Assembly: GCF_026210795.1 (NCBI RefSeq) | Contig: NC_089435.1 | Span: forward strand, 1,488,001 to 1,552,000 | Direction: 5' to 3' | DNA length: 64,000 nucleotides | Source: Rhizophagus irregularis | Taxonomy: Eukaryota > Glomeromycota > Glomeromycetes > Glomerales > Glomeraceae | In this document: positions 1-64,000 of the stretch, one piece after another | Position numbering within the stretch: position 1 is the stretch's first letter | How the letters are laid out: each line of letters opens with the position of its first letter | Translations under genes and position numbers: made by a program | Notes under the pieces: generated by a model | What the model saw: only the letters and a program-made list of their open reading frames with translations | Told to the model about the DNA's origin: nothing | Databases searched by the model: none

Positions 1-27
1 GCATGTGACTGATATATCTATTATCTA

Positions 28-63
28 ATAGTTAATATATTTTACATAGTTAATATATTTTAC
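28..63. repeat. left copy of 36-bp flanking repeat (candidate target-site duplication)
   Basis: The 36 bases match 1691-1726 with two mismatches. Each copy is itself two 18-base units of the form ATAGTTAATATATTTTAC. The copies bracket the retroelement relic exactly, with an A-run just inside the right copy. This is the expected arrangement for a target-site duplication made by target-primed reverse transcription. The internal tandem structure leaves open a pre-existing microsatellite. Confidence 0.6.
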
Positions 64-1690
64 CTCCCAATGCCGACTCCCCAATATTTCTTTTAAAGGA
101 TCAACTATTTTCTTCCCGTCATCAACCAAAAGTGAAGCGATGGGTTTCTTGATTGCGTTAATAGTCTCTCCTTTCAACCGCAAGATTACTATCTATACCG
201 ATTCGGCCAACTGTATAACAACTTATTACCATCGACTACACTCTCCCGTCGTTAGTCCACGACGCAAATTGAAACAAAATAATTTTTTGATATGGGATTT
301 AATTTTTTACCTTATAGAGTCAAAGAACTTACATGTCTTCTTACAAAAGTCAAAGGACATAGTAATAATTTTTTTAACGATCAAGCTGATGAACTAGCTA
401 ATGCGGGGACGCACGCATATCAAAGATCCTATAATTATCAACCACAAATTTTTCCACAATACGAGCTTAGATCTCTTTAAATGGAACAACAATTACGTTA
501 TAGATCGAAACGTGAGAAAATGGAGTAACAACACGATTGACCCTTTAATTTTCTCTTTCGCCTGCTGTCAAAGAACAAATCACCAACGGCGACATTGATT
601 GGACTTTCACTAAAGAATGGATCAATTATAACCCTTAGATTCTGTTACTGACTTTAAGTTATCAAAGATGCAAGGATCTAAACTTAAGAAATATAACTTT
701 CTTTATCATACCGCAGGCATTCAGCAAAGAAACTACCCTAGATTGTACCCAACTAGTGCCATCCCCTGCGTGCAATGTAATAGTCACTTGGATAATAACA
801 AACACGTCGGACTTTGTTCCGCACACAAAGACATTTGTATAGGTATACTAAAATGTCATTCGACGACTCTTTTTGATATCATTAAAGATTACGCCAAAAG
901 TTTAACTTATGGATTATTGGAAACCATACAATCCTCCCCATTGATCAACACCTCCTTTGATTGAAGCAACACCCGCTTTACCTTTTGATACACCATTTGC
1001 TGATCTTACTATGATTTTTTACAATTATTTACCAAAGAAAACACGATTCCAGACATTCTTGACTTTTATGGATAATATAATGCCCGACATTAACTCGCTT
1101 ATTTGAAACAAGCGAAGTACATTGTTTAAAGAATGGGTGCTTTTTTAAACATTACAAAGAAGAAAAAAAATTTTATTACAAAAAACATCGTACACAAATT
1201 AGGCGTGCAACTGAGGATGCACTTTCTGCTTCGACACACACACAATATCGAGAATGACAAAGATTTACTCATAATTTCAACCCCATTGATTCCATATGGC
1301 CATATTGGTGGTTTTTACGATGCTACGGCGCATATTCGATGGACTTCAAGTAACTTCTTACATTAGGGTTCTTGGGAATCCCATAGAGATAACATTTTGT
1401 TCAATAATATAGATTTATTCTCTTTTTATAATTATCACGTTTTATTCAAGTCATATAATTAATTTTTTATAATCACTCATTTCTTTTTCTTTCCTCGGCT
1501 TGCGAGTCCCGGTAGTGCTCTTGGAGCTCTCCCATTGCTCGTTTTTATTTCCAAGGCCAAGGTATCATCGTCTCCTTCGGGTTTCGATTTGGTTGTTAGT
1601 GTTAGAATTATTTTAAACTTTTTTTTAACTGTCTGTATAGTTCGTACTATGGCTTTGTGTACTTTGCGACATAAAAAAAAACCATAGCTG
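64..1690 (+). mobile_element. 5'-truncated non-LTR (LINE-like) retroelement relic
   Basis: The interval between the two 36-bp repeats holds the 3' part of a non-LTR retroelement: an RNase H-like segment, a CCHC-type zinc motif, a non-coding tail from about 1370, and a short A-run near 1672-1681 before the right repeat. No reverse transcriptase is left, so the copy is 5'-truncated, as dead LINE copies usually are. Direct repeat, A-run and truncation together support insertion by target-primed reverse transcription. The coding part is described under the pseudogene entry. Confidence 0.65.
65..1366 (+). pseudogene. RNase H / zinc-knuckle C-terminal part of a retroelement polyprotein, broken
   Basis: Reading starts with PSSTKSEAMGF at about 116 and continues through KITIYTDSANC, which resembles the RNase H strand carrying the catalytic TDS aspartate. 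A frame change near 340-350 is needed to continue into KVKGHSNNFFNDQADELA, the RNase H C-terminal region with a conserved-looking NDQAD. Another shift leads to 668-964, which contains CVQCNSHLDNNKHVGLC, a CxxC-x8-HxxxC zinc motif typical of the tail of these proteins. An open stretch in a third frame runs from 960 to a TGA at 1104-1106, and a last block runs from 1133 to 1366. At least three frameshifts make it non-functional. The piece at 45910-46650 is a different copy of a related tail. Confidence 0.7.
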
Positions 1691-1726
1691 ATAGTTAATA
1701 TATTTTATATAGTTAATATACTTTAC
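1691..1726. repeat. right copy of 36-bp flanking repeat
   Basis: Second copy of the 28-63 repeat, with a C-to-T and a T-to-C difference. It lies 10 bases after the A-run of the retroelement relic. Confidence 0.6.
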
Positions 1727-2636
1727 AATATTTATATAGTGCATATACTATGGCATATATTTAATATGTTGTAATTAGTATAGAATTTATTATAAAAAGA
1801 GTCAATGTTAAGATCATCGACGGTTAAGATATTCAATAAAGTTTGATTTTTATCCTTTTACACTCTAGTCACTCTATCCTTATTTATTAGTATAAATCCT
1901 TTATTTACGTCTGATCGTATAGGCTTATTGGGAAGCTATACTATTGTAATGGCGTAGTATACCTAGTAAATTTATTAATTGTGGGGCGCAGTATTATATT
2001 TAATCTTAGTGTATAAATTTTTTATTTAAAATTGTATTTTTAATTGGTCCGAAAAGACGTTAAACTATTAGTCATGTGAATTAAGGATAATTGGTCCGCA
2101 ATGACGTTAAACTATTGGTTACGAGATTCGGGAATAATTAGCGTCCGAAATTGACGTTAAACTAGTATCAAGTGATTTGGAATATCAAGTGATTAATTCG
2201 TAGATCATGACGTCAATATTAAAATTATTATAAATCATAATTAAGGAGGTAATGACGATCATTATGGATAGAATTATAAAGATAATCTTATGGATAGGTT
2301 GGATTTAATCTTATGGAAATTTTGAAGTTAAAATCTATGAAATCAAATTATGAATTTGGTGAAACATAAACAAATATAAAAGGGAGAATAATGTGACTTC
2401 CCCAAAAACAAGTTACGATTCTAGAGTTATAATTTTGGAAAATGAAGTTTTAATAGAATCTATTTATTTATTATTTAACATTATTAAACCAAGCATATTA
2501 TTGTATTTATTTATATTATTAATAAAGAGTTATTTTGTTAATATCTAAGGTGGCAACGTGATTTATCACGGGCTTAGATGTTACACTATCTGTGGTTTTT
2601 AGATAAGATCTACGTCGATCAAATCCGATTTCCAAC
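1727..2636. other. gene-free AT-rich stretch with a 47-bp tandem triplet
   Basis: No coding signal is seen. The only structure is at 2042-2183: three consecutive units of 47, 47 and 48 bases, each opening with AATTGGTCCG or a close variant and containing GACGTTAAACTA. The units are diverged, so the array is old. Confidence 0.5.
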
Positions 2637-2945
2637 CTTCTGATAAATATAATTTTAAGTTATACATCGCTTAATATCAAAGCAATTAAAGAACTGACGA
2701 TAACAATAGTTAAATAAAGGTCGCTGATGAGTTTCTGTTATAAGATTTTTAAGATTAATTCTTCGATTACTCTTCATAGTATAATGCTTGACTTGAAGTT
2801 ATAACTATCCCAAGGATTTCTCCACCGCTACTACAAACCAAGTTCTATTAATTAAAAGGCATAAATAAAGCGTCTTTTTATCATTTTTTATTCCTTCAAA
2901 TATTAGGGAAAGTATATCTTTGTCTGTTTGTCAAGGTAACCACAT
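2637..2945 (-). pseudogene. F-box gene N-terminal relic
   Basis: The minus strand matches the first ~280 bases of the intact F-box gene at 3511-4932, including the VNRTWC-type block (as LVVVNRTW-like codons) and its upstream sequence. The start ATG (2943-2945) survives. Just after it an extra T and a further 8-base insertion shift the frame, and bases equivalent to the RTWC-to-LWRNP link are missing. A separate 35-base piece at 2637-2672 is displaced by an unrelated insert. The rest of the gene is absent. It is a dead tandem duplicate of the neighbouring gene. Confidence 0.7.
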
Positions 2946-3059
2946 TTGTTTTTAAAAAAAATGAGTTTTCAATGTGTTTTGTGTAACGAATATAATAAAA
3001 AGTGATATCATAATGATATGCATCATTGCATCATTCTGTTTGTTCATGTGATCGTCAAC

Positions 3060-3335
3060 TCATGAAATAGAAAACTATAGTTTATATTTTTTGCTCCGGA
3101 CTCGCAATTCCTAACATTAAATTGTTTATGAATATTACCTCTTTCCGAAATGATAATTTAATTTACTTAATTTATATATTTAAGATACTTAATTTTTACT
3201 TTTGTTTTTCTTGATAAATGTGAAATGAATTATAAATAAAACAATAATTTTTCGTAAAAATAAGAATTTTATTGACAAGAATCAATATATTGATGAAATT
3301 ATTGAACTGAACCTACATATTTGGAATAAATATAT
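3060..3335. repeat. duplicated F-box downstream block, copy 1
   Basis: This stretch, which contains GCTCCGGACTCGCAATTCC and TTTTCGTAAAAATAAG and ends near AATATTGATGAA, recurs at 5450-6060. It lies immediately downstream of the F-box gene at 3511-4932 on the minus strand. The second copy lies downstream of the F-box relic at 6380-6436. The pair therefore marks a tandem duplication of an F-box locus including its 3' flank. Confidence 0.55.
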
Positions 3336-3510
3336 ATAAATCATAACTATTAATGAAAAAAAATAAAATAAAATGCGTTTAATTAGACAGTAACGAAAAA
3401 AAAAATGATTTCTTTCTTTAACTTCAATATTAACTATCTGTGATAATAAATAAAAATTAATTTTTGTAATTCCTATAATAAATACAATCATTTTATACGT
3501 AAAAAATCTT

Positions 3511-4932
3511 TTAAGCCCAATCAAAATTTTGATAACCAATAAAATTACGATCAATGGAACATTTTTTAATTGTTCCTCTTACTTTATATTGTTTGATTAA
3601 ATCTTCCATTTGCATTTTACTACATTGAAGGTTATTTATTGTTAATAGCATAGGATTTCTGTCTTCCCATTTATCAAAAAATAATTTTAAGTCTTCTAGT
3701 TTAACTGTACCACTAAAAATAAATTTAAACCTAAACAGGCTTACTGGTGATGATCTAGCCAAAATCATAAAGAATTGATCCCATCTAAATACTGCAAAGC
3801 ATGTGTTAATAATTAATCCTTTCAAACATTGACAATTAACTAATAAATTTTCAATTTCTAAGATAAATAAATTACTATCAGCCAATGAATTATTATTAGC
3901 CAATGATAGATGAAGATATTTTAGTTTTGAACAATTTTGATAAATTACTTGAATAACCATTTTATTATCAACACTGGATATACTGATTTCAGTAAGTTGT
4001 CCTATTGTATTTTTAACTAGATTTGCCAAAATTTTAGGTGGAACTTGATTTACATTTAGGATTTTTAAATTAGGTGATGATAAATTCTCAAAATAATTGA
4101 TATCATTCCACCCATTGCAAATTTCTAAACTTGATAAATTTACAAGATATGAAAGAAATCCTGTAATAGGAATCCAGTCAATTTTCAAATACTGGATAGT
4201 ACCTGCATGTTTGATTAAAGATTCTTCAAGAGATTTATAAAATGATTCATCATTTATCTTCTTTTGTGAACTGTCATAATGAATACCAATGAAACCAACG
4301 TCATGTAGGTTTTTTTGTACTTCAATTAATTTAATGATTCCAGAATTATCAGCACAGTAATATATATCAACTTTAAGTGTTTTGATTGATTTGCATATGC
4401 TAGCTAAATCTTTTAAAACATTTTGATCAACATTACAATGAAGAAATTCAAGTTCTGAAAGGCAACGTTCAGCTCCTGTAATGAGATGTAATTGATAATT
4501 ACTGATATTTCGTGGGATTGAAAGATGAATAAACGTCGCATTACTATTACAAAATAATTTTAATATCTCATTTTTTATAATAACCTGTTTGGACTCTTCT
4601 ATCTTAAACGAAGAAATAATCTTTTCCAAGAAATTTAAATCCAAATATTTTAAGAAATCAATATAGTTAAATAAAGGTTGCTGATAAGTTTCTGCAATAA
4701 GATTATTGATTCCTTGATTCTTCAAAATATTTCTCGATTCTTCTGATAAATATGAAAGTATTACATCGAGTAGTGACTTGAAGTTATAACTATCCCAAGG
4801 ATTCCTCCATAAAAGAGGAACCGCTGCTACACACCAGGTTCTGTTAACTAAAAGACATGAATAAAGCGTTTTTTTATCATTGTTTATTTCTTCAAGTATT
4901 AGGAAAAGTATATCTTTGTCAAGGTACCACAT
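3511..4932 (-). CDS. F-box protein with LRR-like C-terminal region
   Basis: A 473-residue single-exon protein. Residues 1-45 form an F-box-like domain (DKDILFLILEEI, then SCLLVNRTWC and LLWRNPW), the part expected to bind Skp1 in an SCF ubiquitin ligase. Residues ~130-440 are irregular leucine-rich segments with recurring blocks such as FIHLSIP, SELEFLHCN, ICKSIK, LIEVQKNL, ESLIKHAGTIQYL, NLSSLEI and PNLKIL, the likely substrate-binding part. The end is the family-typical ...QNFDWA. The ATG at 4930-4932 is preceded by an A-rich run, and no intron is apparent. It is one of four intact paralogues here. The upstream block carries the ATGCAT...ATGCAT element shared with two other family members. 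The F-box call is firm; the substrate is unknown. Confidence 0.9.
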   Translation of the reverse strand: MWYLDKDILFLILEEINNDKKTLYSCLLVNRTWCVAAVPLLWRNPWDSYNFKSLLDVILSYLSEESRNILKNQGINNLIAETYQQPLFNYIDFLKYLDLNFLEKIISSFKIEESKQVIIKNEILKLFCNSNATFIHLSIPRNISNYQLHLITGAERCLSELEFLHCNVDQNVLKDLASICKSIKTLKVDIYYCADNSGIIKLIEVQKNLHDVGFIGIHYDSSQKKINDESFYKSLEESLIKHAGTIQYLKIDWIPITGFLSYLVNLSSLEICNGWNDINYFENLSSPNLKILNVNQVPPKILANLVKNTIGQLTEISISSVDNKMVIQVIYQNCSKLKYLHLSLANNNSLADSNLFILEIENLLVNCQCLKGLIINTCFAVFRWDQFFMILARSSPVSLFRFKFIFSGTVKLEDLKLFFDKWEDRNPMLLTINNLQCSKMQMEDLIKQYKVRGTIKKCSIDRNFIGYQNFDWA

Positions 4933-5002
4933 TTTAATTTTTTAAAAAAAAGAAAAAAAAAAAGAGAAATTTAAAAATTTTGCCTTTTTATTTTATATTT
5001 GG

Positions 5003-5090
5003 TTTGTTTTGTGCAACGAATATAAAAAGTGATATCATAATTATCATCATAGTGTGTATGACGATGCATGAAGATCTATGCATCATGATT
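5003..5090 (-). promoter_or_regulatory. conserved upstream module of F-box gene
   Basis: On the plus strand this reads TGTGCAACGAATATAAAAAG, then a palindromic ATGCAT-GAAGATCT-ATGCAT at 5065-5084. Related order and wording occur upstream of the 2.9-kb relic (TGTGTAACGAATATAA...ATGCATCATTGCATCA), of the pseudogene at 13.2-14.6 kb (14674-14734) and of the intact gene at 39790 (39586-39670). Retention in front of four family members suggests a promoter element, although recent shared ancestry could explain it too. Confidence 0.5.
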
Positions 5091-5093
5091 TGT

Positions 5094-5427
5094 TGCGAGC
5101 GCACATCTGAAATGTGTGTCAGGTTGACGGCGCAGTGTGGCGTAGCGATTTTTCCAAAAAAAATTAAATTGCAATTTTTTTTATTTAAAATAAAACCTTT
5201 AAATTACTGCACTAGATGTATTTTCGTCCGCTCTACAAATTTACTTAGAGTATATACGGGCGGTCTTCCGTTTATAAGTGAATTTTGTAAAACAGATGAA
5301 AATACATCTAATATGTAAATTTGAAAGCATTGCATTAAAAAGAAAATCTTCAACTTAGATTTTTTTGAATTACTGCGCCACACTGCGCCGTCAACCTGAC
5401 ACACATTTCAGACGTGCGTTGCGAGCG
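5094..5427. mobile_element. MULE-like MITE, long terminal inverted repeats, 9-10 bp TSD
   Basis: The inner arms 5101-5146 and about 5382-5417 are inverted copies, with about two mismatches over roughly 45 bases around TGTGTCAGGTTGACGGCGCA. The outer GTTGCGAGCG occurs as a direct repeat at 5093-5102 and 5418-5427. A 9-10 bp target duplication with long inverted repeats is the signature of Mutator-like elements. The interior is also weakly palindromic (AGATGTATTTTC on both halves). No transposase is encoded. The apparent reading frames on both strands here are by-products of the palindrome. Confidence 0.75.
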
Positions 5428-5449
5428 AATTTCTAACAGGTGATTTCCA

Positions 5450-6060
5450 TCAATTCACGTGATCAAATTTTAGTTTTTGCTCCGGATAGGGATTGGAATC
5501 GATCATCAAATGTAGATTCAATTGTTTGTTCCTTAAAAAATAATCCATTTTAAGCTTTAATAATTAATTCCATGATCAGTAAATATATAGATTCTGAATT
5601 AAAATTGTAAAATCTACTATATCGTCAGCTATAACATCGTTGCCGATCATTTGCCGATCATTTCCTCATCGATCAATTTTTCTTTTTTGAAAATATTTAA
5701 ATCATGCATTTAATTTTTGGATGTAATGTTGAATTAATTTTTTTGTTTAATTTCAATTTTCTCTTCAAAATTCGATTTTATTTCGATTATCGATTCCAAC
5801 CCCTAGCTCCGGACGCAATTCCCTAGTGTTAATTTGTTACTTTTTTTTTGAAATGATAATAATTATAACTTAATTTACTTAATTTATGTATTTAAGCTAC
5901 TTAATTTTTTACTTTTGTTTTCTAAATAAAACAATAATTTTTCGTAAAAATAAGCAATTTATTGACAAGAGTCTAAGATTTTAGGGATCGAATCTAATTT
6001 TTTTTAAATGTTTCATCGAAATATTGATGAAGCTATTGAACTTAACATAATAAATTATTG
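5450..6060. repeat. duplicated F-box downstream block, copy 2
   Basis: Similar to 3060-3335, here expanded by extra AT-rich sequence around 5500-5790. It includes two GCTCCGGA-type segments (near 5470 and 5806) followed by the AACTTAATTTACTTAATTTATG and TTTTCGTAAAAATAAG landmarks. It precedes an F-box fragment at 6380-6436 in the same order as the intact locus. Confidence 0.5.
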
Positions 6061-6379
6061 GTTTTTATCTTTTTTGATATTTGGATCAAAGATAAATAAA
6101 GTAGAGAGCTGCGAAATTTAACTCATCATCTAAAATCAATTCTGCGTCACAAAATTTTTAGTTTGGCTGTTATATTATCGTCACAAATTTTGTTTAATTT
6201 TTAACACTTATTTTAAAAAAAAATTTAAATAATAAATATTAAATACTTAAGTTTTAAAATACCTGAGTTTCGAATAATAGCGATAGAACTGTAAAAACAT
6301 CCAACCTAGGACTGGGCAAGTGTATAGTAATATCTCATTTCTTAAGATAAATTTTTTAGTCTTTTTAAAGCATATTGAA

Positions 6380-6436
6380 AGAAATTATCTTTTCCCAGGA
6401 ATATAAATTTAAATATTTAAGAAATCAATATAGTTT
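6380..6436 (-). pseudogene. tiny F-box gene fragment
   Basis: About 57 bases match the codons for the KYLDLNFLEKII region of the 3511-4932 gene (compare about 4610-4672), including TTTAAGAAATCAATATAGTT. Nothing else of the gene remains between here and the downstream block at 5450-6060. Confidence 0.5.
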
Positions 6437-6471
6437 AACTGAAAAAAAAAAAGATACTACCTTTTTGTCCG

Positions 6472-6995
6472 AAGCGTAAGCGTAGGACACTTCCATTCTA
6501 CTCCATACCATGCATGTTGGTGTCTGTCCGCACGCGTGTATGGCCAATAAAATCTAAGGATCAGGTGTAACCTTAGATTTGTTTACGTGCATCTTTATGC
6601 CCCTGATTCTAAAAATATCTTTATAAAGTCACATGACTACTGTTTATACGTTAAATTTAAAAATTTTTTTATCCCTGATTTAAATTTTCTTATTTCTTAA
6701 AAGTTTTTTATGGCATTCAAATAATAAATTAATTTTTTTTTACTCATAATTTTTACATTTTGTATTTTTTTTAATTAAATGTTAACTTTTATTTTTTTTT
6801 TTGACAATCATGAGAATAAATTAAAAATTTGCAGTACAGTACAAAGTATGAAAGTATGATAATAAAATGACATTTTTTAGTGATACTATTACTTTTTTTA
6901 GCATTTTTAGTGTTATATTTTTAGTGTTCAGTTTAAATTTATGAACATGTAATTTATGATGCTTCGGACGCACCAACGGTTACCGTTTCCTAGTT
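6472..6995. mobile_element. inverted-repeat element of the GTCCGAAGC family
   Basis: The left end reads TTTTTGTCCGAAGCGTAAGC. The right end reads GCTTCGGACGCACCAACGG and continues to CCGTTTCCTAG. GTCCGAAGC and GCTTCGGAC are exact inverted copies. A shorter relative at 63526-63670 begins TTTGTCCGGAGCGAAGCG and ends CCCGTTTCCTAGTT, which defines a family. The interior is AT-rich without a coding signal. No clear target duplication was found. Confidence 0.5.
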
Positions 6996-8587
6996 ATATT
7001 TAATTGTTATTGCGTATTCTGTGTAACAATTATTGCAATAGTAGTCAATGTTTTATTGGTTGGTTAATCTTGACTGTAGATCCATTCATTGGATCTAACT
7101 TTCTAGCCTAATGACGCAATGCAGTTAAATGAAGATCTATGAAACCTAGAATGTATCTTGTGAAAATAACTAATGAGATATCGTAAGTTCAAATATTTAA
7201 CGAGCTGTCTAAAAATTTATTGTTTGGTAAAGGTTAGTTTAGTACTTACATAAGGTTACAACGTACATTTTTCTTTCAGAAGCAAGGTTACGAAAACGAT
7301 TATGTTTAATGATCTTTTAACAACCTTACCATAATTATATTTATAAAATGGTTGCAGTAATTCAAGTTTACGATGCAAAAGATTATTCAGCAATTCTACA
7401 CGTTCGTTCTACATGCATTAAAGTACATTTATAATAAGCTAAATGGATTACAAAAAGAATAAAATAGAATGAAATGACCATGTTTGAAAAAATTATTCTC
7501 TTCTAAATACATTTTACACGAATAAACTTGAAAAAATATATCCAGATGAAAATATTCTATCTTGGACTTTTAGCCAAATACTTTGGACTGCTACTTGAAG
7601 AATCATCTAGTCCAATATTATTCTTGAACTTTATTCTCACCATTCTTCACCATTCATACGAGTTGCAAAAAAAACCTACTTGTATAGATTCGTAACGATT
7701 TATCATTTCAATTATTTCAAAAATAATTCTTTTTAAATAAGATATTCTCTTGCACATTTAAGATTATTTGGAATTGTAATTTTTTAAAATAACAATAGTG
7801 AGTATTATAAATTTAACGTAGATTGCAACAATAGTACTTATACAGTTGAGAAGATTGAAATATTTAAACTATTTTTTATTTTTATTAAAAATATATATAT
7901 ATATATTGGCTTGTTTTAAATGAATTAATTTATTCATAATTTAAATTTTAAAAGCAGTTATTAAGGTTTAATTTTAATAAATGTTATTTATAGAAAATGT
8001 CTAACGTTAAAATATATTTTACGAAAGGTAAAATAAATAGCATCATTATATTTTGCACATATCATAAATTTGATCGGAGTAAAAAATTACAAGCGACTTA
8101 CGATTTGATAGCGATAGCAAGGGCTAAAAGTTATGACTTGAGCTATCCATAAGAGTACTACTGATAGTTTATGTTATTTATATTACAAAATATTTAAACT
8201 TAACAACGTCGATCCCTCAACAAAAATTTTTGGGGAAGAAAAATATAATTTTTCATATATAAAAGATGGAGACGGACTTGCCTAAATAAAAACGTTAAAT
8301 TTTTAGAAAACACAAAGCCTTATTTGTTGTGTGAGTTTAAAGATATGGGGAAACTATCAAAAAAAACTTTCTTTTAATAATAATACTATCTCGATTCATT
8401 GTTTCGGTAAGATGTCGGTAGATATGTATTCACATTTCAAATGTGTAACAGTGTAAGTAAGGCAAAAAAGTGTTTACGAAACATAGCGCCTTCGTTAAAG
8501 TTAAACTATGAAATGGTGAAGCTTCTGCAAAACTAGCATTCAAAATATACAAAAAGGATATAGAGCTTATTGTTATAGGTCGTCAAA
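6996..8587. other. AT-rich stretch without recognisable genes
   Basis: I see no open frame with protein-like composition and no inverted or tandem repeat beyond a short (AT)n near 7890. Confidence 0.4.
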
Positions 8588-8786
8588 CCCTATAAAAAAA
8601 TTTTATCCGAATATTTCCATTATTTCTCCGTGTCTTCCGTAAAAATTCCGTGAAAATAATACATTCACGGATATCCGTGTTAGCGAGATGAAAATTTCCA
8701 TGATTTAAGGTTATTAATTCCATGAAAATGATACATTCACGGAAAAAACATGGAAAGATAAAACACGGATCAGATTTTTTACAGGG
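8588..8786. mobile_element. 199-bp MITE with CCCTRTAAAAAA ends
   Basis: The ends CCCTATAAAAAAATTTTATCCG (left) and the inverted CCCTGTAAAAAATCTGATCCG (right) align with few differences. The interior is also palindromic, with CCATTATTTCTCCGTG near the left and CACGGA...CATGG on the right. A diverged relative of the interior is at 37615-37745. The flanks share only AAA, so the superfamily cannot be fixed from the target duplication. Confidence 0.6.
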
Positions 8787-9013
8787 AAAGCGAACGTCTA
8801 AAAGGTTGTTAAAAGAAAAGGAAATTGTAATACGCGAACAAGAAAAATATGAAAGCGGGGAGGTGAGGAGTTAAGGAGAAGATCAAACCAGAAAGTTTGT
8901 CAGAAGAATTCCAACATAAAAGGCAATAAAAGACGTCAAGAAAAGAATGTTCTCGACGGAAAAGCTTACGATATATATTTTTATTACAACATACAAACGT
9001 TGAAATAATGAAA

Positions 9014-9330
9014 CCTTGATAAATAATTTTTAAAAGTACAATAGGCTTAGTTAAGAAGATCAAAGTCAAGAAATTATTTAAACATCAGAAGGTAAGGACT
9101 GACATCGTACTTAAAAAAGAATATGCAGAATCTTTTAGAAGTGGAGATTTTGCTACAAAAGTAGAAGATCTATATGTCGGATGGTATAAAGGAGATACAT
9201 CCACCATTCAATGTGCTGAAAGAGACTAATAATGACAGTTAATATTATGGTTAGACGAATGTTTAAATAAAGAAAATCAAGAAGAAGCTGAAAGAGAAAT
9301 TATCAAGAAATATACGGGATTTATATAATG
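9014..9330 (+). pseudogene. eroded coding relic, family not recognised
   Basis: An open stretch without an ATG from about 9016 reads through EYAESFRSGDFATKVEDLY and VGWYKGDTSTIQCAERD, then two stops. A second open block in another frame follows with ILWLDECLNKENQEEAEREI. The amino-acid mix looks protein-like, unlike the neighbouring translation noise. It is most likely a fragment of a transposon-encoded protein; I could not name it. Confidence 0.3.
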
Positions 9331-9579
9331 CGAAATACGTTAATATTTGTATTATACACGGAATTCGCAAGTTAATTTTATTTATTGATAATGAAGGATC
9401 GGTAAACACGGCCATCGTACAAGGTCACAAGGAAGATCAAGAAACGATGAACGACTGTCACATAAGTTCAAATAATTATCCGAGACAATTTGAGATAAAC
9501 TAAAAACATAAAAAGTCAGTCAATTATGAATCTCGTGAAAATATCCAAAAGAACATCTACTATGACAATCATAGTAATC

Positions 9580-9812
9580 TATATCGTGTTTTTAATATTC
9601 CTTTAGCTTTATACCTTTTGATTAAATCACGAAATTCTGCTTCCACGTATGGAGATTTAATAATATAGGGTGTTTATCGCAGGATTTTTCCGTAAATTGG
9701 TACGTTATTTCACACCAAGTTCTGTTAATTAAAAGGCATGAATAAAGGGAATTTCTATCATGTTGTAATTCTTCAAACATTAGGGAAGTACGTTTTTGTT
9801 GAGTTTCACCAT
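9580..9812 (-). pseudogene. F-box gene relic with internal deletion (N-terminus joined to C-terminus)
   Basis: On the minus strand 9690-9812 encodes a diverged F-box start: MVKLNKNVL, then after a frame slip MFEELQHDRNSLYSCLLINRTWC. Directly beyond it, 9585-9655 encodes EFRDLIKRYKAKGI, which corresponds to the C-terminal SLIEQYKAKGII block of paralogues. Roughly 1.1 kb of middle gene is missing. No functional protein can be made. Confidence 0.65.
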
Positions 9813-10079
9813 TTATTTTTTTAAAGCAAGATATTAAAGAGTAATAGCCCTATTAATATTTACTAATGAAACATATTTGTTATAGCAGAATGAGCAGCTG
9901 TTGTGTAAATTATTAAAATTGGCGTTCCGTAGGAAATGTTACTAATGTCATTCATTCTACACAAACTATTTACCTTTACATACGTACGGTGAAACCCAAT
10001 GGAATTACTTGTTTAAGAATAATTATTCGTAACCATATTTTTATAAGAAAATTTTATCGTTAATATGCTATTTCATCTC

Positions 10080-10545
10080 TATCCCAGAATTTGAGAATTT
10101 GTTAACTAGTTGTCAACTATTAATTGGATTAATTATTATTGAGACAGATTAAAATATTAATAATGAATGAATTTAGTTGGGATAAATCTTTTATTAAATT
10201 GCTCTAAATCATCAGATGTCATCAGTTATATTATTTATCGCCGTTTTCAAAATGGTGTACAAAGTTTATTTTGTGATTGTATATTTGAATACCAATATTC
10301 GTCCGGTTTTCATCCGTTTTCTGTCCATATTTCGTCCGGTTTTCGTCCGGTTTTCGGTTTTCTTTTTTTATTCAAATTTAACTGCGTATATCATTTTTAA
10401 AACGGCGATAAGTTTAATCCTTTAAAATAAGAAAATATAAAATTATTTTTTGATAATTAGAAAAATATGAATTCTATATTTGAAATAAGTAGCAGTAGTT
10501 ATTATGACATGAATTGAAGTAGTAATTAGAAGGTTTAATCAAAAA
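10080..10545 (+). pseudogene. F-box gene C-terminal relic split by a MITE
   Basis: 10085-10210 encodes PEFENLLTSCQLLIGLIII and then EFSWDKSF, matching PEFENLLISCQFLNGLII and EFSWDKLF of the gene at 39790. After an inserted element (10238-10408), 10425-10545 resumes with bases matching the ...AAATTATTTTTTGATAATTGG segment and what follows in the 11127-12590 gene. Several stops and frame changes are present. The N-terminal half is absent. Confidence 0.6.
10238..10408. mobile_element. 171-bp Tc1/mariner-type MITE inserted in an F-box relic
   Basis: Ends TCGCCGTTTTCAAAATG and the inverted TCGCCGTTTTAAAAATG differ at one position and are flanked by TA on each side (10236-10237, 10409-10410). TA duplication is characteristic of Tc1/mariner-class insertion. 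The interior has short repeats of TTTCGTCCGG. The bases on either side belong to one F-box relic, so the insertion is dated after that gene copy arose. Confidence 0.7.
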
Positions 10546-10664
10546 ATATACTTTTTATTGAATTTAATACTCACATATTGTTATAAATAATTAGATAATA
10601 GTATTCTTTATTCGAAATTTTATTTAGTAAATTATTGTATATATTTTACGGAAATATTTATACA

Positions 10665-10821
10665 ACCCGGTCCGGGAAACCAAAAAAAATCGGCCAACTT
10701 AATTTTGGTCAGTTTAATTCCGGCCGGAATTAAGGCGATTTTGGCCAGAATTACGAAAATCAGGAAAATCATGTGCGGATCCGGTCCGGGTTTCCGGGTT
10801 CGTCCCGTTTGCAGGCCTCTA
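10665..10821. mobile_element. fragment of hAT-like element
   Basis: The segment is unusually GC-rich for the window. It contains CCGGTCCGGGAAACC on the left and CCGGTCCGGGTTTCCGGG on the right, and ends in CCCGTTTGCAGGCCTCTA. TAGAGGCCTGCAAACGGG (reverse strand) resembles hAT terminal repeats. The left terminus does not match well, so I treat it as a truncated copy. Confidence 0.4.
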
Positions 10822-11126
10822 GTCAGATAATTGAAGCACATCACGTTTATTATTTTTACTAAAGTTGGTTCAATATTTAAAGTAATTGGCCATCCCAATA
10901 GTAAATTTATACTAAATACGTATTAAATCTTTTCACATGCGAAACAACAAATAATTATTAGTACTATTAAACTAGAATGGGATCGTCATGCATTCATATG
11001 TCAATTGCATTATCCCAGTTTAATTGTACAAAAGCGGTCGCACAAAACATGATGTAATATTTATCATAAATAAATAAAGAAAATAAGGTGAGGTTTCCGA
11101 TTTTTTTCTTGAAAAAAAAAAAAACA

Positions 11127-12590
11127 ATGTCGAGTTTTAACAGAGATGTACTTGTGCTTATACTTGAAGAATTAAAAAGTGATAAAAATTCACTTTTTTC
11201 ATGCCTTTTAGTTAACAGAACTTGGTGTTTAATAGCAGTGAGAATATTATGGAGAAATCCTTGGCAATATTTTACAACCATTAATTCTAAGATTATCATG
11301 TTATTTAATGTATTATTTTTACATTTATCAAAAGAATCAAGAGATATTTTGAAGGGTCAGGGAATTGATAATCATATTACAGAATCACATGAATGCCCCT
11401 TATTTGATTATATTAATTTTATAAAATATTTAGACTTCTTTTTTATAAGATGTATGATACCACGAAAGACTAAAAAAACAAAAATATCTATTGTAAAATC
11501 TGAGATATTTAAATTATTTATTAATAATAATACAAAATTTATTCATCTTTCTATTCCACAAAATTTTTATAATCAAATACATCTTATTCCAGGAGCTGAA
11601 CATTGCTTTTCAGAACTTGAATCCTTTCATTGTAATATGGATATATCTCAAAATATTTTAGAGTGGTTGGTTAGATGCAAATCAATTAAAAAAGTAATAA
11701 TTGAGAATATGTTCTTCAATTATAGTGTTAAATGTTTAGAAATCATTAAATTAATTGAAGCACAAGAAAGCCTAAATGACGTTAAATTCATCAATTTATC
11801 AGAAAGTTATGAATCATTTGATAAGTCTCTTGAAAAATCTTTAATTAAGCATGCAACTACTATCCAATATTTGAGGTTTGACTGGACACCTATTACAAAA
11901 TTTCTTTTACATTTTGTAAATTTGTCATGTTTAGAAATTTTTCTACCTGGGTATAGCGTATGGAAGGATTTAAATTATTTTGAAAATATCTCATTGCCTA
12001 ATTTAAAGATTTTAAGAACAAGCAGAGTTCGACCTATAATTTTGACAAATTTAATTGAAAATATAAAAGGAAATCTTACTGAAATTAGTGTACTTTATGA
12101 TTATCATGGTGATGATAGTAAAATGTTTATTCAAGCAATTTATCGAAAGTGTCCAAATCTAAGATATCTTAGACTATCATTGCTATTGTTTCGTAATATT
12201 GAGTTATTAATCTCAGAATATGAAAGTTTATTAAGTAATAGTCGATATTTAAATGGATTAATTATTGACATATATACTGGATATAATACTGAATTTAAAT
12301 GGAATGAATTTTTTATGATATTAGCTAAATCATCACCAATTAGTTTGTTTAAATTTAAATTTTCTTCTAATAAATTAATTCAATTAAAGGATATAAAATT
12401 ATTTTTTGATAATTGGGAAAATAGGAATTCTATAATTCTAGAAATAAGTAACAAAGATTATAATGTTAATATTAAAGCGAAGCAACAATTAGAAGATCTA
12501 ATCAAAAAATATAAAGTAAAAGGAATAGTTGATAGATATTCCATTGGTTTTAACACAGTATATCATGAAAATGAGTTTGAATGGAATTAA
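11127..12590 (+). CDS. F-box protein with LRR-like C-terminal region
   Basis: A 487-residue single-exon protein starting at ATG 11127. An upstream in-frame GTG at 11088 is not a eukaryotic start. Residues 1-45 are the F-box (FNRDVLVLILEEL, SCLLVNRTWC, ILWRNPWQ). Leucine-rich segments follow, with the family landmarks FIHLSIP, CFSELESFHCN, CKSIKK, KSLIKHATTIQYL, NLSCLEI, SLPNLKILR, YRKCPNLRYLRL, AKSSPISLFKFKF and the end ENEFEWN. It is the plus-strand member of the first cluster. Role by family: substrate adaptor of an SCF ubiquitin ligase; target unknown. The upstream region has GTCATGCATTCATATG and an A-run before the ATG, a weaker version of the module seen with other copies. Confidence 0.9.
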   Translation: MSSFNRDVLVLILEELKSDKNSLFSCLLVNRTWCLIAVRILWRNPWQYFTTINSKIIMLFNVLFLHLSKESRDILKGQGIDNHITESHECPLFDYINFIKYLDFFFIRCMIPRKTKKTKISIVKSEIFKLFINNNTKFIHLSIPQNFYNQIHLIPGAEHCFSELESFHCNMDISQNILEWLVRCKSIKKVIIENMFFNYSVKCLEIIKLIEAQESLNDVKFINLSESYESFDKSLEKSLIKHATTIQYLRFDWTPITKFLLHFVNLSCLEIFLPGYSVWKDLNYFENISLPNLKILRTSRVRPIILTNLIENIKGNLTEISVLYDYHGDDSKMFIQAIYRKCPNLRYLRLSLLLFRNIELLISEYESLLSNSRYLNGLIIDIYTGYNTEFKWNEFFMILAKSSPISLFKFKFSSNKLIQLKDIKLFFDNWENRNSIILEISNKDYNVNIKAKQQLEDLIKKYKVKGIVDRYSIGFNTVYHENEFEWN

Positions 12591-13151
12591 AAAAAAATCC
12601 TTATATATACAATTATGCATAAATTAGTACAAAAAAAAAAACGATTTTATATTATTGTTTTATATACGCATATAAATATCTTCATACTATCTTTATTTTA
12701 AAATTTTTATCGAAATTATTATATTTTCCATGAAAAAAACATTAAAGTGTATCACAATTATTAATATCGTTAAATATGATCCTGTAAAAATGTTAATCTG
12801 TGTTTTATATTTTAATTGATGAATATAAAAAATTTTAAAAATAATGCCCGCAAAACTTGTAACCTTTTACTATGTTCACGACTCTACCGGGCGTCTACAA
12901 GAACCGATGATGTTGATGTCATCAAATAAATCAAGAATTTAGTATCAGACACGTATTAAACTATTCGTAAAACTATCGATAACATGTCGTAACATAAAAA
13001 ATAGGTGGTAAACAAGTGTTATATATATATGTCATTAAAAAAAAAATAAATACTATTTGACGATAAATCTATCAATTGTTATTTATTAATACTGTAAATG
13101 TAGTAAAATCTATTATGAAATTCATACAAGAATCTAGAGGCAATCTATATA
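12591..13151. other. AT-rich spacer between F-box loci
   Basis: Downstream region of the 11127-12590 gene. No gene, repeat or strong inverted structure is seen. Confidence 0.4.
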
Positions 13152-13181
13152 AGTGCAGTGCGGTACGTTGCTGATTTTCTT

Positions 13182-14591
13182 TTAAATCCATTTAAAATTT
13201 TCATAATCATCACCACAATCGATAATACTAAAAATATAATTTTCAATTATTCCTTTTGCTTTATATTGTTCAATTAAACTTACTAACTGCTGATCTACTT
13301 TAAAACTAGGATAAATTATTTTTAGTAACATAGCCCTCCTATTTTTCCAATTATCAAAAAATAATTTTAAATCTTTCAGTTTAAATTCCTTAGAATAAAA
13401 TTTAAATTTAAATAAACTAATTGGTGATGATTTAGCTAATATTTGGAATAACTTATTCCACCTAAAGTTATAATCATTTCTCACGTGAATAATTAATCCA
13501 ATTAAAAATTGACAATTAATCAATAAATTTTTAAATTCTGGAATCAATAACTTTATATCAAATGATAATTTAAGATACCTAATATTTGGACAATTTTGAT
13601 AAATTGCCTGAATAAGCATTTTACAACCAACATCACGTAAGGCCTTATCACAATGTATACTAATTTCAGAAAGATTTCCTGTTGTGCTTTCAATTAAATT
13701 TACTGTAGCAATCAATGGAACACGATTAATCTTTAAAATTTTTAAAATAGGTAATAAGATATTCTTTAAATTATTTGGATTATACTTCTTTATGAAAAAT
13801 GATTTCTCGATTTCTAAATATACTAAGTTCACAAAGTACGAAAGAAATCTTGTATTAGGACTCCAATCAATTTTCAAATATTGGATAGTATCTGCATGTT
13901 TAATTAATGATTCTTCAAGATATTTGTAAAATGGTTCAAGTCTGTTAAAAGCATCGGTTAAATAGAATTCATTTAAATTTTTTTGTACTTCAATTAATTT
14001 AAAGATCCCATGACTATCAGTATTTTCATAGCTATCAAAATTTATTTCAATTTTTTTAATTGATTTGCATATTTTAGCTAATCCTACTAGAACGTTTGGA
14101 TCAATTTTACTATTATAATAAAAGATTTCAAGTCCTGATAAGCAACATTCAGCCCCTGGAATAAGATGTACTTGATAATCAAAATATTCTGTAATTGTAA
14201 GTTGAATAAACTTTGTATTTTTATTAATAAACAATTTGAATAACTCGTTTCTTAAAATAGGTGCATTTGATTCTCCAACTATATTCGAAAAAATTTCATG
14301 TCTTAGGATAGGCAATTTTAAATGTAATTAAATAAAGGACGCCGATGTGTTGTCTCTGTTATAAAATTATTCATTCCTTGATTCTTCAAAATTTCTTTTG
14401 ATTCTTCCGATAAAAGTAAAAGTATTACGTTGAATAGTTTCTTTTGAATACCAAAATAAGAAAATAGACTAGGATTTCTCCATAAAATTGATACACCAAG
14501 TTCTATTAACCAAAAGACATGAATAAAGAGATTTTTTATCATTTCCTAATTCTTCAAATATTAGAAAAAGCAAATCTTCATTGGATCGCCA
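13182..14591 (-). pseudogene. F-box protein pseudogene, paralogue of the 39790 gene
   Basis: It aligns end to end with the intact gene at 39790-41232. Lesions visible on the minus strand are: the start codon ATG changed to ATT (14589-14591); an 11-base loss after NRTWC (near 14495) that shifts the frame; and a 16-base loss after PLFNYI (near 14320) followed at once by TAA. Beyond that, 13182-14280 stays open for ~360 residues with the family landmarks KFIQLTI, ICKSIKK, EESLIKHADTIQYL, NCPNIRYLKL, AKSSPISLFKFKFYS and the end ENFKWI. The long open C-terminal part means inactivation is recent or the tail is still translated from an internal ATG. I favour the first. Confidence 0.8.
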
Positions 14592-14673
14592 AATTCTTTT
14601 TTTTTTTAAAAAAATAAAAAGGAGAAATTTTTTATCGGGTTGATTTGTCCCATTATTTTAATAGATTTTTAGT

Positions 14674-14734
14674 CTTATTGTGTAACAAATATTACGTTTA
14701 TATTTCTGATGCATGAAGATCTGTCACTGCATGA
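14674..14734 (-). promoter_or_regulatory. conserved upstream module (relic) of F-box pseudogene
   Basis: Read on the minus strand: TCATGCAGTGACAGATCTTCATGCATC followed by ATATAAACGTAATATTTG and TTACACAATAAG. The same order is at 39586-39670 in front of the intact paralogue, where the spacing differs. Confidence 0.5.
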
Positions 14735-15019
14735 TTTTTGTCCTAATTACATTTGATTCTGAAAAATAAAATTATTTTCGATAATATATAGGAAATGGCA
14801 TTTTCAATAGGAGAAGAGCTCCGTATACGCCATTGTGTTAATTAGCAATCCATGAACTTATGGAACATAACAATAATAAATCCTATGAAATACAATAGTC
14901 ATTTTTTTTTTAATAGTAAAATTGACAATTTATGATTAATTTCATTGTTGATTTATTATTAACGCCGTACAGTTCCAAAATTAAGAAACCTAGTCCGGGT
15001 AACCATAGTAAAGACACAA

Positions 15020-15800
15020 GGCCACATGAACTGGAAGGGTATTAAACAAAAAGGAAACTGATGCAACCACTAAAGGACAAATAATATTAGAGCAAAATGA
15101 GAAAATAGAAAGATACGAACGGAAGATAACAGATTTGGAAAATCGAATAAGAGAATTAGAAACTGATGTAACGGTGAAAAAGCGAATAAAATTAGAGAAA
15201 GAGGAAAAAGCGAAAATACTTACCGGAAAAGTTAAAGAGCTAGAGCAGAAGAAGAATCAAGACATGAGTTCACTGACCACAAACAAGTAAGGTAAATTCG
15301 GGTCAAACAAAGAAAAAATCTGGAGTCGTAAAAATCGGAAAAATTCGGATACACAAAACTATCCAAATGGAAAGATCACTGAATTTCCGGTTAAAACAAT
15401 TACCGACGACGATAATAATTTTGCAGATGAGTCACGTGATATTACGTTCTACGATTTTCCGTGGATGAAGTAATATATGCAATAAATGTAGGATACGTCG
15501 AACGCCTAAGAAGCTATAAATACAAGATGATTAAGGCCAGACTTTGTTTCACCAAAGCTTATGAAGATATAAATATAAACGAGGTGGCATTAATATATCT
15601 ATTACAAAAAATGGCCGTAATTATTTCTTCAGAATTTTTGACTCAAGACTAATGCCGCGCCAAATTAAAGAAAAATACAGCTGGCAAGCATGTAAATAAC
15701 TTGAAACTGTTAATGACGAACAAGATGGTACAATCATCCATGACCATATCGACAAATATGGCGGGTGGATCAACAAATTAAATAAAAAATTTGTCTGACG
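15020..15800 (+). pseudogene. retroelement ORF1-like relic with coiled coil
   Basis: An ATG-less frame from about 15045 encodes a charged coiled-coil segment (EKIERYERKITDLENRIREL, then a KKRIKLEKEEKAKIL run) up to a stop near 15290. A second block from about 15300 continues to ESRDITFYDFPWMK. A third frame at 15461-15652 reads EVIYAINVGYVERLRSYKYK and KARLCFTKAYEDI. Later pieces QIKEKYSWQACK and YGGWINKLNKKF follow. The VIYAxNVGYVERLR block looks like the first-ORF protein of Rhizophagus retroelements as I remember them. Frameshifts and stops make it dead. Confidence 0.5.
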
Positions 15801-15839
15801 TTTGGATTAGTCTCCGTATAAATAATTTGAATTGTGTAA

Positions 15840-16590
15840 CTTGAAATCCCATGCCATATAATTAAAACCCGCCTGGTCAAAAACTAAATGATTTTTTATC
15901 AAACCAAAAAAAATTGTTTTTTCTCATTCTTTTCCCATTTAGGTTTGATTTTTTTTCCCAAACTGAAACCTTTTTTTTTTTATTAAATAATCCTATTGTT
16001 TCGGTCTTTTAAAACGGATCAAAATTTTTTTTGGTATGATACTTAATTTTTTTTTCGGATTCCTAAAACCGATTTCTTTCTTTATCCTTTTTCTTTTCCC
16101 CCAAATTTCTTTTTCGATTTTTTTCCGAATTTTTTTTCCTTTTCGGTTTCTTTTTCAAATTTTTTTTTTCGTTCTTATTTTTTGAATTTTTTTTTTTTAT
16201 TTTTTTTCTGTTTTTTTTCCTATCACCAATCCGAAATTTTTCCCCTTTTCCTTTTTCGGTTTAGCTCTTTTTTTTTCAAACCAAATTTTTATTTTCCCGA
16301 ATATATTCTTTCACCATTTAGGTTTGGTTCGATGCTGCGGCACCACGGCAATTACTTTTTTTTTATAATTGTTTCAATCATTTTAGTATCAGAAGGGTAA
16401 TGATTACAACAAAAATTTTTTTACAATTCCAGATTCTTAATAATAATAAGAATAATAATATTTTTTAGGCGTATCAAGCTTAATAATAATTAATTATTTA
16501 TTTATTTTTTGTAACAATAGATTGTTAATTAATATTTCTGGGGAATTTTTTTTTTTCATGACAATAGATCGTTGATATAAAAGTTATTTA
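15840..16590. repeat. pyrimidine-rich dispersed repeat, copy 1
   Basis: It starts near AACCCGCCTGGTCAA, passes through a ~400-base run of T and C with recurring TTTCGGTTT, then TGCGGCACCACGGCAAT, AATAATATTTTTTAGGC and TTTATTTTTTGTAACAATAGA. The same landmarks in the same order occur at 25630-26240. Short reading frames in the T-rich part are composition artefacts. Confidence 0.55.
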
Positions 16591-17822
16591 AAAATCCATT
16601 CACGCTTGCTGAAAAAATATACTAACATCAAAATCTGCATTTTTATAGGATCTTGAGTAATTTGCTTCAAAGAAATTTGGTTTAAAAATTCAATGACCAT
16701 ATAATAAATTAATTTAATTTAATTAAGCTTTAACATTACTTTTGTTGCAAAAAATATATATCATAAGTTATAATACTAATAAATATATTTTATACTTTAA
16801 CTATTGAATATTTGTCAGATTATTTTATAATGTTTAGAAGAATCAAAGTTTACCTTTGGATTTTTGTTGATAAATATGATACAGTAAATACTAGTAAATT
16901 TAAAATCATAATGATGTTACATTTCGCCATTCTGATCGGGTACTCGGGTACTCTTTATAAAATATTTACCTGAGTTAAACTCAATAACTATTACATACTA
17001 AAAGTAACCATGGTAAACGCTGTTTAATCATCATAAAATTACACGACAATCTATGCTTGAGCCGGGACTGGGTGTTTGGAAATTAAGAATGCAACTATTG
17101 CGACAATACTATAATTTTATTGAATTTATCAAAAATGAAAAGACAAAAAAATTTTATTTGAACGTCAATGGTTGTTTGATACCTTTATAATTCTATAAAT
17201 TTTTTTTCAATATTATAATCGTGCAGTAAAATGTTTTTCATATTAACTAAATTCGATTTTTTGTTTTAAAACCCAATTATTTTTAAGAGTGTGCATGGGA
17301 GGTTAAAAGGCAGAATATATTGAATTAAGAAAAGCAAATAAAAGTAATGATCATATGTTTCAATAAATATGTTGATTGTTACATTTTTGAATTAAATTAT
17401 AATAATTAAGACAACAATAATCTTACCTTAAATGTCAACCTCAAAACCATCACTTTTGACATTTATTTATTTTAGAGTAATACATGATGTTGTACCTTCG
17501 TTCTGTCATCATGTTAAAATAAAAAAAAATAAAAATTATTTGCGCAAAAAAATACTACTCTGGACTACAATGAATCAGAGAAATAAATTAACAAACAGGA
17601 AGACACTATACCAAACCCAATGGAAAACTGAAGACAAACTAATTAGTAAGTAAGAAAATCACCTCCAAGAATTGAACTTGGACACAGAAATTGTGGAACC
17701 AACGGTGATGGATAATTGTTGAGTTAATAAGTTATTAAGGAAAGAACTCAACAAAGGAATAAAATAAAGGGTATCACATGTGAAGAATGAAATCACATGA
17801 GATAGATCAAATGATCAAAGAA
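16591..17822. other. AT-rich stretch without recognisable genes
   Basis: No convincing coding or repeat structure. A possible tRNA T-arm-like hairpin near 17664 lacks the rest of a tRNA. Confidence 0.4.
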
Positions 17823-18010
17823 AGATAAATTTTTACAAGACAAAGGATCTCTCTGACACCAATTAAGGGCGATGCAAACGATCCCCTTGTAAAATTTATC
17901 TATCTAAAAATGGTCAAATGATCAAGAAAGGGTAAATTTTTACAAGACAAAGGATCTCTCTGACACCAATTAAGGGCGATGCAAACGATCCCCTTGTAAA
18001 AATTATCTAT
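17823..18010. repeat. two tandem 107-bp hairpin units
   Basis: Two nearly identical units 107 bases apart share GACAAAGGATCTCTCTGACA and CAATTAAGGGCGATGCAAAC. Each unit folds on itself: the left arm AGATAAATTTTTACAAG (17823-17839) pairs with CTTGTAAAATTTATCT (17886-17901), and GGATC pairs with GATCC inside. The second unit repeats the design at about 17930-18009. Near-identity of the loops shows a recent tandem duplication. Confidence 0.6.
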
Positions 18011-18599
18011 CTAAGAATGGCCAAGTAATCCCAAGTTGACCAAAGGGTAAAGATTATGTCTCCATGCTATATTTGGTAAGCAATGGACCTAGCTACATAA
18101 TATAAGATAATTTTGGAAAATATGTCAATTGAAAATAATGAAAGAAAAAGAAGACTAAACTACTGTGGGATTAAAAGTAGAATAGTATTTATAAAATAGA
18201 TAAGAAAAAAGAAGAATATAAATTATGCAATTGAGAAAATAAAGAAAATGGAGAAGGATTGATAATAATATAGATAATAAATAAAGGAGAAGTGATAATA
18301 ATAGAGAGAATAATAAATGTTCAAAAGAATGTAATACATTGGGAAATGAAAGAAGTCGGGTAAGAAGGAAGATTGTAACAGCACAAGAGAGTTTTAATGA
18401 AAGAAGAATTAGGATAATTATATACTTGATAATATCAGTAGACATGAGTAAAATAATAAAAAGAATGTAAATATATATGGCAAATGATGGTAGATATTGG
18501 AAGGTTGATTCAGTTGGTTGATAATGGTGGTAGCATTTGTTGAGGGGAATTTCATTGAGAACAGTATTGATAATGTTAGGACACAATTGATAAGACATT

Positions 18600-18800
18600 T
18601 TTGAATTGAAATTTTACAATTGAATTAAAAATTTGGATTTGATATAGAAAATTTGATATAGAAAATTCAGATTTAATGTTTGATTGAAACTTGTTTGGAA
18701 AATATTTGATTGAAACTTGTGTTTGAAAAATATTTGATACAGAAAATTTGGATTTAATATTTGAGAAAATTTGATTTTTCCTTGAGAAAATTTAAGGGTA
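18600..18800. repeat. degenerate short repeats
   Basis: Repeated GATATAGAAAATTTG, TTTGATTGAAACTTGTGTTTG and GAAAATATTTGAT words alternate here. No unit is exact. The purine-rich stretch just before (18155-18598) has an open frame on the minus strand that I take as compositional. Confidence 0.35.
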
Positions 18801-20479
18801 TATATACTTGTAAAAATCTCATGTGACTAATAATAATTTATTATGATTCATAAAAAAAATCAAGATCATGATGTATGAGTCACATTTATTACATCAATTA
18901 ATTTATAAGTTACTTAATCTAAAACTAGTAATATGAGTTAACTTAACAACATGTAAATAAATGGGAGTAAATCATATTGATCATGATTATAAGCCATTAT
19001 TAGTCATCATTATCTTAACTGGAATAGATGCCACCAGTTTTGTATAAACAAAAATAAAATATAGGGTAAATTAAAAGGTTTTATTACAAAATATATTTCT
19101 GGAATTGTCTGTCAGTACTGCTTTCTTGGTGCACCTGTAGCGACAAATTCACAACAAAAATACACAAAGAACAATTAGTAAAATATCAGTCTTTATTAAT
19201 AAATTATAGTACTATCTATCTATCATCATGTGAAGCTACTTTTATCATCTATAGATCGGTGAAATCTAGATCTCTAATTGTGACTCATCAATAACAATTG
19301 GCAATAACTATTGCATCGCCTTTACCGTAAAATGTTGATAATCTGGTAATCTGGTCATGATATCAAATGAGATTAGTTTTACAGAATACAGATTCAAAAA
19401 ACAACACGGGACAATATAGTCTTATATAGTATTTCGTAATTCATGAGAATAGAGACTATGTATTATATTAATGACAGTAAGGCTATGTATGGCATAAATA
19501 AAGTCTATCATTGGCTTCATTTCAAATTCGGGTATGGGAACAAATAATATGTCTATATCTTAATAATTCAACATGACATAAACGTTTCTAAATTGTGATT
19601 TTGAATGAGTTACCAGCAGCTTCCAACATTATATTCGTTGATGTGTAGAAAAATGTATTTTGCAGCCTTTGAGTCCGAATATGGAAATTATGTGTAGCCT
19701 ATATAAGTTGTATAGCTTCAACATAATCAACGCCACATATTTTTTCATTGTAAGAATATAACACAACACATGTTTCTGGGAATCAATATATCATATACGA
19801 AAATTTTGGAAGTACGGTGATTGTGACGATACTTGCATGTTTTTCTGATATCGTGTTTGTAGTTTGCTGTTTGCTTCAGTTTTCGCATGACTTAAACCTT
19901 AATTTCCTAGAAAAATCGTGATCACTGAAATAATTCTTGATGGAATACAAAGAATTTCGCATTAGTTATAAGGACAAAGAAATCATTCTCAATATTCAAC
20001 AGAAATGTCAACAATCTTTGGACATACTCTTTTCATATAAATTATCACCTCTTGCCCGGTCTGTACATAACATTATTCAAAAATATTTTTGCTAGCTTCT
20101 TGCAGCAACAAGTTTGTTGTTAAGTAGGCAATCTTTTTTTGGTATTAGTTTTATCTTACATATGCAAACAAAGAAGATTTTTTGAAGGAATACTAGACGG
20201 TTTCTGGAATAAAAACAAATAAGTACTTCATGGTCATCCAGCAGAATAAAGTGTTGTAGGTCCGTGAAACTTTGCAATTGTTAAGGTCTACAAACTTTAT
20301 TTCTTATGAAAGTACCAAAATGGATATGATTCTCTATAATATTAACCGTAGTGACTAACTTGGAAAGTGGAAGTTTTGAAAATCAGAATATAAATATGTA
20401 GCTTTTATTAATTATGGGTAACAAGTACAGAATCATGGAGAACATTGAGTTGACTTGCCATCTTCATACAAGACCGGGA
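18801..20479. other. gene-poor stretch, possibly old retroelement debris
   Basis: Sequence composition is less AT-extreme than the surroundings. Short protein-like pieces occur on the minus strand (for example VDYVEAIQLI near 19700), but no domain can be named. No intact gene. Confidence 0.25.
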
Positions 20480-20800
20480 AAGAATGTCATTCGAGTGAAT
20501 ACTGGGAATGATGTTAACTTCCTCATAGGGTAAGATATAGTCCTATGGAAAACTGAGATGCCCAACGAACTGGAGGATGCTATTATAAACCTCATTCTTG
20601 CTGAGGCGATAACCTGACAAATTCACAGCAGGAGAATTAAATAAATTCTGGGAGGAGATTTGGGTCGTCCTCTTGAAGATTATACTCACATCATTATAGA
20701 TTCACCTCATTTGGTCTTGAAGCAAGAATTAACAGGAGTATTGGCGCGTTAAGAATTACTGGATCAAGGTAGAAGTCCATTCTTTGTGTCTAGGGTCTAG
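20480..20800 (+). pseudogene. possible coding relic, family unknown
   Basis: In one frame the pieces EMPNELEDAIINLILAEA, LGRPLEDYTHIIIDSPHLVL and KQELTGVLAR, then ELLDQGRSPFFVSRV, appear separated by single stops. The alternation of open segments looks like an eroded protein. No family recognised. Confidence 0.25.
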
Positions 20801-20979
20801 AAATGCATTTTTTTTGTATATGATATAAACTATATTATAACATTTTTAGAAGAGCATGATGAACAGGTGCCTGATGAAGATAATTAGGTTGATGATGGTG
20901 AAGATAATTAGGGTGAAGGACATGTCACGTAAACGGAATAGTTATAAGCATTATCATCGGCGGCTGCAGGATAACACGA

Positions 20980-21029
20980 TTAGGGGTGTTAACCGAACTG
21001 CTTTTCGGATGATATTTTAACACCCCTAA
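20980..21029. repeat. perfect 13-bp inverted repeat hairpin
   Basis: TTAGGGGTGTTAA at 20980-20992 and its exact inverse TTAACACCCCTAA at 21017-21029 enclose a 24-base loop. AGGGGTGTTAA resembles some hAT terminal sequences, so this may be a minimal internally deleted element. No target duplication is evident. Confidence 0.5.
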
Positions 21030-21547
21030 TAAAAGATGACCAGGAAACAGGTTCAACTTTGGGCAATTCTTTTTTACTACCCTTGCTCTCTTAAAAACTC
21101 AGTAATCAATTGTTTTGTAGACATAGATCCTCTAGAACAGCTGTTCAATGATAGTTATACCATACGGGAAGATATACTAATTTACGAGAAAATTGTCCAA
21201 GGAACACGTTTTAGTTATTGATGCGAAGTTTGCATTGTTTCTATCCTTATTCAAGGCTTCATTAGCGTAATCTTTTTAACTTCACTTGGTATACATTATC
21301 AAAAATTCTAAATTGCGTTTACTAGATTGAAATTACTTTTATTTAATCATTAAATTTAATATGGAGCAGAAGTAGAATAATAGAACTCATCATTAATATT
21401 AAGGGTAAAATTCAATTTTCTCTCTATATAAATACTGCACCCATTCTGTATTAGTTGCTAAAGGATTTTGTGATTTATATCGTAAATTTATATGAATGAG
21501 ATTATAAGATGGAAAATACATTTATTTCTATAGCACCATCATATATA

Positions 21548-21706
21548 CAGTCTAACCTCGATATACCGATATTCGATATACCGATATACTATTAAAACTT
21601 GATATACCGATAAAATTTTATTTTCCCATTATATGTGAGGACATATAAATATCAGTCTAAAATTTTCATATATGTCCCGACATATTGTTATATAAAGGTT
21701 TGACTG
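21548..21706. mobile_element. 159-bp pogo/Tigger-like MITE with TA target duplication
   Basis: The left end CAGTCTAACCTCGATATA and the inverted right end CAGTCAAACCTTTATATA match at most positions. Both are bordered by TA. CAGT..AACCTCG.TATA is the terminal consensus of pogo-group Tc1/mariner elements. The interior repeats GATATACCGAT. No transposase. Confidence 0.7.
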
Positions 21707-21719
21707 TAATCAATATATA

Positions 21720-22110
21720 TGTATTTCTTTTCAACAAATGATGTAATTTTTTTTAGTGCTACAATGAAATTTTTTTAAGATAAAAAAATATATATTTTTT
21801 TGTTAACAATGTAACAATAAATCACTAATACAAAATTATCTTTGTAATGAATTTGTAAATATATAAACAAATCATAAATTTCACAGTACTACAACATTCG
21901 TTTCGTGTGATAAGTAAATTTGATAATATTTCATATACTGTATAACACTTGCACAGAATTCATTGTTATTTGTATAATCATATAAATTGTGTAATTTATT
22001 ACATTATTTCCTACTAATACCATCATAATAATAGTAAAAAGCTAGACCAGTGTGTTTATTATTACTCTCATCCCCGGCGGAACGCGACGGGTTACGCCTA
22101 GTAAATACTA
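21720..22110. repeat. dispersed repeat, 3' half (copy shared with 26310-26690)
   Basis: The block from ATATATGTATTTCTTTTC to GGTTACGCCTAGTA matches 26310-26690 closely. Landmarks include TGTATAACACTTGCACA, ATTCATTGTTATTTGTATAATC and GTTACGCCTAGT. At 26 kb this block follows the pyrimidine-rich part, so this is probably a truncated copy of the same ~1.1-kb element. Confidence 0.65.
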
Positions 22111-22739
22111 TATGACATTACAGATAGTAAAAGACGTAACAATTTTTGTACCATAATTTCAATTTTTATTTCTTAGGGAAATTGTAAAATTAGGGTTCCG
22201 AAAAAGGAATACTTGCACCAATCATTTAATTTTGGGCGAAATTATGGTAAATTAAAAAAGTAGTTGTAAAAATATCACAAAACATAAGAAAAAATGATCA
22301 ATTCAAAAAGAAAATTTATTGAAAGCTTTATATTGAAATTAAATTTAGAAATATTTTTTGTGAGATTTGGGATTTGTCTGGGATGGTAAAGTATAATCAT
22401 ATTGGAAATGATCAGTGAACGTCATCACATGCGAGAGTACATTAGCGTAACACGAAATTTTTTAAAAAATGATGATATCAAAAAGTAAATAAATATAAAA
22501 CTTTGCAATTTCTTATAACTTTACTGCGCGTTAATAAACTTTTAAAGAACAAAATTATTATATTTAATATGAAATTTTGGTTCTACCTATAAAAGTAAAA
22601 CCTATTGAAACCTTAAAAACCCATCATTAACTTTCGCGTTAATTACGTTACTTACGAAACGTATTTTTTTATTACAAAAGTGAAAATTCATTTTTTATCA
22701 GTCAGCATAAATAATTTTATAATCCTTAATTTATCTCAA

Positions 22740-23000
22740 TTCTGTAAATTAGCGGATATGGCAATTTTATATCATCTAAAATCTAGATTATTGGAGTAAA
22801 AACTTAAAATTACAATTCCTATTAAATATTTATTATTATAATTGGTTTACTTATTTTATTTTTTAAAAAAAATTGCCTAAGTGCAAGAAATTTACAAATT
22901 TTGTGATAATTATGAAATATTTATTTATTTGATAATTAGAAACAAATGTAAAGTATATGTATAAAAAATAATCTACTATAGCGGATAGCCATAGATAATT
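22740..23000. repeat. dispersed repeat related to 41450-41690
   Basis: AAAAATTGCCTAAGTGCAAG, ATTATGAAATATTTATTTAT and following bases recur near 41465-41560 with scattered changes. ATCATCTAAAATCTAGATTA near 22765 recurs in inverted form near 41640, so the copies differ by rearrangement. Confidence 0.4.
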
Positions 23001-24109
23001 TATCATGAAGTGAAATTATCTGACATTCGTATTGTATTAGATTGCACTATTCGTAGTATATTTGTTGACGGAACGTCGGAACGTCGGTGCTGGCCGACAT
23101 TAAAATCACGTGACATCGCATTGCGATTTTTGTAACAGTATTAAACAGTATTTTCTCTTACTTTAGACCAACTATATATATACGTGTCTACATCTAAAAT
23201 TAATCCCGTTTCACATTGTCTATACTTCAATTTGGTATATGTCGCCTTATATATTCCTTATTTTATTTTGGGTCATCCTTGAATTTGCTCTATTTAGTCA
23301 ATTACGTTTTGTATTTGCCTCACTTTGAGTTTAGCCTACCTTGTTTTTGCCTTGCTTCGGTAATTTGACATAGTATATCTATGATCGGGCAAGAATTTAA
23401 CGCCAACCTATGGGATATTCGGTACGACGAAAGATTGACTTTAATTGGTTTTTCTCAGAAAAAAATTCAGAATTTTTTGAAAATAATTCCAAACGAAAGT
23501 AGAAGATAATTATATTTTAAATTAATCCAGGAAAAGTACTGTTAATTGTATACTAAATAGCATTAGTTTTTGTTGCATTAAGAAAATTTGGTATGTCAAA
23601 TTGAAAAAAAGTAAAATAAAATAATAATAATATTTTCTTACACTTTTATCGGGCGAAATAATTTCTTTTTCGAGGTATCGAACATAACCGAACATGAAGA
23701 AAGAAAATATTTTAAAAATAGACTTGTAAAAAAAAATATATTTATAATTGAAACAAAGAATCAAATTCTTGGAATATATAATCCATAATAAACAAAACTA
23801 CGGTATACCAAACCATTAAATTTGTTCTTCTTACAATGAACATTAAGGATTTCTGGCGTAATTTGGTTGAATTCAGCGTCTTTTTTGAAGGATAAATTAG
23901 GATAAAATCATTGTTATTTTGGGTCTAGGTATGATGGTAACTAAATATACTGTATATTGTCGATTTACAAATTTTTTTGTTGAATAATTATCTAAAGTTG
24001 CTTTACCCAATTGTAATTTACTGAATGTCTGTATATCATAATTAAAGTTACATAAAGAAAGAAAACTTACAAAGTTATTTAATGATTTACAATTCTCTTG
24101 ATCTAAGAA
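23001..24109. other. AT-rich stretch without recognisable genes
   Basis: Short open frames only, without protein-like composition. A direct GGAACGTCGGAACGTCGG occurs near 23071. The bases just upstream of 24110 may be eroded F-box promoter. Confidence 0.35.
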
Positions 24110-24298
24110 ATGTCGTTCTCTAAACGTAGACATGCTTTTTTAAGTATTTTCAGAATTAGCTATTCATGCATTTTATTTAATAAAACTTGGTGCACAATAG
24201 CGATAGTGATGGCAATTTTGTGGAGAAATCCTAGCCAATATTTCATAGGGTCAAATCATCCAAAAATGGGCTTTTTGATATGCAAGTCACAGATATGA
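24110..24298 (+). pseudogene. F-box gene N-terminal relic
   Basis: Encodes RISYSCILFNKTWCTIAIVM and then AILWRNPSQYF, matching the F-box core (SCLLVNRTWC...LWRNPSQF) of the intact genes. The frame ends in TGA at 24296-24298 soon after. No LRR-like part follows; the next sequence is unrelated AT-rich DNA. A start at 24110 gives a degraded first helix. Confidence 0.6.
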
Positions 24299-24775
24299 AT
24301 AAATGAATGAATTTAAATTATTATATAATCCTTATATAATTAAGAAAAACTTGTTAACAAATATTATGTCGTTAGTATCTATTGTAAAAATATGTATATA
24401 TATCCGGCTCAATTTAGTTTCATATTTTTTTAATAACGAAGATCATCAAATTGTAATATAATCCATTGCAGGTAATTAAATTACGCAAAGATGATAATTC
24501 AAATAAAAAAGTTAATAATGGTTAATAGTATTTAAATACATTTTAAAAAAGAAGGGTAATCTTGCCACCTTTTTGATGCATTTTAACAATATTAATTTTG
24601 GCTTAGGATGAGATACGATGAAATTGTAAATTTTTCTGGACGTATGAGTCATCTTAAACTTTTTTTTTTTAATCGTTTTTTTATAATTTTAATTTTTATT
24701 GTTTTTATTTATTCAGTTAATTACTTAGATCTACAGATAAATTTTAATTTTGAACCACTATGAAATCGCATTATA

Positions 24776-25115
24776 TAGTTTTAATAAATTGTAGTTATTA
24801 CGTAGATGTTTACTTTGTAGTTTTTACTATATAATCATTACTTTGTATAATATTATAATCACCACTTTAGATGTGGTAATTATGTAGAGATATCTGACTG
24901 TATATAAAAGATTGTCTTTGTCGATCATTTCCAAGGCGATTTTAACGGAAAAATTAAAAAGGTGATATTCAAAACTACCTTTCCACTCAAGTAAACCTGC
25001 AAAGTAGCCAAAGATGCATCTATGTAATATCTTTTAGAAGTTTATATATTGTGTATTAAGAAAATTTTCTGTCTTCGCAAACAATGAGGCTTACAAAATT
25101 TATTTGTCATACATG
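24776..25115 (+). repeat. orphan copy of the kinase-locus upstream block
   Basis: Matches 31078-31412 over ~340 bases, including AATTGTAGTTATTACGTAG, a TATATAAAAG box (24901-24910), AAAAGGTGATATTCAAAACT, CCTGCAAAGTAGC and TTTATTTGTCATACATGCAA. At 31 kb the block ends ~110 bases before the first candidate exon of a kinase gene. Here no gene follows. Confidence 0.65.
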
Positions 25116-25629
25116 CAAATCTTCCCAGTAAAAAAGCTCTGACATGTGATTTTTGAGCATGTGATTTACATACGGCGCAATTTGTGGCATAACGTATTAT
25201 TATTTAAGCTTTCTTTTCGTGTCTTAGTCCTATTTATAAATTAGGTGAAGACGTTGAACATTATCAAAATAAGTGAACCATGCCATTAACATGGAAGTGG
25301 CATACCGATAGCACTCATTATTTACAATAATTTATTTTAAATTAACGTATTTAATAAATTGAAAAATTGTTAAATTAATATTACATTCTATTTTAATAAA
25401 ATAATTATTCTAATTTTATTAATTTAAAAGAATTTTGTTTTACTCTTATAAATTAACATCTAAAAAATTTCATTATATTCTCAAGCAATCATCTTTGGAG
25501 TGGAGTATCTTAGGGTAAAGAAAGTTAGTTTAGGCGAAAATACTTATCCTTGAAGATAACGTAGACGTTGGAGTATCTTTAGATTAGTTTGTATAAATTA
25601 ATTTTGAATTGCTAATCCGTATTCTTTAT

Positions 25630-26690
25630 AGCTAAGACCCGCTTGATCAGCAAGTCATCTAATAATCCAATTCCGGTTAATGAAATTTTTTCCCCCAAAT
25701 TTTATTTTTTGTTTTTTTTTCAAATTTTCTTTATTGTTATTTTTTTTTCTGTTTTTTTTCGAATTCTTTAAAACCTTTTTTTTTCGAGTTGGTTTTTTTT
25801 TTAATCCGAAAATTCTTTTTTCACTTTTCTTTTTTCGGGTTGGCTTTTGACTTTTTTCCCAATCTGAAAGACTTTTTTTCACCTTTCTTTTTCGGTTTGG
25901 CTTTTTTTTCAAATCGAATTTTTTTTTCCCGAACCACATTCTTAAACTATTTTGATTTGGAATCGGCGATCAGATTGACGCTGTGGCATCACGGACTCAC
26001 GGTAATTGTCTTTTTTCCCGATTCTTCTTATTATTATTAATAATAATATTTTCCCTAATTATTTTTTAGGCTCAATAATAGACTGACATATAATTTACTT
26101 ATTTATTTTTTGTAACAATAGATCGGTATAGTAAATTTTATAGGAAATTGTTTAGATCGTTATAATTAATTTTTCTGAGGAATATTTTTTTTTTCGTAAC
26201 AATGGATTATTATAATTGATTTTTGGGGGATTTTTTTTTTCATATTAGTAATTAGTGAGATATTTTATTTTCTATAACAATAGATTGCTATAATGAATTT
26301 CTTTGAGATATGGTAACAATATATATGTATGTTTTTCACAGAGGATGTAATTTTTTTTAATGATACAATAAAATTTTTTTAAGATAAAAAAAAAGGATTT
26401 TTTTGTAACAACAATGTAACAATAAACTATTTATACAAAATTGTTTTGTAATGAATTTATAAATAAATCATAAATAAAATTTGCGTTTAATAATAATATT
26501 TCACATACTGTATAACACTTGCACACAACTCATTGTTATTTGTATAATCATATAAATTGTGTAATTTATTACATTTATTTCTTACTATAATAATAGTAAA
26601 AAACCAGACCTATTCAAAATAAAATATGTGTATTTATTATTACTCTCTTACTTTATCGTCTCTGGCGCAACGTGACAGGTTACGCCTAGT
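25630..26690. repeat. dispersed ~1.1-kb repeat, fullest copy
   Basis: The pyrimidine-rich 5' part (25680-25960, with recurring TTTTTTCGGTTTGG) corresponds to 15840-16590. The 3' part (26310-26690) corresponds to 21720-22110. The combined order here suggests this is the fullest copy of an element whose other two copies are partial. No protein is encoded; open frames in it are homopolymer artefacts. Confidence 0.55.
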
Positions 26691-27465
26691 ATTAACTGAA
26701 AAAAATATTAAATGGCGTGCCAACTTGATTCCTGACGCCACCCTAGTTTATTTATTATTTATTCGTTGTTTCAAAATGATACTAATACATATTAAGGCAA
26801 ATGGTAATTCAAATATTTATCTTAAAATAGTAGAATTTTATTGTACATGTACATCTTATTAAAATTCCGTAATGTAACACAAAAAAATTATTTCAATTCA
26901 ACCTAAGCCAGAATCAGTTAGATTAGGCGCTTTAAAAGATGCGATTTTTTTTATTTATTTTATAGAATTTTCTTAAGAAATTTTCAAACAAAATTTAGAG
27001 AAGCAATAGCAGATAGCAAATTTGCCTATAATTTACAAAATTTACAGGATTCTTTAATGTTGATTCTTTTTAATGAATATTTATTTAACTTTTAATTATT
27101 TATAATGATGGTATTAATTTGTCATATTATTACATATATATATATATATTATTTACTCTCATAGGGATCGATATTTTATTTATAGTAATTAGTCTACGTA
27201 TTCATAAACATAAACCTTTAAAATACCCCACTCGACCAGAAAATGTTCCCGATGAACTTGTTATATTATTATACAAAATTGGGATTTTTTATACTGTACA
27301 TAAATATAATATTTATTATTTATATATTGAAGTCGTTTAATAATAATCTTGATTGTTATTTCTAAAATAAAAAAAAGGTTTTAATGAGGAAATAAAACAT
27401 GATTATCGTGTCGCAAAAAAAAAAAAAAAGATAAAATTATTTTATACCGTATATGTAGAGCTCAT
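26691..27465. other. AT-rich stretch; one weak open frame
   Basis: A frame without an ATG at about 27119-27340 (plus strand) contains HKPLKYPTRPENVPDELVI, which looks somewhat protein-like and follows a TTACTCTCATAG acceptor-like sequence. With no start, domain or partner exon I do not call a gene. Confidence 0.25.
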
Positions 27466-28374
27466 CTATTGATTATAGGAACCCGAAGAATTAGCCGATC
27501 TCAGAAGATTAGCATAATTATTACTTTCATATGAATTAGTATTCCTCACAGATGGCATTGAAATCTCAGTATTGTTGAAAGGGGGTGTGTTGTTAAATGG
27601 AGGCGTATTATCAGGTTGAGGTGTATATATGTAATTGGAAGGAGGAGTTTTAGGCAATTTCTCATCATCGATAATAATTGAATAGTCCTCGTTCGATGCA
27701 AGAAGTCTCTCAAGTTCCTCTTGCTGTTTAGTAATTCTTCTAAGTTTATTATTTTTATAAAGGTGCAAACGGATGGTACATTCAGTAATTTCAGCGAGGC
27801 CGTCATTTATTTCTAGCTCTATTTCAGCTTCCTCAGCATACTTTGGCGTTATCTTTCCCTTGCTTTTTAAACCATTATTATCAAGGGTATAATTCATTTC
27901 TACTTTATAATGAGTGAGAACGTTACGCCACTTGAGTTTCCAATTGGCAGTTGGGTTATCAGTGGCATTATATTTATCGAACAATTGTTTAAAAGCTTCA
28001 GAAAATCTTTCTGAACGACGTTTTGCTTCTTCCTCGATCAAATAATTACCCACCAAGTAACTGATGGTATTAATAATTGTTATAATGGAAGGAGCAAGAA
28101 CACCGCCTAAAAGTGAAACGGCTAAGATAATAAACAGAATCAAAATAAGGGTAATAGCGGCGAAAGCATATAAAAGACCCTTTTTCGCTCTTTCACTCAG
28201 TAGTGGGTTTGCAGTGACTATTCTATTAATTTCTTCAAGACGAACATCTAATTCCTCCCTGTCAATATAACCATGCATGTCAAGACACCATTCTGTTTCA
28301 AAATAAAACCTTGGCGTAAAATAATTACAGTCAAAAGTACCTTCTTCTCTAAGACGATTTAATAATATTTTCAT
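27466..28374 (-). CDS. hypothetical protein with two adjacent membrane segments and a C-terminal coil
   Basis: A 302-residue single-exon protein, family not recognised. Residues ~60-85 (GLLYAFAAITLILILFIILA) and ~88-112 (LGGVLAPSIITIINTISYLV) are hydrophobic and probably form a membrane hairpin. A charged stretch follows (IEEEAKRRSERFSEAFKQLF), then a hydrophilic soluble region and an RRITKQQEELERLL coil. A Pro/Asn/Ser-rich low-complexity tail contains two TPPFNN repeats. Codon use and length argue for a real gene. The frame is open ~17 codons upstream of the ATG, so a 5' exon cannot be excluded. Localisation to an internal membrane is an inference. Confidence 0.75.
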   Translation of the reverse strand: MKILLNRLREEGTFDCNYFTPRFYFETEWCLDMHGYIDREELDVRLEEINRIVTANPLLSERAKKGLLYAFAAITLILILFIILAVSLLGGVLAPSIITIINTISYLVGNYLIEEEAKRRSERFSEAFKQLFDKYNATDNPTANWKLKWRNVLTHYKVEMNYTLDNNGLKSKGKITPKYAEEAEIELEINDGLAEITECTIRLHLYKNNKLRRITKQQEELERLLASNEDYSIIIDDEKLPKTPPSNYIYTPQPDNTPPFNNTPPFNNTEISMPSVRNTNSYESNNYANLLRSANSSGSYNQ

Positions 28375-29984
28375 ATTGAAGTATGACTTTCTGGTAAATT
28401 TATTATTTGTGGAAAGATATTTTTAATAAATTCAAATAGAATGAAAGTATTATTTTGTAATGAAATATTCGAATTGCAGGAAAAAAAAAAAAAAAAATTT
28501 TATATTATTTGATTTATTTTTTTGTAATTTCATACCTTTTAAAATAAGTCTTTATATAATTGGTAAAAATAAATCACGTGAATTATTGTACAACAATGTA
28601 TGCAAATCGAACGATTTTTGTTTATTTGATTGACATCATACGATGAAACAATTGAAACATCCAATTATTAACGATAGAATGAAATTGACTAAAATGGATA
28701 TAAGAAAAAAAATCATACCACTTTTTCTTTAGAATTTACAAATAAGTACTTACATCATTAATATTAAAATTCGCTGAACGCCGTACAAACTATTCGGATT
28801 AAACGCTTCGAACTATTCAAAGACTATGACTCAAAAAACGTTTAGGCTTCTTAACAATATTCCTTAAAATATAAAAATAAACGCAAATTAAAACTTTAAT
28901 TAAAATGATAAGAATTATTTTAATGGTGATTTTGATTTATTATTTTATTAAAACATTTTTTCGTTCAAAAACACAAATAAAATGGATCCCATTATCTCAA
29001 ATAAAATATTTAAAAGAAATGGCAAGATGAAATTTCAGCATTATACTATATATCAAGCTATTTGGAAAGATAAAACGGCTGTGTAAAGAAATTTTCAAAT
29101 TCAAAGGATTTCTTTAATTAAGGTGTGTACTGTACTGCTGTAATTATTATTTTTCTTGTAAATGTATTATTAAACTAGGAAACAAACGGTAGAGTCCGGA
29201 GTGCACAAGCAGACTTCTCACGTGATCTTATTAATGATTACTATGTGTAGTCCCTTCGTTACACTCCAGACAAAACATTACCGTCTAGCATTGCGTATAG
29301 TATCTTCCTCTTCACTTTAAAAGATCCAGTATTTTATTAGATACTTATGCATAATTCTGGTTAAATTATATTGCACCCTCATATAATACCCAGATTCTTA
29401 CAAGATATCTCAATTTTAAACCAGATTTTTTGTATGAATCTGGATATTTTAACTATTTTATGCGGTGCTAAGTGAGTAACGTAAAATTACTATTTTAGGT
29501 CCCCTTATATAAAATACAGAAAATAATATAATGAGATTGCTAAATGTCACCTGGGCGATCATCGGCCTGGGTTTTTTTTTTCAAGTATGTCACAATTGTC
29601 ACATGATGCACAATATATAGAGTAAATTTATTAATCGGCTGATGGCTGATTGTTTTAACTTAGCTAATTTTTGATCGGTTAAACTTAAAATTTTATTGCG
29701 ATGTTTTTAAAAAATTTTTTGCAAACATATTTTAACTCAAAATAATCTTATTTAATGAAATTTTATTTGCAAATTTAAGTCACACATTTTCGATTTTAAA
29801 GAAAAAAATCACCATATTTATTTTTAATGAAGATATAAATAAAAAAAACAACAATAAATAAAAAAGATAAGTAAATTATAATGATCAAAGAGTAAGATGC
29901 TAATAAAAATGAAATAACAATGGAGTAATGGAAAGTAATAGAAGATGAGAAGTGATAGGAAACAAAAAGGAGAAATAGGACATG
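28375..29984. other. upstream AT-rich region, no gene seen
   Basis: Contains the presumed promoter of the 27466-28374 gene; no motif stands out. Nothing coding-like follows up to the minisatellite. Confidence 0.35.
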
Positions 29985-30370
29985 ATGGGAGATAAAAAGG
30001 AGTGATAGGAAACGAAAAGAAGTGATGGGAGACGAAGAGGAGTGATGGGAGATGAAAGGAGTGATGAGAGACGAAAAGAAGTGATGGGAGACAAAAAGAA
30101 GTGATGATAGACAAAAAGTAATGATGGGAGACGAAAAGGAGTGATGAGAGACGAAAAGAAGTGATTGGAGACGAAAAGGAGTGATGGGAGACGTAAAGGA
30201 GTGATGAGAGACGAAAAGAAGTGGTGGGAGACGAAAAGGAGTGATGAGAGACGAAAAGGAGTAATGGGAGACGAAAAGGAGTGATGGGAGACGAAAGAAG
30301 TGATGAGGAGTGATGGGAGACGAAAGGAAGTGATGAGAGACAAAAAGAAATGATGGGAAGTAAACAGGAG
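29985..30370. repeat. 20-bp purine-rich minisatellite
   Basis: About eighteen units of GAGTGATGGGAGACGAAAAG with scattered changes (GATGAGAG, AAGTGATG, occasional 19- or 10-base units). Because 20 is not a multiple of three, all minus-strand frames stay open for long distances and produce three overlapping frames rich in SHHSFSSPITPF. They are consequences of the repeat, not genes. Confidence 0.8.
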
Positions 30371-30880
30371 AGAAAAAGAAATAATGTAAAATGAAAAGAT
30401 GTAATAGAAATAATGGGAGACGAATAATGAGAAGTAATATGAGGTGAAAAATGATGTGAGATAAAAGAATAAAAAAATGATCATGATAGGAGGTTGGGTA
30501 ATGATAGGAAACCAAGTAAAAAATAAACCATAAAGTAAAAAAAAATGAAGTTAGTAAGAAACGAAATATAAGATAAAAACGAAATAAAAAAAACAAATAA
30601 AAAATAAAAAAGCATACCTTTATTAATTTTAGAACTGAAAGAACTAAAATATCTAAAAAAAAATGAAATAAAATTAGTTTATTGTAGAACCGAAAGGAAC
30701 CGAGGAAATGAACCTATACTGAAAACGAGATTCGATAAACAAATAAATATGACGCGATCATGTGGTAAATATAAGGAGTAATGTGAAGTATTTACCAAAA
30801 AAATTTACGTTCCGTACCTTATATAAGTGAAGTAACGTAATAGATCATGTGACTATAGTTTCAATAAATTGGCATATCTA

Positions 30881-31067
30881 AAATCTGTGACAGGTTAGTG
30901 TCGATCACGATGACAAATAACGGTGACAAATAAATTTTTGGCACTAAAAAAATTCCAAGTCCCTCAGATACTTAGTGTTTTTGAACTCGTGGCTGCACGT
31001 GATCAGTGACGCGTAAACATCACTCCTTCCTATTATAGCAAAATCGACACTAAACTGTCACAGATTT
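30881..31067. mobile_element. 187-bp MITE upstream of the kinase locus
   Basis: The left end AAATCTGTGACAGGTTAGTG and the inverted right end AAATCTGTGACAGTTTAGTG are followed by TCGAT on both sides, giving 24 of 25 matching bases. No clear target duplication. It stops about ten bases before the duplicated upstream block. Confidence 0.65.
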
Positions 31068-31077
31068 GAGATAAGCA

Positions 31078-31412
31078 ATAAATTGTAGTTATTACGTAGA
31101 TGTTTACTTTGTACTGTATAATCATTACTCTGTAAATATTATAATAACCACTTTAGATGTAGTAATTATTGACTGTATATAAAAGATTGTTTTTGCCAAA
31201 CGGTTTTAACGGAAAAATCAAAAAGGTGATATTCAAAACTACCTTTCCACCCAAATAAACCTGCAAAGTAGCATTTACGCATTATCTTTTAGAAGTTTAT
31301 ATATTATGTATTAAGAAATTTTTCTGTTTTCGCAAAGACACAAATAATGAGGCTTGACAATTGACAATTGTCAACACATTCCGGACGTACAAAATTTATT
31401 TGTCATACATGC
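31078..31412 (+). promoter_or_regulatory. candidate promoter block of the kinase/intron-array gene
   Basis: A ~335-base block duplicated at 24776-25115. It carries TATATAAAAG at 31176-31185 and ends ~110 bases before the candidate first exon (ATG 31522). Conservation of this whole block, including the TATA-like box, in a gene-free place suggests it once moved with a gene. Promoter function is inferred. Confidence 0.4.
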
Positions 31413-31521
31413 AATGCTTGTACTTGTGATTATCACCGTATATATATATCCAAACATTTAATAATAATATTTACATTATTTTTTTTTTATTTTTTCCAGA
31501 TTTTAATGCAATTATATAGTA

Positions 31522-31722
31522 ATGGCTCACAGTAATGATAAAGGTAAAAATCAATGTAAATATTTAATATATTTAATACAAATTCTAAAATTTTTAAACA
31601 AATTTGCAATATAATAAAACTAGTTTCCAGTAATACTGAAGAATTTGAAAGAAATAGTACTAAAGAATTAGAAGGAAGTAGTATCAAGGAATTTAAAGAA
31701 AGTAGCACTAACGAATTCGAAG
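31522..31722 (+). CDS. candidate 5' exons of the kinase gene (octapeptide repeats)
   Basis: Exon 1 31522-31543 (MAHSNDK plus one base), donor GTAAAA, intron 31544-31623 ending ACTAG, exon 2 31624-31722, donor GTAAAT. The splice keeps frame and gives VSSNTEEFER followed by NSTKELEG, SSIKEFKE and SSTNEFEG: four copies of an eight-residue motif S/N-S/N-T-x-E-F/L-E-x. Exon 2 ends with one base of a codon (phase 1), and the intron-triplet array starts directly after. I infer that these exons join the kinase exon at 35405, but the frame requires one extra base from the array. Transcript evidence is needed; these could also be a separate short gene. Confidence 0.4.
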
Positions 31723-34700
31723 GTAAATATAATATATTATATTTATTTGTTTAATATTTTATAACTCAACTAATTATATTTTTAATATAAATAACTAGAT
31801 TGTAAGTGATACATTTAATTTACAGAGAATACTTTTGTATTATGTCTATATTTAACTAATTAATATTTAATAATACTACAGGGTGTAAGTTATATGTTAT
31901 TTACATTTCTACTATTTATATAATTTAAACTAACTAAATTCTTTATTTAAAAAATTATTTGTAATTTCTTTTAGTTAGTAAGTTATAAGTTACTTATTTA
32001 ATTCTATTATTTGCTTATTGTTATAATATTTACATATAATTAAACTAACTAAATTTTTTATTTAAAAATTATTAAATAATATAGCTTGTAAGTTATTTAT
32101 TTAATTCTATTATTATAATATTTATATGTAATTTAAACTAGCTAAATTCTTTATTTATTGTAATTTCTTTTAGATGGTAAGTTATAAGTTATTTATTTAA
32201 TTCTATTATTACCTATTGTTATAATGTTTACATATAATTTAAACTAACTAATTTCTTTATTTAAAAAATTATTTTATAGATAGTAAGTTATTTATTTAAT
32301 TCTATTATTACTTATTGTTATAATATTTACATGTAATTTAAATTAACTAAATTCTTTATTTATAGATCGTAAGTTATAAGTTATTTAGTTATTTATTATT
32401 ACTTATTGTTACATATAATTTAAACTAAATAATTTCTTTATTAAATATTATTAAATTATAGAGAGTAAGTTATTTATTTAATTTTATATTACTTATTGTT
32501 ATAACATTTACATTTAATTTAAACTAACTAAATTCTTTATTAAAAAATTAATTAAATCATATAGGGAGTAAGTTATTTATTTAATTTCATCATATAATAT
32601 TTACATATAATTTAAACTAACTAAATTCTTTATTTAAAAAAATTATTTAAATAATATAGAGTGTAAGTTATTTATTAATTCTATTATTATTACTTATATT
32701 TACATACTGTATAATTTAAACTAACTAAATTCTGTTTTTAAAAAATTATTTAAATAATATAGTGTGTAAGTTATTTATTTAATTCTATTATTACTACTTA
32801 TTGTTATAATATTTACATACCATATAATTTAAATTAACTAAATTTTTTATTTAAACAATTATTTTGTAATTTCTTTTAGTTAGTAAGTTATAAGTTATTT
32901 GTTTAATTCTATTATTACTTATTGTTATAAAATTTACATATAATTAAACTAACTAAATTCTTTATTTAAAATTATTTTGTAATTTCTTTTAGTTAGTAAG
33001 TTATAAGTTATTTATTTAATTCTATTATTACTTATTGTTATAATATTTACATATAATTTAAACTAACTAAATTCTTTATTTAAAAAATTATTTTATAGGT
33101 GGTAAGTTATTTATTTAATTCTATTATTACTTATTGTTACTATAATATTTACATATAGTAATTTAAACTAAATTCTTTATTTAAAAAATTATTTTATAGG
33201 TGGTAAGTTATTTATTTAATTATATTATTACTTATTGTTATAATATTTACATATAATTTAAACTAACTAAATTCTTTATTAAAAAATCAATTAAATAATA
33301 TAGGGAGTAAGTTTTTTATTTAATTTCATCATTACTTATTGTTATAATATTTATATATAATTTAATCATTACTTATTGTTATAATATTTATATATAATTT
33401 AAACTAACTAAATTCTTTATTTAAAAAATTATTTAAATAATATAGAGTGTAAGTTATTTATTAATTCTATTATACTTATTGTTATAATATTTACATATAA
33501 TTTCAACTAACTAAATTCTGTATTTAAAAAATTATTTAAATAATATAGTTGGTAAGTTATTTATTTAATTCTATTATTACTTATTGTTATAATATTTACA
33601 TACCATATAATTTAAATTAACTAAATTTTTTATTTAAACAATTATTTTGTAATTTCTTTTAGTTAGTAAGATATAAGTTATTTATTTAATTCTATTATTA
33701 CTTATTGTTATAATATTTACATATAATTTAAACTAACTAAATTTTTTATTTACAAAATTATTTTATAGATAGTAAGTTATTTATTTAATTCTATTATTAC
33801 TTATTGTTATAATATTTACATATAATTTAAATTAACTAAATTCTTTATTTACAAAATTATTTTATAGATGGTAAGTTGTTTATATAATTCTATTATTACT
33901 TATTGTTATAATATTTACATACAATTTAAATTAACCAAATTTTTTATTTAAAAAATTATTTTATAGATGGTAAGTTATTTATTTAATTCTATTATTACTT
34001 ATAATTTAAATTAATAAATTCTTTATTTATAGATCGTAAGTTATAAGTTATTTAGTTATTTATTATTACTTTATTGTTATAATATTTACATATAATTTAA
34101 ATTAACTAAATTCTTTATTTAAAAAATTATTTAAATAATATAGGGAGTAAGTTATTTATTTAATTCTATTATTACTTATTGTTATAATATTTACATACCA
34201 TATAATTTAAATTAACTAAATTCTGTATTTAAAAAATTATTTAAATAATATAGGATGTAAGTTATTTATTTAATTCTATTATTACTTATTGTTATAATAT
34301 TTATATATAATTTAAACTAACTAAATTCTTTATTTAAAAAATTATTTAAATAATATAGGGAGTAAGTTATTTATTTAATTCTATTATTACTTATTGTTAT
34401 AATATTTACATATCATATAATTTAAATTAACTAAATTCTTTATTTAAAAAATTATTTAAATAATATAGAGAGTAAGTTATTTATTTAATTCCATCATTAC
34501 TTATTGTTATAAAATTTACATATAATTTAAACTAACTAAATTCTTTATTTAAATTATTTTGTAATTTCTTTTAGTTGGTAAGTTATAAGTTATTTAATTC
34601 TATTATTACTTATTGTTATAATATTTACATATAATTTGAACTAAATAAATTCTGTATTTAGCATGTAAGTTATTTATTTAATTCTATTATTATATACATA

Positions 34701-35013
34701 TAATTTAAACTAATCTAAATTCTTTATTTAATAGATCGTTAGTTACAAGTTATTTACTTAATTCTATTATTACTTATTGTTATATAATTTAAACTAACTA
34801 AATTCTTTATTTGAAAAATTATTTAATAATATAGCTTGTAAGTTATTTGTTATTTCTATTGTATATGTTTATAATATTTATTTGTTAGCTGTATTCTTGA
34901 TTTAAAAATTTCTATTATTTTAGTTGGTAAGTTGAGAAATATAGCTTATTATTATATATATTTATGCAAAAACTAAGACATATATTATCTTAACTTTCTT
35001 ATTTAAATTTTAG
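31723..35013 (+). repeat. tandem array of 32 intron-like units separated by 3-base spacers
   Basis: Consecutive units of 63-139 bases (mostly ~100) each begin GTAAGT (one GTTAGT), contain TTTAAACTAACTAAATTCTTT or a variant with a branch-site-like CTAAC/TTAAC, and end in AG (usually TAG). Between the AG of one unit and the GT of the next there are exactly three bases in all 32 junctions, for example ATT 31799, GGT 31882, TTA 31975, CTT 32095, ATG 32174, ATC 32366, GGA 32575, TGT 32763, GTG 33099, GAT 34254, CAT 34662, TTG 34924. The triplet takes 15 values. Unit tails fall into subtypes (TAATTTCTTTTAG, AAATAATATAG, ATTATTTTATAG, CTTTATTTATAG) that partly correlate with the triplet. A last junction at 35014 has one base (A). 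Either serial introns with micro-exons or a satellite derived from an intron. Confidence 0.85.
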
Positions 35014-35098
35014 AGTAAGTGTTAATTTTAATCATAAATTTTAGTGTAAATTTTATTATAAACTACGATATAATTTTAAGGAATATGTTTTTTTTTGC

Positions 35099-35364
35099 AC
35101 CTGCGATATGTCACATCTCCCTTTTTTGGTAATTTCTATGTATTAATTATGTCTGATATTTTAATCACATGACTTTGTTAAGATTTTACATTTTTCAAAA
35201 ATCTTGGCTTGAGGCCTTATGCACTTATTACGTACTATAAGAAACCTTATACTATGCGTATTTTTGACCGCTCTACAAGTTTTCTTAATATATCAAAAAG
35301 GATTTAGAATGTCATTTTTGACTTTTATATGTAACATATTATAGGGGTGCGACATAACGCAGGT
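35099..35364. mobile_element. MITE within the intron upstream of the kinase exon
   Basis: The left end ACCTGCGATATGTCACATC and the inverted right end ACCTGCGTTATGTCGCACC match at 16 of 19 positions, with T-rich extensions outside both. The interior shares TTTTTGACCGCTCTACAA with the MULE-like element at 5.1-5.4 kb (TTTTCGTCCGCTCTACAA), so the two may be related. No clear target duplication. Confidence 0.5.
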
Positions 35365-35404
35365 TAAAAAACAAAACCCTAATTTTAATTATTTAAATTT
35401 ATAG

Positions 35405-36570
35405 ATTTGGAAAAAGTGGAAATACAATTATAGATGAATTTATTCTTGAAAAAAAGTTAAAATGGATTCCTTATAATAAGTTTAAAAATGTTGAATATCT
35501 TAATGAAGGAGGATTTAGTACTATATACAAAGCTATTTGGTTAAAGGATCATGAAGATAAAGAAGTAATTCTTAAATGTCATAATGATTTAAATGGAAAT
35601 TTAATTGAATTTTTAAACGAAGTATGATGATATATTATTTATTTTTTTTAATTTAATTTATAATTTATTAATGTTAATACATTATTATTTTTTATAGTGG
35701 AAATATCATAATAGTTGTTTAGATTCAAACTATATTATTGATTTGTTTGGATTTACAAAGAATCCAGTTACTTTGAAATATATTGTAGTAATGGATTACG
35801 CAAACAAAGGTGATTTAAGAGGAAACTTAACAAGAATAATTGAAAGTGGTTGGAAACAAAAATTAAATATGTTGTATAGTATTATTTCTGGACTTAACAC
35901 TGTACATAAACAAAATCTTATTCATTGTGATTTTCATGATGGCAATATTTTAAATCATGATGAGAGTAAAATTTATGTTAGTGATTTAGGATTATGTCGA
36001 CCTGTAAAATCATTTTTGAAAAAATATGATATTTATGGTGTTGTACCATTTATGGCACCTGAAGTTTCAAGAGGCAAAGCTTATACACCAGCTAGTGATA
36101 TATACAGTTTTTCTATGATTATGTGGGAATTTTCATCTGGAATATCCCCATTTAATAATAGAGCACATGATATTCAACTTAGTTTAAGTATTTGTAGAGG
36201 TGAACGTCCTGAAGTTATTGAAAATACTCCACAATTCTATGTAGATTTGATGAAAAAATGTTGGGATGAAGATTCATTAAAAAGGCCATCTTCTGAGGAA
36301 GTTTTAAACATTATTGGTGGATGGATTTTTCTTCCTTGTATTGAGAAAATTAAAGATATTAATGAAGAATTAAAATGCAATGTTATGGAATTTATAAATG
36401 CACCAATTAGACATAACAATCCTGCTACTGAACCTCACTCACAGGCTTGCTATACAAGTCGCTTACTTGATTTTACTAGTAAAAAATTGAATGAAATTCT
36501 TGAAAGCGAGGATTCACAAGATTTGAATGATTGTATAATCAATGATTTGAAGTCATTAGGTAGTATGTAA
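35405..36570 (+). CDS. protein kinase domain gene (two visible exons)
   Basis: Exons 35405-35621 and 35698-36570, joined over a 76-base intron (GTATGA...TTTATAG) in phase 0, give ~362 residues. Order: a SGNTIIDEFI lead; WIPYNKFKNVEYL; glycine loop NEGGFSTIY; ATP-binding lysine in VILKC; hinge VVMDYANKGDL; catalytic loop LIHCDFHDGNIL (HCD in place of HRD, 35923-35931); DLG in place of DFG (35983-35991); MAPEVSRGK; DIYSFSMIMWE; CWDEDSLKRPS. This matches the expanded Rhizophagus kinase family, in which DLG is common as I recall. The HCD change may lower activity. The first base of exon 35405 completes a codon from an upstream exon, and no in-frame start exists nearby, so 5' exons lie beyond the array, most simply those at 31522-31722. 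Confidence 0.85.
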
Positions 36571-37270
36571 TATAGAACATAAAAAAAATTAATTTTGCAA
36601 ATTATTTACATGAAATCAATTTTTATTTGTTTAATTATTTAGATATTAAAACGGATGAAAGTTAACTAATTATTTGTGTTTTTAAAAAGATTTATAGTAT
36701 TTTTTGTGTTATTACATTCAACAGAAATCGTTTTTAGTTTAGATTTATTTAAACACTAAGGCTAGAGTAGTAAAATAATTTACAAGATTCTTAGTTTGTA
36801 ATTTAAATAATTCATTTTTTAAGTATATTTTATCTAAATTTACACATATGTATTCTTTATTATTAGAATTATTTAAACATTAAGGCAGAGCAGTAAATAT
36901 TTTACAAATTTCTTAGTTTGTAATTTAAATAAATCTTTTTTTTATAACTTTTCTAATTATTAAATATAAATCATCAAAACAACATAAGTATATAAACTAT
37001 TTATAATATGTAAAATATAAAAATAAATATGTAAAATTTTTTATATTTATTTCAAGAGCTGATGATATTAATTTTAAAGTAATTGAAATTTCATTAGTAA
37101 ATATATAAATAACAGCATTATATGGGTTAACTTTTATAAATGTAAATCTAAAAAATATTGAATTTAATAGTAGCGACTAAAACGACTAATTGCATGCAAT
37201 TTGTATACATGATTCAATTTTTTTTTGATATTCGAAATATAAAGTTATGCAAAATATTCCGTGTATTGCA
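36571..37270. other. kinase downstream region, AT-rich
   Basis: No gene. A duplicated phrase around TTTACAAGATTCTTAGTTTG (36780) and TTTACAAATTTCTTAGTTTG (36900), each followed by TAATTTAAATAA, marks an old ~120-base tandem duplication. Confidence 0.4.
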
Positions 37271-37538
37271 TAGTGTTCCAAAATGGTGGGTCAAACCCGG
37301 TTATTGACCCGACTCGTATTTAGGGGTTGGGTTGGGTCGCACGATTTGATGACCCATAACCCGCATGAACTCAACCCAACCCGTAGAGTTGGGTTATACC
37401 TTTACTTTGACCCGGCGACCCAAATCTTTTTTTATATTTTTAACTAAAAATTTAATTTTTTTTATATTAAATATAACTTGACGGGTCTAACCCAGGTTAT
37501 CTGAGTCAGACTATAATTGAATCCGGGGAACACAAGAC
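37271..37538. mobile_element. 268-bp hAT-like MITE
   Basis: Begins TAGTGTTCC and ends near GGGGAACACAAGAC. TATTGCA lies on both sides (37264-37270, 37539-37545), 7 of 8 bases of a hAT-type target duplication. The GGGTCAAACCCGG and GACCCGACTCGT segments near the left end recur in the 2.27-kb element at 42688-44957, so this looks like a short relative. Confidence 0.55.
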
Positions 37539-37599
37539 TATTGCATAATTAAATTATAACAAAATAATTCATTTATTTTTATATACCAATTAATTACAG

Positions 37600-37760
37600 A
37601 CCCCGGCGAAAAGAAAAAAATTCTTATGTTTCCATTATTTCTCCGTGGCTTTCATAAAAATTCCGCGGAATGATACATTAAAAAATTCCATGATTTAAAT
37701 CTATAAACTCCATAAAAATGATACTTAAACAAACGTAAAATTCTTTCTTTTTTCATCTTA
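37600..37760. repeat. diverged relative of the 8588-8786 MITE
   Basis: TTTCCATTATTTCTCCGTGG, ATTCCATGATTTAA and ATAAAAATGATAC follow the same order as inside the element at 8588-8786. The ends are not preserved. It is preceded by ACAGACCCCGGCGAAA, a sequence also seen at 54861. Confidence 0.45.
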
Positions 37761-39334
37761 ATAAAAATTTCTAAATTTCTCATCCTACGTATATTGTATA
37801 AGAACTTTCATTTATTCTTTCTCAGGCTAAATAATATATTTTTTTTGTACTATTCGCTTTTTTTTTCCTAAACTAAAATAACTAACTGTAATATCTTTTT
37901 TATGATTTTATAAATATATTGTACAAGTTATTTTCGTATAAATAATTATGAAGAGGTTACAAATTATTTACGTAATTTGCGAATAAGGATCAAACGCGGA
38001 AAGTTCTTTACGCGTGAGATATTTATTTCGCACCAGAAAATATTACGTAGGTATCTCATGTGAGAGAGCTCCATTGTATCATGTTTTGATCATAATAAAA
38101 TTTTAAAAATTCTAATTTTTTTCCATAAAGACGTCACTGATTTAGTCGATCTTATCATATGATACCAAAATTTGTTTACAAAATTTTTTTTAATATATAA
38201 ATAAGATACGAATTTGTAAGGAGGGTGGGTGGTCGCTACTTTATAATCGAATCGATTAGGCTCTATAACCATATTTTTTTCCGGAAAAGGCTCATATTTC
38301 TGGAATTAATAACCTTACGGAACTTATCGAATAATTTACATTTTTCATGAATGGATCCGTTAAAGGCTCATTTTTACGGAGTTTCTACAGAAATAATAAT
38401 TTTACGACTATTTTTTTCCCAAATTTGTCTAACCAGAAAAAAAGTATACCTGGCAAGTGTTTTGATAATCACAGGAATTATACCTTTTTTATTAAAAATA
38501 CTTTATCATTTTACAACGCACAAACCATTCATAATGGGAAAAAAATAGTAGCTATTTACGATAATTAATGCGGCGAGTGACGCCATCAAATATCAAATCT
38601 ACATCTGACGCATGACAAACGTAAACTATTTTCTATAAAATAAACAAATTATTTATTAAATCAAGTACTGTAACTGAAAATTTTTTAAGATATAACTTTT
38701 CCAAGAAACTATTATCACTTGTAAAATTTAGTTATAATGTCATTATACTATTCATTTTAATGTCTGTGTCTGAAATATACCATCAACTTGTTTTTGCTTT
38801 CGTAGAAAATATAAGCTACTCTATAATTTTAGTTCTTCATTTAGAGGAAAGTATCTGAAGATTAAATATAACAAAAGAAAATAATTATAGAACTTTGCTT
38901 ATAAGAATTTAAAAGTTTAAATGTTATCTTTAATGATTGAGCATTACTGTGTGTATCATCTTTGGCTCATTTAATGTTTTTAGTATTGAACGCCATTTGT
39001 CTTGGGCGTCATTTTGCGTGTGATTTGAATATGATTAGGATTGGGATATGAGTGGGATGAGATATGGACTTTTTCATTCCATTTAATATGAGTGCAAGTA
39101 TAATGATTCCGATAGATCAACTCTGCAGATCAATGGATATTGGAAATCTTTCCTTTCATCTGTTTGTTAGTAAATGTATTCATGTGGAAGAAAATTATTT
39201 GCAAAATCCTTTCACATTTATTAAACAAAGTAAAAGAGATAGATATTAATACGTTACGATCTTTTCTACACTTAATTCTAGGGATGATAAGTTTAATGTA
39301 CAGTAGGTAAAGGTCGTAATCCTCGCCGGAGTAC
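37761..39334. other. AT-rich stretch without recognisable genes
   Basis: Only short overlapping open frames near 38347-38568 and 39064-39249, without recognisable domains and with composition like the background. Confidence 0.4.
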
Positions 39335-39585
39335 CTTAAGTTTGAAACTGTACGGCGTTAATAATAAATCAACATCGAATTTAATCATTGTCAATTTTAC
39401 TATGAAAATTATTACTTATATTTTATATGTTTCATAAGTTCGTGAATTGCTAATTAAATAATGCCATTTCCTATATATTATTTATATCAATGCTTGAAAA
39501 TAATTTTATTTGCCATAAGCTTTAACTTCCTATTAAATTGCCACGTATTCGTCATACAAAAAAAAAATAGTATTTGGTTACTAAA

Positions 39586-39670
39586 TCATGCAGAGACAGA
39601 TCTTCATGCATCAAATTGCAACACAAAGTAAAAAAATAAAATATAAACGTAATATTTGTTACACAATAAG
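39586..39670 (+). promoter_or_regulatory. conserved upstream module of F-box gene
   Basis: TCATGCAGAGACAGATCTTC followed by ATGCATC, then ATATAAACGTAATATTTG and TTACACAATAAG (39641-39670). It ends ~120 bases before the ATG. A TATAAA is embedded. The same module precedes the paralogous pseudogene, and a reordered version precedes the 3511-4932 gene. Confidence 0.5.
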
Positions 39671-39789
39671 GCTAATCTTCATTAAAATAATGACAAATCC
39701 TTCTAAAACCTAAATTAAATAAAAAATTTCTCCTTTTTTTTATTTTTTATTTTTTATTTATTTATTTATTTATTTTTTAAAAAAAAAGA

Positions 39790-41232
39790 ATGTGGCGATT
39801 CAATGAAGATTTGCTTTTTCTAATATTTGAAAAATTAAAAAATGATAAAAAATCACTTTATTCATGTCTTTTAGTTAATAGAACTTGGTGTGTAACAGCG
39901 GTGCCATTTTTATGGAGAAATCCTAGTCAATTTTATTATGCGACTGATAATTCAAAGAATATACTATATAACGTAATACTTTTACATTTATCGGAAGAAT
40001 CAAGAGTAATTTTGAAGAATCAAGGAATGAATAATCTTATTACGGAGACAACATATCAGCGTCCTTTATTTGATTATATTAGTTTTTGGAAATATTTAGA
40101 ATTGTATATCCTAGAAGATGTAATTTCTTCGAAAATGATTGAAAAATCAAATGCACCTATTTTAAGAAACGAGATATTAAAATTATTTATTAATAAAAAT
40201 ACTAAGTTTATTCAACTTTCAATCCCACGTTACTTTGATTATCAGCTACATCTTATTCCGGAGGCTAAATGTTGCTTTTCAGAACTTGGATTCTTTCATT
40301 GTGATGTTAAAATTGATCAAAATATTTTAGAAGGATTGGCTAAAATATGCAAATCAATTAAAAAAATTACATTATATATTACGGCTTATGATAATACTGA
40401 TAATTATGGGATCTTTAAATTAATTGAAGTACAAAAAAGTTTAAATGAATTCTGTTTATTCGATATTTCAAGCTCTAAACATGAATCATTTTATAAATCT
40501 CTTGAAGAATCATTAATTAAACATGCAGATACTGTCCAATATTTGAGAATTAGTTGGAATCCTACTACAAGATTTCTTTCGTACTTTGTGAATTTACTAT
40601 ATTTAGAAATTCATAAACCATATTTCAGAAATTGGAATGATCCAAATAATTTAAAGAATTTGTCATTACCTAATTTAAAAATTTTAAAGGTTGATTATGT
40701 TCCATTAATTGCTACAGTAAATTTAATTGAAAATACAACAGGAAATCTTTCTGAAATTAGTATACATTGTGATAATGTCATACATTATGTTGATTGTAAA
40801 ATACTTATTCAAGCAATTTATCAAAATTGTCCAAATATTAGGTATCTTAAATTATCATTAGATAGAAATTTATTGATTCCAGAATTTGAAAATTTATTAA
40901 TTAGTTGTCAATTTTTAAATGGATTAATTATTAACGTGTGCAAAGATTATGAATTTAGTTGGGATAAGTTATTTCAAATATTAGCCAAATCTTCACCAAT
41001 TAGTTTATTTAAATTTAAATTTTATTTTAAGATATTTAAATTGAAAGATATTGAATCATTTTTTTCTAGTTGGACAAATAGGAATCCTATATTGTTAAAA
41101 ATAAATCATTCCGGAATAAAAGTGGATCAGAAATTGGTAAATTTAATCGAAGAATATAAAGCGAAAGGAGTGATTAAAAAATATTCATTTGGTTGTGGAA
41201 TGAATCTTAATGAAGATTTTGAATGGATTTAA
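39790..41232 (+). CDS. F-box protein with LRR-like C-terminal region
   Basis: A 480-residue single-exon protein. The F-box is at residues 1-45 (FNEDLLFLIFEKL, SCLLVNRTWC, FLWRNPSQF). The LRR-like region carries FIQLSIP, CFSELGFFHCD, ICKSIKKI, EESLIKHADTVQYL, LSLPNLKILKV, NCPNIRYLKL, AKSSPISLFKFKFYF, and ends NEDFEWI. The ATG follows an A-run like that before the other copies. It is the intact member of the inverted duplication with the pseudogene at 13.2-14.6 kb. Presumed SCF ubiquitin-ligase adaptor; substrate unknown. Confidence 0.92.
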   Translation: MWRFNEDLLFLIFEKLKNDKKSLYSCLLVNRTWCVTAVPFLWRNPSQFYYATDNSKNILYNVILLHLSEESRVILKNQGMNNLITETTYQRPLFDYISFWKYLELYILEDVISSKMIEKSNAPILRNEILKLFINKNTKFIQLSIPRYFDYQLHLIPEAKCCFSELGFFHCDVKIDQNILEGLAKICKSIKKITLYITAYDNTDNYGIFKLIEVQKSLNEFCLFDISSSKHESFYKSLEESLIKHADTVQYLRISWNPTTRFLSYFVNLLYLEIHKPYFRNWNDPNNLKNLSLPNLKILKVDYVPLIATVNLIENTTGNLSEISIHCDNVIHYVDCKILIQAIYQNCPNIRYLKLSLDRNLLIPEFENLLISCQFLNGLIINVCKDYEFSWDKLFQILAKSSPISLFKFKFYFKIFKLKDIESFFSSWTNRNPILLKINHSGIKVDQKLVNLIEEYKAKGVIKKYSFGCGMNLNEDFEWI

Positions 41233-41748
41233 AAGAAATCAGCAACGTACCGCACTGTACAAGTTACCTTTTAGTACCTCTAAATATATCAAATTCATAA
41301 ATTTAAATTTTCATATATATATTAATTCTTTATAATACTCTCAGGATGGAAGTATGTGTTGGTACGTAATAAATATAAAAATAAATTTTATGCAGAAATA
41401 ATTATTCGCTTCCATTAGTAAATTATTTTTTTATACATTTACTTTGCTTATTTTTTTTAAAAAAAAATTGCTAAATCGCAAGAAATCTAAAAATTTTGTC
41501 ATAATTATGAAGTATTTATTTATTTGATAAGAAATAAATGTAAATTAATTATAATAATAATAGTTTAGAGGATAGTTATAACAATATTTGGACATTTAGC
41601 AATAAAATATAAATTTAATTCCAAAAACTTCATGTTTATAATCTAGATTTAGATGATATATAATTATCATAATTGGCCCAAATTATTTTTTTTTACATTA
41701 AGATTGTAAGTCAATTTATTAAAGTAGTACAAAACAATTGATACAAAA

Positions 41749-41754
<6 letters not shown>

Positions 41755-41779
<25 letters not shown>

Positions 41780-41780
41780 C
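41755..41780. repeat. (TA)n microsatellite
   Basis: About thirteen TA dinucleotides. Confidence 0.9.
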
Positions 41781-42687
41781 AAACTAAAAGAACTAGTACT
41801 AGCTTCCCTATCTATCATAGTAAACTACCCAGACAGACGAACCCAACCTTTCCAGCATAAAAAAGCAAAAAATGTTGCATTTTTTTCGTTCAATTTGGTT
41901 AGATAATGTGCGAATTATCAAGATTTCATATATTTTTTGATTAAATCAGGAAAGGCGTCATACAAACATTTTTCAATTTTTTATATAATATATTCTGTAT
42001 GTATGTAAATTGCATATCGTATATAGCATAAAGCATATTTTAATTGCATCCTTTTAATATCATTATAATAAAATTTGATTTTGAGCTCTCCTGTGACATT
42101 CTGAAGGATTTCACAGAAAGGTATAATTTTGATTGATCAGCAAGAATTTCCAAGCAAGGTTTGGCCAGGCGGATTGATGGTTTTCAATGATATCAAGAAT
42201 TCAAGATATTCATCCGGTCAAAATAGACTTTTTTTAATAGGACTAAATAGGTCAATTAATAATTACAGTAAAAACAAAAAAATAAAAATAAAGGATTAAT
42301 TTTAACTGAAAACAAATGATATCTATTGATCCCTTTAACCGAAAATGAAATATATTTTTTTCTTTTAATAAAAGCAATTAATAATTTATTTTTTATAAAA
42401 ATAAATATTTTTTTAATAAGGGAGAATTAATTAAAGAAAAAAAATTAAAATTGAAAGCCTCAGCCAGACCGGTTGACGGAGTTTGACCAACTTTAGATCG
42501 GTTAATTGGGTCGATAATACACACTTTGTACCAAGATACCGAGAGCTTGAAAAATAAACTGGTATTTTCACACTTTGAAATCACACATGAATCAAAACCA
42601 TTACACTGGAATCACAATAAAACCACACTAAATAAAGTGTTCTCAGGTCTCTCAGATCTCTTTAAAGCAATAAAATGGTATTTCAAG
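41781..42687. other. spacer left of the hAT-like element
   Basis: No gene seen. The target duplication ATTTCAAG of the next element is at 42680-42687. Confidence 0.4.
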
Positions 42688-43329
42688 TAGTGTTCCGAAA
42701 GGGTCGGGTCAAACCCGGGTCATTTGACCCGACTCGTGTTTAAAATCCGAATCGGGTTCATCATTATTTGACACTAGTCCTGTATTCAACCCGACTCGTC
42801 GGGTCAGGGTCATGCCTTTGTTTGACCCAGGTTGACCCGGTTTGACCCGGGTTTAATAAGATATTTAAGATATTTTAGAGTAATATGTCCACGTTATGAG
42901 TCTTGTGTATAAAACGAGAAAACATGGTAGATTCTCCCTATGAAAAAAGTCTGTGTGATTTTTGTTGAAAAATCATTCAATTAAATTCACTACAATTTCT
43001 GTATATTTGACCATACAATAATTGTGCTAAAAATTGCAATAAATCACACAATTATTGCATGGTAATTTATTCAATAATTATCCTATTTTTGACCTGAATT
43101 TATACAATTATTGTGTGATTTTTGAGCCAAATTTTAGGCCATATTTTAGGAATTATAGGTTAAATTTTACAGTAATAACAGGCAATTTATAAAGTGAAAT
43201 TATGAATTTTTTTTATTGACGTAAAATATAAAAAATATACACAATATTTCATAAATAAAATACTAAATTTGATATAATCATAAATATAAAAATTTGTAAG
43301 AAAATAAAATAAAATAAAGTATGTTAATA

Positions 43330-43575
43330 ACATGAAAGTAAATTAGTAGTATCAAAGAAGAAAGTAAATTATTAGTGTAAGTAAATTATTAGTATTAAAT
43401 AAAAAAGTATGAAGTTAGTGAAGAAAGCAAATTAGTAGTGTTAAAAAGTAAATTATTAGTGTTAGTAATAAAAAAGTATGAAGTTAGTGAAGAAAGCAAA
43501 TTAGTAGTGTTAAAAAGTAAATTATTAGTATTAGTAATAAAAAAAAGTATGAAGTTAGTGAAGAAAGCAAGTTAG
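43330..43575. repeat. tandem repeat tract inside the hAT-like element
   Basis: Units built from AAAAAAGTATGAAGTTAGTG followed by AAGAAAGCAAATTAGTAGTG and a TTAAAAAGTAAATTATTAG segment occur about three times. Confidence 0.6.
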
Positions 43576-44059
43576 TAACATTAAAATGTAAAAAGTTAGG
43601 AAAATAAAAAGATAAAGAACACAAGTTTTTTTTACCTGATATTTTAAAAGAAAGTTGAAGAAAAGTTAAAAGGTTAAAAAAACAAACAAAAACATTACGC
43701 GTCATCATATTTATTTTGACGATCAGATCACGTGACTAACATATATAATTTTAAGAGTTGATTTTTACCGCATAATTCTGGCCAAATTATAATTCCGGTC
43801 AGAACTAATTGTGTAACCTAATAAAAAGTTTTTGACTTTTTTTTAGTTACAAGATAATACAAAAATTTCACCAATGGGTCTAGAAGATGCCCGTTTATAA
43901 GCAAATATGCGGTTGAATTTTGTGTAACCTTACTGCATAAATCACTTTACTTAGGAAAATCTATTTGTAATGGTTAAAAGTGGTCTATTCGACCCTAAAA
44001 GTGGTCAAATGTAACCATACAGGTAAGATGGAAAGTAGTATAATAGGATTACCCAAAAA

Positions 44060-44225
44060 TTGCTTTCTGTATCCTAAATTTAAGTCTATTTTCAAGTTGT
44101 ACAATAATCACAATTTTTATTGTACAAAAATTGAATGTTTTCTGTATCCTAAATTTAAGTTGTATAAAAATCACACAAAAATTGAACATTTTCTATATCC
44201 TAAATTTAAGTTGTACAAAAATTGC
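44060..44225. repeat. short tandem repeat inside the hAT-like element
   Basis: TTCTGTATCCTAAATTTAAG followed by TTGTA.AAAAATCACA-like sequence is repeated three times (near 44065, 44139 and 44191). It creates an apparent reading frame at 43980-44309 with repeated FLYPKFKLYKN, which I regard as a repeat artefact. Confidence 0.6.
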
Positions 44226-45431
44226 ATACTTTTAATATGCTTTGAAAAACTTCATAACTATTTTTATCCAAAAATCTGCAATAATTGTACAATTTCCACA
44301 CGGACTTGAACAAATATTGTACAAAAATTGGATGATTTTTTTTCATAGGGTCTTAGATCATGTTTTTGATTATATTTAAAAATCCTTGAAACCAAGATGC
44401 TCTACTGTGTAAGAAATTATATTATTTAATCTTACTAATTTATTAATAACACATATAGCTAAATGATTCATAACTAGCAGCAGTGGCAGGTAAAAAATAA
44501 TTTAGCTATTTTTAATATTGCTAAATATTAACTAATTAAATGATTTTGCCAATAGAAGGGATCTTTTCCGATGGAGCTGATTTGATAACAGCAGTAACAG
44601 CAGCAAAAAGAAGCAATCTCAAAACAAATACAATTTGTACTTGTATGAGTTTGAAATCATGGTGGGAGTAAGGAAGAATTATGTATTTTATAATTTTATA
44701 ATAAAAATTTAAATAAAACTTATCAAAATCGTTTTTTTGTAAAAGTTGTGCGACATACATTATTATTGTCTTGCAATCATGAACAAATTTGTTAAAAATT
44801 TTATTTGACCCGGGTCATCCGGGGGTTAAACTATAACGGGTCAGAGGTCGGGTTATATAAATATTAACCCGGGTATTTGTGCGGGTTGATTTTTATAGTC
44901 GGGTCGAGTTCGAATATATCCTCAAACCCGACCCGATTCGACCCTTTCAGAACACCAATTTCAAGTCACCTTATTACGTATATGACGGAAATATTTAATT
45001 TTATTGAATTTCTCTATTAAACCAATTTTTTTATTTTTACAGTTACACATACAGTATAAAAAAATCCAATTATAAATAAAATGCTTTTTGTTTGTTATGT
45101 GGTAGTTTTAATGATTTATTCAATTAATTTACACAATTTCGATCTTGGACGTTATTTAATCTGAACAAATATTATTTAAAACAACATATTGAGTTATTTA
45201 TTCATCTCATATACTAATTTTTGCTCCTAGTTTCATTGATTCTGGCTGGTGAACCAGTGTAATCATTTGTAATCATCTGGACCCATATCTTCCGTAGTCA
45301 TTACATGGAATCCAAGCTAATTCCACATAGGATCCAACTGGCGAAAACTATACATAATATGGTTTGTCCAGGTCAACCAGAATCACATAAGGAGTATACA
45401 CGTGATTGCTGCCACGCCCAATAAACTCCCC

Positions 45432-46946
45432 CAGCGTAACCAACAAACAAGCTCGGGCACGTGATATAAAGTGTGGCGTCTAAATTTTGATTGGTCGGGC
45501 TTGTGTAACATTTAACTTTGAATTTTTTCAATTTTTTTGTAAATGTTTTGTTTTTTTTTCAAAGACTTTTGTAAAAAAGTCAATAGAAATAAAATAAATT
45601 TTAGTTTTAATATTTTTATTATATTGTTTTTGAATGATACTGTAAACAATACAGAAAAATTTTTACTTGATATATTTATGAAATAAAAATTTTTTTTTTT
45701 TTGTTTTTAAAATTCTCTGTATAACTGATAAAGTAAAGTAACATATACCTGACTAAAAATATACAAGTTTATGCTATTTATACAAAAAAGTCAAAATATA
45801 TAAAATTAATGTATATATAAATACTTTAATACTTGCTAAAACAAACTTTAAAAATTTCTCAGGGGAGAGATCGATTGGTCAACAACATTACGATTTATTA
45901 ATAATCGTAATGAATTTTCCTTTATCAATGTGGTACGAACGATACGAAGGATAGATCATATAAAATAAAAAATTTAATCAAGGAGCTTCCAACATACGCA
46001 GTTCTGATGAAACGAAAAATTAATGGTATAGAAACGGATATATGTCCAAGATGTAAAAAATTTAGTGAAGATTGGGAGCATATATGGATATGTAAAGCGA
46101 ATGAATTGGAGATAAATGAATTGATTAGATGATCGTTATGTGAATACGAACAAATACTCGTGGATAAGAACAAGAACGAAGATATAGATGTTATGAAAGA
46201 TGTATCATCAAAATAATGGACCAACCATCTTTAGTTTTAATTGGTAAAAAACGCATTTGGAAATTTTTGAGAGGAGCGTATAACTTTAATAAAATATCTA
46301 ACAAACAAAAAACAAAGAAAGTAATAGAAGATATGTGGATATTTTGTTACAATCAGTTCAGACTAAAGATATGGAATCAAAGATGCGAGATAGTATCAGA
46401 AATAGAAAAAGATCAAGGATTAACGAAAAAAGATCTACGGTTGAAAAGAAAAGCATATGATGTTATTGATGATGTGGACGCGACTAGAAAAATGAACGAA
46501 AATGGAAAAACAAATAAAAATGATAAAAACATACAAAAAAAATTAATTAAAAAAATTAAATTAGTAATGAAAGATCGTTTGATAGGTAAGATCACGGAAG
46601 AAGACTCGATTAAAAATAATTGGTATACAATGACGAAATTAGCTCAATAAATTATAGTTTAGTAATTTATAGCTAGGATTAATTGTAATTATTTTTTAGA
46701 CTAGATTACTTTAGTTATAGAGGATATTATATTTTATATAATGTTTTCTAGGTGTTTTGATATTTTGTAATTCATTTAATTTTACTAAATTAATAAACGC
46801 GTTACTAATTTTAAAAATAAAATGTATAAAGAAATAGGTGAACGGGCAAGTTAATATGACGCGAGAAAAAAAAATATTTATTTATATCGCATCAAAACAC
46901 AGCCACATCACGGATCACGTGCCCGAGCTTTTTTTGGTTACGCTAG
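45432..46946. mobile_element. 1.5-kb inverted-repeat element enclosing a retroelement tail
   Basis: The left AGCGTAACCAACAAACAAGC with CTCGGGCACGTGAT (45433-45465) is the inverse of ATCACGTGCCCGAGC followed by TTTTTTTGGTTACGCT (46914-46945), and weaker symmetry extends ~25 bases further in. No target duplication was found outside. The interior 45910-46650 is a non-LTR retroelement tail, so I read this as a MITE split by a nested 5'-truncated insertion. Confidence 0.6.
45910..46650 (+). pseudogene. C-terminal retroelement polyprotein relic (zinc motif)
   Basis: The frame from about 45945 reads SYKIKNLIKELPTYAVLMKR, then CPRCKKFSEDWEHIWIC (CxxC-x8-HxxxC), a TGA, and NELIR/SLCEYEQ. After a shift at ~46215 the frame 46216-46650 gives PSLVLIGKKRIWKFLRGAYN, IEDMWIFCYNQFRLKIWNQR, and a lysine-rich end closing with a TAA. 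This is the tail typical of Rhizophagus non-LTR elements as I remember them. It is the same class as the relic at 65-1366 but not the same copy. Dead, by one stop and one frameshift. Confidence 0.6.
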
Positions 46947-47310
46947 GGAATATCGGAATATCACGTCAATCGCATTTAAACATTTTACATACACTTCAAT
47001 AAGATAACGTGATTAAAATAGGATGTGGCGTTCGCGTTGTTTATATTTATCTCTGCGACTTTTTTTTGAGTGGTCTGATTCTTATTCGTCACCCCTGTAA
47101 GTGTACAAATTGTTTGAATGCACGCCAATCAGTTCCCATCTGCGGATGAGCGGATGATCAGATTGATCAGTGTCAATTACGTTGTGAATATCATGTGATC
47201 GCAGATCCTTTGTGTTTCCTGTGTGACGTTGATTTTTCGGAAAACCCCTTCTATTACACCGACTTGTTGATTTAACCTATCTTAGTTAAAAATAATTTCT
47301 TTATTAAAAA

Positions 47311-50300
47311 ATGTCTGATTTTGAAAACAATGAAAATAAATTATTTTACCAGTATAAAATAGCAGCAGAAATTGGTGATAAAGTTGCAATGTTTAATTTA
47401 GCAATATGTTATGAAAATGGAGAAGGAATAAAAAAGAATTTAGAAAAAGCCTTTTATTGGTATCAGAAAGCAGCTAAAAATGGTAATGAATATGCAATGA
47501 ATAATTTAGCCATATGTTATGAAAATGGAGAAGGAATAGAAAAGAATTTAGAAAAAGCCTTTTATTGGTATCAAAAAGCAGAAGAAAATGGTAATAAAGA
47601 TGCAATATCTAATTTAGCCTTATGTTATGGAGAAGGAATTGGTATTGAAAAGGATGAAGTCAAAGCCTTTTATTGGTATCAAAAAGCAGCAGAGAATGGT
47701 AATGAATATGCAATGAATTATTTAGCTATATATTATGAAAATGGAAAAGGAAAAGAAAAGAATTTAGAAAAAGCCTTTTATTGGTATCAAAAAGCAGCAG
47801 AAAATGGTAATGAAGATGCAATGAACAATTTGGCCATATGTTATAAAAATGGAAAAGGAACAGAAAAGAATTTTAAAAAAGCTTTTTATTGGTATCAAAA
47901 ATCAGCAGAAAATGGGAAAAATGAAGCAATGAATAATTTAGCAATATTCTATGAAAATGGAGAAGGAACAGAAAAAAAATTAGAAAAAGCCTTTTATTGG
48001 TATCAAAAAGCAGCAGAAAATGATAATAAAGTTGCAATGTATAATTTAGCCTTATGTCATAAAAATGGAAAAGGAACAGAAAAGAATTTAGAAAAAGCTT
48101 TTTATTGGTATCAAAAAGCAGCAGAAATAGATTATATTAAAGCAATGAATAGTTTAGCTATATGCTATGGAAATGGGGAGGGAACAGAAAAGAATTCAGA
48201 AAAAGCCTTTTATTGGTATAATAAAGCAGCAGAAAATGGTAATGAAGCTGCAATGAATAATTTAGCCTTTTGTTATAAAATTGGAAAAGGAATAGAAATG
48301 GATTTAGAAAAAGCCTTCTATTGGTATCAAAAAGCAGCAGAAATAGATTATATTAAAGCAATGTTTAATTTGGCCGTATGTTATGAAAGTGGGAAAGGAA
48401 TAGAAAAGAATTTTAAAAAAGCTTTTCATTGGTATCAAAAAGCAGCAGAAAATGGAAAAAATGAAGCAATGAATAATTTAGCAATATGCTATGAAAATGG
48501 AGAAGGAACAGAAAAAAATTTAGAAAAAGCCTTTTATTGGTATCAAAAAGCAGAAGAAAATGGTAATAAAGATGCAATATCTAATTTAGCCTTATGTTAT
48601 GGAGAAGGAATTGGTATTGAAAAGGATGAAGTCAAAGCCTTTTATTGGTATCAAAAAGCAGCAGAGAATGGTAATGAATATGCAATGAATTATTTAGCTA
48701 TATATTATGAAAATGGAAAAGGAAAAGAAAAGAATTTAGAAAAAGCCTTTTATTGGTATCAAAAAGCAGCAGAAAATGGTAATGAAGATGCAATGAACAA
48801 TTTGGCCATATGTTATAAAAATGGAAAAGGAACAGAAAAGAATTTTAAAAAAGCTTTTTATTGGTATCAAAAATCAGCAGAAAATGGGAAAAATGAAGCA
48901 ATGAATAATTTAGCAATATTCTATGAAAATGGAGAAGGAACAGAAAAAAAATTAGAAAAAGCCTTTTATTGGTATCAAAAAGCAGCAGAAAATTATAATA
49001 AAGTTGCAATGTATAATTTAGCCTTATGTTATAAAAATGGAAAAGGAACAGAAAAGAATTTAGAAAAAGCTTTTTATTGGTATCAAAAAGCAGCAGAAAT
49101 AGATTATATTAAAGCAATGAATAGTTTAGCTATATGCTATGGAAATGGGGAGGGAACAGAAAAGAATTCAGAAAAGGCCTTTTATTGGTATAATAAAGCA
49201 GCAGAAAATGGTAATGAAGCTGCAATGAATAATTTAGCCTTTTGTTATAAAATTGGAAAAGGAATAGAAATGGATTTAGAAAAAGCCTTCTATTGGTATC
49301 AAAAAGCAGCAGAAATAGATTATATTAAAGCAATGTTTAATTTGGCCGTATGTTATGAAAGTGGGAAAGGAATAGAAAAGAATTTTAAAAAAGCTTTTCA
49401 TTGGTATCAAAAAGCAGCAGAAAATGGAAAAAATGAAGCAATGAATAATTTAGCAATATGCTATGAAAATGGAGAAGGAACAGAAAAAAATTTAGAAAAA
49501 GCCTTTTATTGGTATCAAAAAGCAGCAGAAAATGGTAATAAAGTTGCAATGTATAATTTAGCCTTATGTTATGAGGAAGGAATTGGTACTGAAAAAAATG
49601 AAGTTGAGGCCCTTTATTGGTATCAAAAAGCAGCAGAAAATGGTAATGAAGTTGCAATGAACAATTTAGCCATATGTTATAAAAATGGAAAAGGAACAGA
49701 AAAGAATTTAAAAAAAGCCTTTTGTTGGTATCAAAAAGCAGCAGAAAATGGTAGTAAAGTTGCAATGAAAAGTTTAGCCATATGTTATGAATATGGAAAA
49801 GGTACAGAAAAGAATTTAGAGAAAGCCATTTACTGGTATCAAGAAGTAGAAAATGGTAATGAAATTGCAATGAATAGTTTAGCAATATGCTATAAAAATG
49901 GAGAAGAAACAAAAAGGAAATTAGAAAAAGCCTTTTATTGGTATCAAAAAGCAGCAGAAAATGGTAATATAGATGCAATGTCTAAATTGGCCTTGTGTTT
50001 TGGAGAAGGAATTGGTATTGAAAAAGATGAAGCCAAAGCATTTTATTGGTATCAAAAAGCAGCAGAAAATGGTAATGAAGTTGCAATGAATAATTTAGCC
50101 ATATATTATAAAAATGGAGAAGGAACAAAAAAAAGTTTAGGAAAATCCTTTTATTGGTATCAAAAAGCAGCAGTAAATGGTAATGAAATTGCAATGAATA
50201 GTTTAGCCATATGCTATAAAAATGGAGAAGGAACAAAAAGGAAATTAAAAAAAGCCTTTTATTGGTATCAAAAAGCAGCAGAAAATGGTAATATAGATGC

Positions 50301-52377
50301 AATGTTTAGTTTGGCTTTATTTTTTGGAGAAGGAATTGGTATTGAAAAAGATGAAGCCAAAGCATTTTATTGGTATCAAAAAGCAGCAGAAAATGGTAAT
50401 GAAGTTGCAATGAATAGTTTAGCAACATGCTATGAAAATGGAAAAGGAACAGAAAAAAAATTAGAAAAAGCCTTTTATTGGTATCAGAAAGCAGCAGAAA
50501 ATGGTAGTAAAGTTGCAATGAAAAGTTTAGCCATATGTTATGAATATGGAAAAGGTACAGAAAAGAATTTAGAGAATGCCTTTTGTTGGTATCAAAAAGC
50601 AGTAAAAAATGGTAATGATGATGCAATGAAAAATTTAGCCATGTGTTATGAAAATGGAAATGGAACAGAAAAGAATTTAGAAAAAGCCTCTTATTGGTAT
50701 CAAAAAGCAGCTCAGCAAGGGATTAGTAATGTTCAGTATAAACCTGGATTTCTTTATAGAATTGGTAAAGTGAAAAAAGTATTAGAAAAGCATGTTTATT
50801 GGTCTAAAAATGCAGAAAAAGAAAGTTTAAGTGCAAATAAATGGATTGAAAATGCTCTAAAATATGGAAAAGTTAAATTTATATCTTATAAAGAGCTAAA
50901 AAATACAGAAAGACTTTATGCGGGAGGATTTGGAACAATATCAAAAGCAATTTGGACTAAAACTAATAATTATGTTATTTGTAAAAAATTGACTAATACA
51001 ACTTATATTAAGAATGATCTATTAGATGCATTTATTCATGAACTAAAAGTGCATCTGCACCTTAATTATAGTGACAGAATTATACGTTGTTTTGGTATTA
51101 GTTTAGGTAATTTGATTATTTATCTACATTGCATTTTTATTTTTTATTTTTTTTTAAAAATTTCTTATAAATTTTTTCTTTAGATCCAAAAACAAATGAA
51201 TATTTTCTTATTATGCAGTACGCTAATGACGGAGATCTTCAAAATTATCTCAAAAATACTTTTAAGGATTTGACATGGGATGATAAGAAAAAATTAGCAT
51301 TTCAAATTGCAGATGGATTAAATTATTTGCATAATGAAAATATTTTACATAGAGATCTTGTAAGTATTATTATTTTTATCTAATATCATTATAGTACTAA
51401 ATAAATGATAATGTTCTACTTTATTTTTTTTATTTTAGCATTCTAAGAATATAGTTATTCATGAAAATAATGCTAAAATTATGGACTTTGGTATTTCAAA
51501 AAATCAAGATAATCAAACTTCAACAGCCTATGTTGGTAATTTTGGTGTTGTTGCTTATATGGAACCAAGACGTTTTGTAGATCCAAATTTTCTATATATT
51601 AATGCTTCAGACGTCTATAGCTTTGGTGTATTAATGTGGGAGATTTCTAGTGGATATCCTCCATTTAAAGATAATGATAATAAAGTTGCACTTGCTGTTT
51701 CTATTAGTAATGGTGCTCGTGAGGTTACAATTCTAGGTACCCCTAAAGAATATGAAAATCTTTATAAAAATTGTTGGAACCAAGAACCTGAAGAAAGATC
51801 AACTATTAATGAAATATTGGATGAATTTGAAAGAATGGGTTTTGGAAATATTGCTACTAACGAAGGTATTTATTTATTATTCACATCCGTATATTTGTTG
51901 TAGGCCAAACTTGACCATGCCTTGCCATCGGCTTAAATTATCGGCCAATCTAATAATGTCTCAAGACTGTACCAGATAATGGTGTAATTAGCCGAAAAAC
52001 GGAGCCGAATACCTGATTCCGGACCGGTTTAATTGCAGAAAATCCCTGGAACTCCACGACGATCTAGACCTGAACGGGTCCGGATCACGTTGCGGCTAAT
52101 TATTTTTCGGCTAACTACACCATTATCTAATTTAGGTCGATGGTAAGGTTTGGGACATGGTCTACAACATATATTTACTAATATATTGATGAAAATAAAA
52201 TAAATCTGTTTATTAAAGGTAGTGACAATTTAACTCCAGAATTACAAGTTAGTGATAATTCTGCTCAATTCTCTTCAAATTTACACAGTAAGTTTATAAC
52301 TCTGCTTATTAAGATTTGATATTGAACTAATATTTTTAAATATTTTGTTAAATTTAGTTGACCTGGACAATGTATAA
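47311..52377 (+). CDS. Sel1-repeat protein fused to a protein kinase domain
   Basis: Five proposed exons: 47311-51106, 51184-51359, 51439-51864, 52219-52287, 52358-52377. All introns are GT-AG and keep frame. Exon 1 encodes 31 full 36-residue Sel1 repeats (consensus NLAICYENGEGTEKNLEKAF with YWYQKAAENGN) and a degenerate 32nd, a helical solenoid for protein binding. The kinase follows: GGFGTISKAIW glycine loop, lysine in VICKKL, IMQYANDGDL, HRDLHSKN (HRD at 51348-51356, split by intron 2), DFG (51484-51492), MEP in place of APE, DVYSFGVLMWE. Catalytic residues are all present, so activity is expected. Intron 3 carries a MITE. The last two exons are short and less certain. Stopping in intron 3 would give an alternative end at 51901-51903. 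Confidence 0.88.
47581..49524 (+). repeat. 972-bp in-frame tandem duplication of nine Sel1 repeats
   Basis: 47581-48552 and 48553-49524 are nearly identical; reading them side by side I noticed only a handful of differences (for example GATAAT/TATAAT near 48018/48990 and GTCAT/GTTAT). 972 is nine times 108, the exact DNA length of nine Sel1 repeats, so the frame is kept. Repeats 3-11 were copied as a block, most likely by unequal exchange. Confidence 0.85.
51896..52169. mobile_element. 274-bp MITE inserted in a kinase intron
   Basis: Ends TGTTGTAG and CTACAACA are inverse, with weaker symmetry further in (CCATCGGCTTAAATTATC against CCATCGACCTAAATTAGA; GATAATGGTGTAATTAGCCG against GATAATGGTGTAGTTAGCCG). 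TATATT is duplicated at 51890-51895 and 52170-52175. Removing it leaves an intron of ~75 bases, the usual size here, with TACTAAT just right of the insertion as a possible branch site. Confidence 0.75.
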
Positions 52378-52640
52378 TTTTCGTCATAACAACATTCAAA
52401 GCAATTAGATTTGCGAAGTAAAAAAATATAAAAATAGACGTGTTTTCCATTTTAAAGGCTGACAAATAAATAAAATTAAAATTGAACATTCATTTAATTT
52501 AAGATACTAACCAAATCGCCAATAAATACTATTCTGCAATATTTTTTAAATAATAGAACCTTAGATTAATTAATATTTATTTAACCATTTTGCTCATACA
52601 TTAAAAGGAATTTACTAATTGTAAGATAAGGAATACAAGC
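52378..52640. other. downstream region of the Sel1-kinase gene
   Basis: AT-rich, no gene seen. Confidence 0.4.
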
Positions 52641-52655
52641 TTCTTTTTTTGATTC

Positions 52656-53541
52656 TTTTTTTTTTTTTGGTAAATGATATACTTTATTATTTATATGATG
52701 AAAACAATAAAATACATCTGGAGTTTGGACTCAAGAATAAGCCTATTCCCTCCGGTGAAGTTGTAGTACCATTACCTACTACATGAAATTTGAAGGATCA
52801 ATATAGTAAATTCTTCAAAAATACTAAATAATAAAAATACATATAAAGAAAGTCCTTAACGCGTTGGAAATATTTTTAACGTGAAATCACGTGACTTCGA
52901 CACGATTATAATCTAACCTATCCTAATATACTCACTTTTCACTCACCATCTTTTCTTGAACTATTTCTCTTTTGGACTCTTCAGTCTTCACAGCCCGCTT
53001 GTTATTATATTTGTCTCGTCTCGTTCCCTGTTCTCTTCCAGTCTTCCTTAACTCTCTTTTCAAAATCCACATTAATAAGCTGCGTATACTTTTGTATCAC
53101 ACCATGTGATTACTCCTCTTTAATCAATTTTTCTCAAAGCTTAATCAAGGATTCTAGAGATTTAATCATCATTGCCACCTCTTCCGCATTCATCTGATTT
53201 TTGATATTTTCCCATTTCATTTGTTCTCCTGCCATAATAAACATCATTTTGTCTATCGAACTTCGAGATGGTGAAGCAACGTATGGTTGTTATGGAACTA
53301 ACGATTTTTGTTCCTTCCCTTGTTCGTTGATGATATTCACCACTTCTTCCGTTGAGAAATTATCTTTCTTCAACGCTTCTTTTACCGATTTTTCTTTAAA
53401 GTCGTTTACATCCAAACCTCTCCTGAACTGGTTAATTGTATCTACCACTTTATCCTCAGATACTGTCGTTGATCATTCCACATCATTCGCTGGACCTCCA
53501 TCCTTGAATTTATCTCTTTCCTGATACTTACTAATTCCATT
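52656..53541 (-). mobile_element. retroposed or LINE-type insertion with A-tail (minus strand)
   Basis: On the plus strand the element starts with a ~20-base T-run (52649-52668), i.e. an A-tail on the minus strand, preceded by AATAAAGTATATCATTTACC. AAGCTTCTTTTTTTGATTC on the left (52639) and AAGTTTCTTTTTTTGTTT on the right (53543) resemble a target duplication with a few changes. The coding relic inside is listed separately. Confidence 0.4.
53134..53541 (-). pseudogene. eroded open frame of retroposed origin
   Basis: One minus-strand frame runs ~135 codons from SKYQERDKFKDGGPANDVE to SLESLIKL, interrupted only by TGA (after NDVE) and TAA (after KSLVP). The rest is hydrophilic and helical: VVDTINQFRRGLDV, KSVKEALKKDNFSTEEVV, MAGEQMKWENIKNQMNAEEV. 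Family unrecognised. The two stops in one otherwise open frame make this a recent loss of coding or a read-through case; I favour a pseudogene. Confidence 0.5.
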
Positions 53542-53619
53542 TAAGTTTCTTTTTTTGTTTAACTATTTGTATTTCATAAACTACTATGTATCCATCTTTA
53601 ATATACAGTACAACATTAC

Positions 53620-54191
53620 GGTTACGGTACATTTCGCCGAAATCCATTTCACCGAAACCTGAAGGGAAGTTTCACCGAAAAGACGTTTCGCTGAAAGTGC
53701 ATTTTATCGAATCCATCTCACCGATTCGTCCATTTCGCCAAATTCCATTTCACCGAATGGACGTTTCACTGAAAATGGTAGCGATTAATATTTTTATAAA
53801 AAATATTCATCACGCAATGAATAAAATTTAAATTATTTTTAAGGATTTTTCTTTTCAGCATATTGTCACTTTAACATTCAAGTAACTGATATTAATTGTT
53901 AAATAACTTATTTTTTCGCGAATAAATGTTTTCGGGAAAATAAAGTAAAGTAAAAAAAGATTAATATATTATAAACAACAAGATAATAAACTTAATAAAA
54001 ATCAGCTAATTCAAAAATTTTTCTAGAAAAGATTTCTTTATGCATTTAGTATAAAAATGATAAAAATAAATGGTATGTTGAAGAAACTTCCTTTTGGCGA
54101 AATACCCTTTCGGTGAAATATCCCTTCGGAGAAATGGCTTCGGCAAAATTGGTTTTAGTGAAATAGACTTCAGCGAAAAGTCCGGATACCC
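53620..54191. mobile_element. 572-bp hAT-like MITE with perfect 8-bp TSD
   Basis: AACATTAC lies at 53612-53619 and 54192-54199. The left end GGTTACGGTACATTTCGCCG and the inverted right end GGGTATCCGGACTTTTCGCTG are similar. Both subterminal regions are packed with short repeats of TTTCRCCGAAA and TCCATTTCACCGAA, probable transposase-binding sites. The centre is AT-rich and non-coding. Confidence 0.8.
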
Positions 54192-54199
54192 AACATTAC

Positions 54200-54860
54200 A
54201 ATAATAGAATTTTTTTAAATAAATACTCTGATGTTTTTATAACAAAGGCCGTAATATAAAAATAGCATTATATATAAAGCGCATCTTATTAGGGCTTGTT
54301 CAATTCTGATCGTTCAGGTTTGTTGATATTAACCAATCCTATCATGTGATCAAAATCAAAAATTTAGTACTTTGATCGGCTTATTGATAGTTAGCCTTGG
54401 TCACCTTATTTTTCGTATAATAAAATATTTTCTTTTTTAAAATGGCAATAAGCAATACCATTAAACTTTTTAAGGGCGTGTATTAAAACTTTATTAGACG
54501 TTAAAAAAGAGCGATCAAAAATGATACCACATTTTTGTTGTTTGGAAATTTCGGGTTGTTGATCACACACAATTTATCAGCCGATAATTATCAATTCAAA
54601 ACCCGATCAAAATTCCGACCGATCAATGGAGACTCTTAAAATCAAATGTTCTATATTTAATATATATTTCTCCAATGTCTACGTCTTACCAGAGTTTTCC
54701 TAGTTACAATTACTATTAATCAAAACTAAGAAAAAAATAAAATATGATATTTAAGAAAATTCTGGCAAATTTTATAATTTTAGTCCGAATTAAGCATTAT
54801 AATTATGCATCTCATGTTAAGTTAATTCTGGTAATTTTTAACTTTAAAAGCACATATTTA
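54200..54860. other. AT-rich stretch without recognisable genes
   Basis: No coding signal. TTACAGACCCCGACGAAA at about 54868 may be the terminus of the Tc1-like relic. Confidence 0.35.
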
Positions 54861-54967
54861 CAGACCCCGACGAAAGTAATGGCAGCCAGCTTTTTAATAA
54901 TATGTGCGCAATTTTACAATAAAACACCAAAAAATTTTTTATTTTCCGAAAGATGGGCAAAATTACA

Positions 54968-55025
54968 GTAATTAATATTTGGTATGGCCTCCTTCTGCGT
55001 CTAATGAAGTGCTGATCCGATAAAT
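54968..55025 (-). pseudogene. C-terminal piece of a Tc1-like transposase
   Basis: The minus strand reads RISTSLDAEGGHTKY followed by TAA (54968-55012 region). GGHTKY-stop is the typical end of Tc1-family transposases. Upstream coding sequence is lost or replaced by AT-rich DNA. The remaining transposase is at 58700-59185, beyond a 3.3-kb element. Confidence 0.6.
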
Positions 55026-55140
55026 CGGCACAATCACTATATATAAATTTGGGGTAAATTTATATGTAATTTTTATATGTTCTAAAATCTATAGACAAGT
55101 AGTAATAAATATTAAAATATATTATAGAATAAATTCATAA

Positions 55141-58100
55141 CATCGGGAAATTTTTTTTGGGGATAAATATCGATAATTATCACTTTATCGATAATTATCA
55201 CATTTTATCGTACTAAATAAATCGATAATTAACGTATTATGATGATCATCGATAAACAACTGGAAAAATATAACGATATTTAACATTAATGTTATTTATT
55301 GATAATTATCTGAAAGATATTTAATGGTATTAAGTGTTAAAAATTTTATCGATGAATTTCTATAAGATATTTAACATTAATGATATTTATTGACAATAAT
55401 CTGAAAAATAAATAATGATATTAAGTGTTAAAAGATTTTATCAATAAATTTCTGTAAGTTATTTAATGTTAATGATATTTATTGATAATTATCTGAAAGA
55501 TAAATAATGATATTAAATGCATGTTTAATTTTATCAATAAATTTCTGTAGTGATAATTTATCAATCCTGTATAGATTTGTGTTATGTAACATGATATTTT
55601 AATTAATTAAAAATAAGTTACGAGATTATTTAACAATCACGTGTATTATATCATGTGACATGACTTTCCGTTAGTTAAACTACTAAGACGCGACGATAAG
55701 TTTATTTTAAACTTTTTTTTTAGTTTAATTAACCATTTCCTTCGCCCATTCCATTTACACTCTTCTACCCTTCTTTTCCCCTTCCACTCTCACCCGTCTC
55801 TTTCGCACTTTCCCTTCACCCACTTCACCCTTTTTTACGCTTTCTTTTTTCTTTTTTTTTCTTTTTCACCTTTCGTTCATTTTTTTCCATTTTTTTCATT
55901 TTCCCCTTCATTTTATCTCGTTTATTTCGTTATTGTCATTTCTTTCTTTTATTTTGCATTTTTTTTTACGCATTTTTTGGTTATTTATTTCCTTTTTTAT
56001 CCCTTTCCGTTCTTCCGTCTTTTTTAAATGATACCGTCTTTCTCTTTCCCTTTTTTCATTCTTTCCTTTTTCCTCTTTCCTCTATTTTTCCCTTTTCCCT
56101 TTTCCCTTTTTTTGTTTTCCTCTCTCTCCCTCTCTTTGTCCTTCCTCTCTTTCACACTTCCCTTTCACTTAAATTAAACGCTTTTCACAACATGAAAAAA
56201 ATTATAAATTTATTTTTTAGGTCACGTTTTTGTTTTGGTAGATCTCTTGTGAAATGATTTTCGTCTATAGTACTAATCCTTTTTTTTTAGGTTTTGTCTC
56301 ATTTTGACCTTCGGATGCCTGGGAACTTGTTTCTTTTTAGACGGCCAAAAAACACGTTAAAATTCGGTAGGAAAGGAAGGGGGAGGATGTATTCTTTCGT
56401 CTTTTTCATTGATGAAATGGTTTTCTGGATTTTTTTGGATTTAGCTCAGGATTTAGGTAAGAATTTTTTTTATCAATTTTTTTATTTTATTTTTAACGAA
56501 CTTTACTAAAAGTTCATTTCTTTTTCTTTTTTTAGATCTTTCAGGTCAGACATTAGTGAATTTTTTTTTTTAAATATTTATTTTAACGAAACTTCTACTA
56601 ACATTTCATTTTTTTTCTTTTGTAGATGGCCAGTTCTTCAGTGTTTGGACGCGTGGGAAACTCAGAAGGTTTCTCAGTTAAATTTTTTTTGTGCTGATTT
56701 TTTTTTATAAATCATCCATATGATTAAAAAATGTTTCTTTTTTTTTAGGTCCATAACGCTCATTTCGAAGGCTGGACTCCTGATTTTCTTTTTTTAGATG
56801 GCAGGATCTCTAAACGTGTGAAAAATTCGGTATGAATGAATTTCAATCAGGTTTTTTTTATTTTTTAATGAAACGTTTATTAACGTTTCCTTTTTTTTAG
56901 GCAGTTCTTCAGCCACTTCAAATTCTCAGGTTTAGTATATATGTTTTAAATGTTTAAACAATTATCCTCGAGTCTTTTTTGGACGTGTGAAATTTTGGTA
57001 TGTATTTTTATTCATTGATTTATTTAATTTATCGAAATGGCTTCTAACGTTTCGTTGTCTTCCTTTTTTTAGACGACTTGCTCTTCAGGTTTAGACGCAT
57101 TAGATCTAGGTAGAAATTGGTTCTTATATCAAAACATTAACTAATGTTCTGTTTTTTCTTTTATTTAGGTGGTTGTTCAGTTTTTTTTTTATTTTTATCG
57201 AAACTTTGATAACATTTCAATTTCTTTCTTTTATTTAGGGAGCTTTTTGGTCTCACTAATCGGCTCGTGGGTTTCAGTTTATTTACTCAAAAATCTTGCC
57301 TTCTTTATTTTATTGAAACGTTACTAGTTAACGTATCGATTTTTCTTTTTTTTTAGACGGTTATATTCTCAAGTCTCTTAGACATGCGAAATTTCGGTAT
57401 GTATTTTTTTAGCATATTTAATTTATTTAACGAAATATTTGCTAACATTTCATTTTTTTTTCCTTTTTCAGGTGGCTCTTTGGTTCTTTTGGAAGTTGAC
57501 TTAGTTTTTTTAAATTTAATCTAATTTTTTAACGAAATGTTTGTTAACGTTTCGATTTTTTTTTTGTAGGTTCTAGTTTCAACTTTAGGTATTAGACTGA
57601 GTTTCAACGTAACTTTGAAACTTAATTTTTTTATTTTTATATAATGAGAAATGTCAACTCACATTTCTTTCTTTATTTTCGTAGGTTATAGACTTTAGAT
57701 TGAATGGGGAAAGTGAAGACGGTAAAGTTTCGCAATACCTGTTGCGGGACTTGATTTATTTTATTTTATTAGAAAGAAATGCTTTCTAACGCGTCTTTCA
57801 TTTTCAGATATGGTAAATTCCATAATTTACAAGATTGCTAATATATTTTTTTTATTTGAAACGTTTTCTAACGTCTTTTTCGTAGGTTTTTGGATTTTGT
57901 TGGGATACTGGGTGATATGATCAGTTTCAAAGGTACTATTCGAAACTTTTTTTTTAATTTATCTCTTTTAGAAATCTTTAATTAATGTTTATTTTCATTT
58001 GTAGATTCTTAAATGGCTCTTTGGATGGAAAGTTTCGTTTTTTGTCTTTTATTATTAATGAAACATTACTTTTGGCTTTAGTCAATAGTTTGGATGGGAG

Positions 58101-58419
58101 TTTATTGTAGAATTTTTGAATTTTTAGTTTTCTTTTTTTCTTTTCAATATTTGCATATTATTTAGTAATAAAATGATGTATTTGCTTAAAAAACAATATA
58201 TCGTATAATTATCAAATGAATATATTTTGATATTTATTGTTTAGGTTATAGTCCGATAATTATTTGTTTGGTTAAATATCGATGATTATCATTTAAGTTT
58301 AAATATGATAATTTATCACTCTTTATCCCTATCGATATCACTCGACGAGTCCGATTAATATCGATGTATGTCATGTGACCTTTTCATCGACATATATCCC
58401 CTAGAAAAATTTCCCGATG
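55141..58419. mobile_element. 3.3-kb terminal-inverted-repeat element
   Basis: The left CATCGGGAAATTTTTTTTGG with GGATAAATATCGAT (55141-) is the inverse of ATCGACATATATCCCC followed by TAGAAAAATTTCCCGATG (-58419), ~30 of 34 bases. Just inside lie GATAATTATC-rich subterminal repeats; three ~92-base tandem units at about 55260-55550 on the left; a ~450-base C/T-rich tract (55730-56170); and an exon-intron array (56221-58004). No transposase recognised. Target duplication unclear. It sits between two parts of a Tc1-like transposase relic. Confidence 0.7.
56221..58004 (+). repeat. degenerate exon-intron array inside the 3.3-kb element
   Basis: At least a dozen segments end in a T-rich tract plus TAG/CAG (ends at 56290, 56340, 56535, 56625, 56748, 56797, 56900, 57072, 57168, 57238, 57356, 57471, 57569, 57684, 57807, 57885, 58004). 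Before the tract most contain GAAACGTTT...CTAACGTTTC, a small hairpin that places a CTAAC branch-like site in or near its second arm (for example 56870-56889, 57431-57451, 57533-57554). Several intervening exon-like pieces repeat: ATGGC or ACGG at the start, TCTTCAG in the middle, GACGTGTGAAATTTCG at the end, then GTATG (56829, 56997, 57396). So both exons and introns appear multiplied. No protein family recognised. Confidence 0.6.
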
Positions 58420-58519
58420 AAATATGAATACATATACCAATTAGGTATCTTTATTTTCTAAAAAAATTTTCGAAACTCTGCCAAAAGATACTTTCCTGTA
58501 AGCTCAAAAAAATCAATTC

Positions 58520-58610
58520 TTAAAAATTTACCCATCAGATTTGAACCCCTGAAATATTTGAGATTTCTCGCCATCTATCAGCTCTAGTGAGATAAAATTA
58601 TTACCATTCA
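58520..58610 (-). other. tRNA-like (possible SINE) relic
   Basis: On the minus strand TAGAGCTGATAGATGGCGAG resembles an A box and GGGGTTCAAATCTGATGGG a B box, ~35 bases apart. Stems do not pair well enough for a tRNA gene. It may be a tRNA-derived SINE head or tRNA pseudogene. Confidence 0.25.
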
Positions 58611-58699
58611 ATTCGTTTCAGTAAAATGATTATAATGAGCTATATTACAATCATTAGATGCTGAGTTATAAATGGATGTTTTACTATCGGAGCAATAGG

Positions 58700-59185
58700 C
58701 GTAGTGTACAAGAAGGTATCAAAACATTTGAAGTGTAGTTTCATTGGAAAATACCACTTTTTTCCAACTATAATTCACATGATCATGGGCGCAAGATAAT
58801 CGGTTCTCTTTTGCTTTTTGTGTCGAAAGAGAAACCTTTCTGGGACGAACGGATACAAGACCAAGATTTTATAGCTCACGACAAATGATCCGTTCACTAA
58901 CTCAAGTTCTGGATTTTTTTCTTTAAGCCGAGCCTTCATTTATTTCACTTGCTGTAGTGAAATGATTTGCGCTTGACGATCATTCCAATTTGGCGGCGTT
59001 TTTTAGAAGTCAAAGACCACTAACTATAGTAATCTTTACCAGTTTTTTTAATGAACTGACATAACGTTCACAGGAGCGTAAGGGAATAACTGTTCTTTGT
59101 GAAATTTCTCTTGCATTTCGGATTTTTTGCTGCCAAAGGAGTTAACGTCATTTCAGTTTTTTTTGAGCGTAGTGCCGTTGTTAAC
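58700..59185 (-). pseudogene. Tc1-like transposase relic (N-terminal and central part)
   Basis: Minus-strand pieces in several frames: AREISQRTVIPLRSCERYVS (helix-turn-helix region), SERIICREL and NLGLVSVRPRKVSLSTQKAK with a stop between, then CAHDHVNYSWKKVVFSNETT, which matches the W(K)KVxFSDES/T block with the second catalytic acidic residue (here NE for DE). Frameshifts and stops throughout. The GGHTKY terminus lies at 54968-55025, separated by the 3.3-kb element and other insertions. Confidence 0.65.
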
Positions 59186-60096
59186 GCCATTTTAAACGGG
59201 AAAACATGAAGAAATTTATTTTTTTCTATAATTTTTTTTGTTCGCTCCTATCACATAATAAAAAAGAAAATATTCATCATGATAAATCAAAATCTCTACA
59301 AAATTTTTTATTATAATAAATAAATTTAATTGTTAATAAAAAAGACGTTACATTCCTTTTTTTTCGATTAGGAATTAAATTAGATGTGCTTGAATAAAAA
59401 TTGTTTTGATGTTTTTTTTTCTTACGCTAAAGAATAAGAAAATAGAATTTTTTTCGTGTTTTGCCACAAATGTTTTTTAATTACGTTAAAAGTCTTTGAG
59501 AATAATTACTGTATAGTATCTTTAGACTTTTTTAATAGAAATATTATTAACCAGTTTTATTTTAATCTATAAATTAGGAAATATTAGAAATACAAATATC
59601 GATTAAATGTGTGTATAATTTTTTTCAAATGGGTCTACGATAATTCGTCATGTGAGGATTTACAACAATAAAAACCTTTTCGGACTTAATGGAATGATCA
59701 GCAATTATTTTATTATTTCCACCGATCAACAAAGGATATAACCTAAACACTTGAGACATGAAATGTAAGGTGATTATTTCATAGTCTAAATTAATTGCTC
59801 TATAATCATTTCCTTAACAAGTATTGATGATCCAACGCCCCAGCCTTTATAATAAAGGCTTTATTACATGCATGTGCATATACTATTAATTAAATTAAGT
59901 TTAAATTCTTTGAAAAAGAAAATTATTAGAAAAAATGCCAAATTATTTTGTGCTCAACCTATAGATAATTTTGAATAATAATGGAAAAAAAGAAACGGAA
60001 CTGTCGATCATCATGATGTTTATTTATTACACAGATACGCCACTCCCAAATTATTTAACAATTTTTCTTTCTTAAAAAAATAAATAAAAAAAAAAA
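59186..60096. other. upstream region of the last F-box gene
   Basis: AT-rich; no gene. The conserved module seen with other F-box copies is not recognisable apart from GATCATCATGATG near 60007 and the A-run before the ATG. Confidence 0.4.
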
Positions 60097-61569
60097 ATGT
60101 TCGTTAAAGACGTACTTTTCCTAATATTAGAAGAATTAAAAGATGATAGAAAATCTCTCCACTCATGCCTTTTTGTTAATAAAACTTGGTGTGAAATAAT
60201 AGTACCAATATTATGGAAAATTCCTGGAAAGTATACTCTAACTAATAACGCAAAGAATGCTTTATTTAATGTAATACTTTTACATTTATCAGAAGAATCA
60301 AGAAATATTTTGAAGAATAATGGAATTAATCCTTTTATAGAAGAATATCGACGACTATTATTTAATTATATCAGTTTCTGGAGATATTTAAATTTATTTC
60401 TTTTAGAAAGTATGATCGTTTCTATAAAAAATATTGAAAAGTACAACATTTCTATTATAAGAAAAGAAGTATTAAAATTATTTATTAATAAAAATACAAA
60501 GTATATTTATCTTGATATTCCGGAACAATTTAGTTATCAATTACATCAAATTCCAGGTGCTGAATATTGTTTTTCAAAACTTGAATGTCTTCATTGTGAT
60601 GATAATACCGATCAAAATATTTTTAAAGGATTGGCTAGAATAAGCAAGTCAATTAAAAAATTAAAGTTTTATATTATGCAATGTAACAATAATGATAATT
60701 CCGGAATTATTAAATTAATTGAAGCTCAAAAAAAGTTGGTTGATGTTCATTTAGTTTATTTTTATACTAATATGAGAAATGAACCATATTGTAAAACTCT
60801 TGAAGAATCATTAATTAAAAATTCGGATACAATCCAATATTTAAGAATTGGTTGGAAACCAACTACGAAAATTCTTACAAGTCTCGTAAATTTGATAAGT
60901 TTAGATATAAATTTGAATTTATTAGGCAATACCAATTGGAATCATTTGGGAAAAGCATCTTTACCACTCTTAAAATACTTAAGAGCTCAACAAGTTCCAT
61001 CTAAAATTTTGACGAGATTAATTGAAAATACAAAAGGATATCTTATCGAAATAAGTATACTTTACGAAGGTACTGATAATAGAGAACTAATTCGAGCAAT
61101 TTATCATAATTGTCAAAATCTTAAATATCTTAAATTATCATTTAATAATGATAATATTTCAGAATTAGAAAATTTATTAATTAAATGTCAATATTTGAAT
61201 GGATTGGTTATTTTTACTGATGAAATAAATGAACCTGATTGGGATGATTTATTTGAAATATTAACTAAATCATCACCAATTAGTTTGTATAAGTTCAAAC
61301 TTTCATTTATTTGGTCATTTAAATTATTGGAATCTTTAAAGTTATTTTTTAAAGGTTGGGAAAGTAGACATCCTATGCTATTACACACTATTCCTATTGA
61401 TAAATATTACACAAACATAAAGCAACCACTGCAACAATTGCAACAACAAATGGAGAATTTAATCAGAAAATACGAAGCAAGAGGGATCATTAAAAAATAT
61501 GATACCGATTTGTATGAATCTATATTTGAGGAATTCGAATGGATTCAAAAGAAGTTGCTTTTTGTCTAA
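60097..61569 (+). CDS. F-box protein with LRR-like C-terminal region (divergent member)
   Basis: A 490-residue single-exon protein. The F-box at residues 1-42 reads VKDVLFLILEEL, SCLFVNKTWC and ILWKIPGK, where other members have NRTWC and LWRNP. The LRR-like region holds the family landmarks KYIYLDIP, CFSKLECLHCD, ISKSIKKL, EESLIKNSDTIQYL, NLKYLKLSF, TKSSPISLYKFKL. The C-terminal part is longer, with a Gln-rich insert (QPLQQLQQQMENL) and extra residues after EEFEWIQ. Its promoter module is the least conserved of the set. Presumed SCF adaptor. Confidence 0.9.
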   Translation: MFVKDVLFLILEELKDDRKSLHSCLFVNKTWCEIIVPILWKIPGKYTLTNNAKNALFNVILLHLSEESRNILKNNGINPFIEEYRRLLFNYISFWRYLNLFLLESMIVSIKNIEKYNISIIRKEVLKLFINKNTKYIYLDIPEQFSYQLHQIPGAEYCFSKLECLHCDDNTDQNIFKGLARISKSIKKLKFYIMQCNNNDNSGIIKLIEAQKKLVDVHLVYFYTNMRNEPYCKTLEESLIKNSDTIQYLRIGWKPTTKILTSLVNLISLDINLNLLGNTNWNHLGKASLPLLKYLRAQQVPSKILTRLIENTKGYLIEISILYEGTDNRELIRAIYHNCQNLKYLKLSFNNDNISELENLLIKCQYLNGLVIFTDEINEPDWDDLFEILTKSSPISLYKFKLSFIWSFKLLESLKLFFKGWESRHPMLLHTIPIDKYYTNIKQPLQQLQQQMENLIRKYEARGIIKKYDTDLYESIFEEFEWIQKKLLFV

Positions 61570-63525
61570 GTGATCATTAGTATATGTAATATTTTATTTA
61601 TTTTTTTTTTCATTCTTTAATAATTCATGTATAGTTAAACCGTTAATGATTTTAATTTTTAATAAATGAATATAACATACATATTTATTAATCGAGTACG
61701 TCGGTTCATAATTTGTAAGGATTTAGGATTATTAACGTCGGGTTTGTATTAACAGGATTCTGATCGTTGAGATTTCGTAGCAAATCCATTTAAATTTGAA
61801 GGTTTATTATACAAACCATATATAAAGTCCATATAATTAAAAAATGACTCTATGTGCCCCCTCTAATAATCTAAAACTAATCTTTGAAAGGATTGCTGTA
61901 ATAAGTTATTTTTATTAGTACGAAAGCCACGCTTCGAAGAACGCGAGCTAAATAAAATGTATTGGTGAATGACAAGATAATTCGTTACTTTGACTCTCAA
62001 GAATATAATAAATTTTCTACTGGAAGATTATTTGCGGTTCATGCCGCAATTGCCGCATATTCGTGATTAAGAAATTTAATAAAGTTATAAGAGAAATCAA
62101 TTGATTCAACTCTGTTATTATTAATAATATCTTTATTATAGTTTCGGGTGAAACTATTTTTTCAAAATCTGAAATATTTCGCCGAAAGTATCTGAAACTT
62201 CTGAACCCAAATTAAACCAAAATTATAAAAATCTAACTTTATAAACTATAAATCGGTAATTCTACAATTTGCTGTATATTTGATTGATGACTCAACTGGG
62301 TATTATATTAAAAAATTACTCATCTATATACTCTGTGCAAAGGTCACACGTATGTTCGTCCGGTGTACAATATATGAGGTTAAATACAATTACTCACATC
62401 GGTCATATGAATAAAATGTTACTCACGCGAAAAAAAATCAAAAAAATTGCTTTCTTATGGTGAGTTTCGTCATGAGTAAATGATTACATAATTTAAATAA
62501 TATAAATATATCTCAATATCTTTATTCTTTTCTTTAGGTTTTCTTTATTTTCTTTTTTTTTTAGGTCTATCTTCTAGGTCTTCTCTTTATCACCTTTTAG
62601 GCCCTTTTTCTTTACGTCTTCCCTCAGGTACTTGTATGTGGGTTGGGAGTGTGGGTTTGTGTGTAGGTGGTGTGTGTATATTTGTGTATTTCCTCGCTCT
62701 TTCCCTTCTGTCGCTTTCTCTTTCCCTTTCTGGATCTTGCAATGATTAAAAAACAAATCCAATTTTTGTTACATTCGGTTATTTGACATTTGGATTATTG
62801 CAAGACGAAATTGCCAAATGATTATGGACGATATTTTGATCAAAAAACTCCCAGCCTCCGAGATTAAAAAATGATCAGGTTATTCCAAACACTGTAAAAG
62901 TATTCAATCATTTTGTACTTGGATTGTTTAAATCAAATTAAATAAAATGGTCACTAAAACAAAACATAATAAAATTTCTAATATTTATCTTAATTTATAT
63001 GATTTGATCATTAATTTTGATTGTTATAATTTTTATGCCATGGATATTTGCAATTTGGATTGGCCTCGTGTAATCAAGTCAAAATTTTTTTATCCTGTAC
63101 TTTGACTTGAATTCTGGTTTAAGTGATCGTTCTCACTCTATTAACTCATGTCTCTTCATATAATTAAAAACAAAGCTTACAATTACTATGGCCATATAAA
63201 TTTTACTTGTACATAAATGTTTCAGCTATATATATTCAATATAAAAAAAATATTATACCAAATCAAAAAATTGTTTACATACAATTGAAAATAGGATATG
63301 TCTATTACCTATACTGTGGCGCAGTAGTCACGTGAAAATCTAGGTGATCGCAACTTGGAAAACGGTAACCGTTAAAGTCTGTCGCGTTTATTTACTCACG
63401 AAAAATAGCAAATTCAGTGTTACAAAAAAAAAGGAATATGATTGAAAGGGTTTTAGAAAATAATTGTTTAAATTTGAATGTTAAAAATTTCTTCAACGTG
63501 CTAATCCTAAGAATGTTATTATGGA
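61570..63525. other. AT-rich stretch without recognisable genes
   Basis: No coding signal. A C/T-rich and GT-rich tract at 62520-62740 produces one compositional minus-strand frame. Confidence 0.4.
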
Positions 63526-63670
63526 AAACTTTGTCCGGAGCGAAGCGAAGGACAATATATGTCTACGCACTATGAAAAAAAAAAATCGATTACGTGAATT
63601 TCTCTGTCCGCCACGTGATCGTCGCCCAATGAAATTGACAAATTTTAGTTTTTCGCTCCGGGTTCCCGTT
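63526..63670. mobile_element. short element of the GTCCGRAGC family
   Basis: Begins TTTGTCCGGAGCGAAGCGAAGGACA and ends TTTCGCTCCGGGTTCCCGTTTCCTAG. CCGGAGCGAA and TTCGCTCCGG are exact inverses. It shares both ends with the longer copy at 6472-6995. GCTCCGGA-plus-CCTAG/CCTAAC ends also occur near 3095, 5470 and 5806. Confidence 0.5.
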
Positions 63671-64000
63671 TCCTAGTTTAGTTATGTTTATATGAAATCA
63701 ATTAATAAATTAATAAAGTGAACAAACCGATTTATAACTTATAACTTATGTAATATTTGTTGCTGACCTAGCAAAGTCTTTTAAATAAAACTTGTTGTCA
63801 CCTGATCACCACGTTGAGGTGCAGCAAGGGGTGAAGGGAAACGAAAGGGAAAGGGGAAAACGAGTAAGAAATAACAAATAATACTATCAATTATAATATT
63901 TTCTATTCTTAGTAAATGTATATTTATCCCCACACACATGATACCTTATAGAATCCTTACTATAAAACGCCGCACCACAATACCTTAGGTTATTACAAAA
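63671..64000. other. window end, no gene seen
   Basis: AT-rich with a short purine-rich stretch near 63830-63870. Confidence 0.4.

Follow-up and report, generated by a model that had tools for sequence, protein, structure and literature searches.

The nearest splicing precedents for the arrays described here are single exons of 1 to 3 nt and the micro-exon genes (MEGs) of Schistosoma. The nearest evolutionary precedent is the Podospora family of allorecognition repeats. Arabidopsis APC11 contains a 1-nt exon, and the model proposed for it is intron definition with step-wise intron removal (PMC4674806). Among fungi, a 1-nt exon backed by transcripts is known in Fusarium CYP621A (PMC12940212), and Drosophila hth has a very small exon of the 1-3 nt class (PMC7392893). 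According to a study of Schistosoma MEGs, very small symmetrical exons form much of the coding region, and the genes are associated with variable proteins and a high dN/dS (PMC4350168). The NWD repeats of Podospora belong to the NWD/HNWD family of fungal allorecognition repeats (PMC1805685, PMC2873952). These repeats are reported to be homogenised within and between genes, with four codons per repeat under positive selection (PMC1805685).

Here, we describe a gene of Rhizophagus irregularis that resembles each of these systems in part. Like APC11, CYP621A and hth, the gene has predicted 1- or 3-nt exons between ordinary introns. However, the exons in those genes are alone, whereas 12-57 units lie in series in 42 of the 43 arrays that we read. 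As in the MEGs, the exons are small and symmetrical, at 3 nt. Unlike in the MEGs, each exon is one codon, the introns are near-identical repeats, and the gene encodes a fungal kinase. The exons would add ~33 residues before a kinase encoded by ordinary exons, and stop avoidance suggests full inclusion rather than alternative splicing. The likeness to NWD/HNWD lies in near-identical repeats, within and between genes of a fungal family, with few variable codons. There, the whole repeat is translated and the protein is of the NACHT/WD-repeat type, acting in an incompatibility reaction; here, the homogenised part is intron, the variable codon alone would be kept, and a protein kinase domain follows downstream. 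TAL effector repeats are also near-identical, each with a tiny hypervariable position. In that case there are no introns and the conserved parts are translated; we propose no common descent. To our knowledge, no described system combines micro-exon splicing with recognition repeats at one codon per exon. No paper on micro-exon arrays in Rhizophagus was found in the open-access literature searched. Note that such tiny exons tend to escape ordinary gene annotation.

The gene lies in a stretch of 64,000 nucleotides (C7:1488001-1552000), the whole of which we call the window. The genome searched comprises 146.7 Mb in 32 contigs; R. irregularis is reported to have 32 chromosomes and 2,533 kinase genes (PMC10234402). 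An initial annotation, made from the letters of the window, listed 32 acceptor-donor pairs with a spacer of exactly three bases. Each of the 32 AG-NNN-GT sites is confirmed, the first triplet being ATT (31799) and the last TTG (34924-34926), and its count of 15 distinct triplet values is correct. It overlooked one further acceptor-donor pair before the kinase exon, separated by a single nucleotide, A (35014). In total, the gene has 33 internal micro-exons and 34 introns (Table 1). Introns 1-33 are 63-139 nt long and intron 34 is 390 nt. The GTAAGT donor described in the initial annotation follows 30/32 triplets (the exceptions are GTAAGA at 33666 and GTTAGT at 34738), and the array opens at 31723 with a GTAAAT donor. 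Branch sites are looser than was claimed: 25 of the 34 introns contain CTAAC or TTAAC. Downstream of the array, the protein kinase domain is matched by PF07714 (E 1.2e-31 over 35698-36567). In 35 of the 36 other loci with an acceptor found, the kinase acceptor is 64-87 nt past the 1-nt exon; in locus L034 the distance is 478 nt. Given this range, the 390-nt last intron of the window gene likely contains an insertion.

Table 1. The micro-exon gene of the window, with all positions counted from the first base of the window.
Feature	Position	Strand	Remarks
Exon 1 (22 nt)	31522..31543	+	MAHSNDK plus one base; ends in phase 1
Exon 2 (99 nt)	31624..31722	+	Acidic 24-nt coding repeats, VSSNTEEFERNSTKELEGSSIKEFKESSTNEFE; ends in phase 1
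Array	31723..35013	+	33 introns (63-139 nt) with 32 three-nt micro-exons between
Micro-exon triplets, full span	31799..34926	+	Peptide predicted from serial splicing (phase-1 reading with flanking bases): DWFTYDNQRKLFISGGKFVNNDDRRWKIAYPFE
Triplets 1-8	31799 ATT, 31882 GGT, 31975 TTA, 32085 CTT, 32174 ATG, 32280 ATA, 32366 ATC, 32462 AGA		
Triplets 9-16	32565 GGA, 32660 AGT, 32763 TGT, 32880 TTA, 32993 TTA, 33099 GTG, 33200 GTG, 33304 GGA		
Triplets 17-24	33446 AGT, 33549 TTG, 33663 TTA, 33769 ATA, 33868 ATG, 33967 ATG, 34033 ATC, 34144 GGA		
Triplets 25-32	34254 GAT, 34359 GGA, 34469 AGA, 34575 TTG, 34662 CAT, 34735 ATC, 34835 CTT, 34924 TTG		
One-nt micro-exon (A)	35014..35014	+	Phase 1 to phase 2; conserved array end, 117 genome-wide
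Last intron (390 nt)	35015..35404	+	
First kinase exon	35405..35624	+	Starts in phase 2, FGKSGNTIIDEFILEKKLKWIPYNKFKNVEYLNEGGFSTIYK...; end approximate
Second kinase exon	35698..36570	+	Protein kinase domain; PF07714 and PF00069; ORF

The initial annotation pointed to other kinase loci as a place to look for the same array, and it recurs genome-wide. A strict two-donor unit pattern, GTAAGTTN{72,101}TAGNNNGTAAGT, has 3152 matches in the whole genome, compared with 11 for the reversed pattern used as a control. Hence, a chance origin is excluded. The conserved last unit, with <=1 mismatch allowed, is found 117 times (4 in the control), and a DNA search with about nine units returned at least 222 matches (30 of 334 candidates scored). 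Because the strict pattern recovers 739 of the 1399 parsed units in the arrays read, its 3152 matches correspond, as a rough estimate, to ~6000 units in the genome.

We read 43 arrays (1348 triplets), all from one genome. The first set consists of the window and 18 of ~30 loci listed by the DNA search. The held-out set consists of 20 of the 81 exact array-end sites outside the first set; the expectation was fixed before extraction. The third set is four arrays taken from the strict pattern, with a more diverged kinase, and we refer to these as the second subfamily. Parsing of units followed a fixed rule: [CT]AG, a spacer of 0-3 nt, then a donor from a list. For the third set, the donor list was slightly different and sites <60 nt from the preceding site were removed. 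The wider donor list was chosen before stops were counted; a phase-1 stop in L008, present with the strict list, is absent with it. Stop counts are for neighbours <=150 nt apart with 3-nt spacers and, from the held-out set onward, also >=60 nt apart. Among 1115 GTAAGT donors in 39 arrays, the nearest [CT]AG is exactly 3 nt upstream in 1085. For 13 of the others the distance is 0, 1, 2, 4 or 6 nt, and for the last 17 no [CT]AG occurs within 9 nt. The median intron length across parsed arrays is 100 nt. There are 20-57 units in 37/43 arrays, a count that includes the last 1-nt unit and is a minimum where an array was incompletely extracted or parsed.

Some arrays depart from this layout. In L036, the parse yields just two units, the final TTG triplet followed by the 1-nt exon, the array having collapsed or been lost. 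Zero-length spacers, where AG abuts GTAAGT, occur at L006 5916, L020 5191 and L021 3062 (gene orientation) and resemble recursive-splicing sites. Single units carry long foreign insertions at L005 5056-5683, L009 2515-2956, L017 1380-1632 and L020 3146-3788 (gene orientation); by eye, the L017 insertion has inverted-repeat ends. The window kinase has an aspartate in its catalytic loop (HCD) that, judged by eye, is substituted in L043 and L045 of the second subfamily (HYS and HYN). Hence, these two may encode pseudokinases.

Logically, translation of a fully spliced product should lead to stop avoidance only between neighbouring triplets and only in one phase. In phase 1, the frame of the upstream exon, each junction codon is made of one triplet's last base and the next triplet's first two bases. 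Across the 43 arrays, adjacent triplets give 2 stops in 1240 such codons. Triplets at lag 2 give 35 stops in 1138, those at lag 3 give 40 in 1041, and stops run at 3-4% over lags 2 to 6. Adjacent triplets read in phase 2 give 217 stops in 1240. Fisher's test of 2/1240 against 35/1138 returns p ~1e-9, an optimistic value since the units are related. Counted per array (39), a lag-1 stop is present in 2 and a lag-2 stop in 19; lag 1 is lower than lag 2 in 18 and higher in 1 (sign test p 8e-5, again optimistic since arrays share kinship). We know of no DNA-level process that avoids stops solely between neighbours and in one phase.

The sets can also be considered separately. The first set has 0/642 stops at lag 1, compared with 19/642 when neighbours are reversed and 103/642 in phase 2; the counts for lags 2-5 are 14/595, 15/549, 15/505 and 14/463. 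Joining every consecutive triplet of that set, gaps included, creates 3 phase-1 stops (shuffle mean 17.9, minimum 9, n=2000). The held-out set has 2/437 stops at lag 1, one in L026, where the donor is a weak GTAAAA, and one in L029, and 12/388 at lag 2 (within-run shuffle mean 11.2, minimum 2, n=5000). For the second subfamily the numbers are 0/161 and 9/155 (shuffle mean 9.5, minimum 1, n=5000). In the window, phases 0 and 1 are free of stops, as the initial annotation stated, and phase 2 has 7 stops at 31 junctions. Note that in 1257/1348 triplets the middle base, which a phase-1 reading places at the third codon position, is T or G. The codons are thus like those of an NNK library, with TAG almost the sole possible stop. 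When all parsed units are joined across gaps, a stop results in 8/43 arrays (L016, L020, L021, L026, L029, L034, L044 and L045). Some of these span >150-nt gaps, with a unit unrecognised, and others have a spacer of 0, 1 or 2 nt. Such arrays may belong to pseudogenes, or depend on unit skipping.

Since stop avoidance is absent from lag 2 onwards, selection appears to act on the fully joined product. This bears on a reading in which units are spliced serially but skipped in a regulated way, with many in-frame isoforms per gene as the main use of the array. Loss of whole 3-nt units would preserve the frame, and L012, L016 and L021 would require a skip to stay in frame. However, the 3-4% of stops at lags 2 to 6 is what joining across skipped units would encounter. 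We therefore consider this use of the array unlikely, and the free skipping of any subset, put forward in the initial annotation, is not supported.

The triplets are the variable part of each unit. Their entropy is 1.88, 1.22 and 1.97 bits at the three bases (1181 triplets, 39 arrays); that of the splice signals in the same arrays is near zero, partly by construction, because the counted sites all fit the parse. We then paired nearest-neighbour units on their flanks alone (435 pairs). Divergence is 2.4% in intron bodies, 0.7% in donors and 0.2% in acceptors, compared with 28.3%, 11.0% and 28.5% at the triplet bases, the slow base being the third codon position; the splice-site values are again partly by construction. 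In the comparison of triplet and unit variability that the initial annotation called for, the triplet is the more variable part of near-identical units. Where 90/90 flanking bases are identical, triplets differ in 146/456 same-array pairs and 770/998 between-array pairs, the pairs being non-independent. Single-base changes number 134/557 at the first base, 15/438 at the second (third in the phase-1 codon) and 188/611 at the third. A slow third codon position, changing at near the intron rate, is the pattern of selection for amino-acid change, although splice-site context could be an alternative cause of the low middle-base rate. Third-position changes by codon box (1/26 against 9/169) are too few cases. 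G+C content is 39.9% in triplets and 9.2% in intron bodies. Over 983 junction codons, the commonest residues are D, R, W, N, L, F and Y, a make-up that would suit a binding surface. We regard diversifying selection as the probable driver of codon divergence.

A different agent would be a targeted mutator that, as in diversity-generating systems, rewrites triplets. It would account for triplets that differ between identical flanks, both within and between arrays, and for the 52 of the 146 differing same-array pairs that differ at two or three bases. Such an agent would not be expected to spare the middle base. Moreover, by eye, ATT GGT occurs among the first seven triplets in 33/43 arrays, and TTG is the last triplet in 34/43. 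Conserved ends with a variable middle, in the same kind of unit, are evidence against blind hypermutation, and we judge a mutator improbable.

Could the introns instead be mobile, introner-like elements inserted between existing codons, so that the triplets are old coding sequence? The triplets have a coding-like base composition, and identical introns flank different triplets, between chromosomes too. Yet independent insertions would not be expected to leave an exact one-codon spacing over a thousand units, and multi-unit block repeats are visible (for example, in L018). This origin is very unlikely. A search for an intronless copy with one spliced-junction pattern (<=3 mismatches) recognised none, with 7 matches against 4 in the control.

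The flanking exons define what the array has to supply. Exon 1 is 1 mod 3 in 20/39 loci; in L006 the pattern matched inside exon 2, and 18 loci had no match. The following exon is open in 17/39 loci and is 0 mod 3 each time; longer exon-2 pattern matches, spanning two exons, include stops. Upstream exons end in phase 1 wherever found. For the kinase exon the starting phase is 2 in 37/39 loci; the exon was not found within the 552 and 522 nt examined downstream of L024 and L026. Hence, the array must contribute 1 mod 3 bases, and the 1-nt exon provides the missing one; in the window, it is the A at 35014 that brings the kinase exon (from 35405) into frame. Sums were taken from the first and third sets (the held-out parse halts at non-triplet units). 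They equal 1 mod 3 in 16/19 arrays of the first (exceptions L012, L016 and L021) and 3/4 of the third (exception L044).

We also considered a phase 0 reading. Stop triplets are rare in this phase (1/691 in the first set and 2/490 in the held-out set), so stops by themselves cannot exclude it. Phase 0 would also predict the excess seen at the last triplet base, where changes number 89/225 in four-fold and 99/386 in split boxes. However, the flanking exon phases and the neighbour-only stop avoidance favour phase 1, and phase 0 is disfavoured.

The least probable reading, the alternative offered in the initial annotation, is a satellite grown from one intron and excised as a single long intron with its triplets never translated; although the units are tandem repeats with block duplications, and an internal acceptor, TTATAG, would permit an in-frame skip of the whole array in 23/43 loci, we reject it because that acceptor is absent in 20/43, the phases of the flanking exons mismatch at the main kinase acceptor (joining the phase-1 upstream donor to it meets a stop after 6-17 codons in 37/37 loci with that exon), stop avoidance is restricted to neighbours and phase 1, and triplet divergence is >10x that of introns. 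The TTATAG skip might nonetheless give an additional short isoform in the 23 loci.

Our preferred reading, which we consider very likely on the sequence data, is that all units are spliced in order and yield, before the kinase, a hypervariable peptide whose diversity is maintained by selection and by exchange among repeats. Serial one-codon micro-exons, as proposed in the initial annotation, are backed by the neighbour-only stop avoidance, the 1-mod-3 arithmetic and the hypervariable triplets in near-identical introns. Array structure, genome-wide occurrence, the neighbour-only open frame, frame arithmetic and codon hypervariability can be read from the DNA; that the arrays are actually spliced and translated is something of which we are confident. 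The array would be a chain of real spliceosomal introns of ~100 nt, individually recognised and removed serially. With ~100-nt introns and 3-nt exons, intron definition and step-wise removal would be the natural route. Every 3-nt spacer would be an exon, and ordered joining would add 32 triplets and one base to the mRNA. The resulting peptide, directly ahead of the kinase domain, would be conserved at both ends and hypervariable in between. Growth or shrinkage of the array by units or blocks would add or remove one codon per unit without a frameshift. Exchange among units, which we model on the conclusion drawn for Podospora NWD, would keep introns alike within and between genes, and selection for amino-acid change would push the codons apart. 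The kinase family would thereby acquire a repertoire of hypervariable segments, for which partner recognition seems the likeliest use.

Such a recognition role for the variable segment is a tentative proposal. Equally tentatively, the ~6000 one-codon exons may amount to a naturally occurring recognition library, composed codon by codon across a large kinase family, with introns as a recombining scaffold and codons shuffled and diversified into each kinase's binding segment, for example in self/non-self or partner sensing. If transcripts confirm the preferred reading, this would be a eukaryotic gene family that devotes a separate exon to each codon of a hypervariable protein segment, an undescribed mode of protein construction and diversification. 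The known bounds on how small exons can be and how faithfully they are spliced would be extended, introns would gain a direct role as a scaffold for codon shuffling, and an apparent arbuscular mycorrhizal fungus would have a candidate diversity system.

Other repeats are present in the window. A purine-rich minisatellite with 20/40/60-bp units (29983-30358) is just 5' of the gene. Further downstream, ~31 tandem copies of a 108-bp unit (47352-50711) keep a single frame (36 codons), and resemble what we take to be a Sel1-type repeat gene.
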